A DNA stretch of 64,000 nt from Chelativorans salis (lineage in GTDB: Bacteria; Pseudomonadota; Alphaproteobacteria; Rhizobiales; Rhizobiaceae), in assembly GCF_025336525.1 (NCBI RefSeq), contig NZ_JAOCZP010000002.1:744001-808000 (forward strand), written 5' to 3'. Every line of letters starts with the position of its first letter. Position 1 is the stretch's first letter. Under the pieces are notes generated by a model. That model was not told the origin of the DNA and made no database searches. It was given only the letters and a program-made list of their open reading frames with translations. This document shows positions 1-64,000 of the stretch, one piece after another. Both the position numbers and the translations under genes were made by a program.

Positions 1-3000
1 GTGGGGCGATCCGCCAGCACTATCTCGCCGACGAAGACCGCGCGCTCGCCGGTCTCATCGAGACGGTGGCGCTTTCTGCGGCGCGGCGTGAGGCGATCTC
101 TGCGCAAGCGGCGGAGCTCGTGCGGACCGTTCGGGCTCGTTCCGACCTGCATCTGATGGAAGCTTTCCTCTCCGAATACGGGCTTTCGACCAGCGAGGGC
201 GTGGCGCTGATGTGTCTGGCGGAAGCACTGCTGCGCGTGCCTGACGCGGAAACAGTGGACGATCTCATCCGCGACAAGATCGCCCCGCACGACTGGTCGT
301 CTCACTCCGGTTCCTCCGCCTCCATCTTCGTCAACGCCTCCACCTGGGCGCTGATGCTCACGGGCCGCGTGCTGGACGAGAAGGGCGCCGGCGTGGAAGC
401 GACGCTGCGTTCGATGGTGAGAAGGCTCGGCGAGCCGGTCATCCGCACCGCGGTCGCGGTGGCTATGCGCGAGATGGGCGAGCAGTTCGTGCTCGGCCGC
501 ACTATCGGTGAGGCCGTCAAGCGTGGCCGCGCCAACATCGAAAAAGGCTACGCTTATTCCTACGACATGCTGGGCGAGGCAGCGCGCACGGAGGCCGACG
601 CCCTGCGCTATTTCGAAGCTTACCGGCAAGCGATCGCCGCCCTTCAGGGCGAGGCGAAAAGTGGCGACATCCGCGCCAATCCGGGGATTTCCGTAAAGCT
701 CTCGGCGCTTCATCCGCGCTACGAGGTCACGCAGCGTGAAAAGGTGCTGCCGGTAATGGCGGAGCGCCTCCTGCTGCTCGCCCGGGCGGCGCGCGCGGCG
801 GGCATGGGACTCAATGTAGACGCCGAGGAGGCGGACCGGCTCGACCTGTCGCTCGACGTGATCGAGCGCGTTCTCGCCGATCCCTCTCTTGAAGGCTGGG
901 ACGGCTTCGGCGTCGTCGTGCAGGCCTACAGCCAGCGCGCACCCTTCGTTGTCGACTGGCTTTACGCACTGGCCGGAAAGCTTGGCCGCAAGATCATGGT
1001 GCGGCTCGTCAAGGGTGCCTACTGGGACACCGAGATCAAGCGCGCCCAGGTGATGGGGCTGGAGAGCTATCCCGTCTTCACGCGCAAGGTGAACACGGAC
1101 GTCTCCTACATCGCCTGCGCCCGCAAGCTCCTTTCCATGACCGATCGCATCTACCCGCAATTCGCCACGCACAACGCGCATACGGTGGCGGCGGTGCTGA
1201 CCATGGCCGAGGACAAGCAGGCTTTCGAGTTCCAGCGCCTGCACGGCATGGGAGAAGCGCTGCACGAGATCGTGCGGCGGCGCGAGGGCACGCGCTGCCG
1301 CATCTATGCGCCGGTGGGCGCGCATGAGGACCTTCTTGCCTATCTGGTGCGGCGGCTTCTCGAAAACGGCGCCAACTCCTCCTTCGTGCACCAGATCGTC
1401 GACGAGGATGTGAGCGCCGACGAGATCGCCCGCGATCCCTTCGCTGCCGTCGAAGCCAACGGCAAGGCCGCCAACCCCGCCATCCCCGCGCCGGCCATGA
1501 TCTTCGATCCGCAGCGGCGGAATTCGAAGGGCTGGGACCTGACGGACCCCGGAACGCTGGCGGAGATCGAGGAGGCGCGGCGCCCCTTCCTCAGCCCCCA
1601 CTGCTGGGAGGCGCAGCCGATGACGCGGGCGGCGGGCAAGGGCGAAGCCCGTACCATCCTCAACCCGGCGCGCACGGACGAGACGGTCGGCACGGTCGTC
1701 GACGCCTCGCCCGAGCAGGCGCGGGAGGCGGTGAAGATCGCCCTTGCCGCCCAGCCCGCCTGGGCCGCCACGCCCGTTAAGGAGCGGGCGGCGGTCCTGC
1801 GGCGCATCGCCGATCTCTACGAGGCCCACGCCGCCGAGTTCTTCGCGCTGGCCGCGCGCGAGGCCGGCAAATCCCTGGCCGACGGCATCGCCGAGGTGCG
1901 CGAGGCTGTCGACTTTCTGCGCTACTACGCCAACGGCGCACCGCAGATGGAGGAGGGGACAAAGGCGCGCGGCGTCATCGTCTGCATCTCGCCGTGGAAT
2001 TTCCCGCTCGCCATCTTCACCGGGCAGATCGCCGCCGCGCTCGTCACCGGCAATGCGGTCGTCGCCAAGCCGGCCGAGCAGACCTGTCTCATCGCCGCGC
2101 GCGCGGCAGCACTGATGCACGAGGCGGGCATCCCGGAGGACGTGCTGCAACTCCTGCCGGGCGACGGCCCCTCCGTCGGCGCGCCGCTGACGGCCGACCC
2201 GAAGATTGCCGGCGTCTGCTTCACCGGCTCGGTGGAGGTCGCGCGGCTGATCGAGCGGCAGCTCGCCGAGACGGCGTCACCCGACGCCATGCTGATTGCC
2301 GAGACCGGCGGGCTCAACGCGATGATCGTCGATTCGACGGCGCTGCCCGAACAGGCGGTGCGCGACATCGTCGCGTCCGCCTTCCAGAGCGCCGGCCAGC
2401 GCTGCTCGGCGCTGCGCGTTCTCTACGTGCAGAAGGACGTGGAAAAGCGCGTCGTCGGCATGCTCAAGGGCGCCATGGAGGCGCTGTCGGTCGGCGATCC
2501 GTGGCAGATTTCGACCGATGTCGGGCCCGTTATCGACGACGAAGCGCTTTCCGGCATCTCCGGCTACTGCGAGAAGATGGAGAAGGAAGGCCGGCTGGTC
2601 GCGCAAATCGCGCCGCCGGCAGGCGGCCGCTTCGTCGCTCCCAGCGCCTTCAAGGTCTCCGGCATCAAGGAGATCGAGCGCGAGGTATTCGGCCCCGTCC
2701 TGCACGTGGCAACCTTTGAGGCCGAGGCGCTCGAAAAAGTGATTTCCGAGGTCAACGCAAGAGGTTACGGGCTTACCTTCGGGCTACACACACGCATTGA
2801 TGCGCGGGTGCAGGAGGTGGTCGACAGCATCCACGTCGGCAATATCTACGTCAACCGCAACCAGATCGGCGCTGTCGTCGGATCGCAGCCTTTCGGCGGC
2901 GAGGGCCTTTCGGGCACCGGGCCGAAGGCCGGCGGGCCGCTCTATCTGCGCCGCTTCCGGCGCGGTGCGGCGGCGGAGGGCGCACCGGCGGGAAGTCCCG

Positions 3001-3587
3001 TCGATGCCGGAACACTGGCCGCGCGGATGCCGAACCCGGCGAAGGGCGACTGGGCGCGCCGCGCCGACCGCATCGCCATCCTCCGGCGGCTGTTGCGCGG
3101 CCGCTGGCGTGAGGCCCTCGCGGCCGCCGCCGCTCTCGATCACGGCCCCGTCGACCTGCCGGGGCCGACCGGCGAGGCCAATGCCCTCCAACTCGTCCCA
3201 CGCGGCCGCGTCCTTTGCCTGGGCGCGGATGGCGAAACACTCGCTGCACAGGTGGTGCAGGCGCTCGCGGCGGGGAATGCGGTCCTGGCGGTCGGCGAGA
3301 AAGCGACGGCCGTCCTGCAGCCGCTCATGAAAGAAAACCTGCCGCTGGCCGTCGTCGATGGCGCCGTGACACCGGAAAGCCTGACGCGATTACCCGTAGA
3401 CCTCGTCGCCGCCTCCGGCGAGAAGCCATGGCTCGCCGCTCTAAGACAAGCCCTCGCCCTTCGCGAAGGAGCGATCGTGCCGCTGGTGACGGAGATCATC
3501 CACCCCTCGGCCTACGTGCACGAGCGGGCGGTCTGCGTCGACACCACGGCGGCCGGCGGCAACGCCAGCCTCTTGGCGGCGGCGTAG
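1..3587 (+). CDS. putA: Bifunctional proline dehydrogenase / L-glutamate-gamma-semialdehyde dehydrogenase PutA (5' end outside window)
   Basis: Oxidises proline to glutamate in two steps, passing electrons to the respiratory chain through FAD and then using NAD+. The reading frame is open from base 3, so the gene starts upstream of the window; the GTG at 66 is internal, because the 21 codons before it continue a PutA-like N-terminus. The proline dehydrogenase domain occupies roughly residues 60-480 (counting from base 66), with RLVKGAYWDTEIK near 312. The aldehyde dehydrogenase domain covers about 560-1020, with the AETGG glutamate motif and the catalytic cysteine in SAGQRCSAL near 780. About 150 further residues form the C-terminal domain of long PutA proteins. 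Whether an N-terminal ribbon-helix-helix DNA-binding domain exists cannot be judged here. It ends with TAG, followed by 129 bp before the convergent haem operon. Confidence 0.96.
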   Translation, partial: GAIRQHYLADEDRALAGLIETVALSAARREAISAQAAELVRTVRARSDLHLMEAFLSEYGLSTSEGVALMCLAEALLRVPDAETVDDLIRDKIAPHDWSSHSGSSASIFVNASTWALMLTGRVLDEKGAGVEATLRSMVRRLGEPVIRTAVAVAMREMGEQFVLGRTIGEAVKRGRANIEKGYAYSYDMLGEAARTEADALRYFEAYRQAIAALQGEAKSGDIRANPGISVKLSALHPRYEVTQREKVLPVMAERLLLLARAARAAGMGLNVDAEEADRLDLSLDVIERVLADPSLEGWDGFGVVVQAYSQRAPFVVDWLYALAGKLGRKIMVRLVKGAYWDTEIKRAQVMGLESYPVFTRKVNTDVSYIACARKLLSMTDRIYPQFATHNAHTVAAVLTMAEDKQAFEFQRLHGMGEALHEIVRRREGTRCRIYAPVGAHEDLLAYLVRRLLENGANSSFVHQIVDEDVSADEIARDPFAAVEANGKAANPAIPAPAMIFDPQRRNSKGWDLTDPGTLAEIEEARRPFLSPHCWEAQPMTRAAGKGEARTILNPARTDETVGTVVDASPEQAREAVKIALAAQPAWAATPVKERAAVLRRIADLYEAHAAEFFALAAREAGKSLADGIAEVREAVDFLRYYANGAPQMEEGTKARGVIVCISPWNFPLAIFTGQIAAALVTGNAVVAKPAEQTCLIAARAAALMHEAGIPEDVLQLLPGDGPSVGAPLTADPKIAGVCFTGSVEVARLIERQLAETASPDAMLIAETGGLNAMIVDSTALPEQAVRDIVASAFQSAGQRCSALRVLYVQKDVEKRVVGMLKGAMEALSVGDPWQISTDVGPVIDDEALSGISGYCEKMEKEGRLVAQIAPPAGGRFVAPSAFKVSGIKEIEREVFGPVLHVATFEAEALEKVISEVNARGYGLTFGLHTRIDARVQEVVDSIHVGNIYVNRNQIGAVVGSQPFGGEGLSGTGPKAGGPLYLRRFRRGAAAEGAPAGSPVDAGTLAARMPNPAKGDWARRADRIAILRRLLRGRWREALAAAAALDHGPVDLPGPTGEANALQLVPRGRVLCLGADGETLAAQVVQALAAGNAVLAVGEKATAVLQPLMKENLPLAVVDGAVTPESLTRLPVDLVAASGEKPWLAALRQALALREGAIVPLVTEIIHPSAYVHERAVCVDTTAAGGNASLLAAA

Positions 3588-3716
3588 CCCTTTCGCTTCT
3601 GGGGGCGTCTGGTCAAACGGCAGGACAGAGGGAGCGCGAGGGGCGCGGGGCTTACCGAAGTGGCGCGGGCCTTACCACTGGCCGAGCGCCTCAACCCAGC
3701 CAGCCAGCATCACCTC

Positions 3717-4031
3717 TCAAGCCCCCTCCACAACACTGAACCCCTCAAACACCGGCGGCCCCTTGTATAGCCCCTTGTTCTGGCCGGCGTTCTTATGAGC
3801 ATCGCGGAAGTTCTCCGACTTCGTCCACGCCACGAAGTCCTCGCGGCTCCGCCAGATCGTGTGCGAGGCGTAGAGCGTGTAGCCTTCCTCGGCGTTGCTC
3901 GGCCCGCGCAAGAGGCGGAATTCGACAAAGCCGGGCATTTCCTTGAGGCTCGAATCCCGGTTCTTCCACACCTCCTCGAACGCCTCCTCGGAGCCTTCGA
4001 CCACCATGAAGCGATTCATCGCGATGAACAT
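3717..4031 (-). CDS. Antibiotic-biosynthesis-monooxygenase (ABM) fold protein, probable IsdG-type haem-degrading enzyme
   Basis: A 104-residue single-domain ABM protein. The start MFIAMNRFMVVEG and the middle LKEMPGFVEFRLLRG are typical of IsdG/HmoA-like dimeric alpha-beta barrels that open the haem ring to release iron. Start choice: the ATG at 4031 has AAAGGATC in front of it; an in-frame GTG at 4046 overlaps the previous stop and is less likely. It is the last gene of a leftward operon containing a haem receptor, ExbB, ExbD, TonB and a small unknown gene, which supports a role in cytoplasmic haem breakdown. Catalysis itself is inferred from family and context; ABM-fold proteins also include non-haem enzymes. 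Confidence 0.78.
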   Translation of the reverse strand: MFIAMNRFMVVEGSEEAFEEVWKNRDSSLKEMPGFVEFRLLRGPSNAEEGYTLYASHTIWRSREDFVAWTKSENFRDAHKNAGQNKGLYKGPPVFEGFSVVEGA

Positions 4032-4042
4032 GCCTGATCCTT

Positions 4043-4285
4043 TCACTTGCTCTTTGCGCGCGTGCCGTGCTCCAAGCCGCCTGCCGCAGCGGGAAACGGC
4101 AGCACATTGCCGGGAAGCGCCCCGGTCAGTGCCGGCATGGGGCTAGGCCCCGCCTGTGTGCCAATCTCGACCACCTTGGGATTTGCTTCAATGGCGGTGC
4201 GGTGACGCAGGAGCGCGAGGAGTTCAGGCCTGAGCCCATCGCCGCGCGTCGCCGCCATGTGGTGGAGCCTTTCGAAGGGAAACAT
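4043..4285 (-). CDS. Uncharacterised 80-residue protein in the haem-uptake operon
   Basis: I do not recognise the family. The reading frame encodes 80 residues beginning MFPFERLHHM, with an N-terminal half rich in R, L, H and E and a C-terminal half rich in P, G and A. There is no signal peptide or membrane segment. It is probably real: AAGGA lies six bases before the ATG, it starts 27 bp after the tonB stop, and its TGA lies just before the ribosome-binding site of the downstream mono-oxygenase gene. The two histidines near the start could bind haem or iron, but that is speculation. Position suggests a helper in haem use. Confidence 0.6.
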   Translation of the reverse strand: MFPFERLHHMAATRGDGLRPELLALLRHRTAIEANPKVVEIGTQAGPSPMPALTGALPGNVLPFPAAAGGLEHGTRAKSK

Positions 4286-4312
4286 TCGTGGTCCTTGTTT
4301 TTGTGTGAAAAC

Positions 4313-5239
4313 TCAGCGGGTGAAGGCGAGCGGCACTGTGAAGGGCCAGGATGAGCGCCCGGCACCGTCGGGAATGGCGGGGAAGGGCGCGGCGCGCTGC
4401 ACGGTTTCGATGGCCGCCTGGTCGAGGACCGGCGAGCCGGAGCTGCGCACCACGCGGACGCCGCTCACGGCCCCGCTGCCGGCAATGGTAAAGGCAACCT
4501 GCACCTCGCCGCGCAGCCGCTCGCGCTTGGCAGCGCTTGGGTACCGCAGCGCCCGGCGCAGCCTGGAGACGATCTTGCCAGGATAGTTCGAGAGGGCGGC
4601 GTTGCCGCTGGCCGTGGCGCGGGGCGCCGCCTGACCTCTGTTCGCCTTGGCGCTCTGCCCGCTCTGTGTGGAACCTCGCCTGGCGTTCTGGGTGTCGCGC
4701 CCGCCGGAGCCGGCGGATGTTTGCGTCTTTTTCTGCGCGGGCGGCCGCACGGCCGCCTTTTGCGGCGCCGGCGCTCTCGTCTCCTTCGGAGGCTCGTAGT
4801 CCGGGCGCGGCGTCGGGCGCGGTATGTTGACCATCGCCGTCACCGTCTCTTCCGGCTCGACGGGCTCGATCTCGGCTGCCTGCAGCTCCGATGGTTCTGC
4901 CTCAGGTGTCTCGGTTTCAGGCGTCGCCTCGGCCTCTGCCGGAGCTTCGGTCTCGGAAGGGGAGACGGCCGTCACGACGGGCGCTTCCGCCGTCGTCGTT
5001 TCGGTCGGCTCGACCGGCGTTGCCTCCGTCGGCGCCTCGGTCACAGGCTCCACGGTCTCGACCGGCGTTCCCGCTGCCGAAAGATCGGTAAAGGCGTTGC
5101 CTGCCACGGCGATCTCGATGCTTGAGCCCCCGGCAATCTCAACTTCCGGCTCGCGCGGCAGCATGAGGACCGCCTTTCCGGCATGGATGATGCCGGAAAG
5201 GCCGAGTGCCAAGCCCCATTTCCACGCGTTGGCTCTCAT
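4313..5239 (-). CDS. tonB: Energy-transducing protein TonB
   Basis: Links the proton-motive force harvested by ExbB/ExbD to the outer-membrane haem receptor. The 308-residue protein has an N-terminal membrane anchor (residues about 8-27) with the conserved S-x3-H arrangement in SGIIH. A long periplasmic linker rich in E, P, T and A includes the proline stretch RPTPRPDYEPP. The C-terminal TonB domain covers roughly 220-308, with NYPGKIVSRLRRALRYP and SGSPVLDQAA. Its ATG overlaps the stop of the upstream exbD gene by four bases, indicating translational coupling. The linker is unusually acidic before the basic region near residues 160-210. Confidence 0.92.
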   Translation of the reverse strand: MRANAWKWGLALGLSGIIHAGKAVLMLPREPEVEIAGGSSIEIAVAGNAFTDLSAAGTPVETVEPVTEAPTEATPVEPTETTTAEAPVVTAVSPSETEAPAEAEATPETETPEAEPSELQAAEIEPVEPEETVTAMVNIPRPTPRPDYEPPKETRAPAPQKAAVRPPAQKKTQTSAGSGGRDTQNARRGSTQSGQSAKANRGQAAPRATASGNAALSNYPGKIVSRLRRALRYPSAAKRERLRGEVQVAFTIAGSGAVSGVRVVRSSGSPVLDQAAIETVQRAAPFPAIPDGAGRSSWPFTVPLAFTR

Positions 5240-5640
5240 TCCGCCGTCCGCTCGGTAATAATGCTGATCTTGCCTGCGCCGGCCTTCCGCAGGGCGCCGA
5301 CGATCTCGATCAGCCTTGTCGCCGGCAGTCCCCGATCGGCCGCCAACTTCACCTCAGGAGCGCCTGCCGCCGCATCCTCCGCCTTGAGCGCATCCACATA
5401 GCTTGCCGCGTCCGTCGCCTGCCCATGGGCGCGCAATTCGCCCTCGCGCGTCACGAAAAGCGCATCCGGCGGTTCGGCGCGTTCGGCCGAGGCGGTTGAG
5501 ATCAGGTCGACATCGCGCTCCAGCGGCGGCGTAAGTGTGCCGGCGACCAGGAAGAAGATCAGCATCAGGAAGACGACGTTGATCAGCGCGATGGTGCTTT
5601 CGCGCCGGCGGGCGGGCAGGGGACGGGAAAGGCGCATCAT
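5236..5640 (-). CDS. exbD: ExbD/TolR-family biopolymer transport protein (second copy)
   Basis: A 134-residue inner-membrane protein starting MMRLSRPL, with a single membrane helix (ALINVVFLMLIFFLVAGTL) and a periplasmic C-terminal domain. ExbD proteins normally have a membrane aspartate at the position seen in the neighbouring copy (LIDVIFLL); here the equivalent is asparagine (LINVVFLM). Loss of that proton-relaying acid suggests that this copy is structural or works only as a heteromer with the first ExbD. The gene starts 5 bp after exbD1 and overlaps tonB by four bases. Two tandem ExbD-like genes in one TonB operon are known in several proteobacteria. Confidence 0.88.
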   Translation of the reverse strand: MMRLSRPLPARRRESTIALINVVFLMLIFFLVAGTLTPPLERDVDLISTASAERAEPPDALFVTREGELRAHGQATDAASYVDALKAEDAAAGAPEVKLAADRGLPATRLIEIVGALRKAGAGKISIITERTAE

Positions 5641-5645
5641 GGCTT

Positions 5646-6029
5646 TCACCTCGCGACGGTTAAGGAAAGGGTCGTTTCGCCCCGGATGCGCTCGATCGCC
5701 GTGACGAGTTCCTGCGACGTCACCTCGCCGCGCACCAGGAGAACGGCGCGCGCGGCGCCCTGTTCCTGCAAGCGTTTCAGCTCGGTCACCGCCTCCTCCA
5801 CGCCTGCAGAAACGCCGTTCACCTGCCAATCACCACCGTCGATGCGGATCAGGACGTCCGGCGCCTCGGCAGCCGCCCCGGCCGACGCGGTGCCGCCGGT
5901 CACCTCCACCTCGGCGAAGCGCATGAAGGTGGAGGAGAGCATAAAGAACAGCAGCAGCAGGAAGATAACGTCGATCAGCGGCGTCAGCGACAGCGGGCGG
6001 TGCCGGGGGACGGCAAGGTCAATGCGCAT
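5646..6029 (-). CDS. exbD: ExbD/TolR-family biopolymer transport protein (first copy)
   Basis: A 127-residue partner of ExbB in the proton-driven TonB motor. The start MRIDLAVPRHRPLS is followed by a transmembrane segment PLIDVIFLLLLFFMLSS that contains the essential membrane aspartate (LID), and then a periplasmic domain. The ATG lies inside the 3' end of exbB (11-bp overlap), so it should be translationally coupled to it. In-frame upstream starts near 6113 would give an arginine-rich extension lying wholly within exbB and are not credible. Confidence 0.93.
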   Translation of the reverse strand: MRIDLAVPRHRPLSLTPLIDVIFLLLLFFMLSSTFMRFAEVEVTGGTASAGAAAEAPDVLIRIDGGDWQVNGVSAGVEEAVTELKRLQEQGAARAVLLVRGEVTSQELVTAIERIRGETTLSLTVAR

Positions 6030-6720
6030 GGCCGACCCCCACGACCGTATCCGGCGCTCCGTCTCTCGCCGGCTCCCGCCCGCGGCTTTCAACGCCGTGG
6101 GAAAGCACCGCACCCGTCATCGTCTCGATCGCCACGCGCTCGTTTTCCAGCCGCGTCTCGAACCAGGTGAGCACCAGCGAGACGGGCATGGCGACGGCCA
6201 GGCCTGTCGCCGTGGTCAAAAGCGCTACCCAGATGCCGCCGGCAAGCAGCGAGGGATCCACCGCGTTGCCCGCCTCCTGGAGCTGGCGGAAAGCCTCGAT
6301 CATGCCGAGTACCGTGCCGAACAGCCCGAGCAGCGGCGCCACCTGGGCGATCGCATCGAGCGCCCGGAAGCCGCGCTGCAGGTCGTGCAGGCGGGTAAGT
6401 GCGATGCGGCCGACATCGTCCTCGATCTCGGCTTTCGGCACGTTCCTGAGCGTTGCAAGGCGCATGCAGGCGGCAAGTGCCGTGCCGGCCGGCGAGCAAT
6501 CGCCTTCAAGCGCGCTGCGCGCCGCGCCGTAGCCCTCGTGGAACCAGGCGTGCAGGGCGCGTTCCGCGCGGGCGTGCCGGCCCACGCGCTCGCGCCAGAA
6601 CTGCACGAGCTTCAAAAGGATGAGCGCCAGCGCGAAGACCGACAGGACGACGAGCAGGGCGACTACAGGACCGCCCAGCGTGAGGAAGGAGGTAATGGTA
6701 TCGAACAGTCTGGCGGGCAT
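6019..6720 (-). CDS. exbB: MotA/TolQ/ExbB proton channel family protein ExbB
   Basis: Inner-membrane proton channel of the TonB system. The 233-residue protein has three membrane helices: about 15-38 (PVVALLVVLSVFALALILLK), 125-147 (IAQVAPLLGLFGTVLGMIEAF) and 160-185 (LLAGGIWVALLTTATGLAVAMP). The GLFGTVLGMIEAF and TTATGLAVAMP segments are diagnostic of the family. AAAGGACTAGGACGAG precedes the ATG and provides a ribosome-binding site. It lies 45 bp after a small exported protein gene and overlaps exbD1, placing it in the middle of the haem operon. Confidence 0.93.
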   Translation of the reverse strand: MPARLFDTITSFLTLGGPVVALLVVLSVFALALILLKLVQFWRERVGRHARAERALHAWFHEGYGAARSALEGDCSPAGTALAACMRLATLRNVPKAEIEDDVGRIALTRLHDLQRGFRALDAIAQVAPLLGLFGTVLGMIEAFRQLQEAGNAVDPSLLAGGIWVALLTTATGLAVAMPVSLVLTWFETRLENERVAIETMTGAVLSHGVESRGREPARDGAPDTVVGVGHAH

Positions 6721-6765
6721 CTCGTCCTAGTCCTTTCGCTGGCTTTTCTTTGCTTGCTTGAACGT

Positions 6766-7203
6766 TCAGGTGCCGAAGGCGACGCTGCCGCGCGTGGCGG
6801 TCTTAAGCCTCTCCATGCAGGCGTTCTTCTCCCCGCCCTCGCAGACCGTCGCGCCGTTGACGAGCACGCGGCCGAGCCCTTCGCAGTCGATGTCGGGAAG
6901 GTCGAACTGGCGCACCTTCGTCTGGCCGTCGGGCAGGGCCTTGAAGTCCAGCACCGTCAGCCGCTTCACCAGCCCGTCCGTGCCGAACAGCGCCACCTCG
7001 TAAGCGGCCCGCTCGATGTCCTCGCCCAGGCGGTTGGCGGCGACGAATGTCAGCCGACAGCCGCGCTCCGTCGCCTCCGTTCCGTTGAGCTCGAGGCTCA
7101 GGGAAGGCGGCGCGCCGCCTTCCTGGGCCTTGGCGGGCAGGGCGCCCGCCGTGAAGAGGAGCGCCACGGCCAGAGGCGAAAATGTCCTTGCAGCATGTCC
7201 CAT
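6766..7203 (-). CDS. Small exported protein of unknown function between haem receptor and ExbB
   Basis: A 145-residue protein with a clear signal peptide (hydrophobic PLAVALLFTAGALP, probable cleavage after AKA) and a mature part containing four cysteines, so two disulphides are possible in the periplasm. I do not recognise a named domain. The ATG at 7203 lies two bases after the receptor stop codon; a GTG at 7212 that overlaps the receptor gene is an alternative. Its fixed place between a TonB-dependent receptor and exbB suggests a periplasmic accessory for haem transfer or TonB-complex function, which is inference only. Confidence 0.75.
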   Translation of the reverse strand: MGHAARTFSPLAVALLFTAGALPAKAQEGGAPPSLSLELNGTEATERGCRLTFVAANRLGEDIERAAYEVALFGTDGLVKRLTVLDFKALPDGQTKVRQFDLPDIDCEGLGRVLVNGATVCEGGEKNACMERLKTATRGSVAFGT

Positions 7204-7205
7204 GA

Positions 7206-9362
7206 TCACCACCCGAACTGCTTCGCCAGCGAGACCTTGAAGGTCCGGCCCTTGGCGGGGTCGTTGTGGAGGAACTCCTTGTACTGCTTGTCGAAGATGT
7301 TATCGACGCCAAGCTCCGCCTCCCATCCGGCGAACTGCCCGTCGTCCGGCTTCCAGGTGAGGAAGACGTCGTGGACGTCGAAGGATTCTGCGAAGCGGGT
7401 GGAGCCTTGCGAGCTGTCGCCGGCGCACACCACGGGGCTGTCCGAACGGCGGCAGTCATCCTGCGGCGCGGCGACAAAGCGCGCCTTCCAGCCGAACTTC
7501 AGGTCGTGCTGGGGCAGCTTCCCGCCGAGGGTGAGCGACAGTTCATGCGGCGCGATGGTGGTCAGGTACCTGCCGGTGTCCTTGTCCTTGCCGACCAGGT
7601 AAGCATAGCCCGCCTCGGCGAAGACGTAGTCGGCCTCATAGGCAAGCTCCACCTCCGCGCCGTAGATTTCGGCCCGCCCGATATTGACGTAGCCCGGCGC
7701 GTCGTTGAACCCCGGGCTCAAGGCCGGATTGCGCGAGATCAGGTCGCGGATGTCGTTATAGAAGCCGGTTGTCTTGAGCTGCAGGCTGTCGCCGGCCTGG
7801 AAGAAATCGTAGCCGGAGACGGCGAAGCCAAGTTCGAAATTGTTCGACTTCTCCTTCTCAAGACCCAGGCTCGGATTAAAGATGCTGCTGCTGCTGGTGG
7901 TGGAAAAGACCTCGTCGAGGGACGGAAAACGCTCCGTGTGGGCAACCGAGCCGAAGATGGCGAAGGTCTCGTTGAACTCATAATGGGCCGCGATCTTGGG
8001 CGAGAAGGCGAAGTCGTCGGTCTTCTCGGCGTCGACGAAATCGCCGGGCGAGAGCCGGTGCCAGTCGACGCGCATTCCCGGAACGATGGTCAGCCGTTCA
8101 TTCCAGATGAACTCGTTCTGCGCGAAGACGCCGGACTTCAAGTCTTCACCCTCGGGGTGGAAGGTGAAGCCGACCGGGTTGCCGGCAACGTCGGTCGCCT
8201 CGGCGCGGCGCATCTGGTAGGAGTTCTGCCAGCCGTAGGTGAGGTGGTTCTCCCAGTTGTCCCCGTGCCACTCGCTCGTGTTCTCGGCGTTCAAATACCA
8301 GGTCCGGTAGCTGTAGTCGGTATCGCAGAACAGCGCGCTCGTGGCACAGGTGAGACCGAACATGGGATTGCCGGTCGCGTCCCGCTGCTTGACCGTCGTA
8401 TCGGAGAAGGCAGCCATCACCTTCAGGTCCAGCCAGTCGTTGCCGGAGAACGGATTCTCGTAGGAGATGACGGCCTGCCGGTCGATCACATGGCGGTCGA
8501 CCGTTCCGAAGGTCGTCTGCGTGCCCACCTGGGCGTAGTCCTGGTCGTCGGCATCCGAATCCCATTGCTGGTAGGACAGGCGCAGCGTGCCCTCGTCGCC
8601 GACCCTGAACGTGCCCTTGGCAAGGCCCGACCATGCATCGAAGCCGGAACTGCGAACCTCGGTGCCGTCGCCCGTCACATAGGGGTCGGACCGGCGGTAG
8701 TTGCCGGCGAGGAGGAACTCGGCGTTCTCGCCCATGCGCTGGGCGAGGATGACCGAGCCTAGCCAGCCGTCCTTATTGGAATTGTAGCCGCTCTTGAGCC
8801 TGAGCGCGCCGCTCTGGCCGTCGGCAAGGAAGTCTGACGCGTCCTTCGTCTCCAGGCTGATGACGCCGCCGAGCGCGCCGGGGCCGTAGAGGGTGGACGA
8901 GGCGGGGCCGCGCAGCACCTCGATGCGGTTGTAGAGCTCGGGGTCGGAGAAGAAGCCGCCCATGCGGTACTGCTCGTAGAACTTGGTCACCCCGTCGATC
9001 ATGACGATGATGCGGCCTTCCTCGTTGGCCGATTCGGGTGCGCCGATGCCGCGGATGTTGAAGGTCTGGCCGAAAACGCGGTCGGAGCCGGAGGTGTTGA
9101 CGCCGGGCACGCGCTTGAGCACATCGCCGACGGTGGTTGCCTGCTCCTCGTCGATGTCCTCCTGTTCCAGGACAGTGACCGATTGCGGCGTGTCGATCGC
9201 CACTTTGTCCACGCCGGCGCCCACCACCAGCCGCTGCAGCGCTGTGACGCCGATCGTGTTGTCGGCGGTCTGCTGCGCCACCGCCCCCTGCATTGAAAGA
9301 ACAGTCATGACGGCCGCCCCGCCGAGCGTTGCCGTCCTGTGTCGAGCCAGTAGCCCCTTCAT
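7206..9362 (-). CDS. TonB-dependent haem/haemoglobin outer-membrane receptor
   Basis: A 718-residue outer-membrane receptor. After a signal peptide (TATLGGAAVMTVLSMQGAVAQ), the plug domain spans about residues 45-160 (SVTVLEQEDI, GDVLKRVPGV, RGPASSTLYGPGALGG). The 22-strand barrel then ends in a C-terminal tryptophan (KQFGW), as expected for outer-membrane insertion. Features like the FRAP/NPNL boxes of haem receptors appear as ERFPSLDE and NPSLGLEKE. The ATG at 9362 has AGGGGTAAAGAG in front; a GTG at 9383 is less likely. It is the first gene of the leftward operon and is divergent from hemP-hmuSTUV, which identifies haem as the likely substrate (HmuR/BhuA/ShmR type). Confidence 0.92.
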   Translation of the reverse strand: MKGLLARHRTATLGGAAVMTVLSMQGAVAQQTADNTIGVTALQRLVVGAGVDKVAIDTPQSVTVLEQEDIDEEQATTVGDVLKRVPGVNTSGSDRVFGQTFNIRGIGAPESANEEGRIIVMIDGVTKFYEQYRMGGFFSDPELYNRIEVLRGPASSTLYGPGALGGVISLETKDASDFLADGQSGALRLKSGYNSNKDGWLGSVILAQRMGENAEFLLAGNYRRSDPYVTGDGTEVRSSGFDAWSGLAKGTFRVGDEGTLRLSYQQWDSDADDQDYAQVGTQTTFGTVDRHVIDRQAVISYENPFSGNDWLDLKVMAAFSDTTVKQRDATGNPMFGLTCATSALFCDTDYSYRTWYLNAENTSEWHGDNWENHLTYGWQNSYQMRRAEATDVAGNPVGFTFHPEGEDLKSGVFAQNEFIWNERLTIVPGMRVDWHRLSPGDFVDAEKTDDFAFSPKIAAHYEFNETFAIFGSVAHTERFPSLDEVFSTTSSSSIFNPSLGLEKEKSNNFELGFAVSGYDFFQAGDSLQLKTTGFYNDIRDLISRNPALSPGFNDAPGYVNIGRAEIYGAEVELAYEADYVFAEAGYAYLVGKDKDTGRYLTTIAPHELSLTLGGKLPQHDLKFGWKARFVAAPQDDCRRSDSPVVCAGDSSQGSTRFAESFDVHDVFLTWKPDDGQFAGWEAELGVDNIFDKQYKEFLHNDPAKGRTFKVSLAKQFGW

Positions 9363-9481
9363 CTCTTTACCCCTGATATTCACGCGGCCTGATGCTGGCT
9401 CGCCCTGAAAATCCAGGCTTGCTGGCTTGCCTTGCCCCCGGCGGGCTTAATTGTTGACTTGATTTGTCCGGTATTGCAGTG

Positions 9482-9508
9482 TCTATAAAACATGATACTT
9501 TCTGTCAA
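9482..9508 (-). promoter_or_regulatory. Probable promoter of the haem receptor operon with RirA-type (TGA-N9-TCA) operator
   Basis: Reading the minus strand, TTGACA (9508-9503) is followed after 15 bp by TATAGA (9487-9482), a sigma70-like promoter with a short spacer, about 120 bp before the receptor ATG. The plus-strand bases 9493-9507 read TGA, nine bases, TCA, the spacing of the iron-responsive operator bound by RirA in rhizobia. The motif overlaps the -35 and spacer, where a repressor would block transcription. With only six fixed bases it could arise by chance about once in 4 kb, so its position is the main support. Confidence 0.5.
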
Positions 9509-9593
9509 CAAATGTGCCGTGCGAAAATATGCCGCCGTCGCGGTGGTGTGAGTGGGTGAAGATTTCACGTGACGAGGAGAGAGGGTTCAAACA

Positions 9594-9797
9594 ATGAGAA
9601 GCGATTTTTCGGCCGAGAGGCTTCAGCCCGTGCCCGTCCGTCAGGGCGTCGATTTCCGCAATAGCGGCGCGATACCGGACCGCACCGTCACCAGCGATGA
9701 CCTGTTCTGCGGCCGCCGCGAGATCGCCATCGAGCATGCCGGATCGTTCTACCGCCTGAAGATCACGCGGCAGGGCAAGCTGATCCTGAACAAGTGA
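9594..9797 (+). CDS. hemP: Hemin uptake protein HemP
   Basis: A 67-residue small protein of the HemP family, recognised by the C-terminal block TVTSDDLFCGRREIAIEH followed by YRLKITRQGKLILNK. HemP proteins are found at the head of haem-uptake operons, and in some bacteria they act as activators of receptor expression. GAGGAGAGAGGG precedes the ATG. The stop codon is 14 bp before hmuS. The divergent haem receptor operon begins about 230 bp away, so HemP probably belongs to the same iron-controlled locus. Confidence 0.93.
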   Translation: MRSDFSAERLQPVPVRQGVDFRNSGAIPDRTVTSDDLFCGRREIAIEHAGSFYRLKITRQGKLILNK

Positions 9798-9811
9798 ACC
9801 CGGTGGCGGAC

Positions 9812-10870
9812 ATGACGGTGAAGACGGCTCTTCAGCCCGACGACATCCGGCGTAAGCGCGCCGAAAACCCCAAGATGCGCGAGCGCGACCTTGCCCGGAT
9901 CCTGGGCATCTCCGAGGCCGAGCTGGTAGGCGCCCATTGCGGCCACGGTTCGACCCGGATCGTGCCGCGCGTGGCGGATTTTCTCGCCGGCATGCCGGCT
10001 GTCGGCAACGTGATGGCGCTGACGCGCAACGAAAGCGCGGTGCACGAAAAGATCGGCGTCTACGAGAATGCGAAGGCGACGGACAAAAGCGCCATCGTAC
10101 TCGGCAAGGACATCGACCTGCGGATTTTTCCCTCGCAGTGGGCACACGCCTTCGCAGTGGAAAAGCGGAATGGCAAGGACGTGCGCCACAGCCTGCAGTT
10201 CTTCGACCAGGCGGGCGACGCGGTGCACAAGGTGCACTTGCGGCCCGACTCGAACTTCTATGCCTACCAGAACCTTGTGGAGGCGCTGACCGCGGCGGAC
10301 CAGAGCCCCGTGGTTCAGGTGGGCCCCGTCAAGGAAAGCGGGCCGCCGCAGGAGAGCGACGACACGGTGACGGAGACGCTGCGCGAACGCTGGAGCGCCA
10401 TGACCGACGTGCACCAGTTTGCCGGCATCCTGCGCACGCTCAAGCTTTCGCGCTGGCAGGCGGTGCGCATGATCGGCGAGGAGTTCGCCTGGCGGCTCGA
10501 CGAAGGGGCGCTCCCGGCGATGATGAGCCATGCCGTGCAGCAGGAAATCCCGATCATGTGCTTCGTCGGCAGCCGCGGCTGCATCCAGATCCATTCCGGA
10601 CCCATCGCCAATGTGAAGACCATGGGCCCATGGCTCAACGTCATGGACCCGACATTCCACCTGCATCTCAGGCTCGACCACGTGGCCGAGGTGTGGGCCG
10701 TACGCAAGCCGAACAGCGACGGCCACGTCACCTCGCTCGAAGCCTATGATGGCAACGGCCGCCTCATCATCCAGTTCTTCGGCAAAAGACAAGAGGGCGA
10801 GGACGAACGCAGCGAATGGCGCTTCCTCATGGAGCACCTCCCGCGCGTTCCCCAGGCCTCGGCTGCTTAG
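9812..10870 (+). CDS. hmuS: Hemin-degrading / cytoplasmic haem-carrier protein HmuS
   Basis: A 352-residue HemS/HmuS/PhuS-family protein that receives haem from the HmuUV importer and either delivers or degrades it. The family consists of two tandem repeats, visible here as [25 protein letters not shown] in the first half and AVQQEIPIMCFVGSRGCIQIHSGP in the second; the latter block is the usual haem-binding region. The ATG at 9812 fits family N-termini (…IRRKRAENPKMRERDLARILGISEAEL); a GTG at 9794 overlapping hemP is possible. It is the second gene of the hemP-hmuSTUV operon. Confidence 0.93.
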   Translation: MTVKTALQPDDIRRKRAENPKMRERDLARILGISEAELVGAHCGHGSTRIVPRVADFLAGMPAVGNVMALTRNESAVHEKIGVYENAKATDKSAIVLGKDIDLRIFPSQWAHAFAVEKRNGKDVRHSLQFFDQAGDAVHKVHLRPDSNFYAYQNLVEALTAADQSPVVQVGPVKESGPPQESDDTVTETLRERWSAMTDVHQFAGILRTLKLSRWQAVRMIGEEFAWRLDEGALPAMMSHAVQQEIPIMCFVGSRGCIQIHSGPIANVKTMGPWLNVMDPTFHLHLRLDHVAEVWAVRKPNSDGHVTSLEAYDGNGRLIIQFFGKRQEGEDERSEWRFLMEHLPRVPQASAA

Positions 10871-10934
10871 ATTGCCGGAGGGCGCGCGCCTCTCCGTTTG
10901 GCTGAACCTACAAACATCATCACGCCTAGCCAGG

Positions 10935-11837
10935 ATGAAAGCGATGCTCGCGAATCTTAAGCCCCTCCGCCTGCTTGGCGCTCTCATGGCCGCCGCCTTC
11001 CTGGCAGCGCCCGCGCACGCCGCCGAAGACCTGCCGCAGCCCTTCGAGGACGCCTCGCGCCTCGTCTCCATCGGCGGCTCCCTGACGGAGATCGTTTACG
11101 CTCTGGGCGAGGAAGAGCACTTGGTGGCGCGCGATTCGACCGGCACCTTCCCGCCCGAGGCGCAGGACTTGCCCGATGTCGGCTACATGCGCGCGCTTTC
11201 GCCGGAGGGCGTGCTTTCCGTCACGCCGAGCGCCATCCTGGCGCTGGAGGGCAGCGGTCCGCCCGAGACCATGGACGTGCTGACAAAGGCCAGCGTGCCG
11301 CTCGTCGTGGTGCCGGAGACCTTCGACCGCCAAGGCATCCTGCGAAAGATCCGCTTCGTCGGCGCCGCCCTTGGCGAGACGGTGAAGGCGGAGGAGCTTG
11401 CCGACACCGTCGCACGCGACATCGACGCCGCCGAACGCCTGACGGACGGCGTTACCGAGCCCAAGCGCGTGCTCTTCATCCTCAGCATGCAGGGCGGGCG
11501 AATCATGGCATCGGGAAAGGACACCGCCGCCGACGGCATCATCGCCATGGCCGGCGGCGTCAACGCTATTCGTGAATTCTCCGGCTATAAGCAGGTCTCG
11601 GAGGAAGCGGTGGCCGAGGCGCAGCCCGACGTGATCCTGATGATGGATCGCGGCGGCGATCACGGAGCCGCCGACGAGGAACTTTTCAGCCATCCGGCCA
11701 TCGCGCCGACGCCGGCTGCCCGCGACAAGGCGATCGTGCGCATGGACGGCGGCTATCTCCTCGGTTTCGGTCCGCGCACAGCCGGTGCTGTCCGCGACCT
11801 CGCGGCGGCCCTTTACGGTCAGCTGGCGGCGAATTGA
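10935..11837 (+). CDS. hmuT: Haem ABC transporter periplasmic binding protein HmuT
   Basis: A 300-residue periplasmic binding protein. The signal peptide LLGALMAAAFLAAPAHA is followed by a class III binding-protein fold (LVSIGGSLTEIVYALGEEEHLVARD, GYMRALSPEGVLSV, IRFVGAALG, MAGGVNAI, DVILMMDRGG). It passes haem from the TonB-dependent receptor to the HmuU permease. Two close starts exist, at 10935 and 10944; AGGA at 10932 is better spaced for 10944. It lies 64 bp after hmuS and four bases before hmuU. Confidence 0.94.
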   Translation: MKAMLANLKPLRLLGALMAAAFLAAPAHAAEDLPQPFEDASRLVSIGGSLTEIVYALGEEEHLVARDSTGTFPPEAQDLPDVGYMRALSPEGVLSVTPSAILALEGSGPPETMDVLTKASVPLVVVPETFDRQGILRKIRFVGAALGETVKAEELADTVARDIDAAERLTDGVTEPKRVLFILSMQGGRIMASGKDTAADGIIAMAGGVNAIREFSGYKQVSEEAVAEAQPDVILMMDRGGDHGAADEELFSHPAIAPTPAARDKAIVRMDGGYLLGFGPRTAGAVRDLAAALYGQLAAN

Positions 11838-11840
11838 GCC

Positions 11841-12938
11841 ATGCCGCCGGCCGCCGGAATGCTCTCGCTACGGCGCCTTGCCGACGCGCCGGAAGGCGAC
11901 CGCTCGGCGCGGGCGCGGCTGGCGATTGCGCTTCTTGTCGTGATGCTCGTCGTGGTCGCCGCGGTCAGTACCGCCACCGGCGCCTCGGATGCCTCCGTGC
12001 TCGGCGTCATCAAGGGCTGGTTCCAGCAGGGCGAGGAGGCGGCCCTTTCGGCGCGTGACCGGCTCATCGTCTACGAAATCCGCCTGCCGCGCGTGGCGCT
12101 CGGCATTCTCGTCGGTGCCGCGCTCGCCGTCTCCGGCGCGCTCATGCAGGGGCTCTTCCGCAATCCCCTGGCCGATCCCGGCATTGTCGGCGTCTCGGCG
12201 GGGGCAAGCCTGGGTGCCATCACCGTCATCGTCCTGGGCAGCACCGTGCTCGGGCCTTTCGTCGCCCTGTTCGGCATCTACGCACTGCCGCTGGCGGCTT
12301 TTCTCGGCGGACTGGTGACGACCCTTCTGCTTTATCGCGTGGCCACGCGGCAGGGGCAGACGTCGATCGCCACCATGCTCCTTGCCGGCATTGCGCTGGC
12401 CGCGCTGGCGATGGCCTTGTCGGGTATCCTGATCTACATGGCCGATGACCGGCAACTGCGCGATCTCACCTTCTGGCAGCTAGGCTCTCTCGGGGGCGCG
12501 ACATGGAGCAAGATCGGCTCGGCCGGTCCGATCATTGTGCTTGCGCTCGCCGCCACCGTCTTCCTCGCTCGCGGCCTCAACGCGCTGGCGCTGGGCGAGG
12601 CTTCGGCCCGCCACCTCGGCATTCCCGTCCAGCGCATGAAGAACGCCGTCGTTCTCGCTGTCGCCGCGGCCACGGGCGCGGCCGTCGCCGTTTCCGGCGG
12701 CATCGGCTTCGTCGGCATCGTCGTACCGCACTTTCTCAGGCTCATCATCGGCCCCGACCACCGCTACCTGTTGCCGGCCGCAGCCCTTCTCGGCGCCAGC
12801 CTGCTGCTCCTGGCCGATGCCGTCAGCCGCACCATCGTCGCGCCGGCCGAACTGCCCATCGGCATCGTCACCGCCGTCTTCGGCGCTCCCTTCTTCCTGT
12901 GGGTGCTCCTGCGCCGCCGCGGCATCCTCGACCTTTAG
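11841..12938 (+). CDS. hmuU: Haem ABC transporter permease HmuU (FecCD family)
   Basis: A 365-residue inner-membrane permease of the FecCD/BtuC family with about ten membrane helices. Diagnostic blocks are YEIRLPRVALGILVGAALAVSGALMQGLFRNPLADPGIVGVSAGA, read as overlapping short motifs (RLPRV, GALMQ, NPLADP, GVSAGA), and the coupling-helix region GFVGIVVPH. It forms the haem channel with two HmuV ATPase subunits. The ATG is three bases after the hmuT stop and hmuV follows after 13 bp, so the three genes are clearly cotranscribed. Confidence 0.95.
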   Translation: MPPAAGMLSLRRLADAPEGDRSARARLAIALLVVMLVVVAAVSTATGASDASVLGVIKGWFQQGEEAALSARDRLIVYEIRLPRVALGILVGAALAVSGALMQGLFRNPLADPGIVGVSAGASLGAITVIVLGSTVLGPFVALFGIYALPLAAFLGGLVTTLLLYRVATRQGQTSIATMLLAGIALAALAMALSGILIYMADDRQLRDLTFWQLGSLGGATWSKIGSAGPIIVLALAATVFLARGLNALALGEASARHLGIPVQRMKNAVVLAVAAATGAAVAVSGGIGFVGIVVPHFLRLIIGPDHRYLLPAAALLGASLLLLADAVSRTIVAPAELPIGIVTAVFGAPFFLWVLLRRRGILDL

Positions 12939-12951
12939 CGGAAGAAAGACC

Positions 12952-13743
12952 ATGATCGAAACCCGCAACGTCACTGTCTCCTTCGGCCGCGCACGCATTC
13001 TCTCCGGCGTCGATTTCACGGCAGAGCCTGGCCGCGTCACCGCCATCGTCGGCCCCAACGGCTCGGGCAAGTCGACCCTCGTCAAGGCGCTCTCGGGCGA
13101 TCTTCCCTACGGCGGCAGCATCGCCTTCAACGGCCGCGAGCTTGCGCAGATGAAGCCCGCGGAAGCGGCCATTTCACGCGCCGTGCTGCCGCAGGCAATC
13201 ACGCTCTCTTTCCCCTACACGGTGCGCGAAGTGGTGCGGCTCGGGCTGATGGGCGGGCGCTCGGGCGCGCTCGCCGGCCAGGACGAGCACCTGCCGGAAC
13301 GTGCTCTGGCCAAGGTGGACCTTTCCGGCTTCGCCGGCCGCTTCTACCAAGAGCTTTCCGGCGGCGAGCAGCAGCGCGTGCAGCTCGCCCGCGTCCTCTG
13401 CCAGGTATGGGCCCCGGTGCTGGAAGGGCGCCCGCGCTACCTCATCCTCGACGAGCCGGTATCCAGCCTCGACATCAAGCACCAGCTTCTCGTCATGAAG
13501 ATCGCGCGCGAGTTCGCGGCGCGCGGGGGAGGGGTGGTCGCCGTCCTGCACGACCTCAACCTGACCGCAGCCTTCGCCGATCATGTGCTCGTCATGCGCC
13601 GCGGCACGAGTGCTGCGGCAGGGGCGCCAGACGCGGTGATGCAGGATGCGCTTTTGTCCGAGGTCTTCGACTGCCCCTTGAAGGTCGGTGCCGTGCCGGC
13701 TGGGGCGACGCCCTTTGTCCTGCCGCAAGCCCTGTCGGCCTGA
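12952..13743 (+). CDS. hmuV: Haem ABC transporter ATP-binding protein HmuV
   Basis: The 263-residue ATPase that powers haem import. Walker A is GPNGSGKST (near residue 36), the Q-loop region reads VLPQAITLSFPYTV, the signature is LSGGEQQRVQLARVL, Walker B is YLILDEP with SSLD following, and the switch histidine lies in VAVLHDLNLT. GCGGAAGAAAGA precedes the ATG. It is the last gene of the rightward operon; no T-rich terminator hairpin is evident directly after it. Confidence 0.95.
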   Translation: MIETRNVTVSFGRARILSGVDFTAEPGRVTAIVGPNGSGKSTLVKALSGDLPYGGSIAFNGRELAQMKPAEAAISRAVLPQAITLSFPYTVREVVRLGLMGGRSGALAGQDEHLPERALAKVDLSGFAGRFYQELSGGEQQRVQLARVLCQVWAPVLEGRPRYLILDEPVSSLDIKHQLLVMKIAREFAARGGGVVAVLHDLNLTAAFADHVLVMRRGTSAAAGAPDAVMQDALLSEVFDCPLKVGAVPAGATPFVLPQALSA

Positions 13744-14059
13744 CCGCTTTTTGCGCCGCACAATTATTCGTTTGCACTTTTGGCCGTCATACGCCATATG
13801 GGGCCCCATAGGCGCATGGGCCGGATTGACCGGCTTTCTCTCAACGAGACTGGTTGCGTCTCATTCTCCCTAACGTTCCCTTTGGACCGGCAGGCGGGAA
13901 AAGCCCCGGGCGGCAACGCTTCGGGCGCGACAGCGCAGCCGCGCGGAGCATGTCTCCGCCGCCTTGTCGTTCATCCAAAACCCATTTCGGCAGGTTGCGC
14001 CCTGCCGCGATCCGATTTGCGCGCCGCAATCCCGGCGCCGAATATGAAAGAGATAAGAA
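13744..14059 (+). promoter_or_regulatory. 316-bp intergenic region / probable leader of the RhlE-type helicase gene
   Basis: No open frame with coding character is seen. It holds a perfect 14-bp palindrome TATGGGGCCCCATA at 13797-13810 and a weak promoter-like pair, TTGCAC (13772-13777) with CATATG 17 bp later. About 240 bp then remain before the helicase start. Long leaders are common for cold-inducible DEAD-box helicases, so this may be a structured 5' UTR; that is inference. GAAAGAGATAAGAA just before the TTG start provides the ribosome-binding site. Confidence 0.35.
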
Positions 14060-15400
<1,341 letters not shown>

Positions 15401-15734
15401 CAATTCGCCGGTGCCCGCCTTCCGGTGGGCGCCGGCATCCGCCCTCGTGGTTCGACAAGCTCACCATGAGGGCTGTGTGCGCCAATTTGCCTACGGTGAA
15501 GCTTGCGGTGACGTGGCCATCAGCCTCATCCTGAGCCTGTCGAAGGACGAGGGTGAAGGCACGCACCGTCGTTCACGCGCATCTCCACCACTCTGGCGAC
15601 ACCTTCTCCGCCTACTGGCACAATTGCCTGGCCTCTCCCCCTGCGATAGACCACATGCCGGCTCGGGTGCTTCGCGCAAACGGGCGGGAGGTGACGCGGT
15701 CCTAAGGTGCCCGCGCAAGCCTGGAGGAGCATCG
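15401..15734. other. 334-bp intergenic region holding an inverted pair of REP-like hairpins
   Basis: No coding frame is credible. Most of the region is occupied by two REP-like units in opposite orientation, described separately. The last 30 bases hold GGAGGAGC, the ribosome-binding site of the MFS gene. No clear promoter was found. Confidence 0.6.
15442..15553. repeat. Inverted pair of REP-like palindromic units
   Basis: Unit 1 (15442-15475) and the reverse complement of unit 2 (15521-15553) agree at 28 of 34 aligned positions. Each unit is itself a hairpin with stem CCTCrTss / sswyGAGG and a loop containing TTCGACAAGCTCA or its complement. Stem pairs differ in a compensatory way: unit 1 has TGG/CCA where unit 2 has TCC/GGA. 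Related copies occur at 18897-18945 and in degenerate form at 42738-42784. The arrangement resembles BIME/REP doublets of other bacteria. Confidence 0.75.
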
Positions 15735-16958
15735 ATGGCAGGAATTGCCGCGCTGACGGCGGCCTACGTTCTTTCACAGTTCTACCGCTCCTTCCTCGCC
15801 GTCCTCACGCCAGCGCTCACGGCCGAACTCGGCGCCAGCAAGGCCGACCTTTCGGCCGCCTCCGGCGCATGGTTTGCGCTTTTCGCACTGATGCAGTTCG
15901 CCGTTGGCATCTCGCTCGACCGTTGGGGCCCGCGCCGCACGGCGGGCGTGCTCCTCGGCCTTTGCGCCGGCGGCGGCGCCTTTCTTTTCGCCTTCGCCAC
16001 GGCCCCGTGGATGGTGATCGCCGCCATGGCGCTGATCGGCATGGGTTGCGCGCCCGTGCTCATGGCCTCCGTCTTCATCTTCGCAAAATCCTTTTCGCCG
16101 GCGCGGCTTGCAGTGCTCACCTCGTGGCTGATGGCCATCGGCACGATGGGCAATGTGGTGGGCGCTTCGCCCATGGCCGCCGCGGCCGAGGCCTTTGGAT
16201 GGCGCGAAGTTATGGCGGGCCTCGGCGTCATCACCCTCCTGGTTGCCGGCGGGATCCTCCTGATCGTGCGCGACCCCGCGCGCGAGGACAGCGTCTTCGG
16301 AAGCTCCGGCCTCGGCGGCTATCTCGAACTCATCCGGCTGCGCGCCCTGTGGCCGATCATCCCGCTAGCCGCGCTCAACTACGCCGCCGCCGCCGGCATC
16401 CGCGGCCTGTGGGCGGGGCCGTATCTCGCCGATGTCTATAGCGCCGACGCGCTGCTCATCGGCCAGGTCACCCTCTTCATGGCACTTGCCATGGCCGCCG
16501 GCACCTTCATCTACGGCCCCCTCGACACCCTCACCGGCACGCGCAAATGGGTGGCGGTGGCGGGCAACACGCTCGGCGCGGCCGCCGTCGCCTGGCTCGC
16601 CGTCTTTCCCCTTGCCGGCGTCGGCGCGGCAACGGTCGCTCTCGTCCTCATCGGGCTCACCGGCGGCAGCTACGGGGTGATCATGGCCCACGGCCGCGCC
16701 TTCATGCCCGCGCATCTGACGGGGCGCGGCGTCACCCTGCTCAACTTCTTTTCCATCGGCGGCGTTGGGCTGATGCAGTTCGCCACCGGCGCCGTGGTCA
16801 CCGCGTCCACCGTGCCGGGGGAGCCGGCCGTTGCCTACCGCACTCTGTTCGTCTTCTATGCCGGCGTTCTTCTGGCCAGCATTCTGGTCTATCTTTTTAC
16901 GCGCGACGCCCGGCCGGAGCCGGCGTCGCGGCCGTCGCCCCAGCCGGCGGAGCGCTGA
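15735..16958 (+). CDS. Major facilitator superfamily (MFS) transporter
   Basis: A 407-residue integral membrane protein with about 12 predicted helices. The MFS motif A between helices 2 and 3 is seen as GISLDRWGPRRT. Its start is the ATG at 15735 after GGAGGAGC. The substrate cannot be read from the sequence; the overall pattern (AALTAAYVLSQFYRSFLAVL at the N-terminus) is like small-molecule or nitrate/organic-anion MFS carriers. It is a single gene, 140 bp upstream of cysK and probably not functionally linked to it. Confidence 0.88.
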   Translation: MAGIAALTAAYVLSQFYRSFLAVLTPALTAELGASKADLSAASGAWFALFALMQFAVGISLDRWGPRRTAGVLLGLCAGGGAFLFAFATAPWMVIAAMALIGMGCAPVLMASVFIFAKSFSPARLAVLTSWLMAIGTMGNVVGASPMAAAAEAFGWREVMAGLGVITLLVAGGILLIVRDPAREDSVFGSSGLGGYLELIRLRALWPIIPLAALNYAAAAGIRGLWAGPYLADVYSADALLIGQVTLFMALAMAAGTFIYGPLDTLTGTRKWVAVAGNTLGAAAVAWLAVFPLAGVGAATVALVLIGLTGGSYGVIMAHGRAFMPAHLTGRGVTLLNFFSIGGVGLMQFATGAVVTASTVPGEPAVAYRTLFVFYAGVLLASILVYLFTRDARPEPASRPSPQPAER

Positions 16959-17097
16959 AACCGGGAGGGAAAATCGTCTTCCCGCTGCCGCCAGCGCCGA
17001 ACCCTATGCCAGCAGCAGGCGGGCCGGCGCAAAAACACGCCTTGTCGGGACTGACGGCGGCTTTTAGGCTTCGCCGGCAAAAACGAGGAATCCCCTG

Positions 17098-18138
17098 ATG
17101 CAGCCTTCGGTGATCGAAACCATCGGCAACACGCCGCTCATCCGCCTCAAACGCGCTTCCGAGGAAACCGGGTGCGAGATCTACGGCAAGGCCGAATTCA
17201 TGAACCCCGGCCAGTCGGTAAAGGACAGGGCAGGGCTCTTTATCATCCGTGATGCGGAGAAGAGGGGCCTGCTCCGGCCCGGCGGCATTATCGTCGAGGG
17301 CACGGCGGGCAACACCGGCATCGGCCTCACCGTGGTCGCCAAGGCGCTCGGCTACCGCACGGTTATCGTCATTCCCGAGACCCAGAGCCAGGAGAAGAAG
17401 GACGCGCTGCGCGTGCTCGGCGCCGAACTGATCGAGGTGCCGGCGGTGCCTTACCGCAACCCCAACAACTATGTGAAAATTTCCGGCCGGCTCGCCGCTG
17501 AGCTTGCCAGAACCGACCCCAACGGCGCCATCTGGGCCAACCAGTTCGACAATGTCGCCAACCGCGACGGCCACCGGGCGACGACCGCGCAGGAGATCTG
17601 GCGCCAGACGGAAGGCAAGGTCGACGGCTTCGCCTCCGCCATCGGCACCGGCGGCACGCTAGCGGGCGTCGCCGACGGCCTCAGGGAGAAGAAACCGGGC
17701 GTCAAGATCGCGCTCGCCGATCCCATGGGCGCGGCGCTCTTCAGCTACTATACGACCGGCGAGTTGAAATCGGAGGGAAGCTCCATCACCGAAGGCATCG
17801 GCCAGGGGCGCGTCACCGCCAATCTCACCGGCTTCAGCCCCGACTTCTCCTACCAGATCCCTGACGCCGAAGCCCTTCCCATCGTCTTCGACCTCGTCCA
17901 GGAAGAGGGCCTGTGCCTCGGCGGCTCCACCGGCATCAACATCGCCGGCGCCGTCCGCCTGGCGAAGGAAATGGGCCCCGGCCACGTGATCGTCACCGTG
18001 CTCGCCGACTACGGTACGCGCTACCAGTCCAAGCTGTTCAACCCGGCCTTCCTGCGCGAGAAGGGCCTTCCCGTGCCGGGCTGGATGGAGAAGGAAGTGG
18101 CCATCCCCGTGCCGTATGAGGAGGTGCCGGCGGAGTAG
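17098..18138 (+). CDS. cysK: Cysteine synthase A (O-acetylserine sulfhydrylase)
   Basis: Makes L-cysteine from O-acetylserine and sulphide in the cytoplasm with PLP. The 346-residue protein has the PLP-binding lysine K42 in NPGQSVKDRAG, the substrate loop EGTAGNTGIGL (the TSGNTG-type loop) and the phosphate-binding GTGGT loop (SAIGTGGTLAGVADGL). It is longer than E. coli CysK (about 323 residues) by a C-terminal tail ending VPYEEVPAE. A strong inverted repeat at 18211-18291 lies 72 bp downstream and could act as a transcription or mRNA 3' end. Confidence 0.92.
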   Translation: MQPSVIETIGNTPLIRLKRASEETGCEIYGKAEFMNPGQSVKDRAGLFIIRDAEKRGLLRPGGIIVEGTAGNTGIGLTVVAKALGYRTVIVIPETQSQEKKDALRVLGAELIEVPAVPYRNPNNYVKISGRLAAELARTDPNGAIWANQFDNVANRDGHRATTAQEIWRQTEGKVDGFASAIGTGGTLAGVADGLREKKPGVKIALADPMGAALFSYYTTGELKSEGSSITEGIGQGRVTANLTGFSPDFSYQIPDAEALPIVFDLVQEEGLCLGGSTGINIAGAVRLAKEMGPGHVIVTVLADYGTRYQSKLFNPAFLREKGLPVPGWMEKEVAIPVPYEEVPAE

Positions 18139-18210
18139 GGCGTTAGGGCGAGGCGGCGCTGGCCTTCACGCTTCCCCGTCTTGCCGAAGGACGGACCTTC
18201 CCCACCGCGC

Positions 18211-18291
18211 GCGTCATCCCGGAACGTTGGCCAAGTCACGGAATGCGTCCCGGCTCTGCGGGAGCTTACGCTCCCTTGGCCGGGATGACGC
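18211..18291. repeat. Nested inverted repeat downstream of cysK
   Basis: The arms GCGTCATCCCGG (18211-18222) and CCGGGATGACGC (18280-18291) are perfect 12-bp complements. Inside lies a second perfect hairpin, GGGAGC-TTAC-GCTCCC, and the palindrome TTGGCCAA. There is no T-tract, so it is not a standard rho-independent terminator. It looks like a short palindromic repeat element that may also stabilise the cysK mRNA end. Confidence 0.7.
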
Positions 18292-18743
18292 ATGTTTGGA
18301 GGAACTCTACAGCCCTTCGGCCAGAGGCGCGGCTATTGGACAAGCGGGGGATAAATTTCGACCCGATTACCCGCCAACCCATTGATCCCCCACAACCTGC
18401 AAACTTTTTTCGCACGAAAATACGCCCCCCTGCCCACGCCGCCCCTATCATCGTCCCGTCCCTCCCGCGGGAACGCGGATCGCGACGGCGGTCTCGTGGG
18501 GAGGGGCCGGCGCCTCCGGCGGGCCGCTAACGTGGCGGCCGGCCCGGGGAGGCTCTGCCCAAGGGTTCCCCTGCCGCCACTACGGGCGGCGCGTGCCGGA
18601 CGGTGCACTTTAAAGGGGAGCGGAGGAATGACGGGCAACGTGGCAGCCCCGAGCGGGTCGAAGGGCCACCCCCGTCGCGGAAGGCAAAAAACCTTCCACA
18701 ATCCACTCCCTGGAAGCGGAACGGGCGGAGACGGAAATCGCCG

Positions 18744-18802
18744 GACGGGCGGCCGAGAGGTCGCTGAAAAAATCTAGACTGGCGACACTTCGGCCGCCCG
18801 TC
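18744..18802. repeat. Long hairpin / inverted repeat in gene-free region
   Basis: GACGGGCGGCCGA (18744-18756) pairs perfectly with TCGGCCGCCCGTC (18790-18802). After a three-base bulge on each side, GTCGC pairs with GCGAC. The loop is A-rich (TGAAAAAATCTAGACTG). Total 18 paired bases. No coding frame is associated. Confidence 0.7.
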
Positions 18803-18896
18803 TTCCCACCACCTCAAGGGAGCCTTCCCAAAGGGTGGGTTCTTTGAAATGGCCAGACGCGAGCAGCGGGCGTGGCAACGATGGCGCGCGCCCGTC

Positions 18897-18945
18897 CTCA
18901 CCCTGAGCCTGTCGAAGGGTGAGCTTGTCGAAGGGGTCGAAGGGT
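18897..18945. repeat. REP-like palindromic unit with partial second copy
   Basis: CTCACCC (18897-18903) and GGGTGAG (18917-18923) form a perfect 7-bp stem around the loop TGAGCCTGTCGAA, the same loop as the unit at 15521-15553. A truncated second copy (GAGCTTGTCGAAGGGGTCGAAGGG) follows directly. The stem differs from the 15.5-kb copies by compensatory changes. Confidence 0.65.
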
Positions 18946-19005
18946 GTCCCCGCCAACGAGCGAGAAAGGCCACTGCACATGGCACCCCCCGGCCTCCTGA
19001 CAACC

Positions 19006-20220
19006 TTATCCCGGCGCGGCCACCGTCGGCAGCTTGTCGCAGTCGCTGGGCGCGGCGGCACCTTCCAGGCGACCGGCGATCCAGTCAGCCGCCTTGTCGG
19101 CACCCTTCGTGGCGGCCGCGAGATGGTCTCCGCCTTCGATCCAGTCGAAACTGACGGGCGTTCCTGCACGGCAGGCGCTGTGGGCGTAGGAGATGGTGAC
19201 CCGGGGCCGGACGAGCATATCGGCCGAACCCTGGGCGATGAAGAGCGGCGCGCCCGTGGCCGCGCTGCCGGCGGAATTGTTCACGAGCAGCGATCTCCAG
19301 GGCTCGATGTCGCTCAAATCGCCGTGGATGAAGTCCTTCTCGAGTGCCTTCTCGTGCCGGCGCAGCAAAAGCGCCTGGAACAGGCCCTCAAGGCAGTCCT
19401 CTGCGATGCGATCGACGGCGGCGCCCGTGGAGGGATCGAGCAGATTGTCGAGCGGGGCGCCGTAGACCCGGTTCCACGACCACAGTGCGTAGGCCGTCAG
19501 CACCCTGCCGGGAGCGCTGTCGATATCGTCGCGCAGGAGTTGGGTCAGGTCCGTGGCCGGCGCCGCCGCCGCGACACCGGCGAGCTTGAGATCCGGTGCA
19601 TAGGAGGCCGCCAGTTGCCCGGTGTACAGCGCCGCATGGCCGCCCTGGGAGTGGCCCCAGACGGCGAACTCATTCGACGCCTCGACCTCGGGCATTCGCA
19701 TTGCGGCGCGCACGGAGTCCAGCACTGCTCGCCCCTCGCTCGTGCCCACCAGATAAGGATGCGGGGAGGGCGTCCCGAGGCCGGGATAGTCGGTGGCGAC
19801 GACCACATAGCCGCGGTCAAGAAACGCCTTCAGTCCTGGGACCGAGCCGAAGAATCCCCGGCGCAGCGACGGTGCGCACCGGCTGACGATACCGGTCGTC
19901 CCATGCGCCCAGGCGACTACCTTCTGCGGCGCGTCGCTCGGCCGCTCGGGCGCCACGATCACGCCGGAAACGGCGATCGGCTCCCCGTCAAGGCCGGTGG
20001 AGCGGTAGACCACGCGCCAAGCGCGCGCACCCGTGGGGGCGCCGGCAAACACTTCGGAGCGGATGATGTTGCCGGGTGCGCCGGCCAGCGCGGATCTCTC
20101 CACCTGATAGAACGGCCCCGGAGTGCCGGGCTCGATGGCGCAGCCGCCCGTCAGCAGCATGAAGGCCGCCAGATACAGGCCGAGCAACGGCCCCGTTCGC
20201 ACATTCACAATCCGCCGCAT
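19006..20220 (-). CDS. Secreted/lipoprotein alpha/beta hydrolase, secretory-lipase (LIP) family
   Basis: A 404-residue exported hydrolase. The N-terminus MRRIVNVRTG is followed by a hydrophobic signal (LLGLYLAAFMLLTGG) and a cysteine in a near-lipobox context (LTGGC), so it may be lipid-anchored. The nucleophile elbow is GHSQGG, with oxyanion-region AWAHGTTG and a terminal catalytic histidine in IEGGDHLAA. The pattern matches LIP-family lipases and esterases. GGAGGGGGA before the ATG at 20220 fixes the start. It is divergent from the alaX-like gene. The natural substrate cannot be inferred. Confidence 0.85.
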   Translation of the reverse strand: MRRIVNVRTGPLLGLYLAAFMLLTGGCAIEPGTPGPFYQVERSALAGAPGNIIRSEVFAGAPTGARAWRVVYRSTGLDGEPIAVSGVIVAPERPSDAPQKVVAWAHGTTGIVSRCAPSLRRGFFGSVPGLKAFLDRGYVVVATDYPGLGTPSPHPYLVGTSEGRAVLDSVRAAMRMPEVEASNEFAVWGHSQGGHAALYTGQLAASYAPDLKLAGVAAAAPATDLTQLLRDDIDSAPGRVLTAYALWSWNRVYGAPLDNLLDPSTGAAVDRIAEDCLEGLFQALLLRRHEKALEKDFIHGDLSDIEPWRSLLVNNSAGSAATGAPLFIAQGSADMLVRPRVTISYAHSACRAGTPVSFDWIEGGDHLAAATKGADKAADWIAGRLEGAAAPSDCDKLPTVAAPG

Positions 20221-20377
20221 AGGAAATCCCCCTCCATTGGCGGCACCGCAGCCTCCGGCGGCGCACAAGCATTCTGCCACAGCTTGTACGGAAATCGAAA
20301 GCGTGCCGGTTCCAATATGATTATCGCGGGATTAGGGTTTCGCCTGCACGTTTCATGTGGAGGATGCCGTGGAGCAG

Positions 20378-21118
20378 ATGACCCGCACCGAGGCGCTTTT
20401 TCGCGACCAGCCCTACCTCACCTCGACGGAGGCTGCCGTTCTCGGCATCAACGATCGCGGCGGCGTCATTCTCGACCGTACGGTCTTTTACGCCACCTCC
20501 GGCGGCCAGCCGGGCGATACGGGCGGCTTCCTGCGCTCCGACGGCTCGAGGATTGCCATTGCGGCGACGGTGACCGGCCGCACCAAGGACGAGATCATCC
20601 ACGTGCCGGCGGCGGGCGAGCCGTTGCCGGAAGTGGGCGAGACGGTGAAGCTCGAACTCGACTGGGACCGGCGCTACCGGCTGATGCGCATGCACACCGC
20701 CTGCCATCTCCTGAGCGCCATCTGCCCCTTTCCCATTACCGGCGCCTCGGTGGGAGAGGAGGATGCGCGCCTCGATTTCGACCTGCCGGATGCGGGCTTC
20801 ACCAAGGAGGGGGTGACGGAAGAGCTGATGGCACTGGTCGCCGCCGATCACCCGGTTTTCACGCGCCTGATCGACGAGGAGGAGCTTTCGGCCAACCCGT
20901 CGCTGGTGAAGTCGAAGAACGTACGCCCCCCGGCCGGCGCCGGGCGCATCCGCCTGGTCTGCATCGGCGAGGACTCCTCGATCGACAGCCAGCCCTGCGG
21001 CGGCACGCATGTCGGTCGCACCGGGGAGATCGGCGCGGTCCACATCGGCAAGATCGAGAAGAAGGGGCGGGAGAACCGCCGCTTCCGTATCCGCTTCGGC
21101 CCGCTGCCGGCGGATTGA
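20378..21118 (+). CDS. Alanyl-tRNA editing protein (AlaX family)
   Basis: A 246-residue stand-alone relative of the AlaRS editing domain. It hydrolyses tRNA-Ala mischarged with serine (or glycine), protecting translation. The zinc site is formed by HTACH (HxxxH) in RMHTACHLL and by CGGTH (CxxxH) near residue 210. The N-terminal beta-barrel shows YATSGGQPGDTG, also typical. The ATG at 20378 follows GTGGAGCAG and matches family starts (MTRTEALF); the GTG at 20357 is less likely. It lies upstream of sseA with 111 bp between. Confidence 0.92.
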   Translation: MTRTEALFRDQPYLTSTEAAVLGINDRGGVILDRTVFYATSGGQPGDTGGFLRSDGSRIAIAATVTGRTKDEIIHVPAAGEPLPEVGETVKLELDWDRRYRLMRMHTACHLLSAICPFPITGASVGEEDARLDFDLPDAGFTKEGVTEELMALVAADHPVFTRLIDEEELSANPSLVKSKNVRPPAGAGRIRLVCIGEDSSIDSQPCGGTHVGRTGEIGAVHIGKIEKKGRENRRFRIRFGPLPAD

Positions 21119-21229
21119 GGAGCAGCTTGACCTGCCGAGCGTGCGAAGGCCCTTGCCGTTTGCGCGAGAATTCTATGTTGTGCCGGTAGAGGCAGCGACC
21201 ACCGGAAAAGCACAACGGAACAGAATCGC

Positions 21230-22081
21230 ATGAGCGACAAGAACCCTTTCATCGTTTCCGCCAATTGGCTGGAAAAACGCCTCAAGGAGCCGGGGCTGTC
21301 GATCGTCGACGGTTCCTGGTACCTGCCGGCCCAGGGGCGGGACGCACGCGCGGAATACGATGCCGCCCACATACCGGGTGCGGTGTTCTTTGATCACGAT
21401 CTGGTGGTCGAGCCCGACTCCGGCCTGCCGCACGCCCTGCCGGAACCGCTCACCTTCGAGCGCTTCGTCAGTTCCATGGGCATTTCCGAGCGCGATACGA
21501 TCGTCGTCTACGATGGTCCCGGTCTTTTCTCCGCTCCGCGCGTATGGTGGCTGTTCCGGGTGATGGGCGCTGAAAGGGTCTTCCTGCTCGACGGCGGGTT
21601 CGACCGCTGGCGCGCGGAAGGCCGCCCGGTGACGAACGAGCCGACGAAGATCGCCCCCACCGCCTTCATGCCGCATTTCGACAAGTCCCGCGTTGCCCAT
21701 CTCACCGACATGCGGCGGATCGTCGAGGAAAGAAGTGCGCAGGTCGCCGACGCGCGGCCTTCCGGGCGCTTCACGGGCGCGGAGCCGGAGCCGCGCACCG
21801 GCGTCCGCTCCGGCCACATGCCTGGCGCGATCAATGTTCCGGCCACATCGCTTTCCGAAGATGGAAGCCTGCTGCCGCCCGACCGCCTGCGCGAAAGACT
21901 GGAGGAAGCCGGGCTCGATCTCAGCAAGCCGGTGGTCACCTCCTGCGGGTCGGGCGTAACGGCGGCTGTCATCACCTTGGCGCTCGAATCGCTCGGCCAC
22001 CGCGATAACCGCCTCTACGACGGCTCGTGGAGCGAGTGGGGCGCGCGCGATGACACTCCGGTCGTCACGGGGTCGGAATGA
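21230..22081 (+). CDS. sseA: 3-mercaptopyruvate sulfurtransferase (rhodanese family)
   Basis: Transfers sulphur from 3-mercaptopyruvate to thiol acceptors or cyanide. The 283-residue protein has two rhodanese domains, an inactive N-terminal one (about 8-125, with AEYDAAHIPGAVFFD) and a catalytic C-terminal one (about 155-280). The active-site loop is CGSGVTA, the MST-type version, as opposed to the CRKGVT of thiosulphate-preferring rhodaneses. It overlaps the following acetyltransferase gene by four bases. Confidence 0.93.
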   Translation: MSDKNPFIVSANWLEKRLKEPGLSIVDGSWYLPAQGRDARAEYDAAHIPGAVFFDHDLVVEPDSGLPHALPEPLTFERFVSSMGISERDTIVVYDGPGLFSAPRVWWLFRVMGAERVFLLDGGFDRWRAEGRPVTNEPTKIAPTAFMPHFDKSRVAHLTDMRRIVEERSAQVADARPSGRFTGAEPEPRTGVRSGHMPGAINVPATSLSEDGSLLPPDRLRERLEEAGLDLSKPVVTSCGSGVTAAVITLALESLGHRDNRLYDGSWSEWGARDDTPVVTGSE

Positions 22082-22650
22082 ACGCCGTCCTCAAGCAGCG
22101 TAGCGGCCGCACACTGCCCGCCACCGTCACCCATCTGGAGATGGCCGTGCCGCCGCGCACCTATCCGACCATCCCCTCCGGGCGGCAGTTGGCGCTCCTG
22201 CGCTGCCACGACATGCCGCTTCACTTCTACCGCTATCTCTACGACCGCGTGGGCCGCGACTGGCACTGGACGGCGGCGCTGAACCTTTCCGACGCGGCCT
22301 TGGTGGAGCGTCTTCAAAGCACGCAGACGGACATCCATGTCCTGCACATGGAGGGCTGTCCGGCGGGCTTTTTCGAATTGCGGCTTCTGCCGCGCGACGA
22401 ATGCCGGCTGGTGCATTTCGGCCTGATGGCGCACGCCGTGGGCACCGGGCTCGGCCGCTGGTTCCTGGGGTCTGCCATCCGCACCGCCTGGTCGCACGGG
22501 CCGCGACTGGTGTCGGTGGAGACTTGCACGCTCGACCATCCGGCCGCACTCGGGCTCTACCAGAAGATGGGCTTCAGCCCCGTTTGGCGAAGGGAGGAGA
22601 CGGTCACGGTTCTGTCGCCCGAGGCGCGGGCGGCGGTGCTTCTGCGGTGA
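22078..22650 (+). CDS. GNAT-family N-acetyltransferase
   Basis: A 190-residue protein with GNAT features. The strand β4 region is FFELRLLPRDECRLVHFGLM, the acetyl-CoA pyrophosphate loop is GTGLGRWFL and the C-terminal part is HPAALGLYQKMGFSPV. The substrate is unknown. The ATG overlaps the sseA stop (ATGA), so translation is coupled. Confidence 0.87.
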   Translation: MNAVLKQRSGRTLPATVTHLEMAVPPRTYPTIPSGRQLALLRCHDMPLHFYRYLYDRVGRDWHWTAALNLSDAALVERLQSTQTDIHVLHMEGCPAGFFELRLLPRDECRLVHFGLMAHAVGTGLGRWFLGSAIRTAWSHGPRLVSVETCTLDHPAALGLYQKMGFSPVWRREETVTVLSPEARAAVLLR

Positions 22651-22741
22651 CCATATGAACGCAGGCGTATCGGCACATTCATGCCGGCTTCAGGTGCCGA
22701 CGGTCATCATCCCGACAGTGAAATCCTCGGGAGAGAGACCA

Positions 22742-23308
22742 ATGCTGAACCGCCGACAGATCCTTTTCGCCGCCGCCGCGACCGCGGCATCCGCCGCTCT
22801 GCCCACCATCGCGCTGGCGCAGCCGGAGATGCCGTCGGCGCGCCAGATCCTGCGCAGCCTGGAGGCCGCACCTCGCCGAGCCGTGAGGCCGGAAAACCGC
22901 GTCACCATCGAGCAGTTCAAGCGCCGCCCGGAACTGCGCCGCATGGCGCCGTCCATCGATATCCAGGCCATCAACTTCGCCTTCGATTCGGCGGAGATCC
23001 TGCCTTCGCAATATGGCAAGGTGGAGCATATCGCTTCGGCCCTGAGCCAGCTCATGCGCCGCCGGCGGGGCACGCGCATCCTGCTCGAGGGCCATACGGA
23101 CGCCGTCGGCTCCTACGCCTACAACCTCCAGCTTTCGCAAATGCGTGCCCGCTCGCTGAAGAACGTCCTCGTCCGCCACTTCGGCATCCTGTCCTACATG
23201 CTGGAGACCGTCGGCTACGGTGAGGAGTTCCTGCTCGTGCCGACACCCCACGAGAGCTGGGAAAACCGCCGCGTGACGCTCAGGCGCATCGACGATTTCG
23301 TCTTTTAG
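22742..23308 (+). CDS. Exported OmpA-like domain protein
   Basis: A 188-residue protein. An N-terminal twin-arginine-like signal (NRRQILFAAAATAASAALPTIALAQ, beginning LNRRQ) is followed by an OmpA-like peptidoglycan-binding domain (about 75-185). Its markers are INFAFDSAEILPSQYGKV, LLEGHTDAVGSYAYN and LSQMRARSLKNVLV. GGGAGAGAGACC precedes the ATG at 22742; earlier in-frame codons are not preceded by a good site. It probably tethers to or senses peptidoglycan in the periplasm. Lack of a barrel or lipobox makes it different from Pal or OmpA. Confidence 0.86.
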   Translation: MLNRRQILFAAAATAASAALPTIALAQPEMPSARQILRSLEAAPRRAVRPENRVTIEQFKRRPELRRMAPSIDIQAINFAFDSAEILPSQYGKVEHIASALSQLMRRRRGTRILLEGHTDAVGSYAYNLQLSQMRARSLKNVLVRHFGILSYMLETVGYGEEFLLVPTPHESWENRRVTLRRIDDFVF

Positions 23309-23380
23309 CCCTCATGAATCGGGTGGTTCAACCGCCCGTGATCGATAGTCTTCTCCTGCTTCGAACGCAGGAGAAGATCC

Positions 23381-23854
23381 ATGGGCCTCATACGTTTCAT
23401 CGCCATGCCGACACGGGAGGCGCGGGCGTTCCAGGGCGGCGGCCTCGACGCCTACGGCAGCCCGCCGGAGCGCCGTATCTCGGACGGCGACGGCGTACCC
23501 TGCCGCCACTGCCTGCGCCATGTGCCGGCGGGGCGGCCTTATCTGGTGTTTGCCTACCGGCCTTTCCCCGATCTCCAGCCCTATGCGGAGACAGGGCCGA
23601 TCTTCTTGTGTGCGGACGAATGCCCGCGCGCGATGGAGAGCGACGTGATGCCGGAGACGCTCCGCGCCTCCACCGAATTCCTCCTGCGTGGCTACGATGG
23701 TAAAGATCGCATCATCTACGGCACCGGCTCGGTGACGCCGAAGCGGCTCGTCTGCACGCAGGCGCACGAACTCCTGCAGCGGCCGCAGGTTGTCTATCTC
23801 CACCTGCGTTCAGCGAAATACAATTGCTACCAGTGCCGCATCGAGCGCGCGTAA
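23381..23854 (+). CDS. DUF1203 domain-containing protein
   Basis: A 157-residue cytoplasmic protein of the DUF1203 family, recognised from the order PCRHCLRHVPAGRPYLVFAYRPF (read as PCRHC…YLVFAYRPF), ETGPIFLCADEC, MPETLR and the terminal VVYLHLRSAKYNCYQCRIERA pattern. There are several cysteines (CRHC, CADEC, CYQC) that could bind a metal. Function is not known. AGGAGA precedes the ATG. It is convergent with ald, with a shared hairpin between them. Confidence 0.85.
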   Translation: MGLIRFIAMPTREARAFQGGGLDAYGSPPERRISDGDGVPCRHCLRHVPAGRPYLVFAYRPFPDLQPYAETGPIFLCADECPRAMESDVMPETLRASTEFLLRGYDGKDRIIYGTGSVTPKRLVCTQAHELLQRPQVVYLHLRSAKYNCYQCRIERA

Positions 23855-23879
23855 AAATGCCCGCCACGAATGGCGGGCA
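23853..23879 (-). terminator. Rho-independent terminator of ald
   Basis: TGCCCGCCA (23858-23866), loop CGAA and TGGCGGGCA (23871-23879) form a perfect 9-bp stem. On the minus strand the stem is followed by TTTTTAC, so it terminates the leftward ald transcript. On the plus strand it lies just after the DUF1203 stop but lacks a T-tract. Confidence 0.85.
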
Positions 23880-23903
23880 AGTTCGGGAGGAAAGGCGGTA
23901 GCC

Positions 23904-25019
23904 CTAAGCGGCCAGCGCAGTCTTCGGCTCGGCCATCTCGTAACCCAGCGCCTCGGCCACCGCGCGGTTGGTGATGCGGCCCTTGTGGACGTTGAGGCCG
24001 TTGCGCAGGTTGGGGTCGTCGACCAGCGCCTTCATGCCCTTGTCGGCAAGCTGCAGGCCGTAGTGGAGCGTGGCGTTGTTGAGGGCGTGCGCTGAGGTGA
24101 CCGGCACTGCTCCGGGCATATTGGCGACGCAATAGTGGATGATGCCATCCACCGCGAAGGTGGGATCGGAGTGGGTGGTGGGGCGCGATGTCTCGAAGCA
24201 GCCGCCCTGGTCGATGGCGACGTCCACGAGCACGGCGCCAGGTTTCATGCCCGACAGCATTTCACGAGTGACGAGTTTGGGTGCCGCAGCACCCGGAATG
24301 AGGACGGCGCCCACGATCACATCGGAGGAGAAGCACTCCTCCTCCAGCGCCTCGACGGTGGAATAGCGTGTATGCACGCGGCCGGCGAAGATGTCGTCGA
24401 GCTGGCGCAGGCGTGGGATGGAGCGGTCGATGATGGTGACGTCCGCACCCAACCCGATCGCCATCTTGGCAGCGTTGAGACCGACCACGCCGCCGCCGAT
24501 GATGGCGACCTTGCCCGGCAGCACGCCCGGCACGCCGCCGAGCAGCACGCCGCGGCCGCCGTTCGCCTTCTGAAGCGCGGTGGCGCCAGCCTGGATGGCG
24601 AGCCGGCCAGCGACCTCCGACATGGGCGCAAGCAGCGGCAGGCCGCCACGCTCGTCCGTCACCGTCTCGTAGGCAATGGCGGTTACGCCCGATGCGACCA
24701 GCCCCTTGGTCTGCTCCGGGTCCGGAGCGAGATGCAGATAGGTGTAGAGGATCTGGTCCTCGCGCAGCTGCACCCACTCGGAAGCCTGCGGCTCCTTGAC
24801 CTTGACGACCATGTCGGCTCTGGCAAAAACCTCCTCGGCGGTCTTGGTGATCGCGGCGCCGGCCGCACGGTAGGCGTTGTCGTCGGCGCCAATACCGGCA
24901 CCCGCGCCCGTCTCCACCAGCACCTCGTGGCCGTGCGCCACATATTCGCGCACCGAGCCTGGGGTGAGGCCCACGCGGTACTCGTGGTTCTTGATTTCCT
25001 TGGGGCATCCGACGCGCAT
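23904..25019 (-). CDS. ald: Alanine dehydrogenase
   Basis: NAD-dependent reversible deamination of L-alanine to pyruvate and ammonia. The 371-residue length is typical. Seen: N-terminal [20 protein letters not shown], the substrate-binding KVKEP, the signature TYLHLAPD and the Rossmann motif [15 protein letters not shown], with the terminal region [18 protein letters not shown] (as [16 protein letters not shown]). It is divergently paired with an Lrp/AsnC regulator, a common arrangement in which the regulator activates ald in response to alanine. Confidence 0.95.
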
Positions 25020-25119
25020 TTCAGGCGATCTCCGGTATGTGATGGGTTCAAGTGCAAAAATAGCGCAACTGGCCCCGCAGGTCCTTGCGAAGTGGTTTGC
25101 GTTGGGAGGCCACTTTCGT

Positions 25120-25139
25120 TATTTCTTGCGCAAAATATA
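25120..25139. promoter_or_regulatory. Imperfect 20-bp palindrome, candidate Lrp/AsnC operator between ald and its regulator
   Basis: The sequence centred at 25129/25130 reads TATTTCTTGC|GCAAAATATA; 8 of 10 arm positions are complementary, with a perfect TTGCGCAA core. It lies in the 127-bp divergent gap, eight bases before the regulator ATG. Lrp-family proteins bind AT-flanked imperfect palindromes of this kind. Binding is inferred. Confidence 0.5.
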
Positions 25140-25146
25140 GGTATCG

Positions 25147-25638
25147 ATGGAGAAAATACGAAGGATGCCGCTCGACAGGATTGATATTGCCATTCTCGAT
25201 ACGCTCCAGCAGGACGGACGCATTTCCAACGCGGCGCTTGCGGAGAAGGCGGGGCTCTCGCAATCGGCCTGCTCGCGCCGGCTCGACAATCTGGAGAAGA
25301 CGGGCGTCATCCGAGGCTACCACGCCCAGCTTTCCAATGCCGCTCTGGGGCACCGCATGACGGTGATCGTGCACATCTCGCTCACCGGGCAGTTCGAGAA
25401 GACGCTTACCGAGTTCGAGGCGGCGGTGAAGCGTTGCCCCAACATCCTGTCGTGCCATCTGATGTCGGGGGAATATGATTACATCCTGAGGATCGCGGCA
25501 CGCGATCTGGAGGACTACGAGCGCATTCACAAGGAATGGCTGACGGGGATGCCGCATGTCATCAAGATCAACTCCTCCTTTGCACTACGCGAGGTGATCG
25601 ACCGCACGGCGATCGGCATTCGGCCGGAGATGGCTTGA
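25147..25638 (+). CDS. Lrp/AsnC-family transcriptional regulator (probable ald regulator)
   Basis: A 163-residue regulator. The N-terminal helix-turn-helix (about 10-60: LDRIDIAILDTLQQDGRISNAALAEKAGLSQSACSRRL, in overlapping short motifs) is followed by the RAM/AsnC effector domain (VIRGYHAQL, GEYDYILRIA, HVIKINSSFALREV). The divergent position next to ald suggests control of alanine catabolism. The start is uncertain: the ATG at 25147 has no clear ribosome-binding site, and the ATG at 25165 (MPLDRIDIA) also fits family N-termini. Confidence 0.9.
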   Translation: MEKIRRMPLDRIDIAILDTLQQDGRISNAALAEKAGLSQSACSRRLDNLEKTGVIRGYHAQLSNAALGHRMTVIVHISLTGQFEKTLTEFEAAVKRCPNILSCHLMSGEYDYILRIAARDLEDYERIHKEWLTGMPHVIKINSSFALREVIDRTAIGIRPEMA

Positions 25639-25650
25639 GGCTTGCGGCGT

Positions 25651-26976
25651 TCAGTCTGCCGGCAATCCGTCCAGTCCATCCGGCAGCTTTTTCGGCTGCT
25701 TCATGATGATCTCGCGGTGCGGGTAGGGGATCTGGATGCCGTTCTCCTTGAAAGCGTCCCACAGCGCCAAGAGGACTTCGCCGCGGACGTTGGTCAGCCC
25801 CTGCTGCGGATCGCGGATCCAGAAGCGCAGCACGAAGTCGAGAGACGAATCGCCAAAGTCCGTCAGCCAGCAGACGGGGCGGCGGCTTGCCTCCACCCTG
25901 TCGACACCCGCCGTCGCCTTGATCGCCAGTTCGCTGACCTTGTGAGGATCGGAGTCGTAAGAGACGCCGAATTCCACGTCGAGGCGCACCAGCTCGTCCG
26001 AGAACGACCAGTTGATCACCCGCTCGGTGATGAAGTCTTCATTGGGAATGAGGTACTCGCGCCCGTCACGCGTCACAACGGAGACGAAGCGGGCCCGCAG
26101 CTCGCGGATCCAGCCGAAGGTCTCGCCCAGCGAAATCGTATCGCCCGGTTTGATCGATTTGTCGACGAGGATGATGATGCCGGAGATAAAGTTGGAGACC
26201 ACTTTCTGCAGGCCGAAGCCGAGCCCCAGGCCGACAGCGCCGGAAAAGACGGTGAGTGCGGTGAGGTCGATGCCGACGGTGGAAAGAGCTACGGCGCCGG
26301 CAATAAGGATCACTCCGATCTTGGCGATCTTGCCGACCAGCACGCGGACGGACGGCGTCAGGTCGGAGGTCCGCTGCATCCTCTCTTCGAGAAAGTTGCC
26401 GGCAAGCACCGAGACCCATAGTGCGGCAGCCAGCACCAGCAGTGATTTCAGGATCACGAGCGCCGACAGGCGGAAGTCCCCCAGGGGCAGGGCGAGCGAA
26501 TCCAGCAAGGCGGCCATCGGCTCATCGAGACCGAGGATGACGAGCGCGGCGTAGAGCCACACCAGCCAGGCGACGATACGGGCGGCGAGCCTGTTGCGGA
26601 TGACGCGTGAGAGAACCGAGGCAACGAGCCAGGCCGCTGAGAGCGACAGCACGACCGCGACCAGCCAGCTGCGGCTCGGCCAGGTGACGGCACGCATGAC
26701 CGACAGTGCCAGGAACAAGAACGCGACGAAGACGATCCAGTCCGTCTGGTGGAGAAGCGCCACCACGGCGCGCAGGATGCCCGGGTGGCCGTGGATCCGA
26801 CGTGCCCGGTCCTCCAGCCGCGGCACGATGCTGCGTGAGAGGAACTTGGCGCCTGCGAAGAGGATGAGGACGATGACAAGCTGATAGGCGAACCACGGTT
26901 CGGTCACCTGGGCGAAACCCTGCCGCAGCAGGTCGAGGAGCGAATTCGCAAGTCCGCCTAAATCATTGTTCGGCAA
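25651..26976 (-). CDS. MscS-family mechanosensitive ion channel
   Basis: A 441-residue membrane protein. Several N-terminal helices (about 28-190) are followed by the MscS core: the pore helix VFSGAVGLGLGFGLQKVVSNFISGIIILVDKSIKPGD (blocks GAVGLGLGFGLQ and SNFISGIIIL). The cytoplasmic beta domain then shows GWIRELRARFVSVVTRDGREYLIPN. It probably releases solutes at hypo-osmotic shock. The start is a TTG at 26976 preceded by GGATGAGGAACG. It is convergent with the Lrp-type gene, with 12 bp between the stops. Confidence 0.9.
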   Translation of the reverse strand: MPNNDLGGLANSLLDLLRQGFAQVTEPWFAYQLVIVLILFAGAKFLSRSIVPRLEDRARRIHGHPGILRAVVALLHQTDWIVFVAFLFLALSVMRAVTWPSRSWLVAVVLSLSAAWLVASVLSRVIRNRLAARIVAWLVWLYAALVILGLDEPMAALLDSLALPLGDFRLSALVILKSLLVLAAALWVSVLAGNFLEERMQRTSDLTPSVRVLVGKIAKIGVILIAGAVALSTVGIDLTALTVFSGAVGLGLGFGLQKVVSNFISGIIILVDKSIKPGDTISLGETFGWIRELRARFVSVVTRDGREYLIPNEDFITERVINWSFSDELVRLDVEFGVSYDSDPHKVSELAIKATAGVDRVEASRRPVCWLTDFGDSSLDFVLRFWIRDPQQGLTNVRGEVLLALWDAFKENGIQIPYPHREIIMKQPKKLPDGLDGLPAD

Positions 26977-27179
26977 CGTTCCTCATCCATTCGCTGTCAC
27001 AGGGCGGCATCTTTTGCCAGTGAGCGATTTCCCAGCGGGATACTAATCCTGCTGTAGCGGTCGGGCAACCGGACTGGAAGGGCCGTTCCGTCACGCTGCC
27101 GTCATTCGAATTTGCTGGACTGGGCGGGTATTCGGCGCAACACTTCTTCCTTGCTATCAAAGCCTGCCAGGGGGTTTCC

Positions 27180-29156
27180 ATGTCCGCAAAGTTTCATCAA
27201 ATTTCCCGCCGTTCCTTCCTTGCGGGAGCCGGCGCGGCCGGCGCGTTGGTCGCTCTCCACCCCTTCTCGGCGCGCGCGGCGGCGAATCAGGCCCATCTGC
27301 GCATCATGGAGACGACGGACCTGCACGTGCACGTCTTCCCTTACGACTACTATGCCGACAAGCCGAATGACACGATGGGGCTGGCCCGCACCGCGACGAT
27401 TATGGACCAGATCCGCGCCGAGGCGACCAACGCGATGCTGATCGACAACGGTGATTTTCTTCAGGGCAACCCAATGGGCGACTACATTGCCTATGAGCGC
27501 GGCATGAAGGAGGGCGACGTCCACCCGATCATCAAGGCCATGAATACGCTGGGCTACGACTGCTCCACCCTCGGCAACCACGAGTTCAATTACGGGCTCG
27601 ATTTCATGTTCAAGGTGCTGGCCGGCGCCAATTTCCCCTTCGTCTGCGCCAACCTGACCAAGGGCGGGCTTGCCGCCAACGCGCGCGACGACGAGCTTTT
27701 CCTGAAACCCTATATCATCCTCGACAAGGTGCTGAAGGATGGGGCGGGGGAAGAGCATTCCATCCGCGTCGGCCTCATCGGCTTCGTGCCGCCACAGATC
27801 ATGACCTGGGATTCCCGGCACCTGACGGGCAAGGCGATGACGCGTGACATCGTCAAGGCCGCGGAAGCATGGGTGCCGCAAATGAAGGAGGAGGGGGCGG
27901 ACGTCATCATCGCCCTTTCGCACTCCGGCGTCGGACCGGCGCAGTATGAGGAGAACCTGGAGAACGCTTCACTGCTGGTGGCCGGCGTCGATGGCATCGA
28001 CGCGGTAGTGACCGGTCACAGCCATCTCGATTTTCCTGGGCCGAAGTTCGACGGCGTGGAGGGGGTGGACAATGCCAGTGGCCTGATCGGCGGCAAGCCT
28101 GCCGTAATGGGCGGCTTCTGGGGCTCACATCTCGGGCTTATCGACCTGATGCTCGAACGCGACGGCAGGGCTTGGCGGGTGATCGGCTCCACCAGCGAGG
28201 CGCGCCCCATTTTCGAGCGCGTCGAGCGGGCGGTCGAGCCGACCGTGGAGAGCACGGCGGACGTGGAGGAGGTGGTGCGCGAAGACCACGAGGCCACACT
28301 CGCATATGTGCGCACGCCCGTCGGCAAGACTTCGGCGCCGCTACATTCCTATTTCGCGCTCGTTGCCGACGACCCGTCGGTGCAGATCGTATCGCAGGCG
28401 CAGATCTGGTACATCAAGGACATGCTGAAGGACACGGACTACAAGGACATCCCCGTGCTTTCGGCGGCTGCTCCCTTCAAGGCGGGCGGGCGCGGCGGCC
28501 CGGACTACTATACCGACGTGCCGGCGGGCGACGTCGCCATCAAGCACGTGGCCGACCTCTATCTCTATCCGAACACCGTTCAGGCGGTGCTCGTCACCGG
28601 GGCGGATGTGAGGGAGTGGCTGGAGCGGTCGGCCGGCATCTTCAATCAGGTCGAGCCGGGCAAGGCGGATCAGCCGCTGTTGAACACGGACTTTCCGTCC
28701 TACAATTTCGATGTGATCGACGGTGTGACCTATGCGATCGATCTCAGCCAGCCATCGCGCTATTCGTCGGACGGGGAGCTGATCAATCCCGACGCTCACC
28801 GTATAACGGACTTGATGTTTGGCGGTGAACCCATTGACTCGGAAAAGAAATTTGTCGTTGCCTCCAATAACTATCGCGCCGGCGGCGGCGGCAATTTCCC
28901 AGGCATCGGGCCGGACAAGCTGATTTTCGAGGCGCCCGACACCAACCGCGACGTGATCGTGCGCTACATCATCGAAGAAGGCACCATCAACCCATCGGCC
29001 GACGCCAACTGGCGCTTTGCGCCGCTGGAGAACACGTCGGTTCTGTTCGAGACCGGTCCGAAGGGTGCTCAATTTGCGGCTGACGTGGAAGGGGTATCGA
29101 TCGAGCCGGCGGGTGAGGGACAGGAGGGCTTTGCGCTCTACCGCATCGCCTTGTAA
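27180..29156 (+). CDS. cpdB: 2',3'-cyclic-nucleotide 2'-phosphodiesterase / 3'-nucleotidase, periplasmic
   Basis: Hydrolyses 2',3'-cyclic nucleotides and 3'-nucleotides in the periplasm to scavenge nucleosides and phosphate. The 658-residue protein starts with a Tat signal ([13 protein letters not shown]). The metallophosphatase domain (about 38-290) has [28 protein letters not shown] and [10 protein letters not shown]. The 5'-nucleotidase C-terminal domain (about 380-610) has [17 protein letters not shown] and [19 protein letters not shown] precedes the ATG. It appears monocistronic. Confidence 0.94.
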
Positions 29157-29266
29157 GTGGCGGGCGGAAGCTGTGGACCTGAACGCCAGGGCGCGGCAGC
29201 GCGGGACATTGACAATCTCCCCTCCGGCGCCCGATTTCTGCGGGTGACAAAGCCGGAGGCCGCCCC

Positions 29267-29590
29267 GTGATTCGCCACATCGTTTTTTTCAGTGCCCGAA
29301 AGCGCGAGGACGTCGAGCGCATCGCCGAGGAACTGAGCATGCTGGGGCGGATCCCGCATTCGGATTTCTTCGAGATAGGCATCAACCGCAAGGTTGATCA
29401 GCTTGGCGGGGAGGTCGACGTGGTGGTCTATGGCGAGTTCCGCGACGAAGCGGCGCTCGCCGCCTACAAGGCGCACCCCGTCTATGCCGAGTGCATCACC
29501 AAGGTGCGCCCGCTGAGGGAGATGCGACTGGCCGCGGACTTCGTTTCTGAGGCCGGTGCCACCAGTTCGGGTGGCCGGAAAGGGCGTTGA
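29267..29590 (+). CDS. Dabb (stress-responsive alpha/beta barrel) family protein
   Basis: A 107-residue single-domain protein resembling the Dabb/ABM dimeric barrels: IRHIVFFSARKREDVERI at the start, then DVVVYGEFRDEAALAAYKAHPVYAEC and a short tail. The start is a GTG with GGAGG seven bases before. Function is not known; relatives are stress-induced or are small enzymes. It precedes the partial tRNA-Asn-like repeat. Confidence 0.8.
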   Translation: MIRHIVFFSARKREDVERIAEELSMLGRIPHSDFFEIGINRKVDQLGGEVDVVVYGEFRDEAALAAYKAHPVYAECITKVRPLREMRLAADFVSEAGATSSGGRKGR

Positions 29591-29652
29591 AACGTCCGAG
29601 ACGGCATAACAAACCGCAATTTCGAGATTTCAACTGTCGGTAAAAGAAAGAG

Positions 29653-29668
29653 TGGCTTCCCGGGCCGC
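29653..29668. repeat. Partial copy of the tRNA-Asn 3' end (candidate att-like direct repeat)
   Basis: TGGCTTCCCGGGCCG at 29653-29667 matches the last 15 bases of the tRNA-Asn gene (TGGCTCCCCGGGCCG at 30423-30437) at 14 of 15 positions, in the same orientation. An AAAAG precedes both. The two copies bracket 770 bp holding one lower-GC gene. Confidence 0.6.
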
Positions 29669-29704
29669 GATCATGAGCGTCAAGGAAGGGGCTACTCGGC
29701 TAGA

Positions 29705-30397
29705 TTAGACGCCGGAAAGGCCTAGCGCTGGGAACAAGGAGGGGTCAATCGGGAACGGCTTGTCTCTCTTGGCCGCTTCACGCCACCATTCCGGGAGATC
29801 GGCGTTTGTGAACTCCGGAACAGTCTGCAGCGGCTTTATCGTCCTGCTGGCCTGTCTGTGGAGGAGAGCGGCTTTGCCGAAGTACATCTGTCGTACGCGC
29901 TTTAGGAAGCGGCGATCAACCTTGTCCATGATAGTAGTGTCCAGCCACTTGACTGAAATGTCTCTTTGCAGGGCAGCATCCCACCAGGCGTAGCCTAACG
30001 TCACCTGATCAAAGATGTGAGGAAATCTGCGGGCGTAGTGGCACCAGATGTCCACGATAAGGTCTGCGCCGTCGCCGCTCCCAAAGTATATCTGCCCACC
30101 AGAGAAGGACCAACCAGAGCGCTTCACAACGGCCAAATCAGCCGCGCAGCCATCCAGCTCATACAGAGGACGCCGAAGAACTGCATCGGCATCGAGCCAC
30201 AGAACTGGCTCCCCAACTTCCCTTCTCATCTCCTGAATAAAGAGTGCCTTGCGAGCGCAGTTTTGAACCCACTCGCCAGTGGAGGGCCGCGCCTCGATTC
30301 GAGCCCGAAGCCCAAGCTTCTCTACAGACCTGCGCAGCTGGCGCGCATATGGTTCATAATCAGGCGTGTAGTATGAAACTATTAGCGGATGTGACAT
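29705..30397 (-). CDS. Putative glycosyltransferase-like protein in a tRNA-flanked cassette
   Basis: A 230-residue protein. The N-terminus MSHPLIVSYYTPDYEPYARQLRRSVEKLG and a DxD-type motif in VLWLDADAVLRRPL suggest a nucleotide-diphospho-sugar transferase of the GT-A fold. FSGGQIYFGSG and WWDAALQRD follow. There is no signal peptide. GC is about 56% in five sampled 60-bp stretches (167 of 300 bases), below the roughly 64% around it. It lies between the 3' end of tRNA-Asn and a partial copy of that end, which suggests acquisition. Possible role: modification of a surface glycan. Substrate unknown. Confidence 0.72.
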   Translation of the reverse strand: MSHPLIVSYYTPDYEPYARQLRRSVEKLGLRARIEARPSTGEWVQNCARKALFIQEMRREVGEPVLWLDADAVLRRPLYELDGCAADLAVVKRSGWSFSGGQIYFGSGDGADLIVDIWCHYARRFPHIFDQVTLGYAWWDAALQRDISVKWLDTTIMDKVDRRFLKRVRQMYFGKAALLHRQASRTIKPLQTVPEFTNADLPEWWREAAKRDKPFPIDPSLFPALGLSGV

Positions 30398-30422
30398 TCG
30401 CTCACTGCTGAAAAGTGAGAAA

Positions 30423-30497
30423 TGGCTCCCCGGGCCGGATTCGAACCAGCGACCAACCGGTTAACAGCCGGTTGCTCTACCGCTGAGCTACCGGGGA
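30423..30497 (-). tRNA. tRNA-Asn (anticodon GTT)
   Basis: 75 bases including an encoded CCA. Acceptor stem TCCCCGG/CCGGGGA, D-arm GCTC-AGCGGTA-GAGC, anticodon arm ACCGG-CTGTTAA-CCGGT with GTT reading asparagine codons, and T-arm GCTGG-TTCGAAT-CCGGC (one G·T pair). The 3' end faces the glycosyltransferase-like cassette. Confidence 0.97.
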
Positions 30498-30518
30498 ATG
30501 CCTGTGCTCTGGCGCGTG

Positions 30519-30547
30519 GCTATAGCAAAGAGCTTTCTCTTTTGCAA
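30519..30547 (-). promoter_or_regulatory. Promoter of tRNA-Asn
   Basis: On the minus strand, TTGCAA (30547-30542), a 17-bp spacer and TATAGC (30524-30519) form a good sigma70-like promoter. The predicted start of transcription is about 13 bases before the mature tRNA. Confidence 0.65.
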
Positions 30548-30689
30548 AGCGCCATCAGCGACTTTTTTCACTATTTTTGAAGGCGGCCTCGCATTCGCCG
30601 CTCGGCGGTAACATATGGGGGGACGCCCGAGGCGCAGCAAGAGGGGAGCGGGGCCGGAGGAGGTAAATGGAACGGACAGCGGAAAGCCC

Positions 30690-30980
30690 ATGCAGCAGCA
30701 CACCATCTCGCCGGAAGAGCCTGACGACAATCCTGGCAGGATGAAGCGGCCGCATGTCTCCATAGCGGGGCGACGCCTGCCGATTCCCCGTTCCCGCCCG
30801 GCACGGCTCTTGAGCGGCGGCGTGCTCGTCTTGCTCGGCATTTTCGGTTTTCTGCCGGTTCTCGGTTTTTGGATGGTCCCTGTGGGCCTGCTCATCCTTT
30901 CCTACGATCTGGCCGTGATCAGACGGCAGCGGCGGCGTCTGGAGGTCTGGTGGCACCGGCGAAAGGGAAGGCGGGGCTGA
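30690..30980 (+). CDS. Small membrane protein, uncharacterised
   Basis: A 96-residue protein with a probable re-entrant or double membrane segment (RLLSGGVLVLLGIFGFLPVLGFWMVPVGLLILSYDL) followed by a strongly basic tail (RRQRRRLEVWWHRRKGRRG). This type is widespread in alphaproteobacteria, without known function. Start choice is uncertain: 30690 (weak GGAAAG before it) or 30741 (MKRPHVSIAG, where the conserved part begins). A strong ribosome-binding site, GGAGGAGG, serves a short out-of-frame ORF (30667-30744) whose stop overlaps the ATG at 30741. Confidence 0.72.
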   Translation: MQQHTISPEEPDDNPGRMKRPHVSIAGRRLPIPRSRPARLLSGGVLVLLGIFGFLPVLGFWMVPVGLLILSYDLAVIRRQRRRLEVWWHRRKGRRG

Positions 30981-31110
30981 AGGGCGCCGCGGCCATCTCT
31001 ACGACGATCGCTTAGCATGTTCACATCGTGCCGTCCCGATACTACATGGAGCGCGGGGAAGGCGCTCTCGGAAGATGCGTAGGAAACCGTCACTAATAAC
31101 ATCTGTCGGC

Positions 31111-31139
31111 TTGACGCGAATTTCGGCGCCACCTATTGA
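31111..31139 (+). promoter_or_regulatory. Promoter of tRNA-Cys
   Basis: TTGACG (31111-31116), 17 bp, TATTGA (31134-31139). The spacing is ideal and the predicted start lies about 20 bp before the tRNA. Confidence 0.7.
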
Positions 31140-31165
31140 ACCTCCTCGCTGCTCATGAGCGGCAT

Positions 31166-31239
31166 GGCCTCGTGGCGGAGTGGTTACGCAGAGGACTGCA
31201 AATCCTTGCACCCCGGTTCGATTCCGGGCGAGGCCTCCA
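31166..31239 (+). tRNA. tRNA-Cys (anticodon GCA)
   Basis: 74 bases including CCA. Acceptor stem GGCCTCG/CGAGGCC, anticodon arm AGGAC-TGCAAAT-CCTT with GCA, and T-arm CCCGG-TTCGATT-CCGGG. It lies 87 bp before a methyltransferase gene in the same direction. Confidence 0.96.
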
Positions 31240-31325
31240 TTTTTGGCATCGACGGCGCGGCCGCGGCCGCGCCTTCGGAGGGGAAAGGGTGCGCGCTCGG
31301 CGCGCCGGAGACGGGAACGAGGGTG

Positions 31326-32000
31326 ATGAACGCCGATTTTTCCGTGCAGCGCGCCAAGATGATCGAGGGCCAGCTTCGCACGCGCGACGTGAGCAACGTG
31401 CCGCTTCTTGAGGCGGTTCGCGAAATTCCTCGCGAGGCTTTCGTGCCCGGTCGGCGCCGCAGCCTTGCCTATATCGATGAGGATCTGGAAGTCTCGGCGG
31501 CTACGGATGGCCAGCCGGCGCGCTATCTCATGGAGCCGGCGCAGTTCGGACGGCTGGTGCAGCTTGCCGGCGTAAAGCCGTCGGACCTCGTTCTCGATAT
31601 CGGTTGCGCGACCGGCTATTCGACCGCAGTCATCTCCCGGATTTCGAGCTTCGTGGTGGCTCTGGAGTGCGATCCGGCATTGGCCGAGATCGCCGCCTCC
31701 ACCCTCGCTGAACTCGACTGCGTCAACGTTACAGTCGTCACCGGCCCGTTGGAGAAGGGGCATCCGAGCGAGGCGCCATACGACGTGATCTTCATCGGCG
31801 GCGCCGTGGAAACCGTGCCTGACGCGATTCTTGACCAGTTGGGCGAGGGCGGCCGTCTTGTCGCGGTGGTCGGCTATGGCAATGCGGCAAGGGCCCGTCT
31901 GTTCCTCAAGGAGGACGGGATATTGTCATCGCGAGAGGAGTTCAATGCCGCAGTGAAGCCGCTGCCGGGCTTTGAGCGGGAGAAAGGCTTTGTTTTTTGA
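31326..32000 (+). CDS. Protein-L-isoaspartate O-methyltransferase-family protein (upstream of tolC)
   Basis: A 224-residue SAM-dependent methyltransferase of the PCMT type: NADFSVQRAKMIEGQLRTRDV at the N-terminus, then FVPGRRRSLAYIDEDLE, the SAM loop LDIGCATGYSTAV and YDVIFIGGAVETVPDAIL. In alphaproteobacteria this paralogue often precedes tolC. A second, more typical PIMT lies at 59924-60574. GGGAACGAGGG precedes the ATG. The SAM loop here is GCATG rather than GTGSG, so its substrate may differ from isoaspartyl residues. Confidence 0.85.
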   Translation: MNADFSVQRAKMIEGQLRTRDVSNVPLLEAVREIPREAFVPGRRRSLAYIDEDLEVSAATDGQPARYLMEPAQFGRLVQLAGVKPSDLVLDIGCATGYSTAVISRISSFVVALECDPALAEIAASTLAELDCVNVTVVTGPLEKGHPSEAPYDVIFIGGAVETVPDAILDQLGEGGRLVAVVGYGNAARARLFLKEDGILSSREEFNAAVKPLPGFEREKGFVF

Positions 32001-32010
32001 TAGGCGGCGT

Positions 32011-32026
32011 GTTGCGCATACGCAAC
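32011..32026. promoter_or_regulatory. Inverted repeat upstream of tolC, candidate regulator site
   Basis: GTTGCG-CATA-CGCAAC forms perfect 6-bp arms in the 182-bp gap between the methyltransferase gene and tolC. The size is like operators of small dimeric repressors, but no regulator gene adjoins. Confidence 0.3.
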
Positions 32027-32182
32027 GGATTTGATCGGACTTATGATGTAACGTCCTTGCCTATAACACCGGAATCACGCAGCCTGCCCGCGTGCCCGGG
32101 GGGTGCTTAAGGCCGCAAAGGCCCGGAAAACAAGCCGTACGGGCACGAGAGCGCCTGTGCGAAGCACAATGTGAGGTTGGTC

Positions 32183-33550
32183 GTGCCGTTTCTTCGTCGT
32201 TGCTTGCTCCCAGTTCTTGCTGTCTCAGCCTTAGTTCTTGCTCCCGTTCCGGCCAGCGCCGAGACCATCGAGGGGGCACTCGCAAAGGCTTACCAGAACA
32301 ATTCCAGTCTTAATGCCGCACGTGCCGGCGTTCGTGTGACGGACGAGGATGTCGCAATCGCCAAATCGGGCATGCGGCCTCGCATCTCGGCAACCGGTTC
32401 CTTGCAACTGAGGAGCGCCGGCGGCACGGAAATCCGCACCGGCGAATTCGGCATCAGCCTGGAGCAACCGATTTTCGACGGCTTTCAGACGCGCAACAAC
32501 GTGCGTGCGGCGGAGGCTCAGGTGCGCGCTGCAAGCGAATCGCTGCGCAACGAAGAACTGAACACCCTGTTCGACGCGGCGAGCGCTTACATGGATGTCA
32601 TCCGCGACCGACAGATCTCCACGTTCAGAGCCCGCAACCTCGAATTCCTCGAGGAGCAGGTGCGTTCGGCGCGCTCTCGCTTCGATGTGGGCGAGGGCAC
32701 GCGTACCGATGTCGCCCAGGCTGAGGCGAGCCGGCAGGCCGCCCTGGCGCAGCTTTCGGCGGCACGCGCCCAGGCTGCGTCGAGTGCGGCGACTTATCGG
32801 GAACTGGTGGGCGAGGAGCCGGGCACGCTGAAGACGCCGAGCCCGCTGACGGGGATTATGCCGGCGAGTCTTGAGCAGGCGGTGGGTATGGCTCTTGCGC
32901 AGCATCCGGCCATAGTTGCCAGGCAGCATCAGGTGGATGCGGCGGCGTTTGCCGTGAAGGCGAGGGAAGGCGGCCTTCTGCCGCAACTGTCCGCGACGGG
33001 CAATGTGGGCACGAGCTACTCCGACTCGAGCCCTACCCGCCCCACGCAGGATGGAACCACCAATTCCGCCTCCATCGGCCTCAGCCTGACCGTGCCTATC
33101 TACCAAGGTGGGGAGAATTCCGCGCGGGTCCGCCAGTCGAAGGAATCGCTTGGCCAGGCGCGCATCAATGTGGACGTGACCCGTGACACCGTGCGCAGGG
33201 CCATCACAGCGGCCTGGACGGAGTACCAGGCGGCGATCGAGAGTGTGTCGGCCAACCGGGAAACCGTCGAGGCTGCCCAGCTTGCGCTCAACGGCGTCAT
33301 CGAGGAGCGCGACGTGGGGCAGCGCACCACGCTCGACGTGCTGGACCAGCAGGCCGACCTCATCAATGCGCAGATCAATCTCGTGGAGGCGCAGCGGAAC
33401 GTGGTGGTGGCCAGCTACGCCATCGTCTCGGCCATGGGGCAGCTTTCGCCGAGCCGGCTTGGCCTTCAGGTTGCGACGTATCGCCCGGAAGAGCACTACA
33501 ACGCCGTCAAGGACAAGTGGTACGGCCTGCGCACGCCGGACGGGCGCTGA
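32183..33550 (+). CDS. tolC: TolC-family outer-membrane efflux channel
   Basis: A 455-residue TolC/BepC-type protein forming the outer-membrane exit duct for RND efflux pumps and type I secretion. After the signal peptide (LLPVLAVSALVLAPVPASA), two homologous OEP halves follow: ETIEGALAKAYQNNSSLNAARA in the first and SLEQAVGMALAQHPAIVARQ in the second. The helices (LNTLFDAASAYMDVIRDRQ, DTVRRAITAAWTEYQAAIES) match the family. The GTG at 32183 has AGG six bases upstream; a GTG at 32171 is also in frame but lacks a site. No inner-membrane pump gene adjoins. Confidence 0.9.
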   Translation: MPFLRRCLLPVLAVSALVLAPVPASAETIEGALAKAYQNNSSLNAARAGVRVTDEDVAIAKSGMRPRISATGSLQLRSAGGTEIRTGEFGISLEQPIFDGFQTRNNVRAAEAQVRAASESLRNEELNTLFDAASAYMDVIRDRQISTFRARNLEFLEEQVRSARSRFDVGEGTRTDVAQAEASRQAALAQLSAARAQAASSAATYRELVGEEPGTLKTPSPLTGIMPASLEQAVGMALAQHPAIVARQHQVDAAAFAVKAREGGLLPQLSATGNVGTSYSDSSPTRPTQDGTTNSASIGLSLTVPIYQGGENSARVRQSKESLGQARINVDVTRDTVRRAITAAWTEYQAAIESVSANRETVEAAQLALNGVIEERDVGQRTTLDVLDQQADLINAQINLVEAQRNVVVASYAIVSAMGQLSPSRLGLQVATYRPEEHYNAVKDKWYGLRTPDGR

Positions 33551-33724
33551 CGCGATCCGGCCATCCCGGCAACTTCTGTGTGAAAGAACCGTAAATCCGC
33601 GTTGAGGGATTCTCACCCGCCCAAGCCTTCGCTACCCTTGAGTGGTGATTCGCAAAGTCGTTCTGTCCGCGTAAGAGCGGTCGGATGATCGGCGGGGGCA
33701 GACAAAGTGGCGGAATTATCGGCA

Positions 33725-34348
33725 ATGGCACAAGCAGGCAGCGCGCAGCGCGAACCCTCGATGGAAGAGATACTGGCGTCCATCCGGCGCATCATCGAGG
33801 ATGGCGAATCCGGGCATAAGGACGCCAAGCCCGAGGTGGACGACACCGGCGAAGTCGAAGCCTTCCGCGATGAACTGAAGGTGGCCGCTGTATCGCAGCC
33901 GGAACCCGTTGCGGAACAGAAGGCACCGGAAACAACGAACGAAGCCGTCCGGGCCTTCGAATGGCTCCAACCGGAAAGCCGGCAACCAGATGCCGCGCCG
34001 GTGGACAAGACCGGCGACGAACCAAAGGCTGCAGCGCCGCATCCGCTCGATACGGCGAGCTCGCCGAAATCGCCGATAGGCGAAACAGCTCCGCAAGCGG
34101 CGACGTCTGCACCTCAGTCTTCCGGAGACAACCGCCCGGCCATTCTTTCGGAAGCGTCCGGCCGCAAGGTAACGGCCGCCTTCGAGGAACTCAGCGAGGC
34201 TTTCGAGGCAAGCCGGCGCAAGAGCCTTGGCGAGGCCGCCGAAGAAATGCTGCGGCCGATGCTGCAGGAATGGCTCGACAACAATCTGCCGCAACTGGTG
34301 GAAAGACTGGTGCGGGAAGAGATCGAGCGCGTGGCCCGCGGGACGTAG
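33725..34348 (+). CDS. popZ: DUF2497 / PopZ-like polar organising protein
   Basis: A 207-residue protein with the PopZ architecture. A short N-terminal helix EPSMEEILASIRRIIED is followed by an acidic, proline-rich disordered middle (about 30-145) and a C-terminal helical oligomerisation region (AEEMLRPMLQEWLDNNLPQLVERLVREEIERVARG). PopZ forms a polar network that tethers chromosome origins and cell-cycle regulators in alphaproteobacteria. Its position directly upstream of valS is the usual one in Rhizobiales. The start at 33725 (MAQAG) matches relatives; a GTG at 33707 is possible. Confidence 0.88.
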   Translation: MAQAGSAQREPSMEEILASIRRIIEDGESGHKDAKPEVDDTGEVEAFRDELKVAAVSQPEPVAEQKAPETTNEAVRAFEWLQPESRQPDAAPVDKTGDEPKAAAPHPLDTASSPKSPIGETAPQAATSAPQSSGDNRPAILSEASGRKVTAAFEELSEAFEASRRKSLGEAAEEMLRPMLQEWLDNNLPQLVERLVREEIERVARGT

Positions 34349-34526
34349 GCCGGGTCGTCCTTCGTTATCCCGGTAGGCCTTTTGCCTATCCCCGTTGCAG
34401 GATTGCAGGGCTTTCGATCATTTGATCAATTGCCAGCGCTTCCGCGCCAGTCGCGGTTGACTTGCCCAGACCCTTCGGCTTTACACCGGGCACCGATAGA
34501 TACGCCGGCAAGCGCGGACATTCCTC

Positions 34527-37310
<2,784 letters not shown>

Positions 37311-37681
37311 GCGCCCGCCCGCGGCCGGGCGATTCGCCCCGGCGCCACTCCTCCGCGCCCGCCCCGAAAGCCCAAAAGAAGTAGTGCATAGCTGTCCCTT
37401 CCGTCTTTGGCTCATCTTTTTGGAGGGATGTCACGTTTTTGCAACAGCGGCTTTCGCGGCTGGCGCCTGTTGCTGAAAAAAGGCTGATTTGCGGCAAACG
37501 CGGGCATTATCTCGCCACTTTTTGCGTCGCCGCAGCGTTCTGTATCCGCAAAAAGACGGGGCTTACGTATAGGTAAGTGGGGCTTCCCCTGCTGCTAAGT
37601 GCGCGAAGTTAATTGTCTGCGATAACAGCCTTGTTATCCTGCATTCACGCTAGCGCTTAAAGGTAAGGGAGGGTCCTCGTA
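37311..37681 (+). promoter_or_regulatory. 371-bp intergenic region upstream of the FadL-like gene with two inverted repeats
   Basis: No coding frame is credible. It holds CTTTTTGCG (37518-37526) with its perfect inverse CGCAAAAAG (37547-37555), and a perfect GATAACA-GCCT-TGTTATC palindrome at 37621-37638, 43 bp before the ATG. AGGTAAGGGAGGG just before the start is the ribosome-binding site. The palindromes are candidate operators for the outer-membrane gene. Confidence 0.45.
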
Positions 37682-38836
37682 ATGCGTTTCAGTCTTTTCG
37701 GATATTCGGCTTTGGGTGTCGTGCTTATCGCCGCGAGTGCCCAGGCGGGCGGATTTTCCCGCGGCACGGCGGACACGGATATCCTCTACGAGGACGGGAA
37801 TTTCAATTTCCGGGCCGGGGCGACGGTAGTCGTGCCCAGCCATGAGTTTACCTCGGCGCCTGTGGGGAGTCCCGACCCGGCGGCGCTCGTCGGCACTGAT
37901 TATCTGGATACCTACGTCATTCCGTCGGCCGCGGTGAAGTTCATGATCACCGAAAATCTCTCCTGCGCCGGCACCTTCACTCAGCCTTTCGGCGCCTCCA
38001 CCAGCTATGCGGCGCCTTTCGGCGTCAGCGGGAAACTTTCCGAAGACTTGACCCTCAACGAGTTCGGGGCCACCTGCGCCGCCTTCTTCGAGGCGGGTCC
38101 CGGCCGCCTCGCGATTCTCGGCGGCGGGTTTTACGAGACCCTCGACTATGACCTTGAAGCCCTGCCGCCCGGCCTTGGAGGTGCTCCGCTGAGCATCGGC
38201 CTCGGAGGCAAAGACTATGGCTGGCGCGCCGGGGTTGCCTACGAAATTCCGGACATCGCACTGCGCGCGCAGATTCTTTACCGCTCCGGCACAAGCTACG
38301 GCGCAACGGGCTCGGCCACTTCACCGGCGTTCCCCTTGCTTGGTGCACCTGGCTCCACCCTACCGGCTACCGGCACCGGCGAGTTGCCGCAAAGCGTGGA
38401 ACTGAAGGTACAGTCGGGCATCGCGCCGGGGTGGCTGGCCTTCGGCTCGGTCAAGTGGATGGACTGGTCCGTCAACGAGACGCTCCAGGTCAATGTTCCG
38501 GGTACCCCGGTGTCAGCCCCGAACGACTACTACTGGCGCGATGGCTGGACCGTGACAGGCGGCATCGGGCATGCCTTCAACGAGCGCGTCTCCGGCCTTG
38601 TCAGTCTGCAGTGGGATCGCGGCGTGGCCACCGGATACGACCTGAGGTCCGACAAATGGATGTTGGCGGGTGCCGCCAGCTTCAAGGACGACCTCGGAGG
38701 CGAACTGCGCCTCGGGGCCGGTGCGGTCTATCTCGCTTCCGCGGATATTGACCAGCCGGATGCGCGTTTTTTCGGTGCCTCTGCCGATTCAGGCTGGGCC
38801 GGCATCTTCTCGGCCTCCTACAGCGTCAAATGGTAA
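37682..38836 (+). CDS. OmpP1/FadL/TodX-family outer-membrane transport protein
   Basis: A 384-residue outer-membrane barrel for hydrophobic compounds such as long-chain fatty acids. After the signal peptide (ALGVVLIAASAQA) the mature protein starts GGFSRGTADTDILYEDGNF. It ends in the aromatic-rich strand FSASYSVKW, as barrels do. Internal blocks PSAAVKFMITENLSCAGTFTQPFGAS and PQSVELKVQSGIAPGWLAFGSVKW are FadL-like. It is shorter than E. coli FadL (about 446 residues). A rho-independent terminator follows 31 bp after the stop. Confidence 0.88.
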   Translation: MRFSLFGYSALGVVLIAASAQAGGFSRGTADTDILYEDGNFNFRAGATVVVPSHEFTSAPVGSPDPAALVGTDYLDTYVIPSAAVKFMITENLSCAGTFTQPFGASTSYAAPFGVSGKLSEDLTLNEFGATCAAFFEAGPGRLAILGGGFYETLDYDLEALPPGLGGAPLSIGLGGKDYGWRAGVAYEIPDIALRAQILYRSGTSYGATGSATSPAFPLLGAPGSTLPATGTGELPQSVELKVQSGIAPGWLAFGSVKWMDWSVNETLQVNVPGTPVSAPNDYYWRDGWTVTGGIGHAFNERVSGLVSLQWDRGVATGYDLRSDKWMLAGAASFKDDLGGELRLGAGAVYLASADIDQPDARFFGASADSGWAGIFSASYSVKW

Positions 38837-38867
38837 TACCGCGACAGATCTGTTCGATCTGCATCTC

Positions 38868-38896
38868 GACCCGGCCCTCGCGCCGGGTCTTTCTTT
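38868..38896 (+). terminator. Rho-independent terminator after the FadL-like gene
   Basis: GACCCGGC (38868-38875) pairs with GCCGGGTC (38882-38889); the stem is followed by TTTCTTT. An 8-bp GC-rich stem plus T-tract is a strong intrinsic terminator. Confidence 0.85.
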
Positions 38897-39076
38897 GCGG
38901 GGCCGGCGGAGCTGGTTCGGGGGTAAATTCCCCCAGGGGCTTGAAACGGAAGCCGAACTACCGCAGATAGATGGGGTATGTCACCCGGGCCGGGCCCCTC
39001 TGGCAGGCAAGGCGTTGCCTGTGATGTCGGACCGATCGACAACGCGCTCACGCGGCGCAACCTTCAACCCCGATAA

Positions 39077-40006
39077 ATGACATTGCATGATTGGCTGTGG
39101 CCCGGCTTCCTGGCGTTTGTCGCCATTGTTCTTTTTGTCGACCTGTTCATCCTCCACCGCCGGGATCACGTCATCTCGACGCCTGAGGCGTGCCGTACAG
39201 TGGGCGCTTATGTGGGAATGGCGATGGTATTCGCCTCCGGGGTGTTCTTCTTTGCCGGCGGGGACCGGGGAGCCGAGTTTCTTACCGGCTACCTAATCGA
39301 GCAGGCGCTTTCCCTCGACAACATCTTCGTCATCGCGCTCATCTTCACCTATTTCAAGGTGCCGGCGGAAGCCCAGTACCGAGTGCTGTTCTACGGCATC
39401 GTCGGCGCCATCGTCATGCGGCTGTCGCTGATCGTGCCGGGTGTGAAGCTGGTGGACCAGTTCCACGTGGTGGCCATGGCGCTGGGCGGGCTTCTCATCT
39501 TCTCCGGCTTCAAGATGATGACGTCCGGCGACGACATGGTCGACCCCAGCGAGAGCTTCGCCGTAAAGTTGCTCATGCGCACCGGCCGCGTCACGCCGGA
39601 ATATGAGGGATCGAAGTTCCTCACCCGCCGTAACGGCCTTCTCTATATGACGCCGCTCTTTGTCGTTCTGGTGACGGTCGAGATCACCGACCTGATCTTT
39701 GCGGTAGACTCCATTCCGGCGGTGCTGGCGGTTTCCAACGATGCCTTCATCGTCTTTTCCTCCAACGTTTTTGCCATTCTCGGTCTGCGTGCACTGTTCT
39801 TCGTGCTGTCGGGCATGTTGCGCACCTTCCGCCACCTGAAGACCGGGCTGTCGTTGGTTCTCGTCTTCATCGGCCTGAAGATGCTACTTGCCCAGTATAT
39901 CGATATTCCCTCGTTGGTGGCGCTCGGAGTCACCGCGCTCATTATCGGCGGATCGGTGCTGGCCTCCATTCTGCATCGCGAGGAGAGCTCCGAGACGGAG
40001 CGTTAG
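39077..40006 (+). CDS. TerC/Alx-family integral membrane protein
   Basis: A 309-residue membrane protein with about nine helices. Diagnostic acid-containing helices are SLDNIFVIALIF and TDLIFAVDSIPAVLAVS, the core of the TerC family. Some members export manganese and others support metallation of secreted proteins; the exact role here is unknown. Upstream, 39002-39022 contains a strong hairpin (CAGGCAA-GGCG-TTGCCTG), but no recognisable manganese riboswitch was found. Confidence 0.9.
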   Translation: MTLHDWLWPGFLAFVAIVLFVDLFILHRRDHVISTPEACRTVGAYVGMAMVFASGVFFFAGGDRGAEFLTGYLIEQALSLDNIFVIALIFTYFKVPAEAQYRVLFYGIVGAIVMRLSLIVPGVKLVDQFHVVAMALGGLLIFSGFKMMTSGDDMVDPSESFAVKLLMRTGRVTPEYEGSKFLTRRNGLLYMTPLFVVLVTVEITDLIFAVDSIPAVLAVSNDAFIVFSSNVFAILGLRALFFVLSGMLRTFRHLKTGLSLVLVFIGLKMLLAQYIDIPSLVALGVTALIIGGSVLASILHREESSETER

Positions 40007-40205
40007 CCCCGCGTCCTATTTTGCCGGTCCGTCACCGAAATGTGGCGGATCAGCAACACTTTCTCAAGATGCTATGCGCTAGAACTGTGCGGGGACGGTA
40101 TGTCAACTTCCCGCCATAAACCGGGCGCACCGAAATGATCTCTCGGATGGCGCCGCAACGAAAATGCGTGTCAGGAGAAGCCGCAAAGCTGCGGCGAAGG
40201 TGATT

Positions 40206-41916
<1,711 letters not shown>

Positions 41917-41930
<14 letters not shown>

Positions 41931-42717
41931 GCAAATCACGGGCGGTCTCGTCGCCGCCGCACTGGTGCTGCCGGGGACTGTCATCCCCGCGCTCGCGCTG
42001 GATGAGAACGTGGTGGTACAGCAACCGCGCGAGCGCAGCCCGTGGGACGTCTTTCGCTTCGGCTTCTCCGCCTACAAGAGCGGCAAGAAGGAAGAAGCGG
42101 TCGAGGCCTACCGCTACGCTGCCGAGAACGGCCAGGTCGGCGCGAGCTGGAAGCTTGCCCGCATGTATGCCGAAGGCGACGGTGTCGCCCGCAACGACTA
42201 CGAGGCCTTCAAGTTCTTCTCCGAGGTCGCCCAGCAGGATGTGCGGCCCGGCAGCCGTGATGAAAGCTATGTCTCGGATGCGCTGGTGGCCGTCGGCCGG
42301 TATCTGAAGACGGGCATTCCCGGCTCTCCGGTGGAGGCCAATCCTGCCGCCGCACAGCAGTATTTCATGCGCGCGGCCGCTGCATACCGCAATGCGTCGG
42401 CGCAATACGAGCTCGGCCAGATGTTCCTGACCGGCGACGGCGGGACGAAAAACATTCAGCAGGCCGCGCGCTGGCTGCAGCTCTCCGCCGAGAAGGGCCA
42501 TGCCGGCGCCCAGGCGACCTTGGGCAACCTCCTGTTCCAGAGCGGCAAGACCGTGCGCGGGCTGGCGCTGATGACAGCGGCACTTGAGCGGGCAGCACCC
42601 GCCGAAGTTCCCCGGATCCGAGCCATGCAGGAGGAGGCGTTCGCCGTGGCTAGCGAATCCGACCGCCGCACTGCGATTGCGCTGGCCGAGGATTATCGGT
42701 CGAACGGGATGGAGTAG
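41917..42717 (+). CDS. exoR: ExoR: periplasmic Sel1-repeat regulator of exopolysaccharide and motility
   Basis: A 266-residue homologue of rhizobial ExoR, which sits in the periplasm and holds the sensor kinase ExoS inactive until it is proteolysed, then derepressing ChvI-controlled genes. Signal peptide [18 protein letters not shown], followed by Sel1-like repeats: [62 protein letters not shown] (seen as [20 protein letters not shown]), then [18 protein letters not shown] and [35 protein letters not shown] (as [21 protein letters not shown]). The ATG lies inside the end of ilvD (14-bp overlap). It is convergent with xthA, a gene pair kept in Rhizobiales. Confidence 0.92.
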
Positions 42718-42737
42718 GGCCCCTGCGCCCAGAGCCT

Positions 42738-42784
42738 CCGTGGTTTGACCCTTCGGCAAGCCCAGGGTTCACGATGAGGGCTGG
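42738..42784. repeat. Degenerate REP-like unit between exoR and xthA
   Basis: TGGTTTGACCCTTCGGCAAG and a nearby GATGAGGGCTGG resemble the unit at 15442-15475 with several changes and an insertion in the loop. It lies in the 121-bp gap between convergent genes, a typical REP location. Confidence 0.5.
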
Positions 42785-42838
42785 CATCCGCATCGAGGCT
42801 TGCATGCGGCCGCTTTCCTTCATCACCCATACCTTGCT

Positions 42839-43621
42839 CTAAGCCGCCAGCTCCACCACCACCGGTACGTGGTCTGACGGCTTTTCCCAGGCACGGGTGT
42901 GCTTCTGCACGGACGTCGAAGACAGCCGGTCCGCTGCCTCAGGCGACAGCATCAGGTGGTCGATACGGATGCCGTTGTTCTTCTGCCAAGCGCCGGCCTG
43001 ATAGTCCCAGAAGGTGTAAACGCCGGGCTGGTCACTGACGGAGCGCAGCGCGTCGGTCATGCCGAGATTGGTGAGCCTACGGAAAGCCTGCCGGCTTTCC
43101 GGCTGGTAGAGCGCGTCGTCGAGCCAGGCGTCGGCGTTCTTGGCGTCGGCGGGTTCGGGGATGATGTTGTAGTCACCCGCGAGCACCAAAGGCTCCTCCA
43201 ACGCCAGCCGCGCCCTTGTCCAGCCTTCGAGCCGCTCCATCCAGCCGAGCTTATAGGCAAATTTCTCGCTGGCGACAGGGTTGCCGTTGGGAAGATAGAG
43301 CGAGACTACACGAAGGGCGCCGGTCTTAGTGGAAAAAACCCCCTCGATGAAGCGAGCTTGCTCGTCGGCATCGTTGCCCGGAAGGCCACGGGTGACTTCG
43401 TCGAAGCGCAGCTTCGATAGGATGGCGACACCGTTGAAGCCCTTCTGGCCGCTGGTTTCGACATGATAGCCGAGGGATTCTATCGGCTCGCGCGGAAACT
43501 GTTCATCGACGGACTTGATCTCCTGCAGGCAGACGATGTCCGGCTCCGCCTCCCGCAGCCAGTGCAAAAGATTGTCGATGCGCGCCTTGACGCCGTTTAT
43601 GTTCCAGGTGGCGATCTTCAT
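42839..43621 (-). CDS. xthA: Exodeoxyribonuclease III (AP endonuclease)
   Basis: Base-excision repair nuclease of the exonuclease III/APE1 family, 260 residues. Motifs: MKIATWNINGVKAR at the start, CLQEIKS (metal-binding Glu), YLPNGNP, LAGDYNI with DxN, and near the end the paired DHLMLSP and SDHVPVVVEL (catalytic Asp-His). Length and order match E. coli XthA. It is divergent from the NCS2 permease gene and convergent with exoR. Confidence 0.95.
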   Translation of the reverse strand: MKIATWNINGVKARIDNLLHWLREAEPDIVCLQEIKSVDEQFPREPIESLGYHVETSGQKGFNGVAILSKLRFDEVTRGLPGNDADEQARFIEGVFSTKTGALRVVSLYLPNGNPVASEKFAYKLGWMERLEGWTRARLALEEPLVLAGDYNIIPEPADAKNADAWLDDALYQPESRQAFRRLTNLGMTDALRSVSDQPGVYTFWDYQAGAWQKNNGIRIDHLMLSPEAADRLSSTSVQKHTRAWEKPSDHVPVVVELAA

Positions 43622-43740
43622 GCAGAGCTTGTTTCTGTTTCAAAAAAACCAAGGGTGGTGACATGCGCAACTCTGCGTGATCTTTTCACTTCCGCCAACA
43701 AAAAAGATAACGAAGGCGGTTTTCAGAGGGGTGCAACAGA

Positions 43741-45111
43741 ATGACAGAAGCGACAGTCGACCTGCGCGCAAGCCCGGATGAGCTTCGCGCAAGGCTAAAG
43801 AATCCTGACTATACGCCGCCGCTTGCGCAGGCTGTGCCACTAGGCATCCAGCACGTGCTTGCGATGTTCGTCTCCAACGTTACGCCTGCCATCATCGTCG
43901 CGGGCGCGGCCGGATTCGGTTTCGGCTCGAACTCGCCCGACTTTCCCAGCCTTATCTACATGATCCAGATGTCGATGCTGTTCGCCGGCATCGCCACGCT
44001 GTTCCAGACGATCGGAATAGGGCCGGTTGGCGGCCGCCTGCCGATCGTGCAGGGAACGAGCTTCGCCTTCCTGCCGGTCATGATACCGATCGTGGCGGGG
44101 CAGGGGGTGGCGGCAATGGGCGCGCTGATGGGCGGCGTTGTCATCGGCGGCGTTTTCCACTTCCTGCTCGGCACCTTTATCGGGCGGCTGCGCTTCGCAT
44201 TGCCGCCGCTGGTCACTGGCCTCATCGTGCTCATGATCGGCCTGGCGCTGATCAAGGTCGGCATCCAGTATGCCGCGGGCGGCGTGCCGCTGATCGGCAC
44301 ACCGGAATACGGCAGCCTCGCCAATTGGAGCCTCGCTCTGGTCGTCGTCGTGGTTACACTGCTGCTGAAGTTCTTCACCAGGGGCATGTGGTCCATCGCC
44401 GCTGTGCTTCTCGGCCTGATCGCCGGCTATATCGTAGCGCTCGCCATGGGGATGGTGAGCTTCGCCAATGTCGGCAATGCCGGCTGGGTGGCGGTGCCGG
44501 TTCCCTTCAAATGGGGCTTCGACATAACGGCGGCCGCGGTGATCGGCATGTGCTTCATGGCTGTCGTCTCGGCGATCGAGACGGTTGGCGATGTATCGGG
44601 CATCGCCAAGGGCGGCGCCGGCCGCGAGGCGACGGAGAAGGAGATTTCGGGCGCAACCTATGCGGATGGCCTCGGCACGTTCGTGGCAGGCATTTTCGGC
44701 GGGCTTCCCAACACCTCCTTCAGCCAGAACGTTGGTCTCATCTCCATGACCGGCGTCATGAGCCGTCATGTTGTGACCTACGGCGCAATCTTCCTGATCG
44801 CCTGTGGGCTGATCCCCAAGGTCGGTGCGCTGATCTCGACCGTGCCGATCACGGTCCTGGGCGGCGGCGTCATCGTCATGTTCGGCATGGTAGCCGCGGC
44901 CGGCGTCAACATGCTCTCGGCGGTCAAGTGGAACCGGCGCAACATGGTGATCTTCGCCGTATCGCTGTCGGTCGGTCTCGGCCTTCAGCTGGAGCCCGAT
45001 GCCCTACAGCACCTGCCGAAAACGGCACAGATCCTGCTCACTTCGGGCCTGCTGCCATCCGCTTTCCTGGCGATCGTGCTCAACCTCGTCCTACCTGAAG
45101 AGGTGGATTAG
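43741..45111 (+). CDS. NCS2-family nucleobase:cation symporter (uracil/xanthine/urate permease)
   Basis: A 456-residue inner-membrane carrier with about 14 segments. The family motif in segment 8 is SAIETVGDVSGIAKGG, and segment 10 carries GGLPNTSFSQNVGLISMTGV. The N-terminal YTPPLAQAVPLGIQHVLAMF with the substrate-region Q and H is typical. The NTSFSQN variant with SAIETVGD points to xanthine or uric acid rather than uracil; this is inference. GAGGGGTGC precedes the ATG. A bidirectional terminator follows. Confidence 0.9.
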   Translation: MTEATVDLRASPDELRARLKNPDYTPPLAQAVPLGIQHVLAMFVSNVTPAIIVAGAAGFGFGSNSPDFPSLIYMIQMSMLFAGIATLFQTIGIGPVGGRLPIVQGTSFAFLPVMIPIVAGQGVAAMGALMGGVVIGGVFHFLLGTFIGRLRFALPPLVTGLIVLMIGLALIKVGIQYAAGGVPLIGTPEYGSLANWSLALVVVVVTLLLKFFTRGMWSIAAVLLGLIAGYIVALAMGMVSFANVGNAGWVAVPVPFKWGFDITAAAVIGMCFMAVVSAIETVGDVSGIAKGGAGREATEKEISGATYADGLGTFVAGIFGGLPNTSFSQNVGLISMTGVMSRHVVTYGAIFLIACGLIPKVGALISTVPITVLGGGVIVMFGMVAAAGVNMLSAVKWNRRNMVIFAVSLSVGLGLQLEPDALQHLPKTAQILLTSGLLPSAFLAIVLNLVLPEEVD

Positions 45112-45119
45112 GAGAATTG

Positions 45120-45147
45120 AAAAGGGGCCGTATTGCGGGCCCTTTTT
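45120..45147. terminator. Bidirectional rho-independent terminator between NCS2 permease and erpA
   Basis: AAAAGGG-G-CCG (45120-45130), loop TATTG and CGG-G-CCCTTTTT form a stem with one G/G mismatch. T-tracts on both strands allow termination of both the permease gene and the convergent erpA gene. Confidence 0.8.
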
Positions 45148-45164
45148 CGTCCGTCAGCTTGCTA

Positions 45165-45515
45165 TCAGATGGAGAAGCTGGTGCCGCAGCCGCAGGAGGC
45201 GACCGCGTTGGGATTCTTGATCTGGAAGGACTGACCAATGAGGTCATCGACAAAATCGATGACCGAACCGCCCATATAGACGAGCGACAGGTCGTCGATC
45301 AGCACCGTGGCGCCGTTCTTCTCGATGGCGACGTCGTCGTCGTTGCGGCTGTCGGCGAGGTCGAACTTGTAGGAAAACCCCGAGCAGCCGCCGCCCTCAA
45401 CGGACACGCGCAATCCAATCTTGCCGGGCTCGTCGCCAAGGATCTTGGCGATGCGCTTGGCTGCGGCGTCGGTCAGTTCCACGCCCTTCATGTCCGTCTT
45501 CGCGTCAATGCCCAT
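45165..45515 (-). CDS. erpA: Iron-sulphur cluster insertion protein ErpA (HesB/IscA family)
   Basis: A 116-residue A-type carrier that delivers Fe-S clusters to apo-proteins. The three conserved cysteines are in VEGGGCSGFSYKFD and ASCGCGTSFSI. The ATG at 45515 follows AAGGTGAC. Earlier in-frame codons would add a non-conserved extension. It is divergent from dgt, with a complex inverted-repeat element between them. Confidence 0.93.
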   Translation of the reverse strand: MGIDAKTDMKGVELTDAAAKRIAKILGDEPGKIGLRVSVEGGGCSGFSYKFDLADSRNDDDVAIEKNGATVLIDDLSLVYMGGSVIDFVDDLIGQSFQIKNPNAVASCGCGTSFSI

Positions 45516-45862
45516 GGAAGTCACCTTGCATTCACTTATGTCGAATAGGTATGAACGACGAGGCGGCGAGTCAACAAGCAGCGGATATGGCAAGCCCGGC
45601 ACATCTTAACCCGCGTTTCTCACACTCCCTGTGCCCCGCGCCGGTTCAAACAGGCGACAAGGCACGAGAGCGGCGCCGCGCGATGCGGGACATCGGACAA
45701 GCCGCTCGACGCACACTGTCGCCTGTTTCAACGGGCCCGGAGGGCTTTGCAGCGGCCGCCTACGGGCGCGAGACGCTCAACGGTATGTCTTTATACGCCG
45801 TCGCGTCTCGCGCCCGTATCCGGTTTTCCGCAAAGCGACGCAGGGCGCAGGGAGTGTGAGAA
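45516..45862. other. 347-bp intergenic region between erpA and dgt, mostly a nested inverted-repeat element
   Basis: No independent gene is seen. From 45609 onward it is made of the nested repeat element described separately, which runs eight bases into dgt. The first 93 bp next to erpA must hold the erpA promoter, but no clear -35/-10 pair was identified. How dgt is expressed through the element is not evident. Confidence 0.6.
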
Positions 45863-45870
45863 ATGCGGGT
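45609..45870. repeat. 262-bp element with 28-bp terminal inverted repeats and nested hairpins, overlapping the dgt start codon
   Basis: The terminal arms 45609-45636 and 45843-45870 pair at 26 of 28 positions, and the other two are G·T. Inside, 45644-45659 pairs with 45717-45732 (15 of 16), and 45761-45776 pairs perfectly over 16 bp with 45803-45818. The loop of the latter contains GTAT-GTCTTT-ATAC. GAGCGGC/GCCGCTC forms a further small hairpin near 45667. The dgt ATG (45863-45865) is within the right arm. The layout suggests a MITE-like mobile element or a very large structured leader. Confidence 0.8.
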
Positions 45871-47071
45871 CAACGGCATCGGCTTCGGTTATCGGCCGCG
45901 CGCGGTCTACGCCTGTGATCCGGAGCGCTCGCGCGGGCGTTTTTGCGAGGAGCCCGAAAGCCCGACGCGTACGCCCTTCCAGCGCGACCGCGATCGCATC
46001 ATCCATTCCACGGCCTTCCGCAGGCTCAAGCACAAGACGCAGGTCTTCATCGCCCATGAAGGCGACCACTACCGTACGCGGCTCACGCACTCCATCGAGG
46101 TGGCGCAGATAGCCCGGGCGCTCGCCCGCGCGCTCTGCTGCGACGAGGATCTGGCCGAGGCGGTGGCACTGGTGCACGATTTCGGCCACACGCCCTTCGG
46201 GCATACGGGCGAGGAGGCGCTGAACGACAAGATGGAGCCGTGGGGCGGCTTCGACCACAATGCCCAGTCGCTGCGTGTCGTCACCAGGCTGGAGCGCCGC
46301 TACGCGGAGTTCGACGGCCTCAACCTGGCCTGGGAGACGCTGGAGGGGCTCGTCAAGCACAACGGGCCGCTGACCGACGCGCACGACAATGGCCTCAACG
46401 GTCCAGTGCCGCAAGCTATCCGCGACTATTCGGCCCTGCACGACCTCGAGCTTTCCCGCTTCGCCAGCATCGAGGCGCAGTGCGCGGCGATCGCCGACGA
46501 CATCGCCTACAATGCGCACGACATCGATGACGGCCTGCGCGCGGGCCTCCTGACGCTCGACATGCTGCGCGGGGTGGAACTGTCGGGGCGCATCCTGCAG
46601 GCGGTCGGCGAGCGCTATCCAGGTCTCGACCCGGTGCGCACCGGGCACGAGCTGATGCGCCGGCAGATTACGATCATGGTCGAGGATGTCATCGACACGG
46701 CACGCGACAACCTCGAGGCCTTGCATCCGCGTTCGGCCGAGGACGTGCGTGACGCCGGGCGGGCCATGGTCACGTTCTCACCAGGCATGGCGGCGGAGGA
46801 GAAGGCGTTGAAGTCGTTCCTCTACGCAAATCTCTACCGCCACCCGGACGTGCTTGAGGTGCGCAGCCGCGCCGACCGCGTCGTGCGCGACCTGTTCGAC
46901 GCCTATTTCGCCGATCCGCGCGAGATGCCGGAAGGCTGGCGCGAGGGGCTCGACCGGGCCGAGGACCGCGTCAAGGCGCGCGACGTGGCGGACTTTCTGG
47001 CAGGGATGACCGATACCTATGCACTCAAGGAGCACGAGCGCCTGTTTGACCGCACACCTGATTTGCGATAG
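45863..47071 (+). CDS. dgt: Deoxyguanosinetriphosphate triphosphohydrolase-like protein (dNTPase)
   Basis: An HD-domain enzyme that cleaves dNTPs to deoxynucleosides and tripolyphosphate, affecting dNTP pools. The 402-residue protein has [22 protein letters not shown], the metal ligands H in [13 protein letters not shown] and HD in [20 protein letters not shown], and the distal D in [17 protein letters not shown]. The start [14 protein letters not shown] is set by the ATG at 45863, which is part of an inverted-repeat arm. It is followed by argS after 60 bp, the usual Rhizobiales order erpA–dgt–argS. Confidence 0.93.
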
Positions 47072-47131
47072 GGCGCAGGCGACTTGCGGCGGCGGATGCT
47101 GCCGCGTGGTTCTCAATCCGGGACATCGTCC

Positions 47132-48889
47132 ATGAACATCTTTGCCGATTTTTCCGATCGGGTCGTCAAGGCCGTCAACGCACTGGGGCTGAAGCCGAAG
47201 GAGGGCGGGGCGCTCGACCTTTCGCGCGTGGCGGTGGAGCCGCCGCGTGACGCCAGTCATGGCGATCTGGCCACCAATGCGGCGATGGTGCTGTCGAAGG
47301 CGGTGGGTGAGAACCCGCGTGCGCTGGGCGAGCGGCTGGCTGCGGCGCTGGCCGAGGACCCGGACGTGGCGGAAGCGAGCGTGGCCGGCCCCGGCTTCGT
47401 CAATCTGCGCCTTGGCGACGAGTTCTGGCAGGCTCAGCTCGCCGAGATGCTTGATCTTGGTACCGACTACGGCCGCTCGACCGTCGGTGCAGGGCACAAG
47501 GTGAACGTCGAATATGTCTCGGCCAACCCGACCGGCCCGATGCATGTCGGCCATTGTCGCGGCGCCGTGGTGGGCGACGCGCTGGCGAACCTCTTGGCAT
47601 TCGCTGGCTACGACGTCACCAAGGAATACTACATCAACGACGCCGGCGTGCAGATCGACGCGCTAGGGCGGTCGGTGATGCTGCGCTACCGCGAGGCGCT
47701 GGGAGAGGAGACCGGCGCCATTCCCGAAGGGCTTTATCCGGGCGATTATCTGGTGCCGGTGGGCAAGGCGCTGGCCGACGAATTCGGCACGAAACTTCTG
47801 GAGATGCCGGAAGTGGAGGCACTGGAAGTCGTCAAGGACCGCGCCATCGATGCCATGATGGCGATGATCCGAGAAGATCTCGCCGCCCTCAACGTGCGCC
47901 ACGACGTCTTCTTCTCCGAACGCTCGCTGCACGCGGCCAATGGCGGGACGATCCGTTCCGCCATAAACGACCTGACCATGAAAGGCCACGTCTACAAGGG
48001 CAAGCTGCCGCCGCCCAAAGGACAATTACCGGAAGACTGGGAAGACCGTGAGCAGACGTTGTTTCGGTCCACCGAGGTGGGCGACGACATCGACCGGCCG
48101 CTGATCAAGTCGGACGGCACCTTCACCTATTTCGCCGCCGACGTGGCCTATATGAAGGACAAATACGCGCGCGGCTTCGAGCACCTGATCTATGTGTTGG
48201 GTGCCGACCATGGCGGCTATGTCAAGCGGCTGGAGGCGCTGGCCCGCGCCATCTCCGACGGCAAGCTGAACCTGACGGTGCTTCTGTGCCAGCTCGTCAA
48301 GCTTTATCGCGGCGGCGAGCCGGTGCGCATGTCGAAGCGGGCAGGGGAGTTCGTGACCCTGCGCGACGTCATCGACGAGGTGGGGCGCGACCCCGTGCGC
48401 TTCATGATGCTCTACCGCAAGTCCGACGCGCCGCTCGACTTCGACTTCGCCAAGGTGACCGAGCAGTCCAGGGACAATCCGGTCTTCTACGTGCAGTATG
48501 CCTCGGCGCGCTGCCACTCGGTCTTCCGCCAGGCACGCGAGCAGCTCGGTGTGGAGAATTTCGAGCCCGCCGCCTTGCGTTCGGCCCTGCATCTGCTCAA
48601 GGACGAGGGCGAAGTCGCGCTTATCCGCAAGCTGGCGGAATACCCGCGACTCATCGAAAGTGCGGCCCAGGCGCTGGAGCCGCACCGCCTTGCGTTCTAC
48701 CTCTACGACCTTGCCAGTCAGTTCCATGCGCAGTGGAATCGAGGCACGGAGACAGACGACTTACGTTTTGTTAAGGTTAACCACCCAGAGTTGACCCAGG
48801 CCAGGCTGGGCTTGGTACAGGCTGTCTGCGACGTCGTGACGTCAGGACTGGCGCTCGTAGGCGCGGAGGCGCCGGCGGAGATGCGCTGA
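47132..48889 (+). CDS. argS: Arginyl-tRNA synthetase
   Basis: Charges tRNA-Arg. The 585-residue class I enzyme has the N-terminal Add1 domain, the HIGH-type motif HVGH in [18 protein letters not shown] (about residue 136), [19 protein letters not shown], an RMSKRAG KMSK-type motif at about 399, and the C-terminal DALR domain. Upstream in-frame codons to 47084 lack conservation. It leads the conserved cluster argS–SPOR–nagZ–scpAB–tatABC–serS. Confidence 0.96.
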
Positions 48890-48988
48890 TTGCGGACAGA
48901 AGCTGTCACCATTTGCCCACAATGCGCTGGTAGGGCCAACCAAGTATAGTGCGACGTTGCCCGCGTCCGACCGAGTGTGGGAAAAGGC

Positions 48989-51406
48989 ATGGCTGACAGT
49001 AATTATTCAAATGCCGCGGAGCCGAAAGATCTGGCGCAAGACGATCCGTTTGCCGAACTGACGCGGATCATGGGCCACGACACGCGTCCCATTCCGAAAT
49101 CGGAGTCGGCGCAAGAAGAACCGACGGACAACCTTAGCCTCGAACTAGAGAACGAGTTGTTGGGGGATCTGGCCGACGAGGCTGATCAGCCCGACGTCGC
49201 TGATGCAGCGCTCGACGAGGAGGAGGTCAGCTTCCGGCAGTATGCTCAGGCACCTGAGCCGGATCTCTCCGCCGAGGAGGTTGCAGAACCCGAATCGACG
49301 CTCGACGACACGTTCGAGAGTGCATTCGACGACGTGTTCGCTGCTGAGGAGCCGGCCGCAGCCGAGGATAGTGAAGCAGCCGACGACACCCATGCCGAGC
49401 CTTCCGCGTTTGCGGAGGAGGGGGGCGCGGAGGAAAGCGCCGGAGACGATCCGTTCATGATCCGCGAGGAGGATCTGGCGGCGCTTGATCCCGACTTTGC
49501 CATGTACGATCAGGAAGCTGATGCCGCAGCAGCCACTGGAGAAGAGCCGCAGGCTCCTGCCCAGGCCGAGCACGATGCATCCTTCGGCGAGGACGAGCCT
49601 GTCTCCGAGCAGCCGGAGTACTTCTCTGCCGCCGACGCGGCCGGAGCAACGTATAGCCAGGTTCCGGAAGACGGGTGGATACCCGCTTCCACGCCGGCTG
49701 GAGACGACGCGGAGATGCCAGCGGATGAACCGCAGGCGATTACGGGAGGCGACGCTCTGGGCGAGTGGTCGCCAGAAGCCCTTTTTGCCGGCCTCGATGG
49801 TCAGGATTGGCATCAGGGCGGTGAGCACGATGCGGAGCCGGAAGCTCCTGCAGCCGATCCTATGCCGCCGGAAGTCGACACTGTCGAGGTGCCCGAAGGC
49901 GCCGTCGCCCTGGCCGACAATCTCGATGTGCCCGAGGTCCCCTATCAGAAGGAAGAGGTGAAGGCGGAGTTCGACGAGATCGAGGAGATGTTGGCCGGCG
50001 CTTTCGGCGAGGGGAACGACGCGGCTGACGGGCCGGACGACGCGTGGATGGAAACCGCCCCGCGCCGGACCGAGGCGCCACAGGAGCAGGATGACGAGGA
50101 GATCGACGACTATCTCACCGCCGGCATTGGTGCAGGCGTGGGAGCCGGGATCGCCGCTTACGCGGCGCAGAACTCCGGCGGAAACGCTTACAGCGATCCT
50201 GCCGCCAGCTATCATGACCGGGACATCCGTGAGTGGAGCGCGACCTCCGACGAATTGAAACCAGCGCCCGGCGCCGAGCCGCCCGCGGCCGAGAGCGGAC
50301 GCCGCTTCGGTTCTCGTACGATGATGGCAGCGGCAGTGATCGGCGGCGTGGTCATTTTGGGCGGCGTGACGGTGTTCGCGCTCAGCTTCGGCGGCGGTGA
50401 CGCTGAGGAGCCGGCCCTGGTGAAGGCGGACGACACGCCGGTGAAGGTGAAGCCGGAAAACCCCGGCGGCACCACCATTCCCAATCAGGACAACCAGGTC
50501 TACAGGCGCGTATCCGGCGAAACCGAGGTGGCCGAGCCAGGACAGACTCGGCTCGTATCCAATACCGAGGAGCCGGTCGACCTGCCTGCTCTGGAGACAC
50601 CGACGAGTGACCCCGCTGTGGAGACGCCGGCGAGTGACATTGCGGCGGCCAAGGTGGAGGATCGGCTGGAGAATCCCATCGAGGAAGCGAGCAGCGGCAA
50701 CGAGACTGCGACGCTCGCTCCGCGCCGGGTCCGCTCATTCGTCGTGCAGCCGGACGGTACGATGGTGCCGAACGACGTGCCGGAGCCTGTCGAGACGGCG
50801 GGCAACAACGCCGACGAGGTGGCGAATGCCGTTGCAGCGGACTCCGAGACGGTGGCAGCCACACAGGCCCAAGCAACGGACGAGCCGTCCGCTGCAATGG
50901 AAAACGCACAAGCAGCCGCCACAACGGGGAATACCCAGACCGACGCTGACGGCAATATCGCCGAGGCGGCCGCCGCGAACGCGGTGTCGGTGCCATCTTC
51001 CGGGCCGATTCCGCCTTCTCGGCCGAGCAATATCGCTACTGCACAACAGCAGCAGGCCGACAGCTCTGCCAATGCCAATTCCCAAGCACCGCAAGCGCAG
51101 CAGCAGGGCACGCCCACACAGGTGGCCGCTGCCGAACCGCCGCCTGCGCAGGCAGCCGCCGGTTCCGATTGGTCCGTGCAGATTTCCTCGCAGGCCAGCG
51201 TCGAAGGCGCGCAGCAATCATACCAGGAACTGGCGCAGCGCTACGGCAACCTGCTGCAAGGCAAGGGCGTCAACATCGTCAAGGCCGACATCGCCGGCAA
51301 GGGCACCTACTACCGCGTGCGCATTCCCTCCTCCTCCAAGGACGAGGCGATCCGGTTGTGCGAACAACTTAAGGCGGCCGGCGGGAGCTGCTTCGTTTCG
51401 AAGTAG
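48989..51406 (+). CDS. Large SPOR-domain membrane protein
   Basis: An 805-residue protein with three parts. The first is a very acidic, low-complexity cytoplasmic region (about 1-440, rich in E, D, A and P). A single transmembrane helix follows (about 444-468, AVIGGVVILGGVTVFALS). The periplasmic part has an Ala/Gln/Glu/Pro-rich linker and a C-terminal SPOR domain (about 725-805, SDWSVQISSQASVEGAQQSYQEL to SCFVSK). SPOR domains bind glycan strands lacking stem peptides at the septum, so a role in division or polar growth is likely. GGGAAAAGG precedes the ATG at 48989. Two cysteines near the C-terminus (LCEQLKAAGGSC) could form the SPOR disulphide. A terminator follows. Confidence 0.9.
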   Translation: MADSNYSNAAEPKDLAQDDPFAELTRIMGHDTRPIPKSESAQEEPTDNLSLELENELLGDLADEADQPDVADAALDEEEVSFRQYAQAPEPDLSAEEVAEPESTLDDTFESAFDDVFAAEEPAAAEDSEAADDTHAEPSAFAEEGGAEESAGDDPFMIREEDLAALDPDFAMYDQEADAAAATGEEPQAPAQAEHDASFGEDEPVSEQPEYFSAADAAGATYSQVPEDGWIPASTPAGDDAEMPADEPQAITGGDALGEWSPEALFAGLDGQDWHQGGEHDAEPEAPAADPMPPEVDTVEVPEGAVALADNLDVPEVPYQKEEVKAEFDEIEEMLAGAFGEGNDAADGPDDAWMETAPRRTEAPQEQDDEEIDDYLTAGIGAGVGAGIAAYAAQNSGGNAYSDPAASYHDRDIREWSATSDELKPAPGAEPPAAESGRRFGSRTMMAAAVIGGVVILGGVTVFALSFGGGDAEEPALVKADDTPVKVKPENPGGTTIPNQDNQVYRRVSGETEVAEPGQTRLVSNTEEPVDLPALETPTSDPAVETPASDIAAAKVEDRLENPIEEASSGNETATLAPRRVRSFVVQPDGTMVPNDVPEPVETAGNNADEVANAVAADSETVAATQAQATDEPSAAMENAQAAATTGNTQTDADGNIAEAAAANAVSVPSSGPIPPSRPSNIATAQQQQADSSANANSQAPQAQQQGTPTQVAAAEPPPAQAAAGSDWSVQISSQASVEGAQQSYQELAQRYGNLLQGKGVNIVKADIAGKGTYYRVRIPSSSKDEAIRLCEQLKAAGGSCFVSK

Positions 51407-51426
51407 CCTGCCTAACGCAAGACTTA

Positions 51427-51455
51427 TAAAACCGCCGAGCTCCGCGGGGTTTTTG
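51427..51455 (+). terminator. Rho-independent terminator after the SPOR-protein gene
   Basis: AAAACCGC and GCGGGGTTTTT form a stem around CGAGCTCC with imperfect inner pairing, followed by TTTTT. The position is 21 bp after the stop. The stem's AAAA side could also serve leftward transcripts. Confidence 0.7.
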
Positions 51456-51479
51456 TCTGCGTGAACAGTATTGTCAGAC

Positions 51480-51947
51480 TTCGCCGTTGAACAAGGATGG
51501 GTGCTCTGAAAGACCTTAAGCTGGGAGAAAGTTCATCTTCACCGTATTCCGTCGTGCGCTGATGAAGACGAACTGGACGACGCCGCGCTCTTTGAGGCGC
51601 CGGCGTGTCCTCTGCTACCGATGCTCCACCGATTTCATTCCAGGTGCCGGGATCGGCCACGTCGAAATCATCGACAATCGCCGTCGACCCGGCGACGTAG
51701 ACCGGAGGGACCGGCATGGGGCTTGCAAAGATAAAGCCGCCAATCCGGCCCATTTGCTCGGCTACGAGAAAGACGTGCTTGCTGATTCGATAAGCGATGC
51801 GAAGAAGGGGCCGGTTGTTTCACGCGATGCCGGTGCTTGTTTCCAAAATCGGGGTTCAAATGTCGCCAGGAGCGCGCGTTTGGCCTCGAGGATGTCCATA
51901 ACGGCGGGCAAGTCCGCCGGAGCGGAGTCGCGAATAATCAACTTCAT
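51480..51947 (-). pseudogene. GNAT-family N-acetyltransferase pseudogene with at least two frameshifts
   Basis: Reading leftward, one frame starts MKLIIRDSAPADLPAVMDIL at 51947 and stops at 51762. A different frame then continues HVFLVAEQMGRIGGFIFASPMPV and DDFDVADPGTWNEIGGASVAE to about 51610. A third frame reads RRLKERGVVQFVFISAR. Joined, these give the usual order of a GNAT acetyltransferase, with the N-terminal strand, the β4 strand with VFLVAE, and the αC–β6 region RGVVQFVFIS. Sequencing error could also explain the shifts, but two independent ones in about 450 bp favour a decayed gene. It lies antisense between the SPOR gene and nagZ. Confidence 0.7.
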
Positions 51948-52109
51948 CAGACCTCCGCAAACGCGCCTTCACTGCATATCGGTGTCTTCAGCCCACGATT
52001 TGCCAGAGACCATGCTTTCAAGTGGAAGGACAAGTTCGTCGGATCCTCGAACCGTCGCCGTGCCGCAAGCGGACGTGCCAATGCCGCCGCTTGCCGCTAT
52101 CCTCGCTCT

Positions 52110-53129
52110 ATGAGCGAATCAAAAGCAATGATCCTGGGCGCCGCCGGCACGGGACTTAGCGCCGACGAAGTGGCCTTCTACCGCGACAAGCGGCCATGGG
52201 GCTTCATCCTGTTTGCGCGCAACATTGCCGAGGCCGGCCAGGTGCGCGATCTGGTGGCGGCAATGCGCGAGTGCGTGGGCAGGCCAAGGGCACCTGTTTT
52301 CGTCGACCAGGAAGGCGGGCGAGTGCAGCGGCTGCGCCCGCCGCTGGCGCCGGACTATCCCCACGCGGCAGCGCTCGGTGCGCTCTACGGCCGCGACGAG
52401 GCAGCCGGTTTGCGTGCGGCGTGGCTGATGTCGCGGCTGCATGCCTTCGACTTGTCGCGCCTTGGCCTCTCGGTCGATTGCCTGCCGGTGCTCGATGTGC
52501 CGGTGGCCGGCGCGCATGATGTGATCGGCAAGCGCGCCTATTTCGGTGACCCGCAGGCGGTGGCCGCACTCGGCCGTGCTGCGGCGGACGGGCTGTTGGC
52601 GGGCGGCGTCCTGCCGGTGATGAAGCATATACCCGGTCATGGACGCGCGAACGCGGACAGCCACCATGCGCTGCCGCGTGTCGAGGTGCCGCTCGGTGAA
52701 CTGCGCGAACGTGACTTCGTGCCCTTCAAGGCGCTCCGTGATCTGCCCATGGCGATGACGGCCCATGTGGTCTACGCGGCGGTCGATCCGGATAATCCCT
52801 CCACCACGTCGGCGCGGATGATCGCCGATATCATCCGCGGCGAGATCGGCTTCGACGGGCTCTTGATGAGCGACGACGTGTCGATGAACGCTCTTTCTGG
52901 GGATTACGGCGCCCGCGCGCAGGCAATCCTTGCAGCCGGTTGCGATGTCGTCCTTCATTGCAACGGCGTGATGGACGAGATGCGGGCCGTCGCCCAACGA
53001 ACGCCGGAATTGGCAGGCAAGGCAAAGGCGCGAGCGGATGCCGCGCTTGCAATGCTCGGCGCGTGCGATGAGACAGACGAGGCCGCGGCGCGCGCCGAAT
53101 TCCAGAGCCTTTTTGAGGCTGCGGCCTGA
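52110..53129 (+). CDS. nagZ: Beta-N-acetylhexosaminidase NagZ (GH3)
   Basis: A cytoplasmic peptidoglycan-recycling enzyme that removes N-acetylglucosamine from anhydro-muropeptides. 339 residues. GH3 NagZ signatures: VFVDQEGGRVQRLRPP, the His/Asp loop KHIPGHGRANADSHHALPRV (about residue 172) and the nucleophile Asp in GLLMSDDVSMNALSG (about 255). The ATG at 52110 matches relatives (MSESKAMILGAAG); longer in-frame extensions run into the GNAT pseudogene region. It heads the nagZ–scpA–scpB operon. Confidence 0.95.
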   Translation: MSESKAMILGAAGTGLSADEVAFYRDKRPWGFILFARNIAEAGQVRDLVAAMRECVGRPRAPVFVDQEGGRVQRLRPPLAPDYPHAAALGALYGRDEAAGLRAAWLMSRLHAFDLSRLGLSVDCLPVLDVPVAGAHDVIGKRAYFGDPQAVAALGRAAADGLLAGGVLPVMKHIPGHGRANADSHHALPRVEVPLGELRERDFVPFKALRDLPMAMTAHVVYAAVDPDNPSTTSARMIADIIRGEIGFDGLLMSDDVSMNALSGDYGARAQAILAAGCDVVLHCNGVMDEMRAVAQRTPELAGKAKARADAALAMLGACDETDEAAARAEFQSLFEAAA

Positions 53130-53154
53130 ACGCGGGAAGAAGGAACGGCTGAGA

Positions 53155-54009
53155 GTGGCCGAGGCAGCGAAGAAGACGACGGGGCAGGGGGGAACGGGCA
53201 AACCCATCCCCATGGACAAGCTGTGGGCGGAGGAGGGCGAACGCGGCGTCTCCGAGCCGGCGCTGACCGTCGATGTCGAGGGTTTCGAAGGGCCGCTCGA
53301 TCTGCTTTTGCACCTGGCGCGCAACCAGAAGGTCGATCTGGCGCGGATTTCCGTCCTGGCCTTAGCGGAGCAGTATCTGCAATTCGTCGAGCGGGTTCGG
53401 CGTATGCGGCTGGAACTTGCCGCCGACTATCTGGTGATGGCGGCATGGCTCGCCTATCTGAAGTCGCGCCTTCTGATCCCCCAGCAGCAGGGCGACGAGG
53501 AGCCCTCCGGCGAGGAAATGGCGGCGCTGCTGCAGTTCCGCCTGAAGCGGCTCGAGGCCATGCGCGATGCGGCCGCCCGCCTCGTCAACCGCAACCGGCT
53601 GGGGCGCGACGTCTTCGCCCGCGGCATGCCGGAGCCGGTGGTCGTCGAGAAGAAGAGCGACTATTCGGCAACGCTCTACGACCTGCTGACCGCCTATGCC
53701 GGCCAGCGCCAGCGCCGCGCCATCACCAATGTGCAGATCGCCAAGCGCGGCGTGTGGTCCTTGAAGCAGGCGCGCGACATCCTCACCCGCATGGTCGGTG
53801 AGCTTTCCGAGTGGACTGCGCTCGATCGCTTCCTGATCGCCTATCTGACGCGGCCGGAGGATCGGACGACGGCGGTCGCCAGCACCTTCGCTGCAAGTCT
53901 GGAGCTGGTGCGCGAAGGGGCATTGGAAATCCGCCAGCACGAGCCCTTCGCGTCGCTCTATATGCGAAACGGCCCTAAACGGCCGCTGGACAACCGGGAA
54001 ATGCCATGA
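53155..54009 (+). CDS. scpA: Segregation and condensation protein A
   Basis: Kleisin subunit of the Smc–ScpAB condensin complex, 284 residues. The N-terminal Smc-binding motif is VEGFEGPLDLLLHLARNQKVDLARISVL (as FEGPLDLLLHLARNQKVDL), with LAADYLVMAAWLAYLKSRLLIP following. The C-terminal winged helix shows ILTRMVGELSEWTALDRFL. It starts at a GTG with AGAAGGAACGG before it. It overlaps scpB by four bases. Confidence 0.93.
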   Translation: MAEAAKKTTGQGGTGKPIPMDKLWAEEGERGVSEPALTVDVEGFEGPLDLLLHLARNQKVDLARISVLALAEQYLQFVERVRRMRLELAADYLVMAAWLAYLKSRLLIPQQQGDEEPSGEEMAALLQFRLKRLEAMRDAAARLVNRNRLGRDVFARGMPEPVVVEKKSDYSATLYDLLTAYAGQRQRRAITNVQIAKRGVWSLKQARDILTRMVGELSEWTALDRFLIAYLTRPEDRTTAVASTFAASLELVREGALEIRQHEPFASLYMRNGPKRPLDNREMP

Positions 54010-54743
54010 ACGAGAGCGCGAACGTGGTTCCATTCCGTGCCGAGGACAACGGCCCGGCGGACGACACGCGGCAGCGGCCGGCGGGCGGCATCGCCTTCGC
54101 CGAAGCCAAGCGCATGGCCGAAGCGCTTGTCTTTGCAAGCGCCGAGCCCGTGTCTTCCAAGGCGCTGGCCGACAGGCTGCCGGACGGTACCGACGTTGCG
54201 GCGGTTATGGAGGAGTTGAAAAGCGACTATGCACGCCGCGGCGTCAATCTCGTGCGGGTGGACGACTGCTGGGCCTTCCGCACCGCGGGCGACCTCGCGT
54301 TCCTGATGAGCCGCCAGTCGACGCAGCAGAAGAAGCTGTCGCGCGCGGCCCTCGAAATGCTTGCCGTCATCGCCTACCATCAGCCAGTCACGCGCGCCGA
54401 GATCGAGGAGATCCGCGGGGTGGAGACCTCCAAGGGCACCCTTGATATCCTTCTGGAGACCGGCTGGGTGCGCATGCGCGGGCGCCGCCGCACGCCGGGC
54501 CGACCCGTCACCTACGGCACGACGACCGACTTCCTCGACCATTTCGGCCTTGAGGAGTTGCGCGACCTGCCGGGGCTCGACGAATTGAGAGGGGCGGGGC
54601 TGCTTTCTTCCCGCATGCCCACAAACTTCTCCGTACCGCAGCCGCCGGTCGACGCGGACACGCTGGGCGAGGACGAGGATCCGCTGACGGATATCGACCT
54701 CGAAGAACTCGGCCTGTTGACACCGCGGGTCGAGGGTGATTGA
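54006..54743 (+). CDS. scpB: Segregation and condensation protein B
   Basis: ScpB of condensin, 245 residues, with two winged-helix domains. Visible blocks: AEALVFASAEPVSSKALADRLP, LSRAALEMLAVIAYHQPVTRAEIEEIRGV and GRPVTYGTTTDFLDHFGLEELRDLPGL. An acidic tail (DTLGEDEDPLTDIDLEEL) follows. Translationally coupled to scpA through an ATGA overlap. Confidence 0.94.
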   Translation: MNESANVVPFRAEDNGPADDTRQRPAGGIAFAEAKRMAEALVFASAEPVSSKALADRLPDGTDVAAVMEELKSDYARRGVNLVRVDDCWAFRTAGDLAFLMSRQSTQQKKLSRAALEMLAVIAYHQPVTRAEIEEIRGVETSKGTLDILLETGWVRMRGRRRTPGRPVTYGTTTDFLDHFGLEELRDLPGLDELRGAGLLSSRMPTNFSVPQPPVDADTLGEDEDPLTDIDLEELGLLTPRVEGD

Positions 54744-54791
54744 CCGCTTCCGGCGCACGGACAGCGCCGGAAGGATGAGAACGCCGCAACG

Positions 54792-55895
54792 ATGAGCGAG
54801 ACGGACGAAAAGCCGGCGCGGGTGACCGCCGGAGTTACCTTCGCCGCCCGCCTGGCGTTCGAACAGGTCAGCCACCGCTTCGTGTCCGACCAGGTCACAC
54901 TCGAGGACGTAACGCTGGCTGCCGAGCCGGGCGAGGTTTTGTGCCTTCTGGGGCCGTCGGGCTCCGGCAAGACGACGCTTCTCAGGATTGCCGCCGGCAT
55001 CGAGACCCAGAGTGCCGGACGCGTGCTCCTCAACGACCGGGAGATTGCGGGGCCTAACGTCTTCCTGCCGCCGGAGCAGCGCTCCATCGGCCTCGTCTTC
55101 CAGGACTTCGCGCTCTTTCCGCATCTCACCATTCTCGACAACGTGCGTTTCGGCCTTACTGCCCTGTCGCGCGAGGAGGCGAAGGGCGAGGCGATGATCG
55201 CGCTTTCGCGGGTGGGGCTGGAGGGTTATGCCGGGGCCTATCCGCATGTGCTTTCGGGCGGCGAGCAGCAGCGCGTGGCGCTGGCCCGGGCGCTTGCCCC
55301 GCGCCCTGCGGTGCTTTTGATGGACGAGCCCTTCTCCGGCCTCGATTCCAGGCTCAAGGACACGGTGCGGGCTGAAACACTCGCCATCCTGCGCCAGAGC
55401 CGGGCGACGGCCATCGTGGTGACCCACGATGCGGAGGAAGCGATGCGGCTGGGAGACCGCATTGCGTTGCTCAGGGCGGGGCGGCTGGTGCAGGTGGGAA
55501 CGGCCGAGGAACTCTATCTGAGGCCGGCTGATCTTTTCGTCGCCGGCTTCTTTTCGGAGCTCAACCTTTTCGATGGGCGCATGGCGAACGGTGCGGCCGA
55601 CACGCCGCTTGGACGGTTTCCCGCACCGGATCTGGCCGACGGGACGCCGGTGACGGTGGCCGTCCGGCTTTCCGGTTTCGAGGTGGGCGAGGAGGGGCAG
55701 GGCGTGCCGGCGCGGATCGTCTCCAGGCGCTTTCTGGGCGTTGTGGAGCTTCTCGAACTGGCGGTCGAGGGGGTCGAAGAGCACGTGCGCGCACGCATCC
55801 GCCGCAGCCAATTCGCACCCGGTGTGCGCGACATATCGCTCAACGTGCGCCCCAGCGACGTTCTAGTGTTTGAAAGACGGCGCGAAAGCGCATAA
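54792..55895 (+). CDS. Orphan ABC transporter ATP-binding protein (FbpC/PotA-like, with TOBE-type C-terminus)
   Basis: A 367-residue ATPase with Walker A GPSGSGKTT (about 54), Q-loop FQDFALFPHLTILDNV, signature LSGGEQQRVALARAL (about 155), Walker B VLLMDEPFSGLD and H-loop VVTHDAEEA. The C-terminal 90 residues resemble a TOBE regulatory domain. It looks like importers of iron(III), polyamines or other anions. No permease or binding-protein gene is nearby: it sits between scpB and tatA, 48 and 42 bp away, so it may be expressed with them. Its partner must be encoded elsewhere. Confidence 0.88.
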   Translation: MSETDEKPARVTAGVTFAARLAFEQVSHRFVSDQVTLEDVTLAAEPGEVLCLLGPSGSGKTTLLRIAAGIETQSAGRVLLNDREIAGPNVFLPPEQRSIGLVFQDFALFPHLTILDNVRFGLTALSREEAKGEAMIALSRVGLEGYAGAYPHVLSGGEQQRVALARALAPRPAVLLMDEPFSGLDSRLKDTVRAETLAILRQSRATAIVVTHDAEEAMRLGDRIALLRAGRLVQVGTAEELYLRPADLFVAGFFSELNLFDGRMANGAADTPLGRFPAPDLADGTPVTVAVRLSGFEVGEEGQGVPARIVSRRFLGVVELLELAVEGVEEHVRARIRRSQFAPGVRDISLNVRPSDVLVFERRRESA

Positions 55896-55937
55896 ATCAG
55901 AACGACAACTGAACTTCAGGCAAAAGAGATCATAATC

Positions 55938-56156
55938 ATGGGTTCCCTATCGATCTGGCACTGGCTCATCGTGCTTGTGGTGGTTCTGCTCCTGTTCGGC
56001 CGCGGTAAGATCCCCGAGCTGATGGGCGACATGGCCAAGGGCATCAAGAGCTTCAAGAAAGGCATGTCGGACGACGAAGCCGAGGAGGCCAAGACCGTCG
56101 AACACCAGGCAGACGAGCCGGTGAAGAACGCCAAGGAAAAGGCGAGCAAGTCCTGA
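55938..56156 (+). CDS. tatA: Sec-independent protein translocase subunit TatA
   Basis: A 72-residue Tat pore-forming subunit: N-terminal membrane helix [25 protein letters not shown] with the FGxxK/P hinge, an amphipathic helix ([13 protein letters not shown]) and a charged tail. It begins tatABC and is separated from tatB by 42 bp. Likely clients in this window are CpdB and possibly the OmpA-like protein. Confidence 0.95.
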
Positions 56157-56198
56157 CGCTGGCATTGGCGCCTGCCGCCTAATCCTTGGAAATGACCG

Positions 56199-56753
56199 AT
56201 GTTTGACTTGGGATGGCCTGAACTTCTTGTCATCGCGATCGTGCTGATCGTCGTCGTCGGGCCGAAGGACTTGCCCGGCGTCCTGCGCGGCTTCGGCCGC
56301 ACGACGACCAAGCTGCGATCGATGGCCGGCGACTTCCGCAAGCAGTTCGACGAAGCGCTGCGGGAGGCTGAGCTCGATGACGTGAAGCGCTTAGCCGACG
56401 ACGCACGAAAGCTCGACCCGCGCGGTGAGATCAAGAAGCATCTCAGTCCGCTGGAAAAGGCCGGGCGTGACGTCCGCAGCGGGCTCGACGAGACAATGAA
56501 ACCGAAGGCGGCCTCCGAGGCTCCGGCGGTCGCCGAGGCGAAGCCTGACGCGCCGCCCAGCGAGAAGCCTGCGCCCGCCAAATCCACGGCGGCCAAGCCC
56601 ACTGCAGCCAAGAAAACGGCGACCAGGCGTGCCACCAAGCCGGCGGCGAAAACAGCTGTACCTAAGAACGCGCCTGGCGCCAAATCCACCGCCAAACAGG
56701 CGCAGGCCAAGCCCGCAGCGCGCGGGAAAAAGACAACGGGAACCGCGCCGTGA
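56199..56753 (+). CDS. tatB: Sec-independent protein translocase subunit TatB
   Basis: A 184-residue receptor-complex subunit. The N-terminus MFDLGWPELLVIAIVLIVVVGPKDLP is the TatB form (with the helix glutamate), followed by an amphipathic helix (GFGRTTTKLRSMAGDFRKQF) and a long Lys/Ala/Pro-rich tail (about 100-184), which is common in rhizobia. Its TGA overlaps the GTG start of tatC by four bases. Confidence 0.94.
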   Translation: MFDLGWPELLVIAIVLIVVVGPKDLPGVLRGFGRTTTKLRSMAGDFRKQFDEALREAELDDVKRLADDARKLDPRGEIKKHLSPLEKAGRDVRSGLDETMKPKAASEAPAVAEAKPDAPPSEKPAPAKSTAAKPTAAKKTATRRATKPAAKTAVPKNAPGAKSTAKQAQAKPAARGKKTTGTAP

Positions 56754-57610
56754 GCGCCAAGAACGAAGACAACGATATCGACAAGTCATCAGCGCCGCTG
56801 ATGGAGCACCTGATCGAGCTGCGCTCTCGTCTCATGTGGGCGATCGCCGCCTTTTTCGTCGCGTTTCTGGTCTGTTTCTTCTTCGCCAAGGGCATCTTCA
56901 ACCTGCTGGTCGTTCCCTTCCAGTGGGCGAGCGACTGGGCGGGTCTCGATTCGGAGAAGGTCGACCTCATCTACACCGCGCCGCAGGAGTTCTTCTTCAC
57001 GCAGATCAAGCTGGCCATGTTCGGCGGGCTGGTGCTGGCCTTTCCGGTGATCGCCATGCAGGTCTACAAGTTCGTGGCGCCGGGCCTCTACCGCAATGAA
57101 AGGCATGCCTTCCTGCCCTTCCTCATTGCTTCGCCCATTCTGTTCCTGATCGGCGGCAGCCTTGTCTATTTCTTCTTCATGCCCATGGTCATGTGGTTCT
57201 TCCTGTCCATGCAGCAGGTGGGGCCGGACAACGAGATTCAGATTTCGCTGCTGCCGCGCGTTTCGGAATATCTCGGTCTCATCATGACGCTGATCCTGTC
57301 CTTCGGCCTGGTCTTCCAGTTGCCGGTGGTCACGACGCTGATGGCGCGGGTGGGGCTCCTGACCTCGCAGGGGCTGGTCGACAAGCGCAAATACGCCATC
57401 GTCGCCGCCTTCGTGGTTGCCGCGGTGCTGACGCCACCAGACCCGGTGAGCCAGATCGGTCTTGCGCTTCCCACCATCCTTCTCTACGAGATTGCCATTT
57501 GGAGCGCCCGGATGGTGGAGCGCAGACGCGCGAGGGACGAGGCGGAAAAGGAAAGCGCTGATACGGCGGCAGACACGGAAACCGCTGCCAGAACCGAATC
57601 AGCTTCCTAA
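56750..57610 (+). CDS. tatC: Sec-independent protein translocase subunit TatC
   Basis: A 286-residue polytopic protein with six membrane helices that binds twin-arginine signals. Family signatures: [19 protein letters not shown] at the N-terminus, [18 protein letters not shown] and [18 protein letters not shown]. The acidic/alanine tail ([19 protein letters not shown]) is unusual but not conserved. It starts at a GTG overlapping tatB. Confidence 0.96.
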
Positions 57611-57672
57611 CGACCTCCCGCGTTGCACTTTTTCCCCGGGCGACGGTCATTCGCACGCCCGGAACCTCGATC

Positions 57673-59163
57673 ATGCTTGACATAAAATGGATTCGCGAGA
57701 ACCCCGAAGACCTCGTGCTCGCGCTGAAGAAGCGCGGGCAGGCGGAGGCCGAGGCGCGGTCCACGGTCGAATCCGTGATCGCCGCCGACGAGGCCCGGCG
57801 CACGCATCTGACGAAGCTGCAGGAAGCCCAGGAGCGCCGCAACGCCGCCTCCAAGGAGATCGGCAAGGCGATGGGCGCGGGCGACCAGGCGCTGGCCGAG
57901 AAGCTCAAGGCCGAGGTGGCGGAGCTGAAAGGCTTCGTGCAGAGCGGCGAGGCGAAGGAGCGCGAGCTTGACGCGGACCTGCGCGACCAGCTTGCCCGCA
58001 TCCCCAATGTGCCGCTCGACGACGTGCCGGAGGGCGCGGACGAGAAGGACAATGTCGAAGTGCGGCGAGCCGGGGAGCCGAAGCGCGCCAATTCATGGAA
58101 GGAACATTTCGAGCTCGGCGAAGCGCTGGGAATGATGGACTTCGAGCGTGCGGCGAAGCTGTCGGGAAGCCGCTTCACCGTGGTTTCGGGGCAACTCGCA
58201 AGGCTCGAACGCGCGCTCGGCCAGTTCATGCTCGACCTGCACACGACCGAGCACGGCTACACGGAGGTGCAGCCGCCGCTGCTGGTGCGGGATGATGCGC
58301 TGTTCGGGACGGGACAGTTGCCGAAGTTTGAGGAGGATCTTTTTTTCACCGATCCGCGAACGCCCGAGTGGAGCGAGCGCCTGCGCAGGACGTTGCTGTC
58401 TACGGGGCAAGTAACTATTGGCAAAATTAATGATGCAGTTTCACCTCAGCGGATGCGAGAGATAGCTGACGTCGTAGCGCGCAACGCGGCCGACATGTTC
58501 TTAATTGACGACTACTTTGCAACCATTGATCCCGCTCTAAGACTCTCGAAAAGACTAGGCCTCATCCCCACCGCCGAAGTCCCGCTCACCAATCTCGTCC
58601 GCGAAGAAATCCTCGACGCCAACACGCTCCCTCTGCGCTACACTGCGCTCACCCCATGCTTCCGCTCGGAAGCCGGCTCGGCGGGCAAGGACACGCGCGG
58701 CATGCTGCGCCAGCACCAGTTTTACAAAGTCGAGATGGTGTCGATTACCGATGCCGAATCATCGCTTCAAGAGCACGAGCGCATGACCGAATGCGCCGAG
58801 ACGGTGCTGAAGAAACTCGGCCTTCCCTTCCGCACCGTTGTCCTGTGCACCGGCGACATGGGCTTCGGCGCGCGGAAGACTTACGACATCGAAGTCTGGC
58901 TCCCCGGCCAGAACGCCTACCGCGAAATCTCTTCCTGCTCGGTCTGCGGCGATTTCCAGGCGCGGCGCATGAACACGCGCTACCGTTCCGGCGAAAAGCA
59001 GACGCGCTTCGTGCACACGCTCAACGGCTCGGGCGTCGCGACGGGCCGCGCGCTGATCGCCGTCATGGAAAATTACCAGAACGAAGACGGCAGCATTAGC
59101 ATTCCGGAAATCCTGCAGCCCTATATGGGTGGAACAACGAGGATCGAAGCGGCAAAAGGGTAG
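57673..59163 (+). CDS. serS: Seryl-tRNA synthetase with an internal insertion of about 65 residues
   Basis: Class II synthetase for tRNA-Ser, 496 residues (bacterial enzymes are usually 420-435). The N-terminal coiled-coil arm covers about 28-110. Motif 1 is near 195-205 ([12 protein letters not shown]), motif 2 is [21 protein letters not shown] and motif 3 is [17 protein letters not shown]. Between EEDLF (220-224) and the serine-binding LIPTAE (297-302) typical enzymes have about seven residues; here there are 72. Bases 58401-58560 inside this block are 49% G+C (78 of 160), with codons such as ATT, TTA, CTA and AGA that are rare around it. All catalytic motifs remain, so the enzyme is probably active. 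Confidence 0.95.
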
Positions 59164-59168
59164 GGGCC

Positions 59169-59927
59169 TTGCGCATTCTTCTGACCAATGACGACGGCAT
59201 CCACGCCGAGGGACTGCAGGTCTTGGAGCGCATCGCCCGTACGCTTTCGGACGATGTGTGGGTGGTGGCGCCGGAGACGGACCAGTCGGGCTTCGCGCAC
59301 TCGCTGTCGCTGTCCGAGCCGCTCAGGATGCGCAAGATCGACGACCGGCACTATGCACTGCGCGGCACGCCGACCGATTGCGTCATCATGGGCGTGCGCA
59401 AGGTGATGGATGCGCCGCCGGACTTGATCCTGTCCGGCGTCAACAACGGCACCAACATCGCCGACGACGTCACCTATTCCGGCACCGTGGCGGGCGCCAT
59501 GGAAGGCACGCTGCTCGGCATCCGCGCGATCGCGCTCAGCCAGGCCTACGATTTCGCCGAGGATATCCGCTATATCCCGTGGGACACGACGGAGGCGGTG
59601 GCGCCACCGCTCCTCAAGAAGCTGGTTGCCACCGACCTGCCCACGGGTGTGTTCCTCAACGTCAATTTCCCCAACTGTCCGCCCGAGGAGGTGAAGGGCG
59701 CCATCGTCACCTCCCAGGGCAAGCTCGTGCACGGGCTGTGGATCGACGAGCGCCGGGACGGCAGGGGCTTTCCCTATTACTGGTTGCGTTTCGGCCGCAA
59801 GGAGGAGGAAGTGCGCAAGGGGAGCGACCAGGCCGCCGTGCGCGACGGCTATATCTCCGTCACGCCGCTGCATCTCGATCTCACGGCGCACGAGGTGCGC
59901 GAACGGCTTTCGAAGGCGCTTTCGTGA
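59169..59927 (+). CDS. surE: 5'/3'-nucleotidase SurE
   Basis: Survival protein SurE, a metal-dependent nucleotidase of 252 residues. Signatures: [16 protein letters not shown] at the start, [39 protein letters not shown] (as [18 protein letters not shown]) and NVNFP. It begins with TTG, five bases after the serS stop and after AAAAGGGTAGGGG. Its stop overlaps the pcm GTG start. The surE–pcm–nlpD order is the same as in enterobacteria, though rpoS is absent. Confidence 0.95.
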
Positions 59928-60574
59928 CTGCAACGGACGACGAACGCGAGGGCTTTGCCGCATTCATGCTGCGCTGCCGCGCGCGGGGCATCGGCTCGAA
60001 TGCGCTTTTTGCGGCGATGGAGGCGGCGCCGCGCGCCGGCTTCGTGCCGGCCGAATGGCAGAAATGGACGTGGTCGAACCGCACGGTGCCCATCGAGTGT
60101 GGTGAGACACTCGAAGCCTGCGACCTGCAGGCGGTGGTACTCGACGCGCTGGAAATCCAGCCGGGCGTGCGTGTTCTGGAGATCGGCACCGGGTCCGGCT
60201 ATACGGCCGCGGTGATGGCCAAGCTGGCCGAGCGTGTGCTGACCGTCGACCGCTATAAGACGCTGGTCGAGCAAGCGCGTCTGCGCCATGAGGCTTTCGG
60301 CCTCGAGAACGTCATCGCCCGCCAGGCGGACGGCCTGGACGGCGTTGCCGACGGCCCGTTCGACCGCATCGTCGTGTGGGCCGCCTTCGAGGAGCCGCCG
60401 CGCCGCTTCGTCGATCTCCTGACGAGCGGCGGCATCATGGTGGCGCCAGTCGGCCCTGCCGAGGACGTGCAGCTGATGGCGAAGTTCCAGAAGATCGGCA
60501 GCCGGTTCGAGCGCATCGACCTGGAGCCCGTCCGCCTGCAGCCGCTGATCAAGGGCATTGCCGAGGCTCTTTAG
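59924..60574 (+). CDS. pcm: Protein-L-isoaspartate O-methyltransferase
   Basis: Repairs isoaspartyl residues in aged proteins using SAM. 216 residues. Family blocks: [30 protein letters not shown], the SAM loop [19 protein letters not shown] (about 83-100) and [17 protein letters not shown]. It starts at GTG, overlapping surE. A RIME-like hairpin lies one base after the stop. Compared with the paralogue at 31326-32000, this one has the canonical GTGSGY loop. Confidence 0.93.
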
Positions 60575-60575
60575 A

Positions 60576-60619
60576 GCAATTCCAGGAAAAGTGGGAACCG
60601 GTTTTCCGTCCGGAATTGC
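60576..60619. repeat. Rhizobiales-type palindromic intergenic repeat (RIME-like)
   Basis: GCAATTCC (60576-60583) pairs perfectly with GGAATTGC (60612-60619). Inside, GGAAAA (60585-60590) pairs with TTTTCC (60602-60607). The form AGCAATTCC…CCGGAATTGCG is one I recognise as a very common intergenic palindrome in Rhizobiales genomes. It may end the pcm mRNA. Confidence 0.75.
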
Positions 60620-60715
60620 GACCAAGCAAAGGGTCGGATTGGATTAACCCGCCAGTAACATTAACGCGCTTTAATCATGCCTGTTTCGAGTAACGGGATA
60701 AGTGCGGGTAGCTCC

Positions 60716-61975
60716 ATGCGTTTCGGCATCACAGGACAACATCGAAGCACTCTGGCACGAGGCGCGGCTGTCCTCGTGGTGGGTGGCATCGCCGCCGGCT
60801 GCAGCTCGGGCGCCGCCAGCCTGAACGACGGCCTCGTCACCAACTCAACGGGCAGCAACGCTCCAGTCGTGGTGGCCCAGGCGAATCAGCCTTACCCCGG
60901 CGATACACAGTCCGGCCGGCGTGAGCAGCCCCGTTACGGAAAGATCGTCCGTCCGCAAGTGCCGGTCGGCGGTGCAACGCAGAGCAGCAGCGCGCCGGCC
61001 GCACTTCCTAGCCCCTCGACGCCGGTGTACTCCGCACCAGCAGCAAGCCAGCCCACGGTGTCTTCCCAGCCGTTGCCCCCGCCGACGAGCACGCAGGGAG
61101 AACGTTCCGCGCCCGCCACCGCCAGCCCGCAGCAGGCGCACCGCGAGCAGCAACCCGCTCCCAATCCGCCGCAGCCGGAAAGCCAGGCAGCAGTGCTGCC
61201 GCAAGCGCCGAAGCCGCAGGAAAAGAGCAATGGGCAGACCGGCAACACATCGCCCTCGGCCGGCGGCTCCTACACGGTCACCTCCGGCGACACGCTCTAC
61301 GGCATCGCCCGCAAGACCGGCGCCAGCGTTGAGAGCATCAAGCGGGCCAACAGCCTCTCCAGCGGCGTGATCCAGATTGGCCAGAAACTGACGATCCCGT
61401 CCGCGGGCGCGACCGTAGCCAATGCGGCGCCGGCGAAGCAGGAGCAGCCGAAGGCCGCCGATCCAGTCACCACGGCCGCCGCACCCCCTTCCAAACAGGA
61501 AGAGGAGAAATCCCAGGTCTCCGCCTACACGCCGCCTTCCGACAGCAAGGCCGGGGCCGCGAAGGAGGAGGAATCCACCGAGGTCGCCGCGCTGACGCCT
61601 GATTCCACCGGCGTCGGCCGCCTGCGCTGGCCGGTACGCGGCCGTGTCGTCTCGAATTTCAGCGGCGGCAGCAGCGACGGCATTGACATCGCCGTGCCTG
61701 AGGGTACCTCCGTGCGGGCGGCGGAGAACGGTGTCGTCATCTACTCCGGCGACGGGCTGAAAGGGTTCGGCAACACCGTCCTGGTGCGCCATGAGGATGG
61801 GCTGGTGACCGTCTATGGCCACGCCTCGGACCTGAAGGTGAAGCGCGGCGATAACGTGAAGCGCGGCCAGGAGATCGCGCTTTCGGGCATGAGCGGCCAA
61901 ACCGACAGCCCGAAGCTGCATTTCGAGGTTCGTAAGGGCACCAGCCCGGTCGACCCGATGACCTACCTCGAATAG
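60716..61975 (+). CDS. LysM and degenerate LytM (M23) lipoprotein, NlpD-like
   Basis: A 419-residue envelope protein. Signal with a lipobox-like GIAAGCSSG, then a Pro/Gln/Ser-rich linker, a LysM domain (about 184-228, SYTVTSGDTLYGIARKTGAS) and a C-terminal LytM/M23 domain (about 310-419). In active LytM enzymes zinc is held by H…D and HxH. Here the first His is lost (SGGSSDGIDIA) and the HLH motif reads KLH, so the domain is probably non-catalytic like NlpD/EnvC, which activate amidases. The start at 60716 (MRFGITGQ) follows GCGGGTAG; an ATG at 60677 is in frame but has no site. Confidence 0.88.
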   Translation: MRFGITGQHRSTLARGAAVLVVGGIAAGCSSGAASLNDGLVTNSTGSNAPVVVAQANQPYPGDTQSGRREQPRYGKIVRPQVPVGGATQSSSAPAALPSPSTPVYSAPAASQPTVSSQPLPPPTSTQGERSAPATASPQQAHREQQPAPNPPQPESQAAVLPQAPKPQEKSNGQTGNTSPSAGGSYTVTSGDTLYGIARKTGASVESIKRANSLSSGVIQIGQKLTIPSAGATVANAAPAKQEQPKAADPVTTAAAPPSKQEEEKSQVSAYTPPSDSKAGAAKEEESTEVAALTPDSTGVGRLRWPVRGRVVSNFSGGSSDGIDIAVPEGTSVRAAENGVVIYSGDGLKGFGNTVLVRHEDGLVTVYGHASDLKVKRGDNVKRGQEIALSGMSGQTDSPKLHFEVRKGTSPVDPMTYLE

Positions 61976-61996
61976 GCGGGCGGAGCAGGCGCCCCT

Positions 61997-62875
61997 TCAG
62001 TCTCTGAGGTTCTTCCCCAGCCGGCCGGCCAGGTCCTGGATGAACTGCCAGGCGACGCGGCCCGAGCGGCTGCCGCGGGTGGTCGCCCATTCCAGGGCTT
62101 CCGTGCGCAGCGTCTCAGCCTCGATCGGCAGCGCATGGTAATGCGCATAGCCCTCGACCATGGCGAGATATTCGTCCTGTGAGCATTTGTGGAAACCGAG
62201 CCACAGGCCGAACCTGTCCGACAGCGACACCTTCTCCTCCACCGCTTCAGACGGGTTGATGGCCGTCGAACGCTCGTTCTCGATCATGTCGCGCGGCAGA
62301 AGGTGGCGACGGTTCGAGGTGGCGTAGAGGATGACGTTGTCCGGGCGCCCTTCCACCCCTCCTTCAAGCGCTGCCTTCAGCGACTTGTAAGACGTGTCAT
62401 CCCGATCGAAGGACAGGTCGTCGCAGAACAGGATAAAGCGGTGCCCATCCGCCTTCACCAGAGCCATGAGCCTTGGCAGGCCTTCGATATCCTCACGGTG
62501 GATCTCGATAAGCTTCAAGGGCGCCGCATCCTTATTCCGCGTGCGGTTGACCTCGGCGTGCACGGCCTTGACCAGCGACGACTTGCCCATGCCGCGGGCA
62601 CCCCACAGAAGGGCATTGTTGGCCGGCAGGCCGGCGGCAAAACGCCGCGTGTTGTCGGTGAGGATGTCGCGTACCCGGTCGACGCCGTGTATGAGCGAAA
62701 GGTCGACGCGGTTCACCTTGCCGACCGGCATCAGCGATCCGCTCTCGGCCTGCCAGACGAAGCAGTCTGCTTCCTCGAAACGCGGTTCGTCCGCGCGGGC
62801 AGGGGCCATGCGGGAGATGACGTCGATCAGCCGGTCCAGCTTCTGGTTCAGCGCTTCGATGGTCTTTTCGCTCAT
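61997..62875 (-). CDS. DUF815-family AAA+ ATPase
   Basis: A 292-residue P-loop ATPase. N-terminal helical part MSEKTIEALNQKLDRLIDVI, Walker A GARGMGKSS (about residue 95), Walker B FILFCDDLSFD, sensor ATSNRRHLLPRD, then SDRFGLWLGFHKCSQDEYL. This DUF815 pattern is conserved and well recognised, but its biological role is unknown. It is convergent with the NlpD-like gene and divergent from yajC. Confidence 0.9.
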   Translation of the reverse strand: MSEKTIEALNQKLDRLIDVISRMAPARADEPRFEEADCFVWQAESGSLMPVGKVNRVDLSLIHGVDRVRDILTDNTRRFAAGLPANNALLWGARGMGKSSLVKAVHAEVNRTRNKDAAPLKLIEIHREDIEGLPRLMALVKADGHRFILFCDDLSFDRDDTSYKSLKAALEGGVEGRPDNVILYATSNRRHLLPRDMIENERSTAINPSEAVEEKVSLSDRFGLWLGFHKCSQDEYLAMVEGYAHYHALPIEAETLRTEALEWATTRGSRSGRVAWQFIQDLAGRLGKNLRD

Positions 62876-63088
62876 GATCACTCTTCGAGCCGGCGGTGGC
62901 TCACATGTCAGTACCGTACGGTACGGTTCTGTCACAGCCATTGACGATTTGCAAGCTTGGCGCCGCGCGACGGCAAAGGGGGAAGACCGGCCGCGGACAG
63001 TTGCAAACGGGGTGCGAACATCTATATTCCCGCGCGAGCTTGACGGCTGGGAATTTCCGGCCCTTTCCGTACTTTCTAGGAGTTTTTC

Positions 63089-63427
63089 ATGTTTGTGACA
63101 CCGGCTTATGCCCAGGCGGGCGCGGGAGCACCCGACATTTTCGTCAGCATCCTGCCGTTCGTGCTGATTTTCGTGATCATGTATTTCCTTATCATCAGGC
63201 CGCAGCGCCAGCAGATGAAGAAGCGCAACGAGATGCTGGCGGCGGTGCGGCGGGGCGACACGGTTGTCACAGGGGGCGGGCTTGTCGGAAAGGTGACAAA
63301 GGTCATCGGCGACAACGAGCTGGAAGTGGACCTGGGCGGTGGCACCAAGGTGACGGCGGTACGCTCCATGCTTGCCGATGTGCGGGTCAAGGGCGAGCCG
63401 GCCGTCGAGAAGACCGCCAAGAAATAG
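63089..63427 (+). CDS. yajC: Preprotein translocase subunit YajC
   Basis: A 112-residue accessory component of the SecDF–YajC complex. A single membrane helix (ILPFVLIFVIMYFLIIRPQRQQMKK) is followed by the cytoplasmic domain RGDTVVTGGGLVGKVTKVI. AGGAG lies eight bases before the ATG. It is 50 bp upstream of secD, the standard operon order. Confidence 0.95.
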   Translation: MFVTPAYAQAGAGAPDIFVSILPFVLIFVIMYFLIIRPQRQQMKKRNEMLAAVRRGDTVVTGGGLVGKVTKVIGDNELEVDLGGGTKVTAVRSMLADVRVKGEPAVEKTAKK

Positions 63428-63477
63428 CCCTATTGCAGGCGGAAGGCCGGGCTTAGGCCCCAACAAAAAGAGGCAGC

Positions 63478-64000
63478 ATGTTACATTTCCCGCGCTGGCA
63501 GACGATCCTCATTTGGCTGGCCGTGGCGCTCGGCGTTGCCTACGCCGCTCCGAACGTCCTTCCGCAATCATACTTCTCTTCGCTGCCGGGCTGGGCGCCG
63601 TCGCGTCCCATGACGCTGGGGCTCGACCTGCAGGGTGGCTCGCACATCCTGTTGCAGATCGACCGTGGCGAGCTGATAGCCGAGCGTCTGACGAGCACCC
63701 GCGATGACGTGCGCCGGCTCCTGCGCGGCGAACGCATCGGTTATACCGGCCTGTCCGTCTCCGGTCAGGCCGTACAGGTGCGCATCCGCGATGCAAGCGA
63801 GGTGGATGCGGCGAGACAGGCGCTGGACGAGTTGGTGCAGCCCGTTGCCTCCGGTCTGCTCGGCTCCGGCACGATCAGTGAACTGTCGTTGACAGAGCCG
63901 GAGCCCGGCCTTTTGCGGCTGGACCTGACGGAGGAGGGCATCAGCTACCGCCTGGCCAGCGCACTCGAACAATCGATCGAAGTGATCGGCCGCCGTGTCA
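63478..64000 (+). CDS. secD: Protein translocase subunit SecD (3' end outside window)
   Basis: The first 174 residues of SecD, which uses the proton gradient to complete protein export. N-terminal membrane helix (LIWLAVALGVAYAAPNVL), then the P1 periplasmic region with the hallmark GLDLQGGSHILLQID (D-LQGG). AAAAAGAGGCAGC precedes the ATG. The frame is open to the last base. Confidence 0.95.
   Translation, partial: MLHFPRWQTILIWLAVALGVAYAAPNVLPQSYFSSLPGWAPSRPMTLGLDLQGGSHILLQIDRGELIAERLTSTRDDVRRLLRGERIGYTGLSVSGQAVQVRIRDASEVDAARQALDELVQPVASGLLGSGTISELSLTEPEPGLLRLDLTEEGISYRLASALEQSIEVIGRRV

What the first reader, a model, noticed from the sequence alone, without database searches (positions are those of the whole stretch)
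58345..58560. In-frame insertion of about 65 residues in seryl-tRNA synthetase next to the serine-binding TAE loop
In SerRS proteins, EEDLF is normally followed after about seven residues by LIPTAE. Here 72 residues intervene (225-296), giving 496 residues in total. The second part (58401-58560) has 78 G+C of 160 bases, against 38 of 60 in the next 60 bases, and uses codons rare in neighbouring genes (ATT, TTA, CTA, AGA, GTA). This resembles an acquired segment that stayed in frame, comparable in principle to palindromic elements inserted in Rickettsia genes. The insert has no cysteine/serine splice junction or HINT motif, so it is not an intein. Its place beside the active site could alter tRNA, inhibitor or partner binding.
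Basis: partly seen in the sequence, partly recalled or inferred. Interest (0 to 1): 0.75.

Follow-up and report, generated by a model that had tools for sequence, protein, structure and literature searches.

The report
Swappable insert in seryl-tRNA synthetase
An essential, highly conserved protein-synthesis enzyme carries, in one loop beside its active site, a foreign-looking segment that near relatives have replaced with unrelated segments, as if this spot of the enzyme were under pressure to keep changing.

Summary
The insertion is real: SerRS residues 225-296 (58345-58560), 72 residues where relatives have 7 or 10, in the genome's only serS. It is one allele at a hotspot. Loops long enough to split the alignment occur in 20 of 127 genomes of the order, 11 of 134 of the family, 6 of 118 elsewhere in the class and 0 of 93 elsewhere in the phylum. 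Of 53 distinct inserts, 37 have no partner above the score that shuffles reach. Sister species with 93-97% identical SerRS flanks carry inserts alike only at chance level. A few insert families recur in distant genomes. Most inserts have foreign codon use (31 of 48 at z < -3, against 13 of 332 control stretches); one widespread family is host-like and under purifying selection. ThrRS and ProRS show nothing similar. It is no intein or palindromic element; no donor was found. Best reading: an exchangeable helical cassette swapped by recombination. That the driver is escape from something acting on SerRS is inference; a tolerant loop collecting foreign DNA is the main rival.

The parts
57673..59163 (+). 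serS, seryl-tRNA synthetase, 496 aa, only copy found in the genome
58345..58560 (+). 72-residue insert (residues 225-296) in place of a 7- or 10-residue hairpin tip; low GC3; modelled as three helices (231-244, 258-274, 276-285) at low to moderate confidence
58327..58344 (+). conserved left edge of the exchange site (codons for FEEDLF)
58561..58578 (+). conserved right edge (codons for LIPTAE, start of the serine-binding TAE loop; loop name recalled)
56750..57610 (+). tatC-like gene upstream, part of the usual context
   Evidence: gene name recalled from the sequence, not from a family search
59169..59927 (+). surE-like gene downstream, part of the usual context
   Evidence: gene name recalled from the sequence, not from a family search

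Best explanation
The hairpin between the EEDLF strand and the LIPTAE strand of alphaproteobacterial SerRS is an exchange site for small, probably helical cassettes. Shown here: unrelated cassettes occupy the same place in sister species with nearly identical SerRS; some cassette families recur in distant genomes; most cassettes have foreign codon use; one widespread family is at host composition and under purifying selection; the gene stays intact and usually keeps its neighbours. Inferred: cassettes move between species by recombination in the flanking codons, and turnover is driven by diversifying selection, the protruding helices altering access to the active-site face for something that acts on SerRS (a toxin, a phage protein or a natural inhibitor). 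No such agent was identified.
For: Frequency of loops that split the alignment (22-93 residues in those read): 20 of 127 (order), 11 of 134 (family), 6 of 118 (class outside the order), 0 of 93 (phylum outside the class). Replacement rather than drift: window vs Chelativorans alearense, flanks 93% identical, insert score at chance (199 of 500 shuffles as good); L009/L116, 97%, 257 of 500; L006/L136, 95%, 459 of 500. Nearest 30-base bins on the two sides of the junctions: 97% and 87% (L009/L116), 87% and 90% (window/C. alearense), 83% and 90% (L006/L136). Recurrence: families A, B, C, E, F, 22 pairs scoring 50 or more against 0 shuffled pairs; the L136 insert is related to that of L005 in another genus (z 30), not to that of its sister L006. 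Foreign codons: 31 of 48 inserts at z < -3 against 13 of 332 body stretches; family B mean z -0.06, the others -6.7. Constraint: family B insert dN/dS 0.25-0.66 in ten pairs; all 10 strong profile hits in 397 genomes lie in SerRS. Specificity: ThrRS (22 of 22) and ProRS (20 of 22) have uniform spans in 22 of these genomes. Both inserts modelled are three-helix.
Against: No donor was found for the few inserts tried: viral contigs (three inserts), plasmids (four), phages (two). No SerRS-acting agent or partner gene was found; selection for diversity was not measured, and dN/dS inside families is below 1 where computable. Pairs of inserts scoring 35 or more are in excess (58 against 6 shuffled), so some inserts counted as unmatched may be distant relatives. 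Not all junctions are sharp: in L038/L105 and L084/L087 the nearest upstream bin falls to 57% and 67%, which may be imported flank or ordinary divergence. The flanks are not unusually conserved compared with the rest of the gene, so the recombination route is only plausible. Confidence of the window model in the insert is low (blocks 49-72).
Confidence: 0.5

Rival explanations
1. Tolerant sink: the hairpin tip faces solvent and accepts almost any in-frame sequence, so foreign fragments caught by illegitimate recombination or break repair accumulate there with no selected function.
For: Great diversity and lack of solid homologues; human SerRS insertion II, in the catalytic domain near the active site, has a negligible role in aminoacylation (PMC10817482, passages seen); foreign composition.
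Against: Equivalent freedom is not seen in ThrRS or ProRS of the same genomes (only these two enzymes were tested), nor in the 93 genomes of the phylum outside the class. Family B persists in several families of the order with purifying selection and a length of 48-53 residues. In-frame capture of ordinary genes should have given clear Pfam matches (inference); the best of 48 inserts was E 3e-4 and below its cut-off.
Confidence: 0.3
2. Lineage-specific binding module: the insert docks a partner protein or part of tRNA(Ser) or tRNA(Sec) and was remodelled in each lineage.
For: Helical in both models, charged, constrained in family B; eukaryotic SerRS use added segments for partners and DNA (PMC10817482 passages).
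Against: Unrelated inserts in sister species are hard to square with one conserved partner. No link with tRNA(Sec): matches of 65 bits or more in 2 of 39 long-insert and 3 of 39 short-loop genomes, one of the three (G509) being a short-loop congener of the two long ones (weaker matches of about 50 bits also ring in most control genomes and are taken as tRNA(Ser)).
Confidence: 0.13
3. One ancestral domain that diverged beyond recognition in each lineage, without replacement.
For: Both inserts modelled are three-helix; an excess of weakly similar pairs.
Against: Sisters with 95-97% identical flanks and synonymous differences of 0.19-0.35 have inserts at or near chance similarity (L009/L116, L006/L136; L011/L124 weakest, 51 of 500 shuffles as good); lengths change together with sequence; related inserts do not follow the SerRS tree (L136 with L005, not with L006).
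Confidence: 0.05
4. A known mobile in-frame element: intein, palindromic element or intron-like insert.
For: In-frame, foreign composition.
Against: Too short for an intein and without splice residues; no repeat, palindrome or Rfam match; unrelated sequences at one site.
Confidence: 0.02

Closest known systems
Insertion II of higher-eukaryote cytosolic SerRS (human G254-N261; PMC10817482, passages seen)
   Same: In-frame segment in the SerRS catalytic domain near the active site, probably in the same hairpin (position recalled, not aligned here).
   Different: Short and lineage-fixed; here up to 95 residues, unrelated between sister species, mostly foreign in composition.
Rickettsia palindromic elements (recalled; search listing only)
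   Same: In-frame sequence inside housekeeping genes of Alphaproteobacteria.
   Different: One palindromic sequence at many sites; here no palindrome, one copy, one site with many sequences.
Domain-swapping systems such as polymorphic toxin C-termini and restriction specificity domains (recalled; PMC3482391 seen as search listing and start of abstract)
   Same: Conserved frame and unrelated alternative cassettes; low-GC cassettes (recalled for those systems).
   Different: Those are accessory conflict proteins; this is an essential translation enzyme, here single-copy, and no stand-alone cassette was found in the searches made.

Membership tests
Bacterial seryl-tRNA synthetase | N-terminal tRNA-binding arm and class II catalytic core | tested here: met
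   Pfam PF02403 1.8e-26 and PF00587 1.2e-42; PDB SerRS matches, best 1.1e-133
Intein | Splice-junction residues and about 130 or more residues (both recalled) | tested here: not met
   72 residues, begins F, ends G before L; no Pfam match
Rickettsia-type palindromic element | Inverted repeat / stable hairpin | tested here: not met
   No inverted repeat; folding energy z +2.06, 198 of 200 shuffles fold at least as well
Rickettsia-type palindromic element | Homologous copies at other sites of the genome | tested here: not met
   One match besides itself, at E 0.42, taken as chance; protein-level search only
Lineage-specific aaRS insertion domain | Same insert throughout a lineage | tested here: not met
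   Own genus: 6 different long inserts among the 14 loci listed, the other 8 short; families A, C, F scattered. Family B comes nearest to meeting it
Exchangeable hypervariable cassette (works like) | Unrelated alternatives at a fixed site between conserved flanks in close relatives | tested here: met
Exchangeable hypervariable cassette (works like) | Donor or stand-alone cassette pool | tested here: inconclusive
   None found in the searches made; most inserts were never searched on their own
VbhA antitoxin (PF18495) | Match above the curated cut-off | tested here: not met
   L010 21.0 bits over 24 residues and L088 18.5 bits against cut-off 25.9; window insert no match
P-type ATPase fragment | Significant similarity, shared by the homologous inserts | tested here: not met
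   Window insert: TIGR01522 E 0.0087, plasmid ATPases about 37% over 66 residues at E 0.3; that family matched 1 of the 48 inserts, so not L114 or L128

The most novel reading that the evidence does not exclude
SerRS of Alphaproteobacteria is a polymorphic, horizontally exchanged lock: an essential translation enzyme whose active-site-side cassette is swapped between species to escape an undiscovered agent (toxin, phage protein or inhibitor) that recognises SerRS, with cassettes cycling through a low-GC gene pool.
Probability: 0.33. Interest if true: 0.92.

Novelty: new variant of a known kind. Interest (0 to 1): 0.78.

Why it matters
Aminoacyl-tRNA synthetases are usually seen as slow, conserved housekeeping enzymes. 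A site in one of them where near relatives hold unrelated, foreign-looking cassettes, while ThrRS and ProRS of the same genomes stay uniform, would point to a conflict aimed at serine charging and would give a handle to find the agent. It also offers some 50 natural tests of how far an essential catalytic domain can be rewired beside its active site. I found no description of it in the ten full-text searches made (listings only, apart from PMC10817482), and that library holds open-licence papers only.

Tried and rejected
Palindromic element: no inverted repeat, weak folding, no Rfam match. Intein: too short, no junction residues. Assembly artefact: the same place is used in many genomes. Single ancestral domain: disfavoured by sister pairs. 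tRNA(Sec) link: none seen. P-type ATPase origin of the window insert: an intriguing stretch but weak, and that family matched only this one of 48 inserts. VbhA antitoxin: sub-threshold match over 24-25 residues in two family B members. Capture of coding DNA in another frame: stop density in the five other frames is close to the codon-shuffled expectation in four (0.037/0.033, 0.066/0.067, 0.023/0.023, 0.023/0.024) and lower in one antisense frame (0.036/0.049), so no clear sign. Donor searches: none found. General hotspot of class II enzymes: ThrRS and ProRS uniform (ProRS had no match at the threshold in G089 and G472). General divergence of the region: among 52 mechanical ORF pairs between the window and a congener's contig, serS had the lowest 40-column identity (0.25); the ORF at 29141-29626 fell to 0.28, and the acidic ORF at 48956-51403 had gaps of 100 and 66 residues. 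Junction flanks as unusually conserved recombination sites: not seen.

Limits: loops were taken by regular expression. One search kept 142 loci, some of them the same species twice; L121 (G463) and L149 were not captured, and L001, L002, L113, L115, L146 and L150 were left out (duplicates, not SerRS, or a contig-end piece with a 7-residue loop). From the order and class surveys I fetched mainly long-loop genomes, so the 142 loops and the tree (128 rows, FastTree; 17 long/short changes, 8 forced by starred branches) are enriched for long loops and give no frequencies. The survey counts are of genomes whose match was split by the loop: they miss single-piece loops of up to about 22 residues (for example G094, G505 and G064, read), and single-piece spans outside the class run up to 36 bases longer than the query, so loops of 15-19 residues are not special to the class. 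In one search four of the 118 gave only contig-end or partial pieces; one of 93 did; one search counts 134 of 135 because G016 was such a piece. G463 was counted by coordinates only. One search dropped duplicate inserts; searches used the 48 inserts of 25 residues or more. Control stretches reach z -9.0. dN/dS could not be computed for families A and F (saturated synonymous sites).

Full report
Observation. serS at 57673-59163 encodes a 496-residue SerRS. Residues 225-296 (58345-58560) stand where short-loop members of the own genus have 7 residues and most Mesorhizobium read have 10. It is the only serS found in the genome. It lies between tatC-like and surE-like genes, as in most relatives: surE matched beside 10 of 10 long-loop and 65 of 70 short-loop named loci, tatC beside 7 and 65 (the loci carry up to 3 kb on each side and some end earlier).

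Not an isolated insert. A search of 101 relatives found most SerRS aligning to the window's in two pieces around the insert. Reading the loops gave 142 loci with loop lengths of 7 (44), 10 (43) or 15-95 (55); this set is enriched for long loops. Surveys with a 143-residue catalytic query give frequencies of loops long enough to split the match (22-93 residues in those read): order 20 of 127 with a match, family 11 of 134, class outside the order 6 of 118, phylum outside the class 0 of 93. The window's genome is among the 20 and the 11. The 80 nearest named loci hold 10 loops of 29-95 residues. That the short loop is ancestral is inferred from its prevalence outside the class.

Mostly unrelated alternatives. 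Among 53 distinct long inserts, 22 of 1378 pairs score 50 or more against 0 shuffled pairs (highest shuffled 46). They make family A (window, L114 of G214, L128 of G489), B (seven members), C, E and F (two each); 37 inserts have no partner at that score. At 35 or more there are 58 pairs against 6 shuffled, so some distant kinship remains unresolved. Scans of 48 inserts against Pfam, NCBIfam, PHROGs and PADLOC gave only weak matches, the best at E 3e-4 and below its cut-off; the window insert matched nothing in Pfam and nothing significant in the PDB.

Replacement, not drift. The tree of SerRS without the loop puts unrelated inserts on neighbouring tips. Window and Chelativorans alearense: flanks 93% identical, insert score 23 against a shuffled mean of 22.1. 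L009/L116: 97%, synonymous difference 0.19, score 21 against 21.1. L006/L136: 95%, 17 against 20.8; the L136 insert is instead related to that of L005 in another genus (score 144, 0 of 500 shuffles). L011/L124 is the least clear (26, 51 of 500 shuffles as good). In DNA, L009/L116 are 97% identical in the 30 bases before and 87% in the 30 bases after the insert; in L038/L105 and L084/L087 the upstream bin falls to 57% and 67%. Family A occurs in the window genome, in another genus of its family (about 35% identity) and in another family of the order (about a third). Its edges FFTDPR and R(L/F)G resemble the 10-residue loop type rather than the 7-residue type of the own genus, which suggests import into the genus (inference).

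Composition. Third-position G+C of the inserts is on average 0.22 below the rest of the gene, and 33 of 53 are below every other same-length stretch of their own gene. Corrected for amino acids, 31 of 48 have z < -3 against 13 of 332 body stretches (lowest control -9.0); the window has -6.9. Family B is at host level (mean -0.06). The members of families A, C and F are all low (z -5.5 to -12.9) although diverged, as if they had passed recently through a low-GC pool (inference).

Constraint. Family B inserts are 48-53 residues long, most ending in AP..E.(F/Y)W, and all 10 strong profile hits in 397 genomes are inside SerRS; 7 weak hits are not. Family A gave 2 strong hits, both SerRS, and 2 weak ones elsewhere. 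dN/dS of family B inserts is 0.25-0.66 against 0.07-0.26 for the flanks in ten pairs, so these inserts are translated and constrained, more loosely than the body.

Specificity. In 22 long-insert genomes ThrRS matches span 1677-1731 bases (22 of 22) and ProRS 1308-1317 (20 of 22). No link with tRNA(Sec) was seen.

Structure. AlphaFold2 gives the window insert three helices within residues 231-285, with block confidence 49-72, and the family B insert of L010 three helices within 230-266, with blocks up to 90. That the site is the hairpin between the strand after motif 1 and the TAE strand is recalled from SerRS structures. No fold search was run.

Interpretation. The pattern of exchange is well supported; its route and cause are inferred. 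I favour an arms race at the active-site face over a neutral sink because of the contrast with ThrRS and ProRS, the persistence and constraint of family B, and the recurrence of families, but no agent, partner or donor was found. The ten literature searches listed nothing that describes it; only PMC10817482 was opened, and only passages of it were read.

Noticed in passing
window 58483-58545: This part of the insert (residues 271-291) resembles a stretch of P-type ATPases (TIGR01522 E 0.0087; plasmid ATPases at E 0.3 over 66 residues); that family matched no other of the 48 inserts.
   Followed up: partly
L010, L088 inserts (family B): Sub-threshold similarity of 24-25 residues to the VbhA antitoxin family.
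   Followed up: partly
long inserts: Only 1 cysteine in 2855 insert residues; not compared with a background.
   Followed up: no
window 48956-51403: Acidic low-complexity ORF with gaps of 100 and 66 residues relative to a congener.
   Followed up: no
G519 C16 and G596 C185: Second SerRS-like match at 44% and 42% identity besides the normal SerRS, possibly an amino acid:carrier protein ligase (recalled family) or a second SerRS.
   Followed up: no
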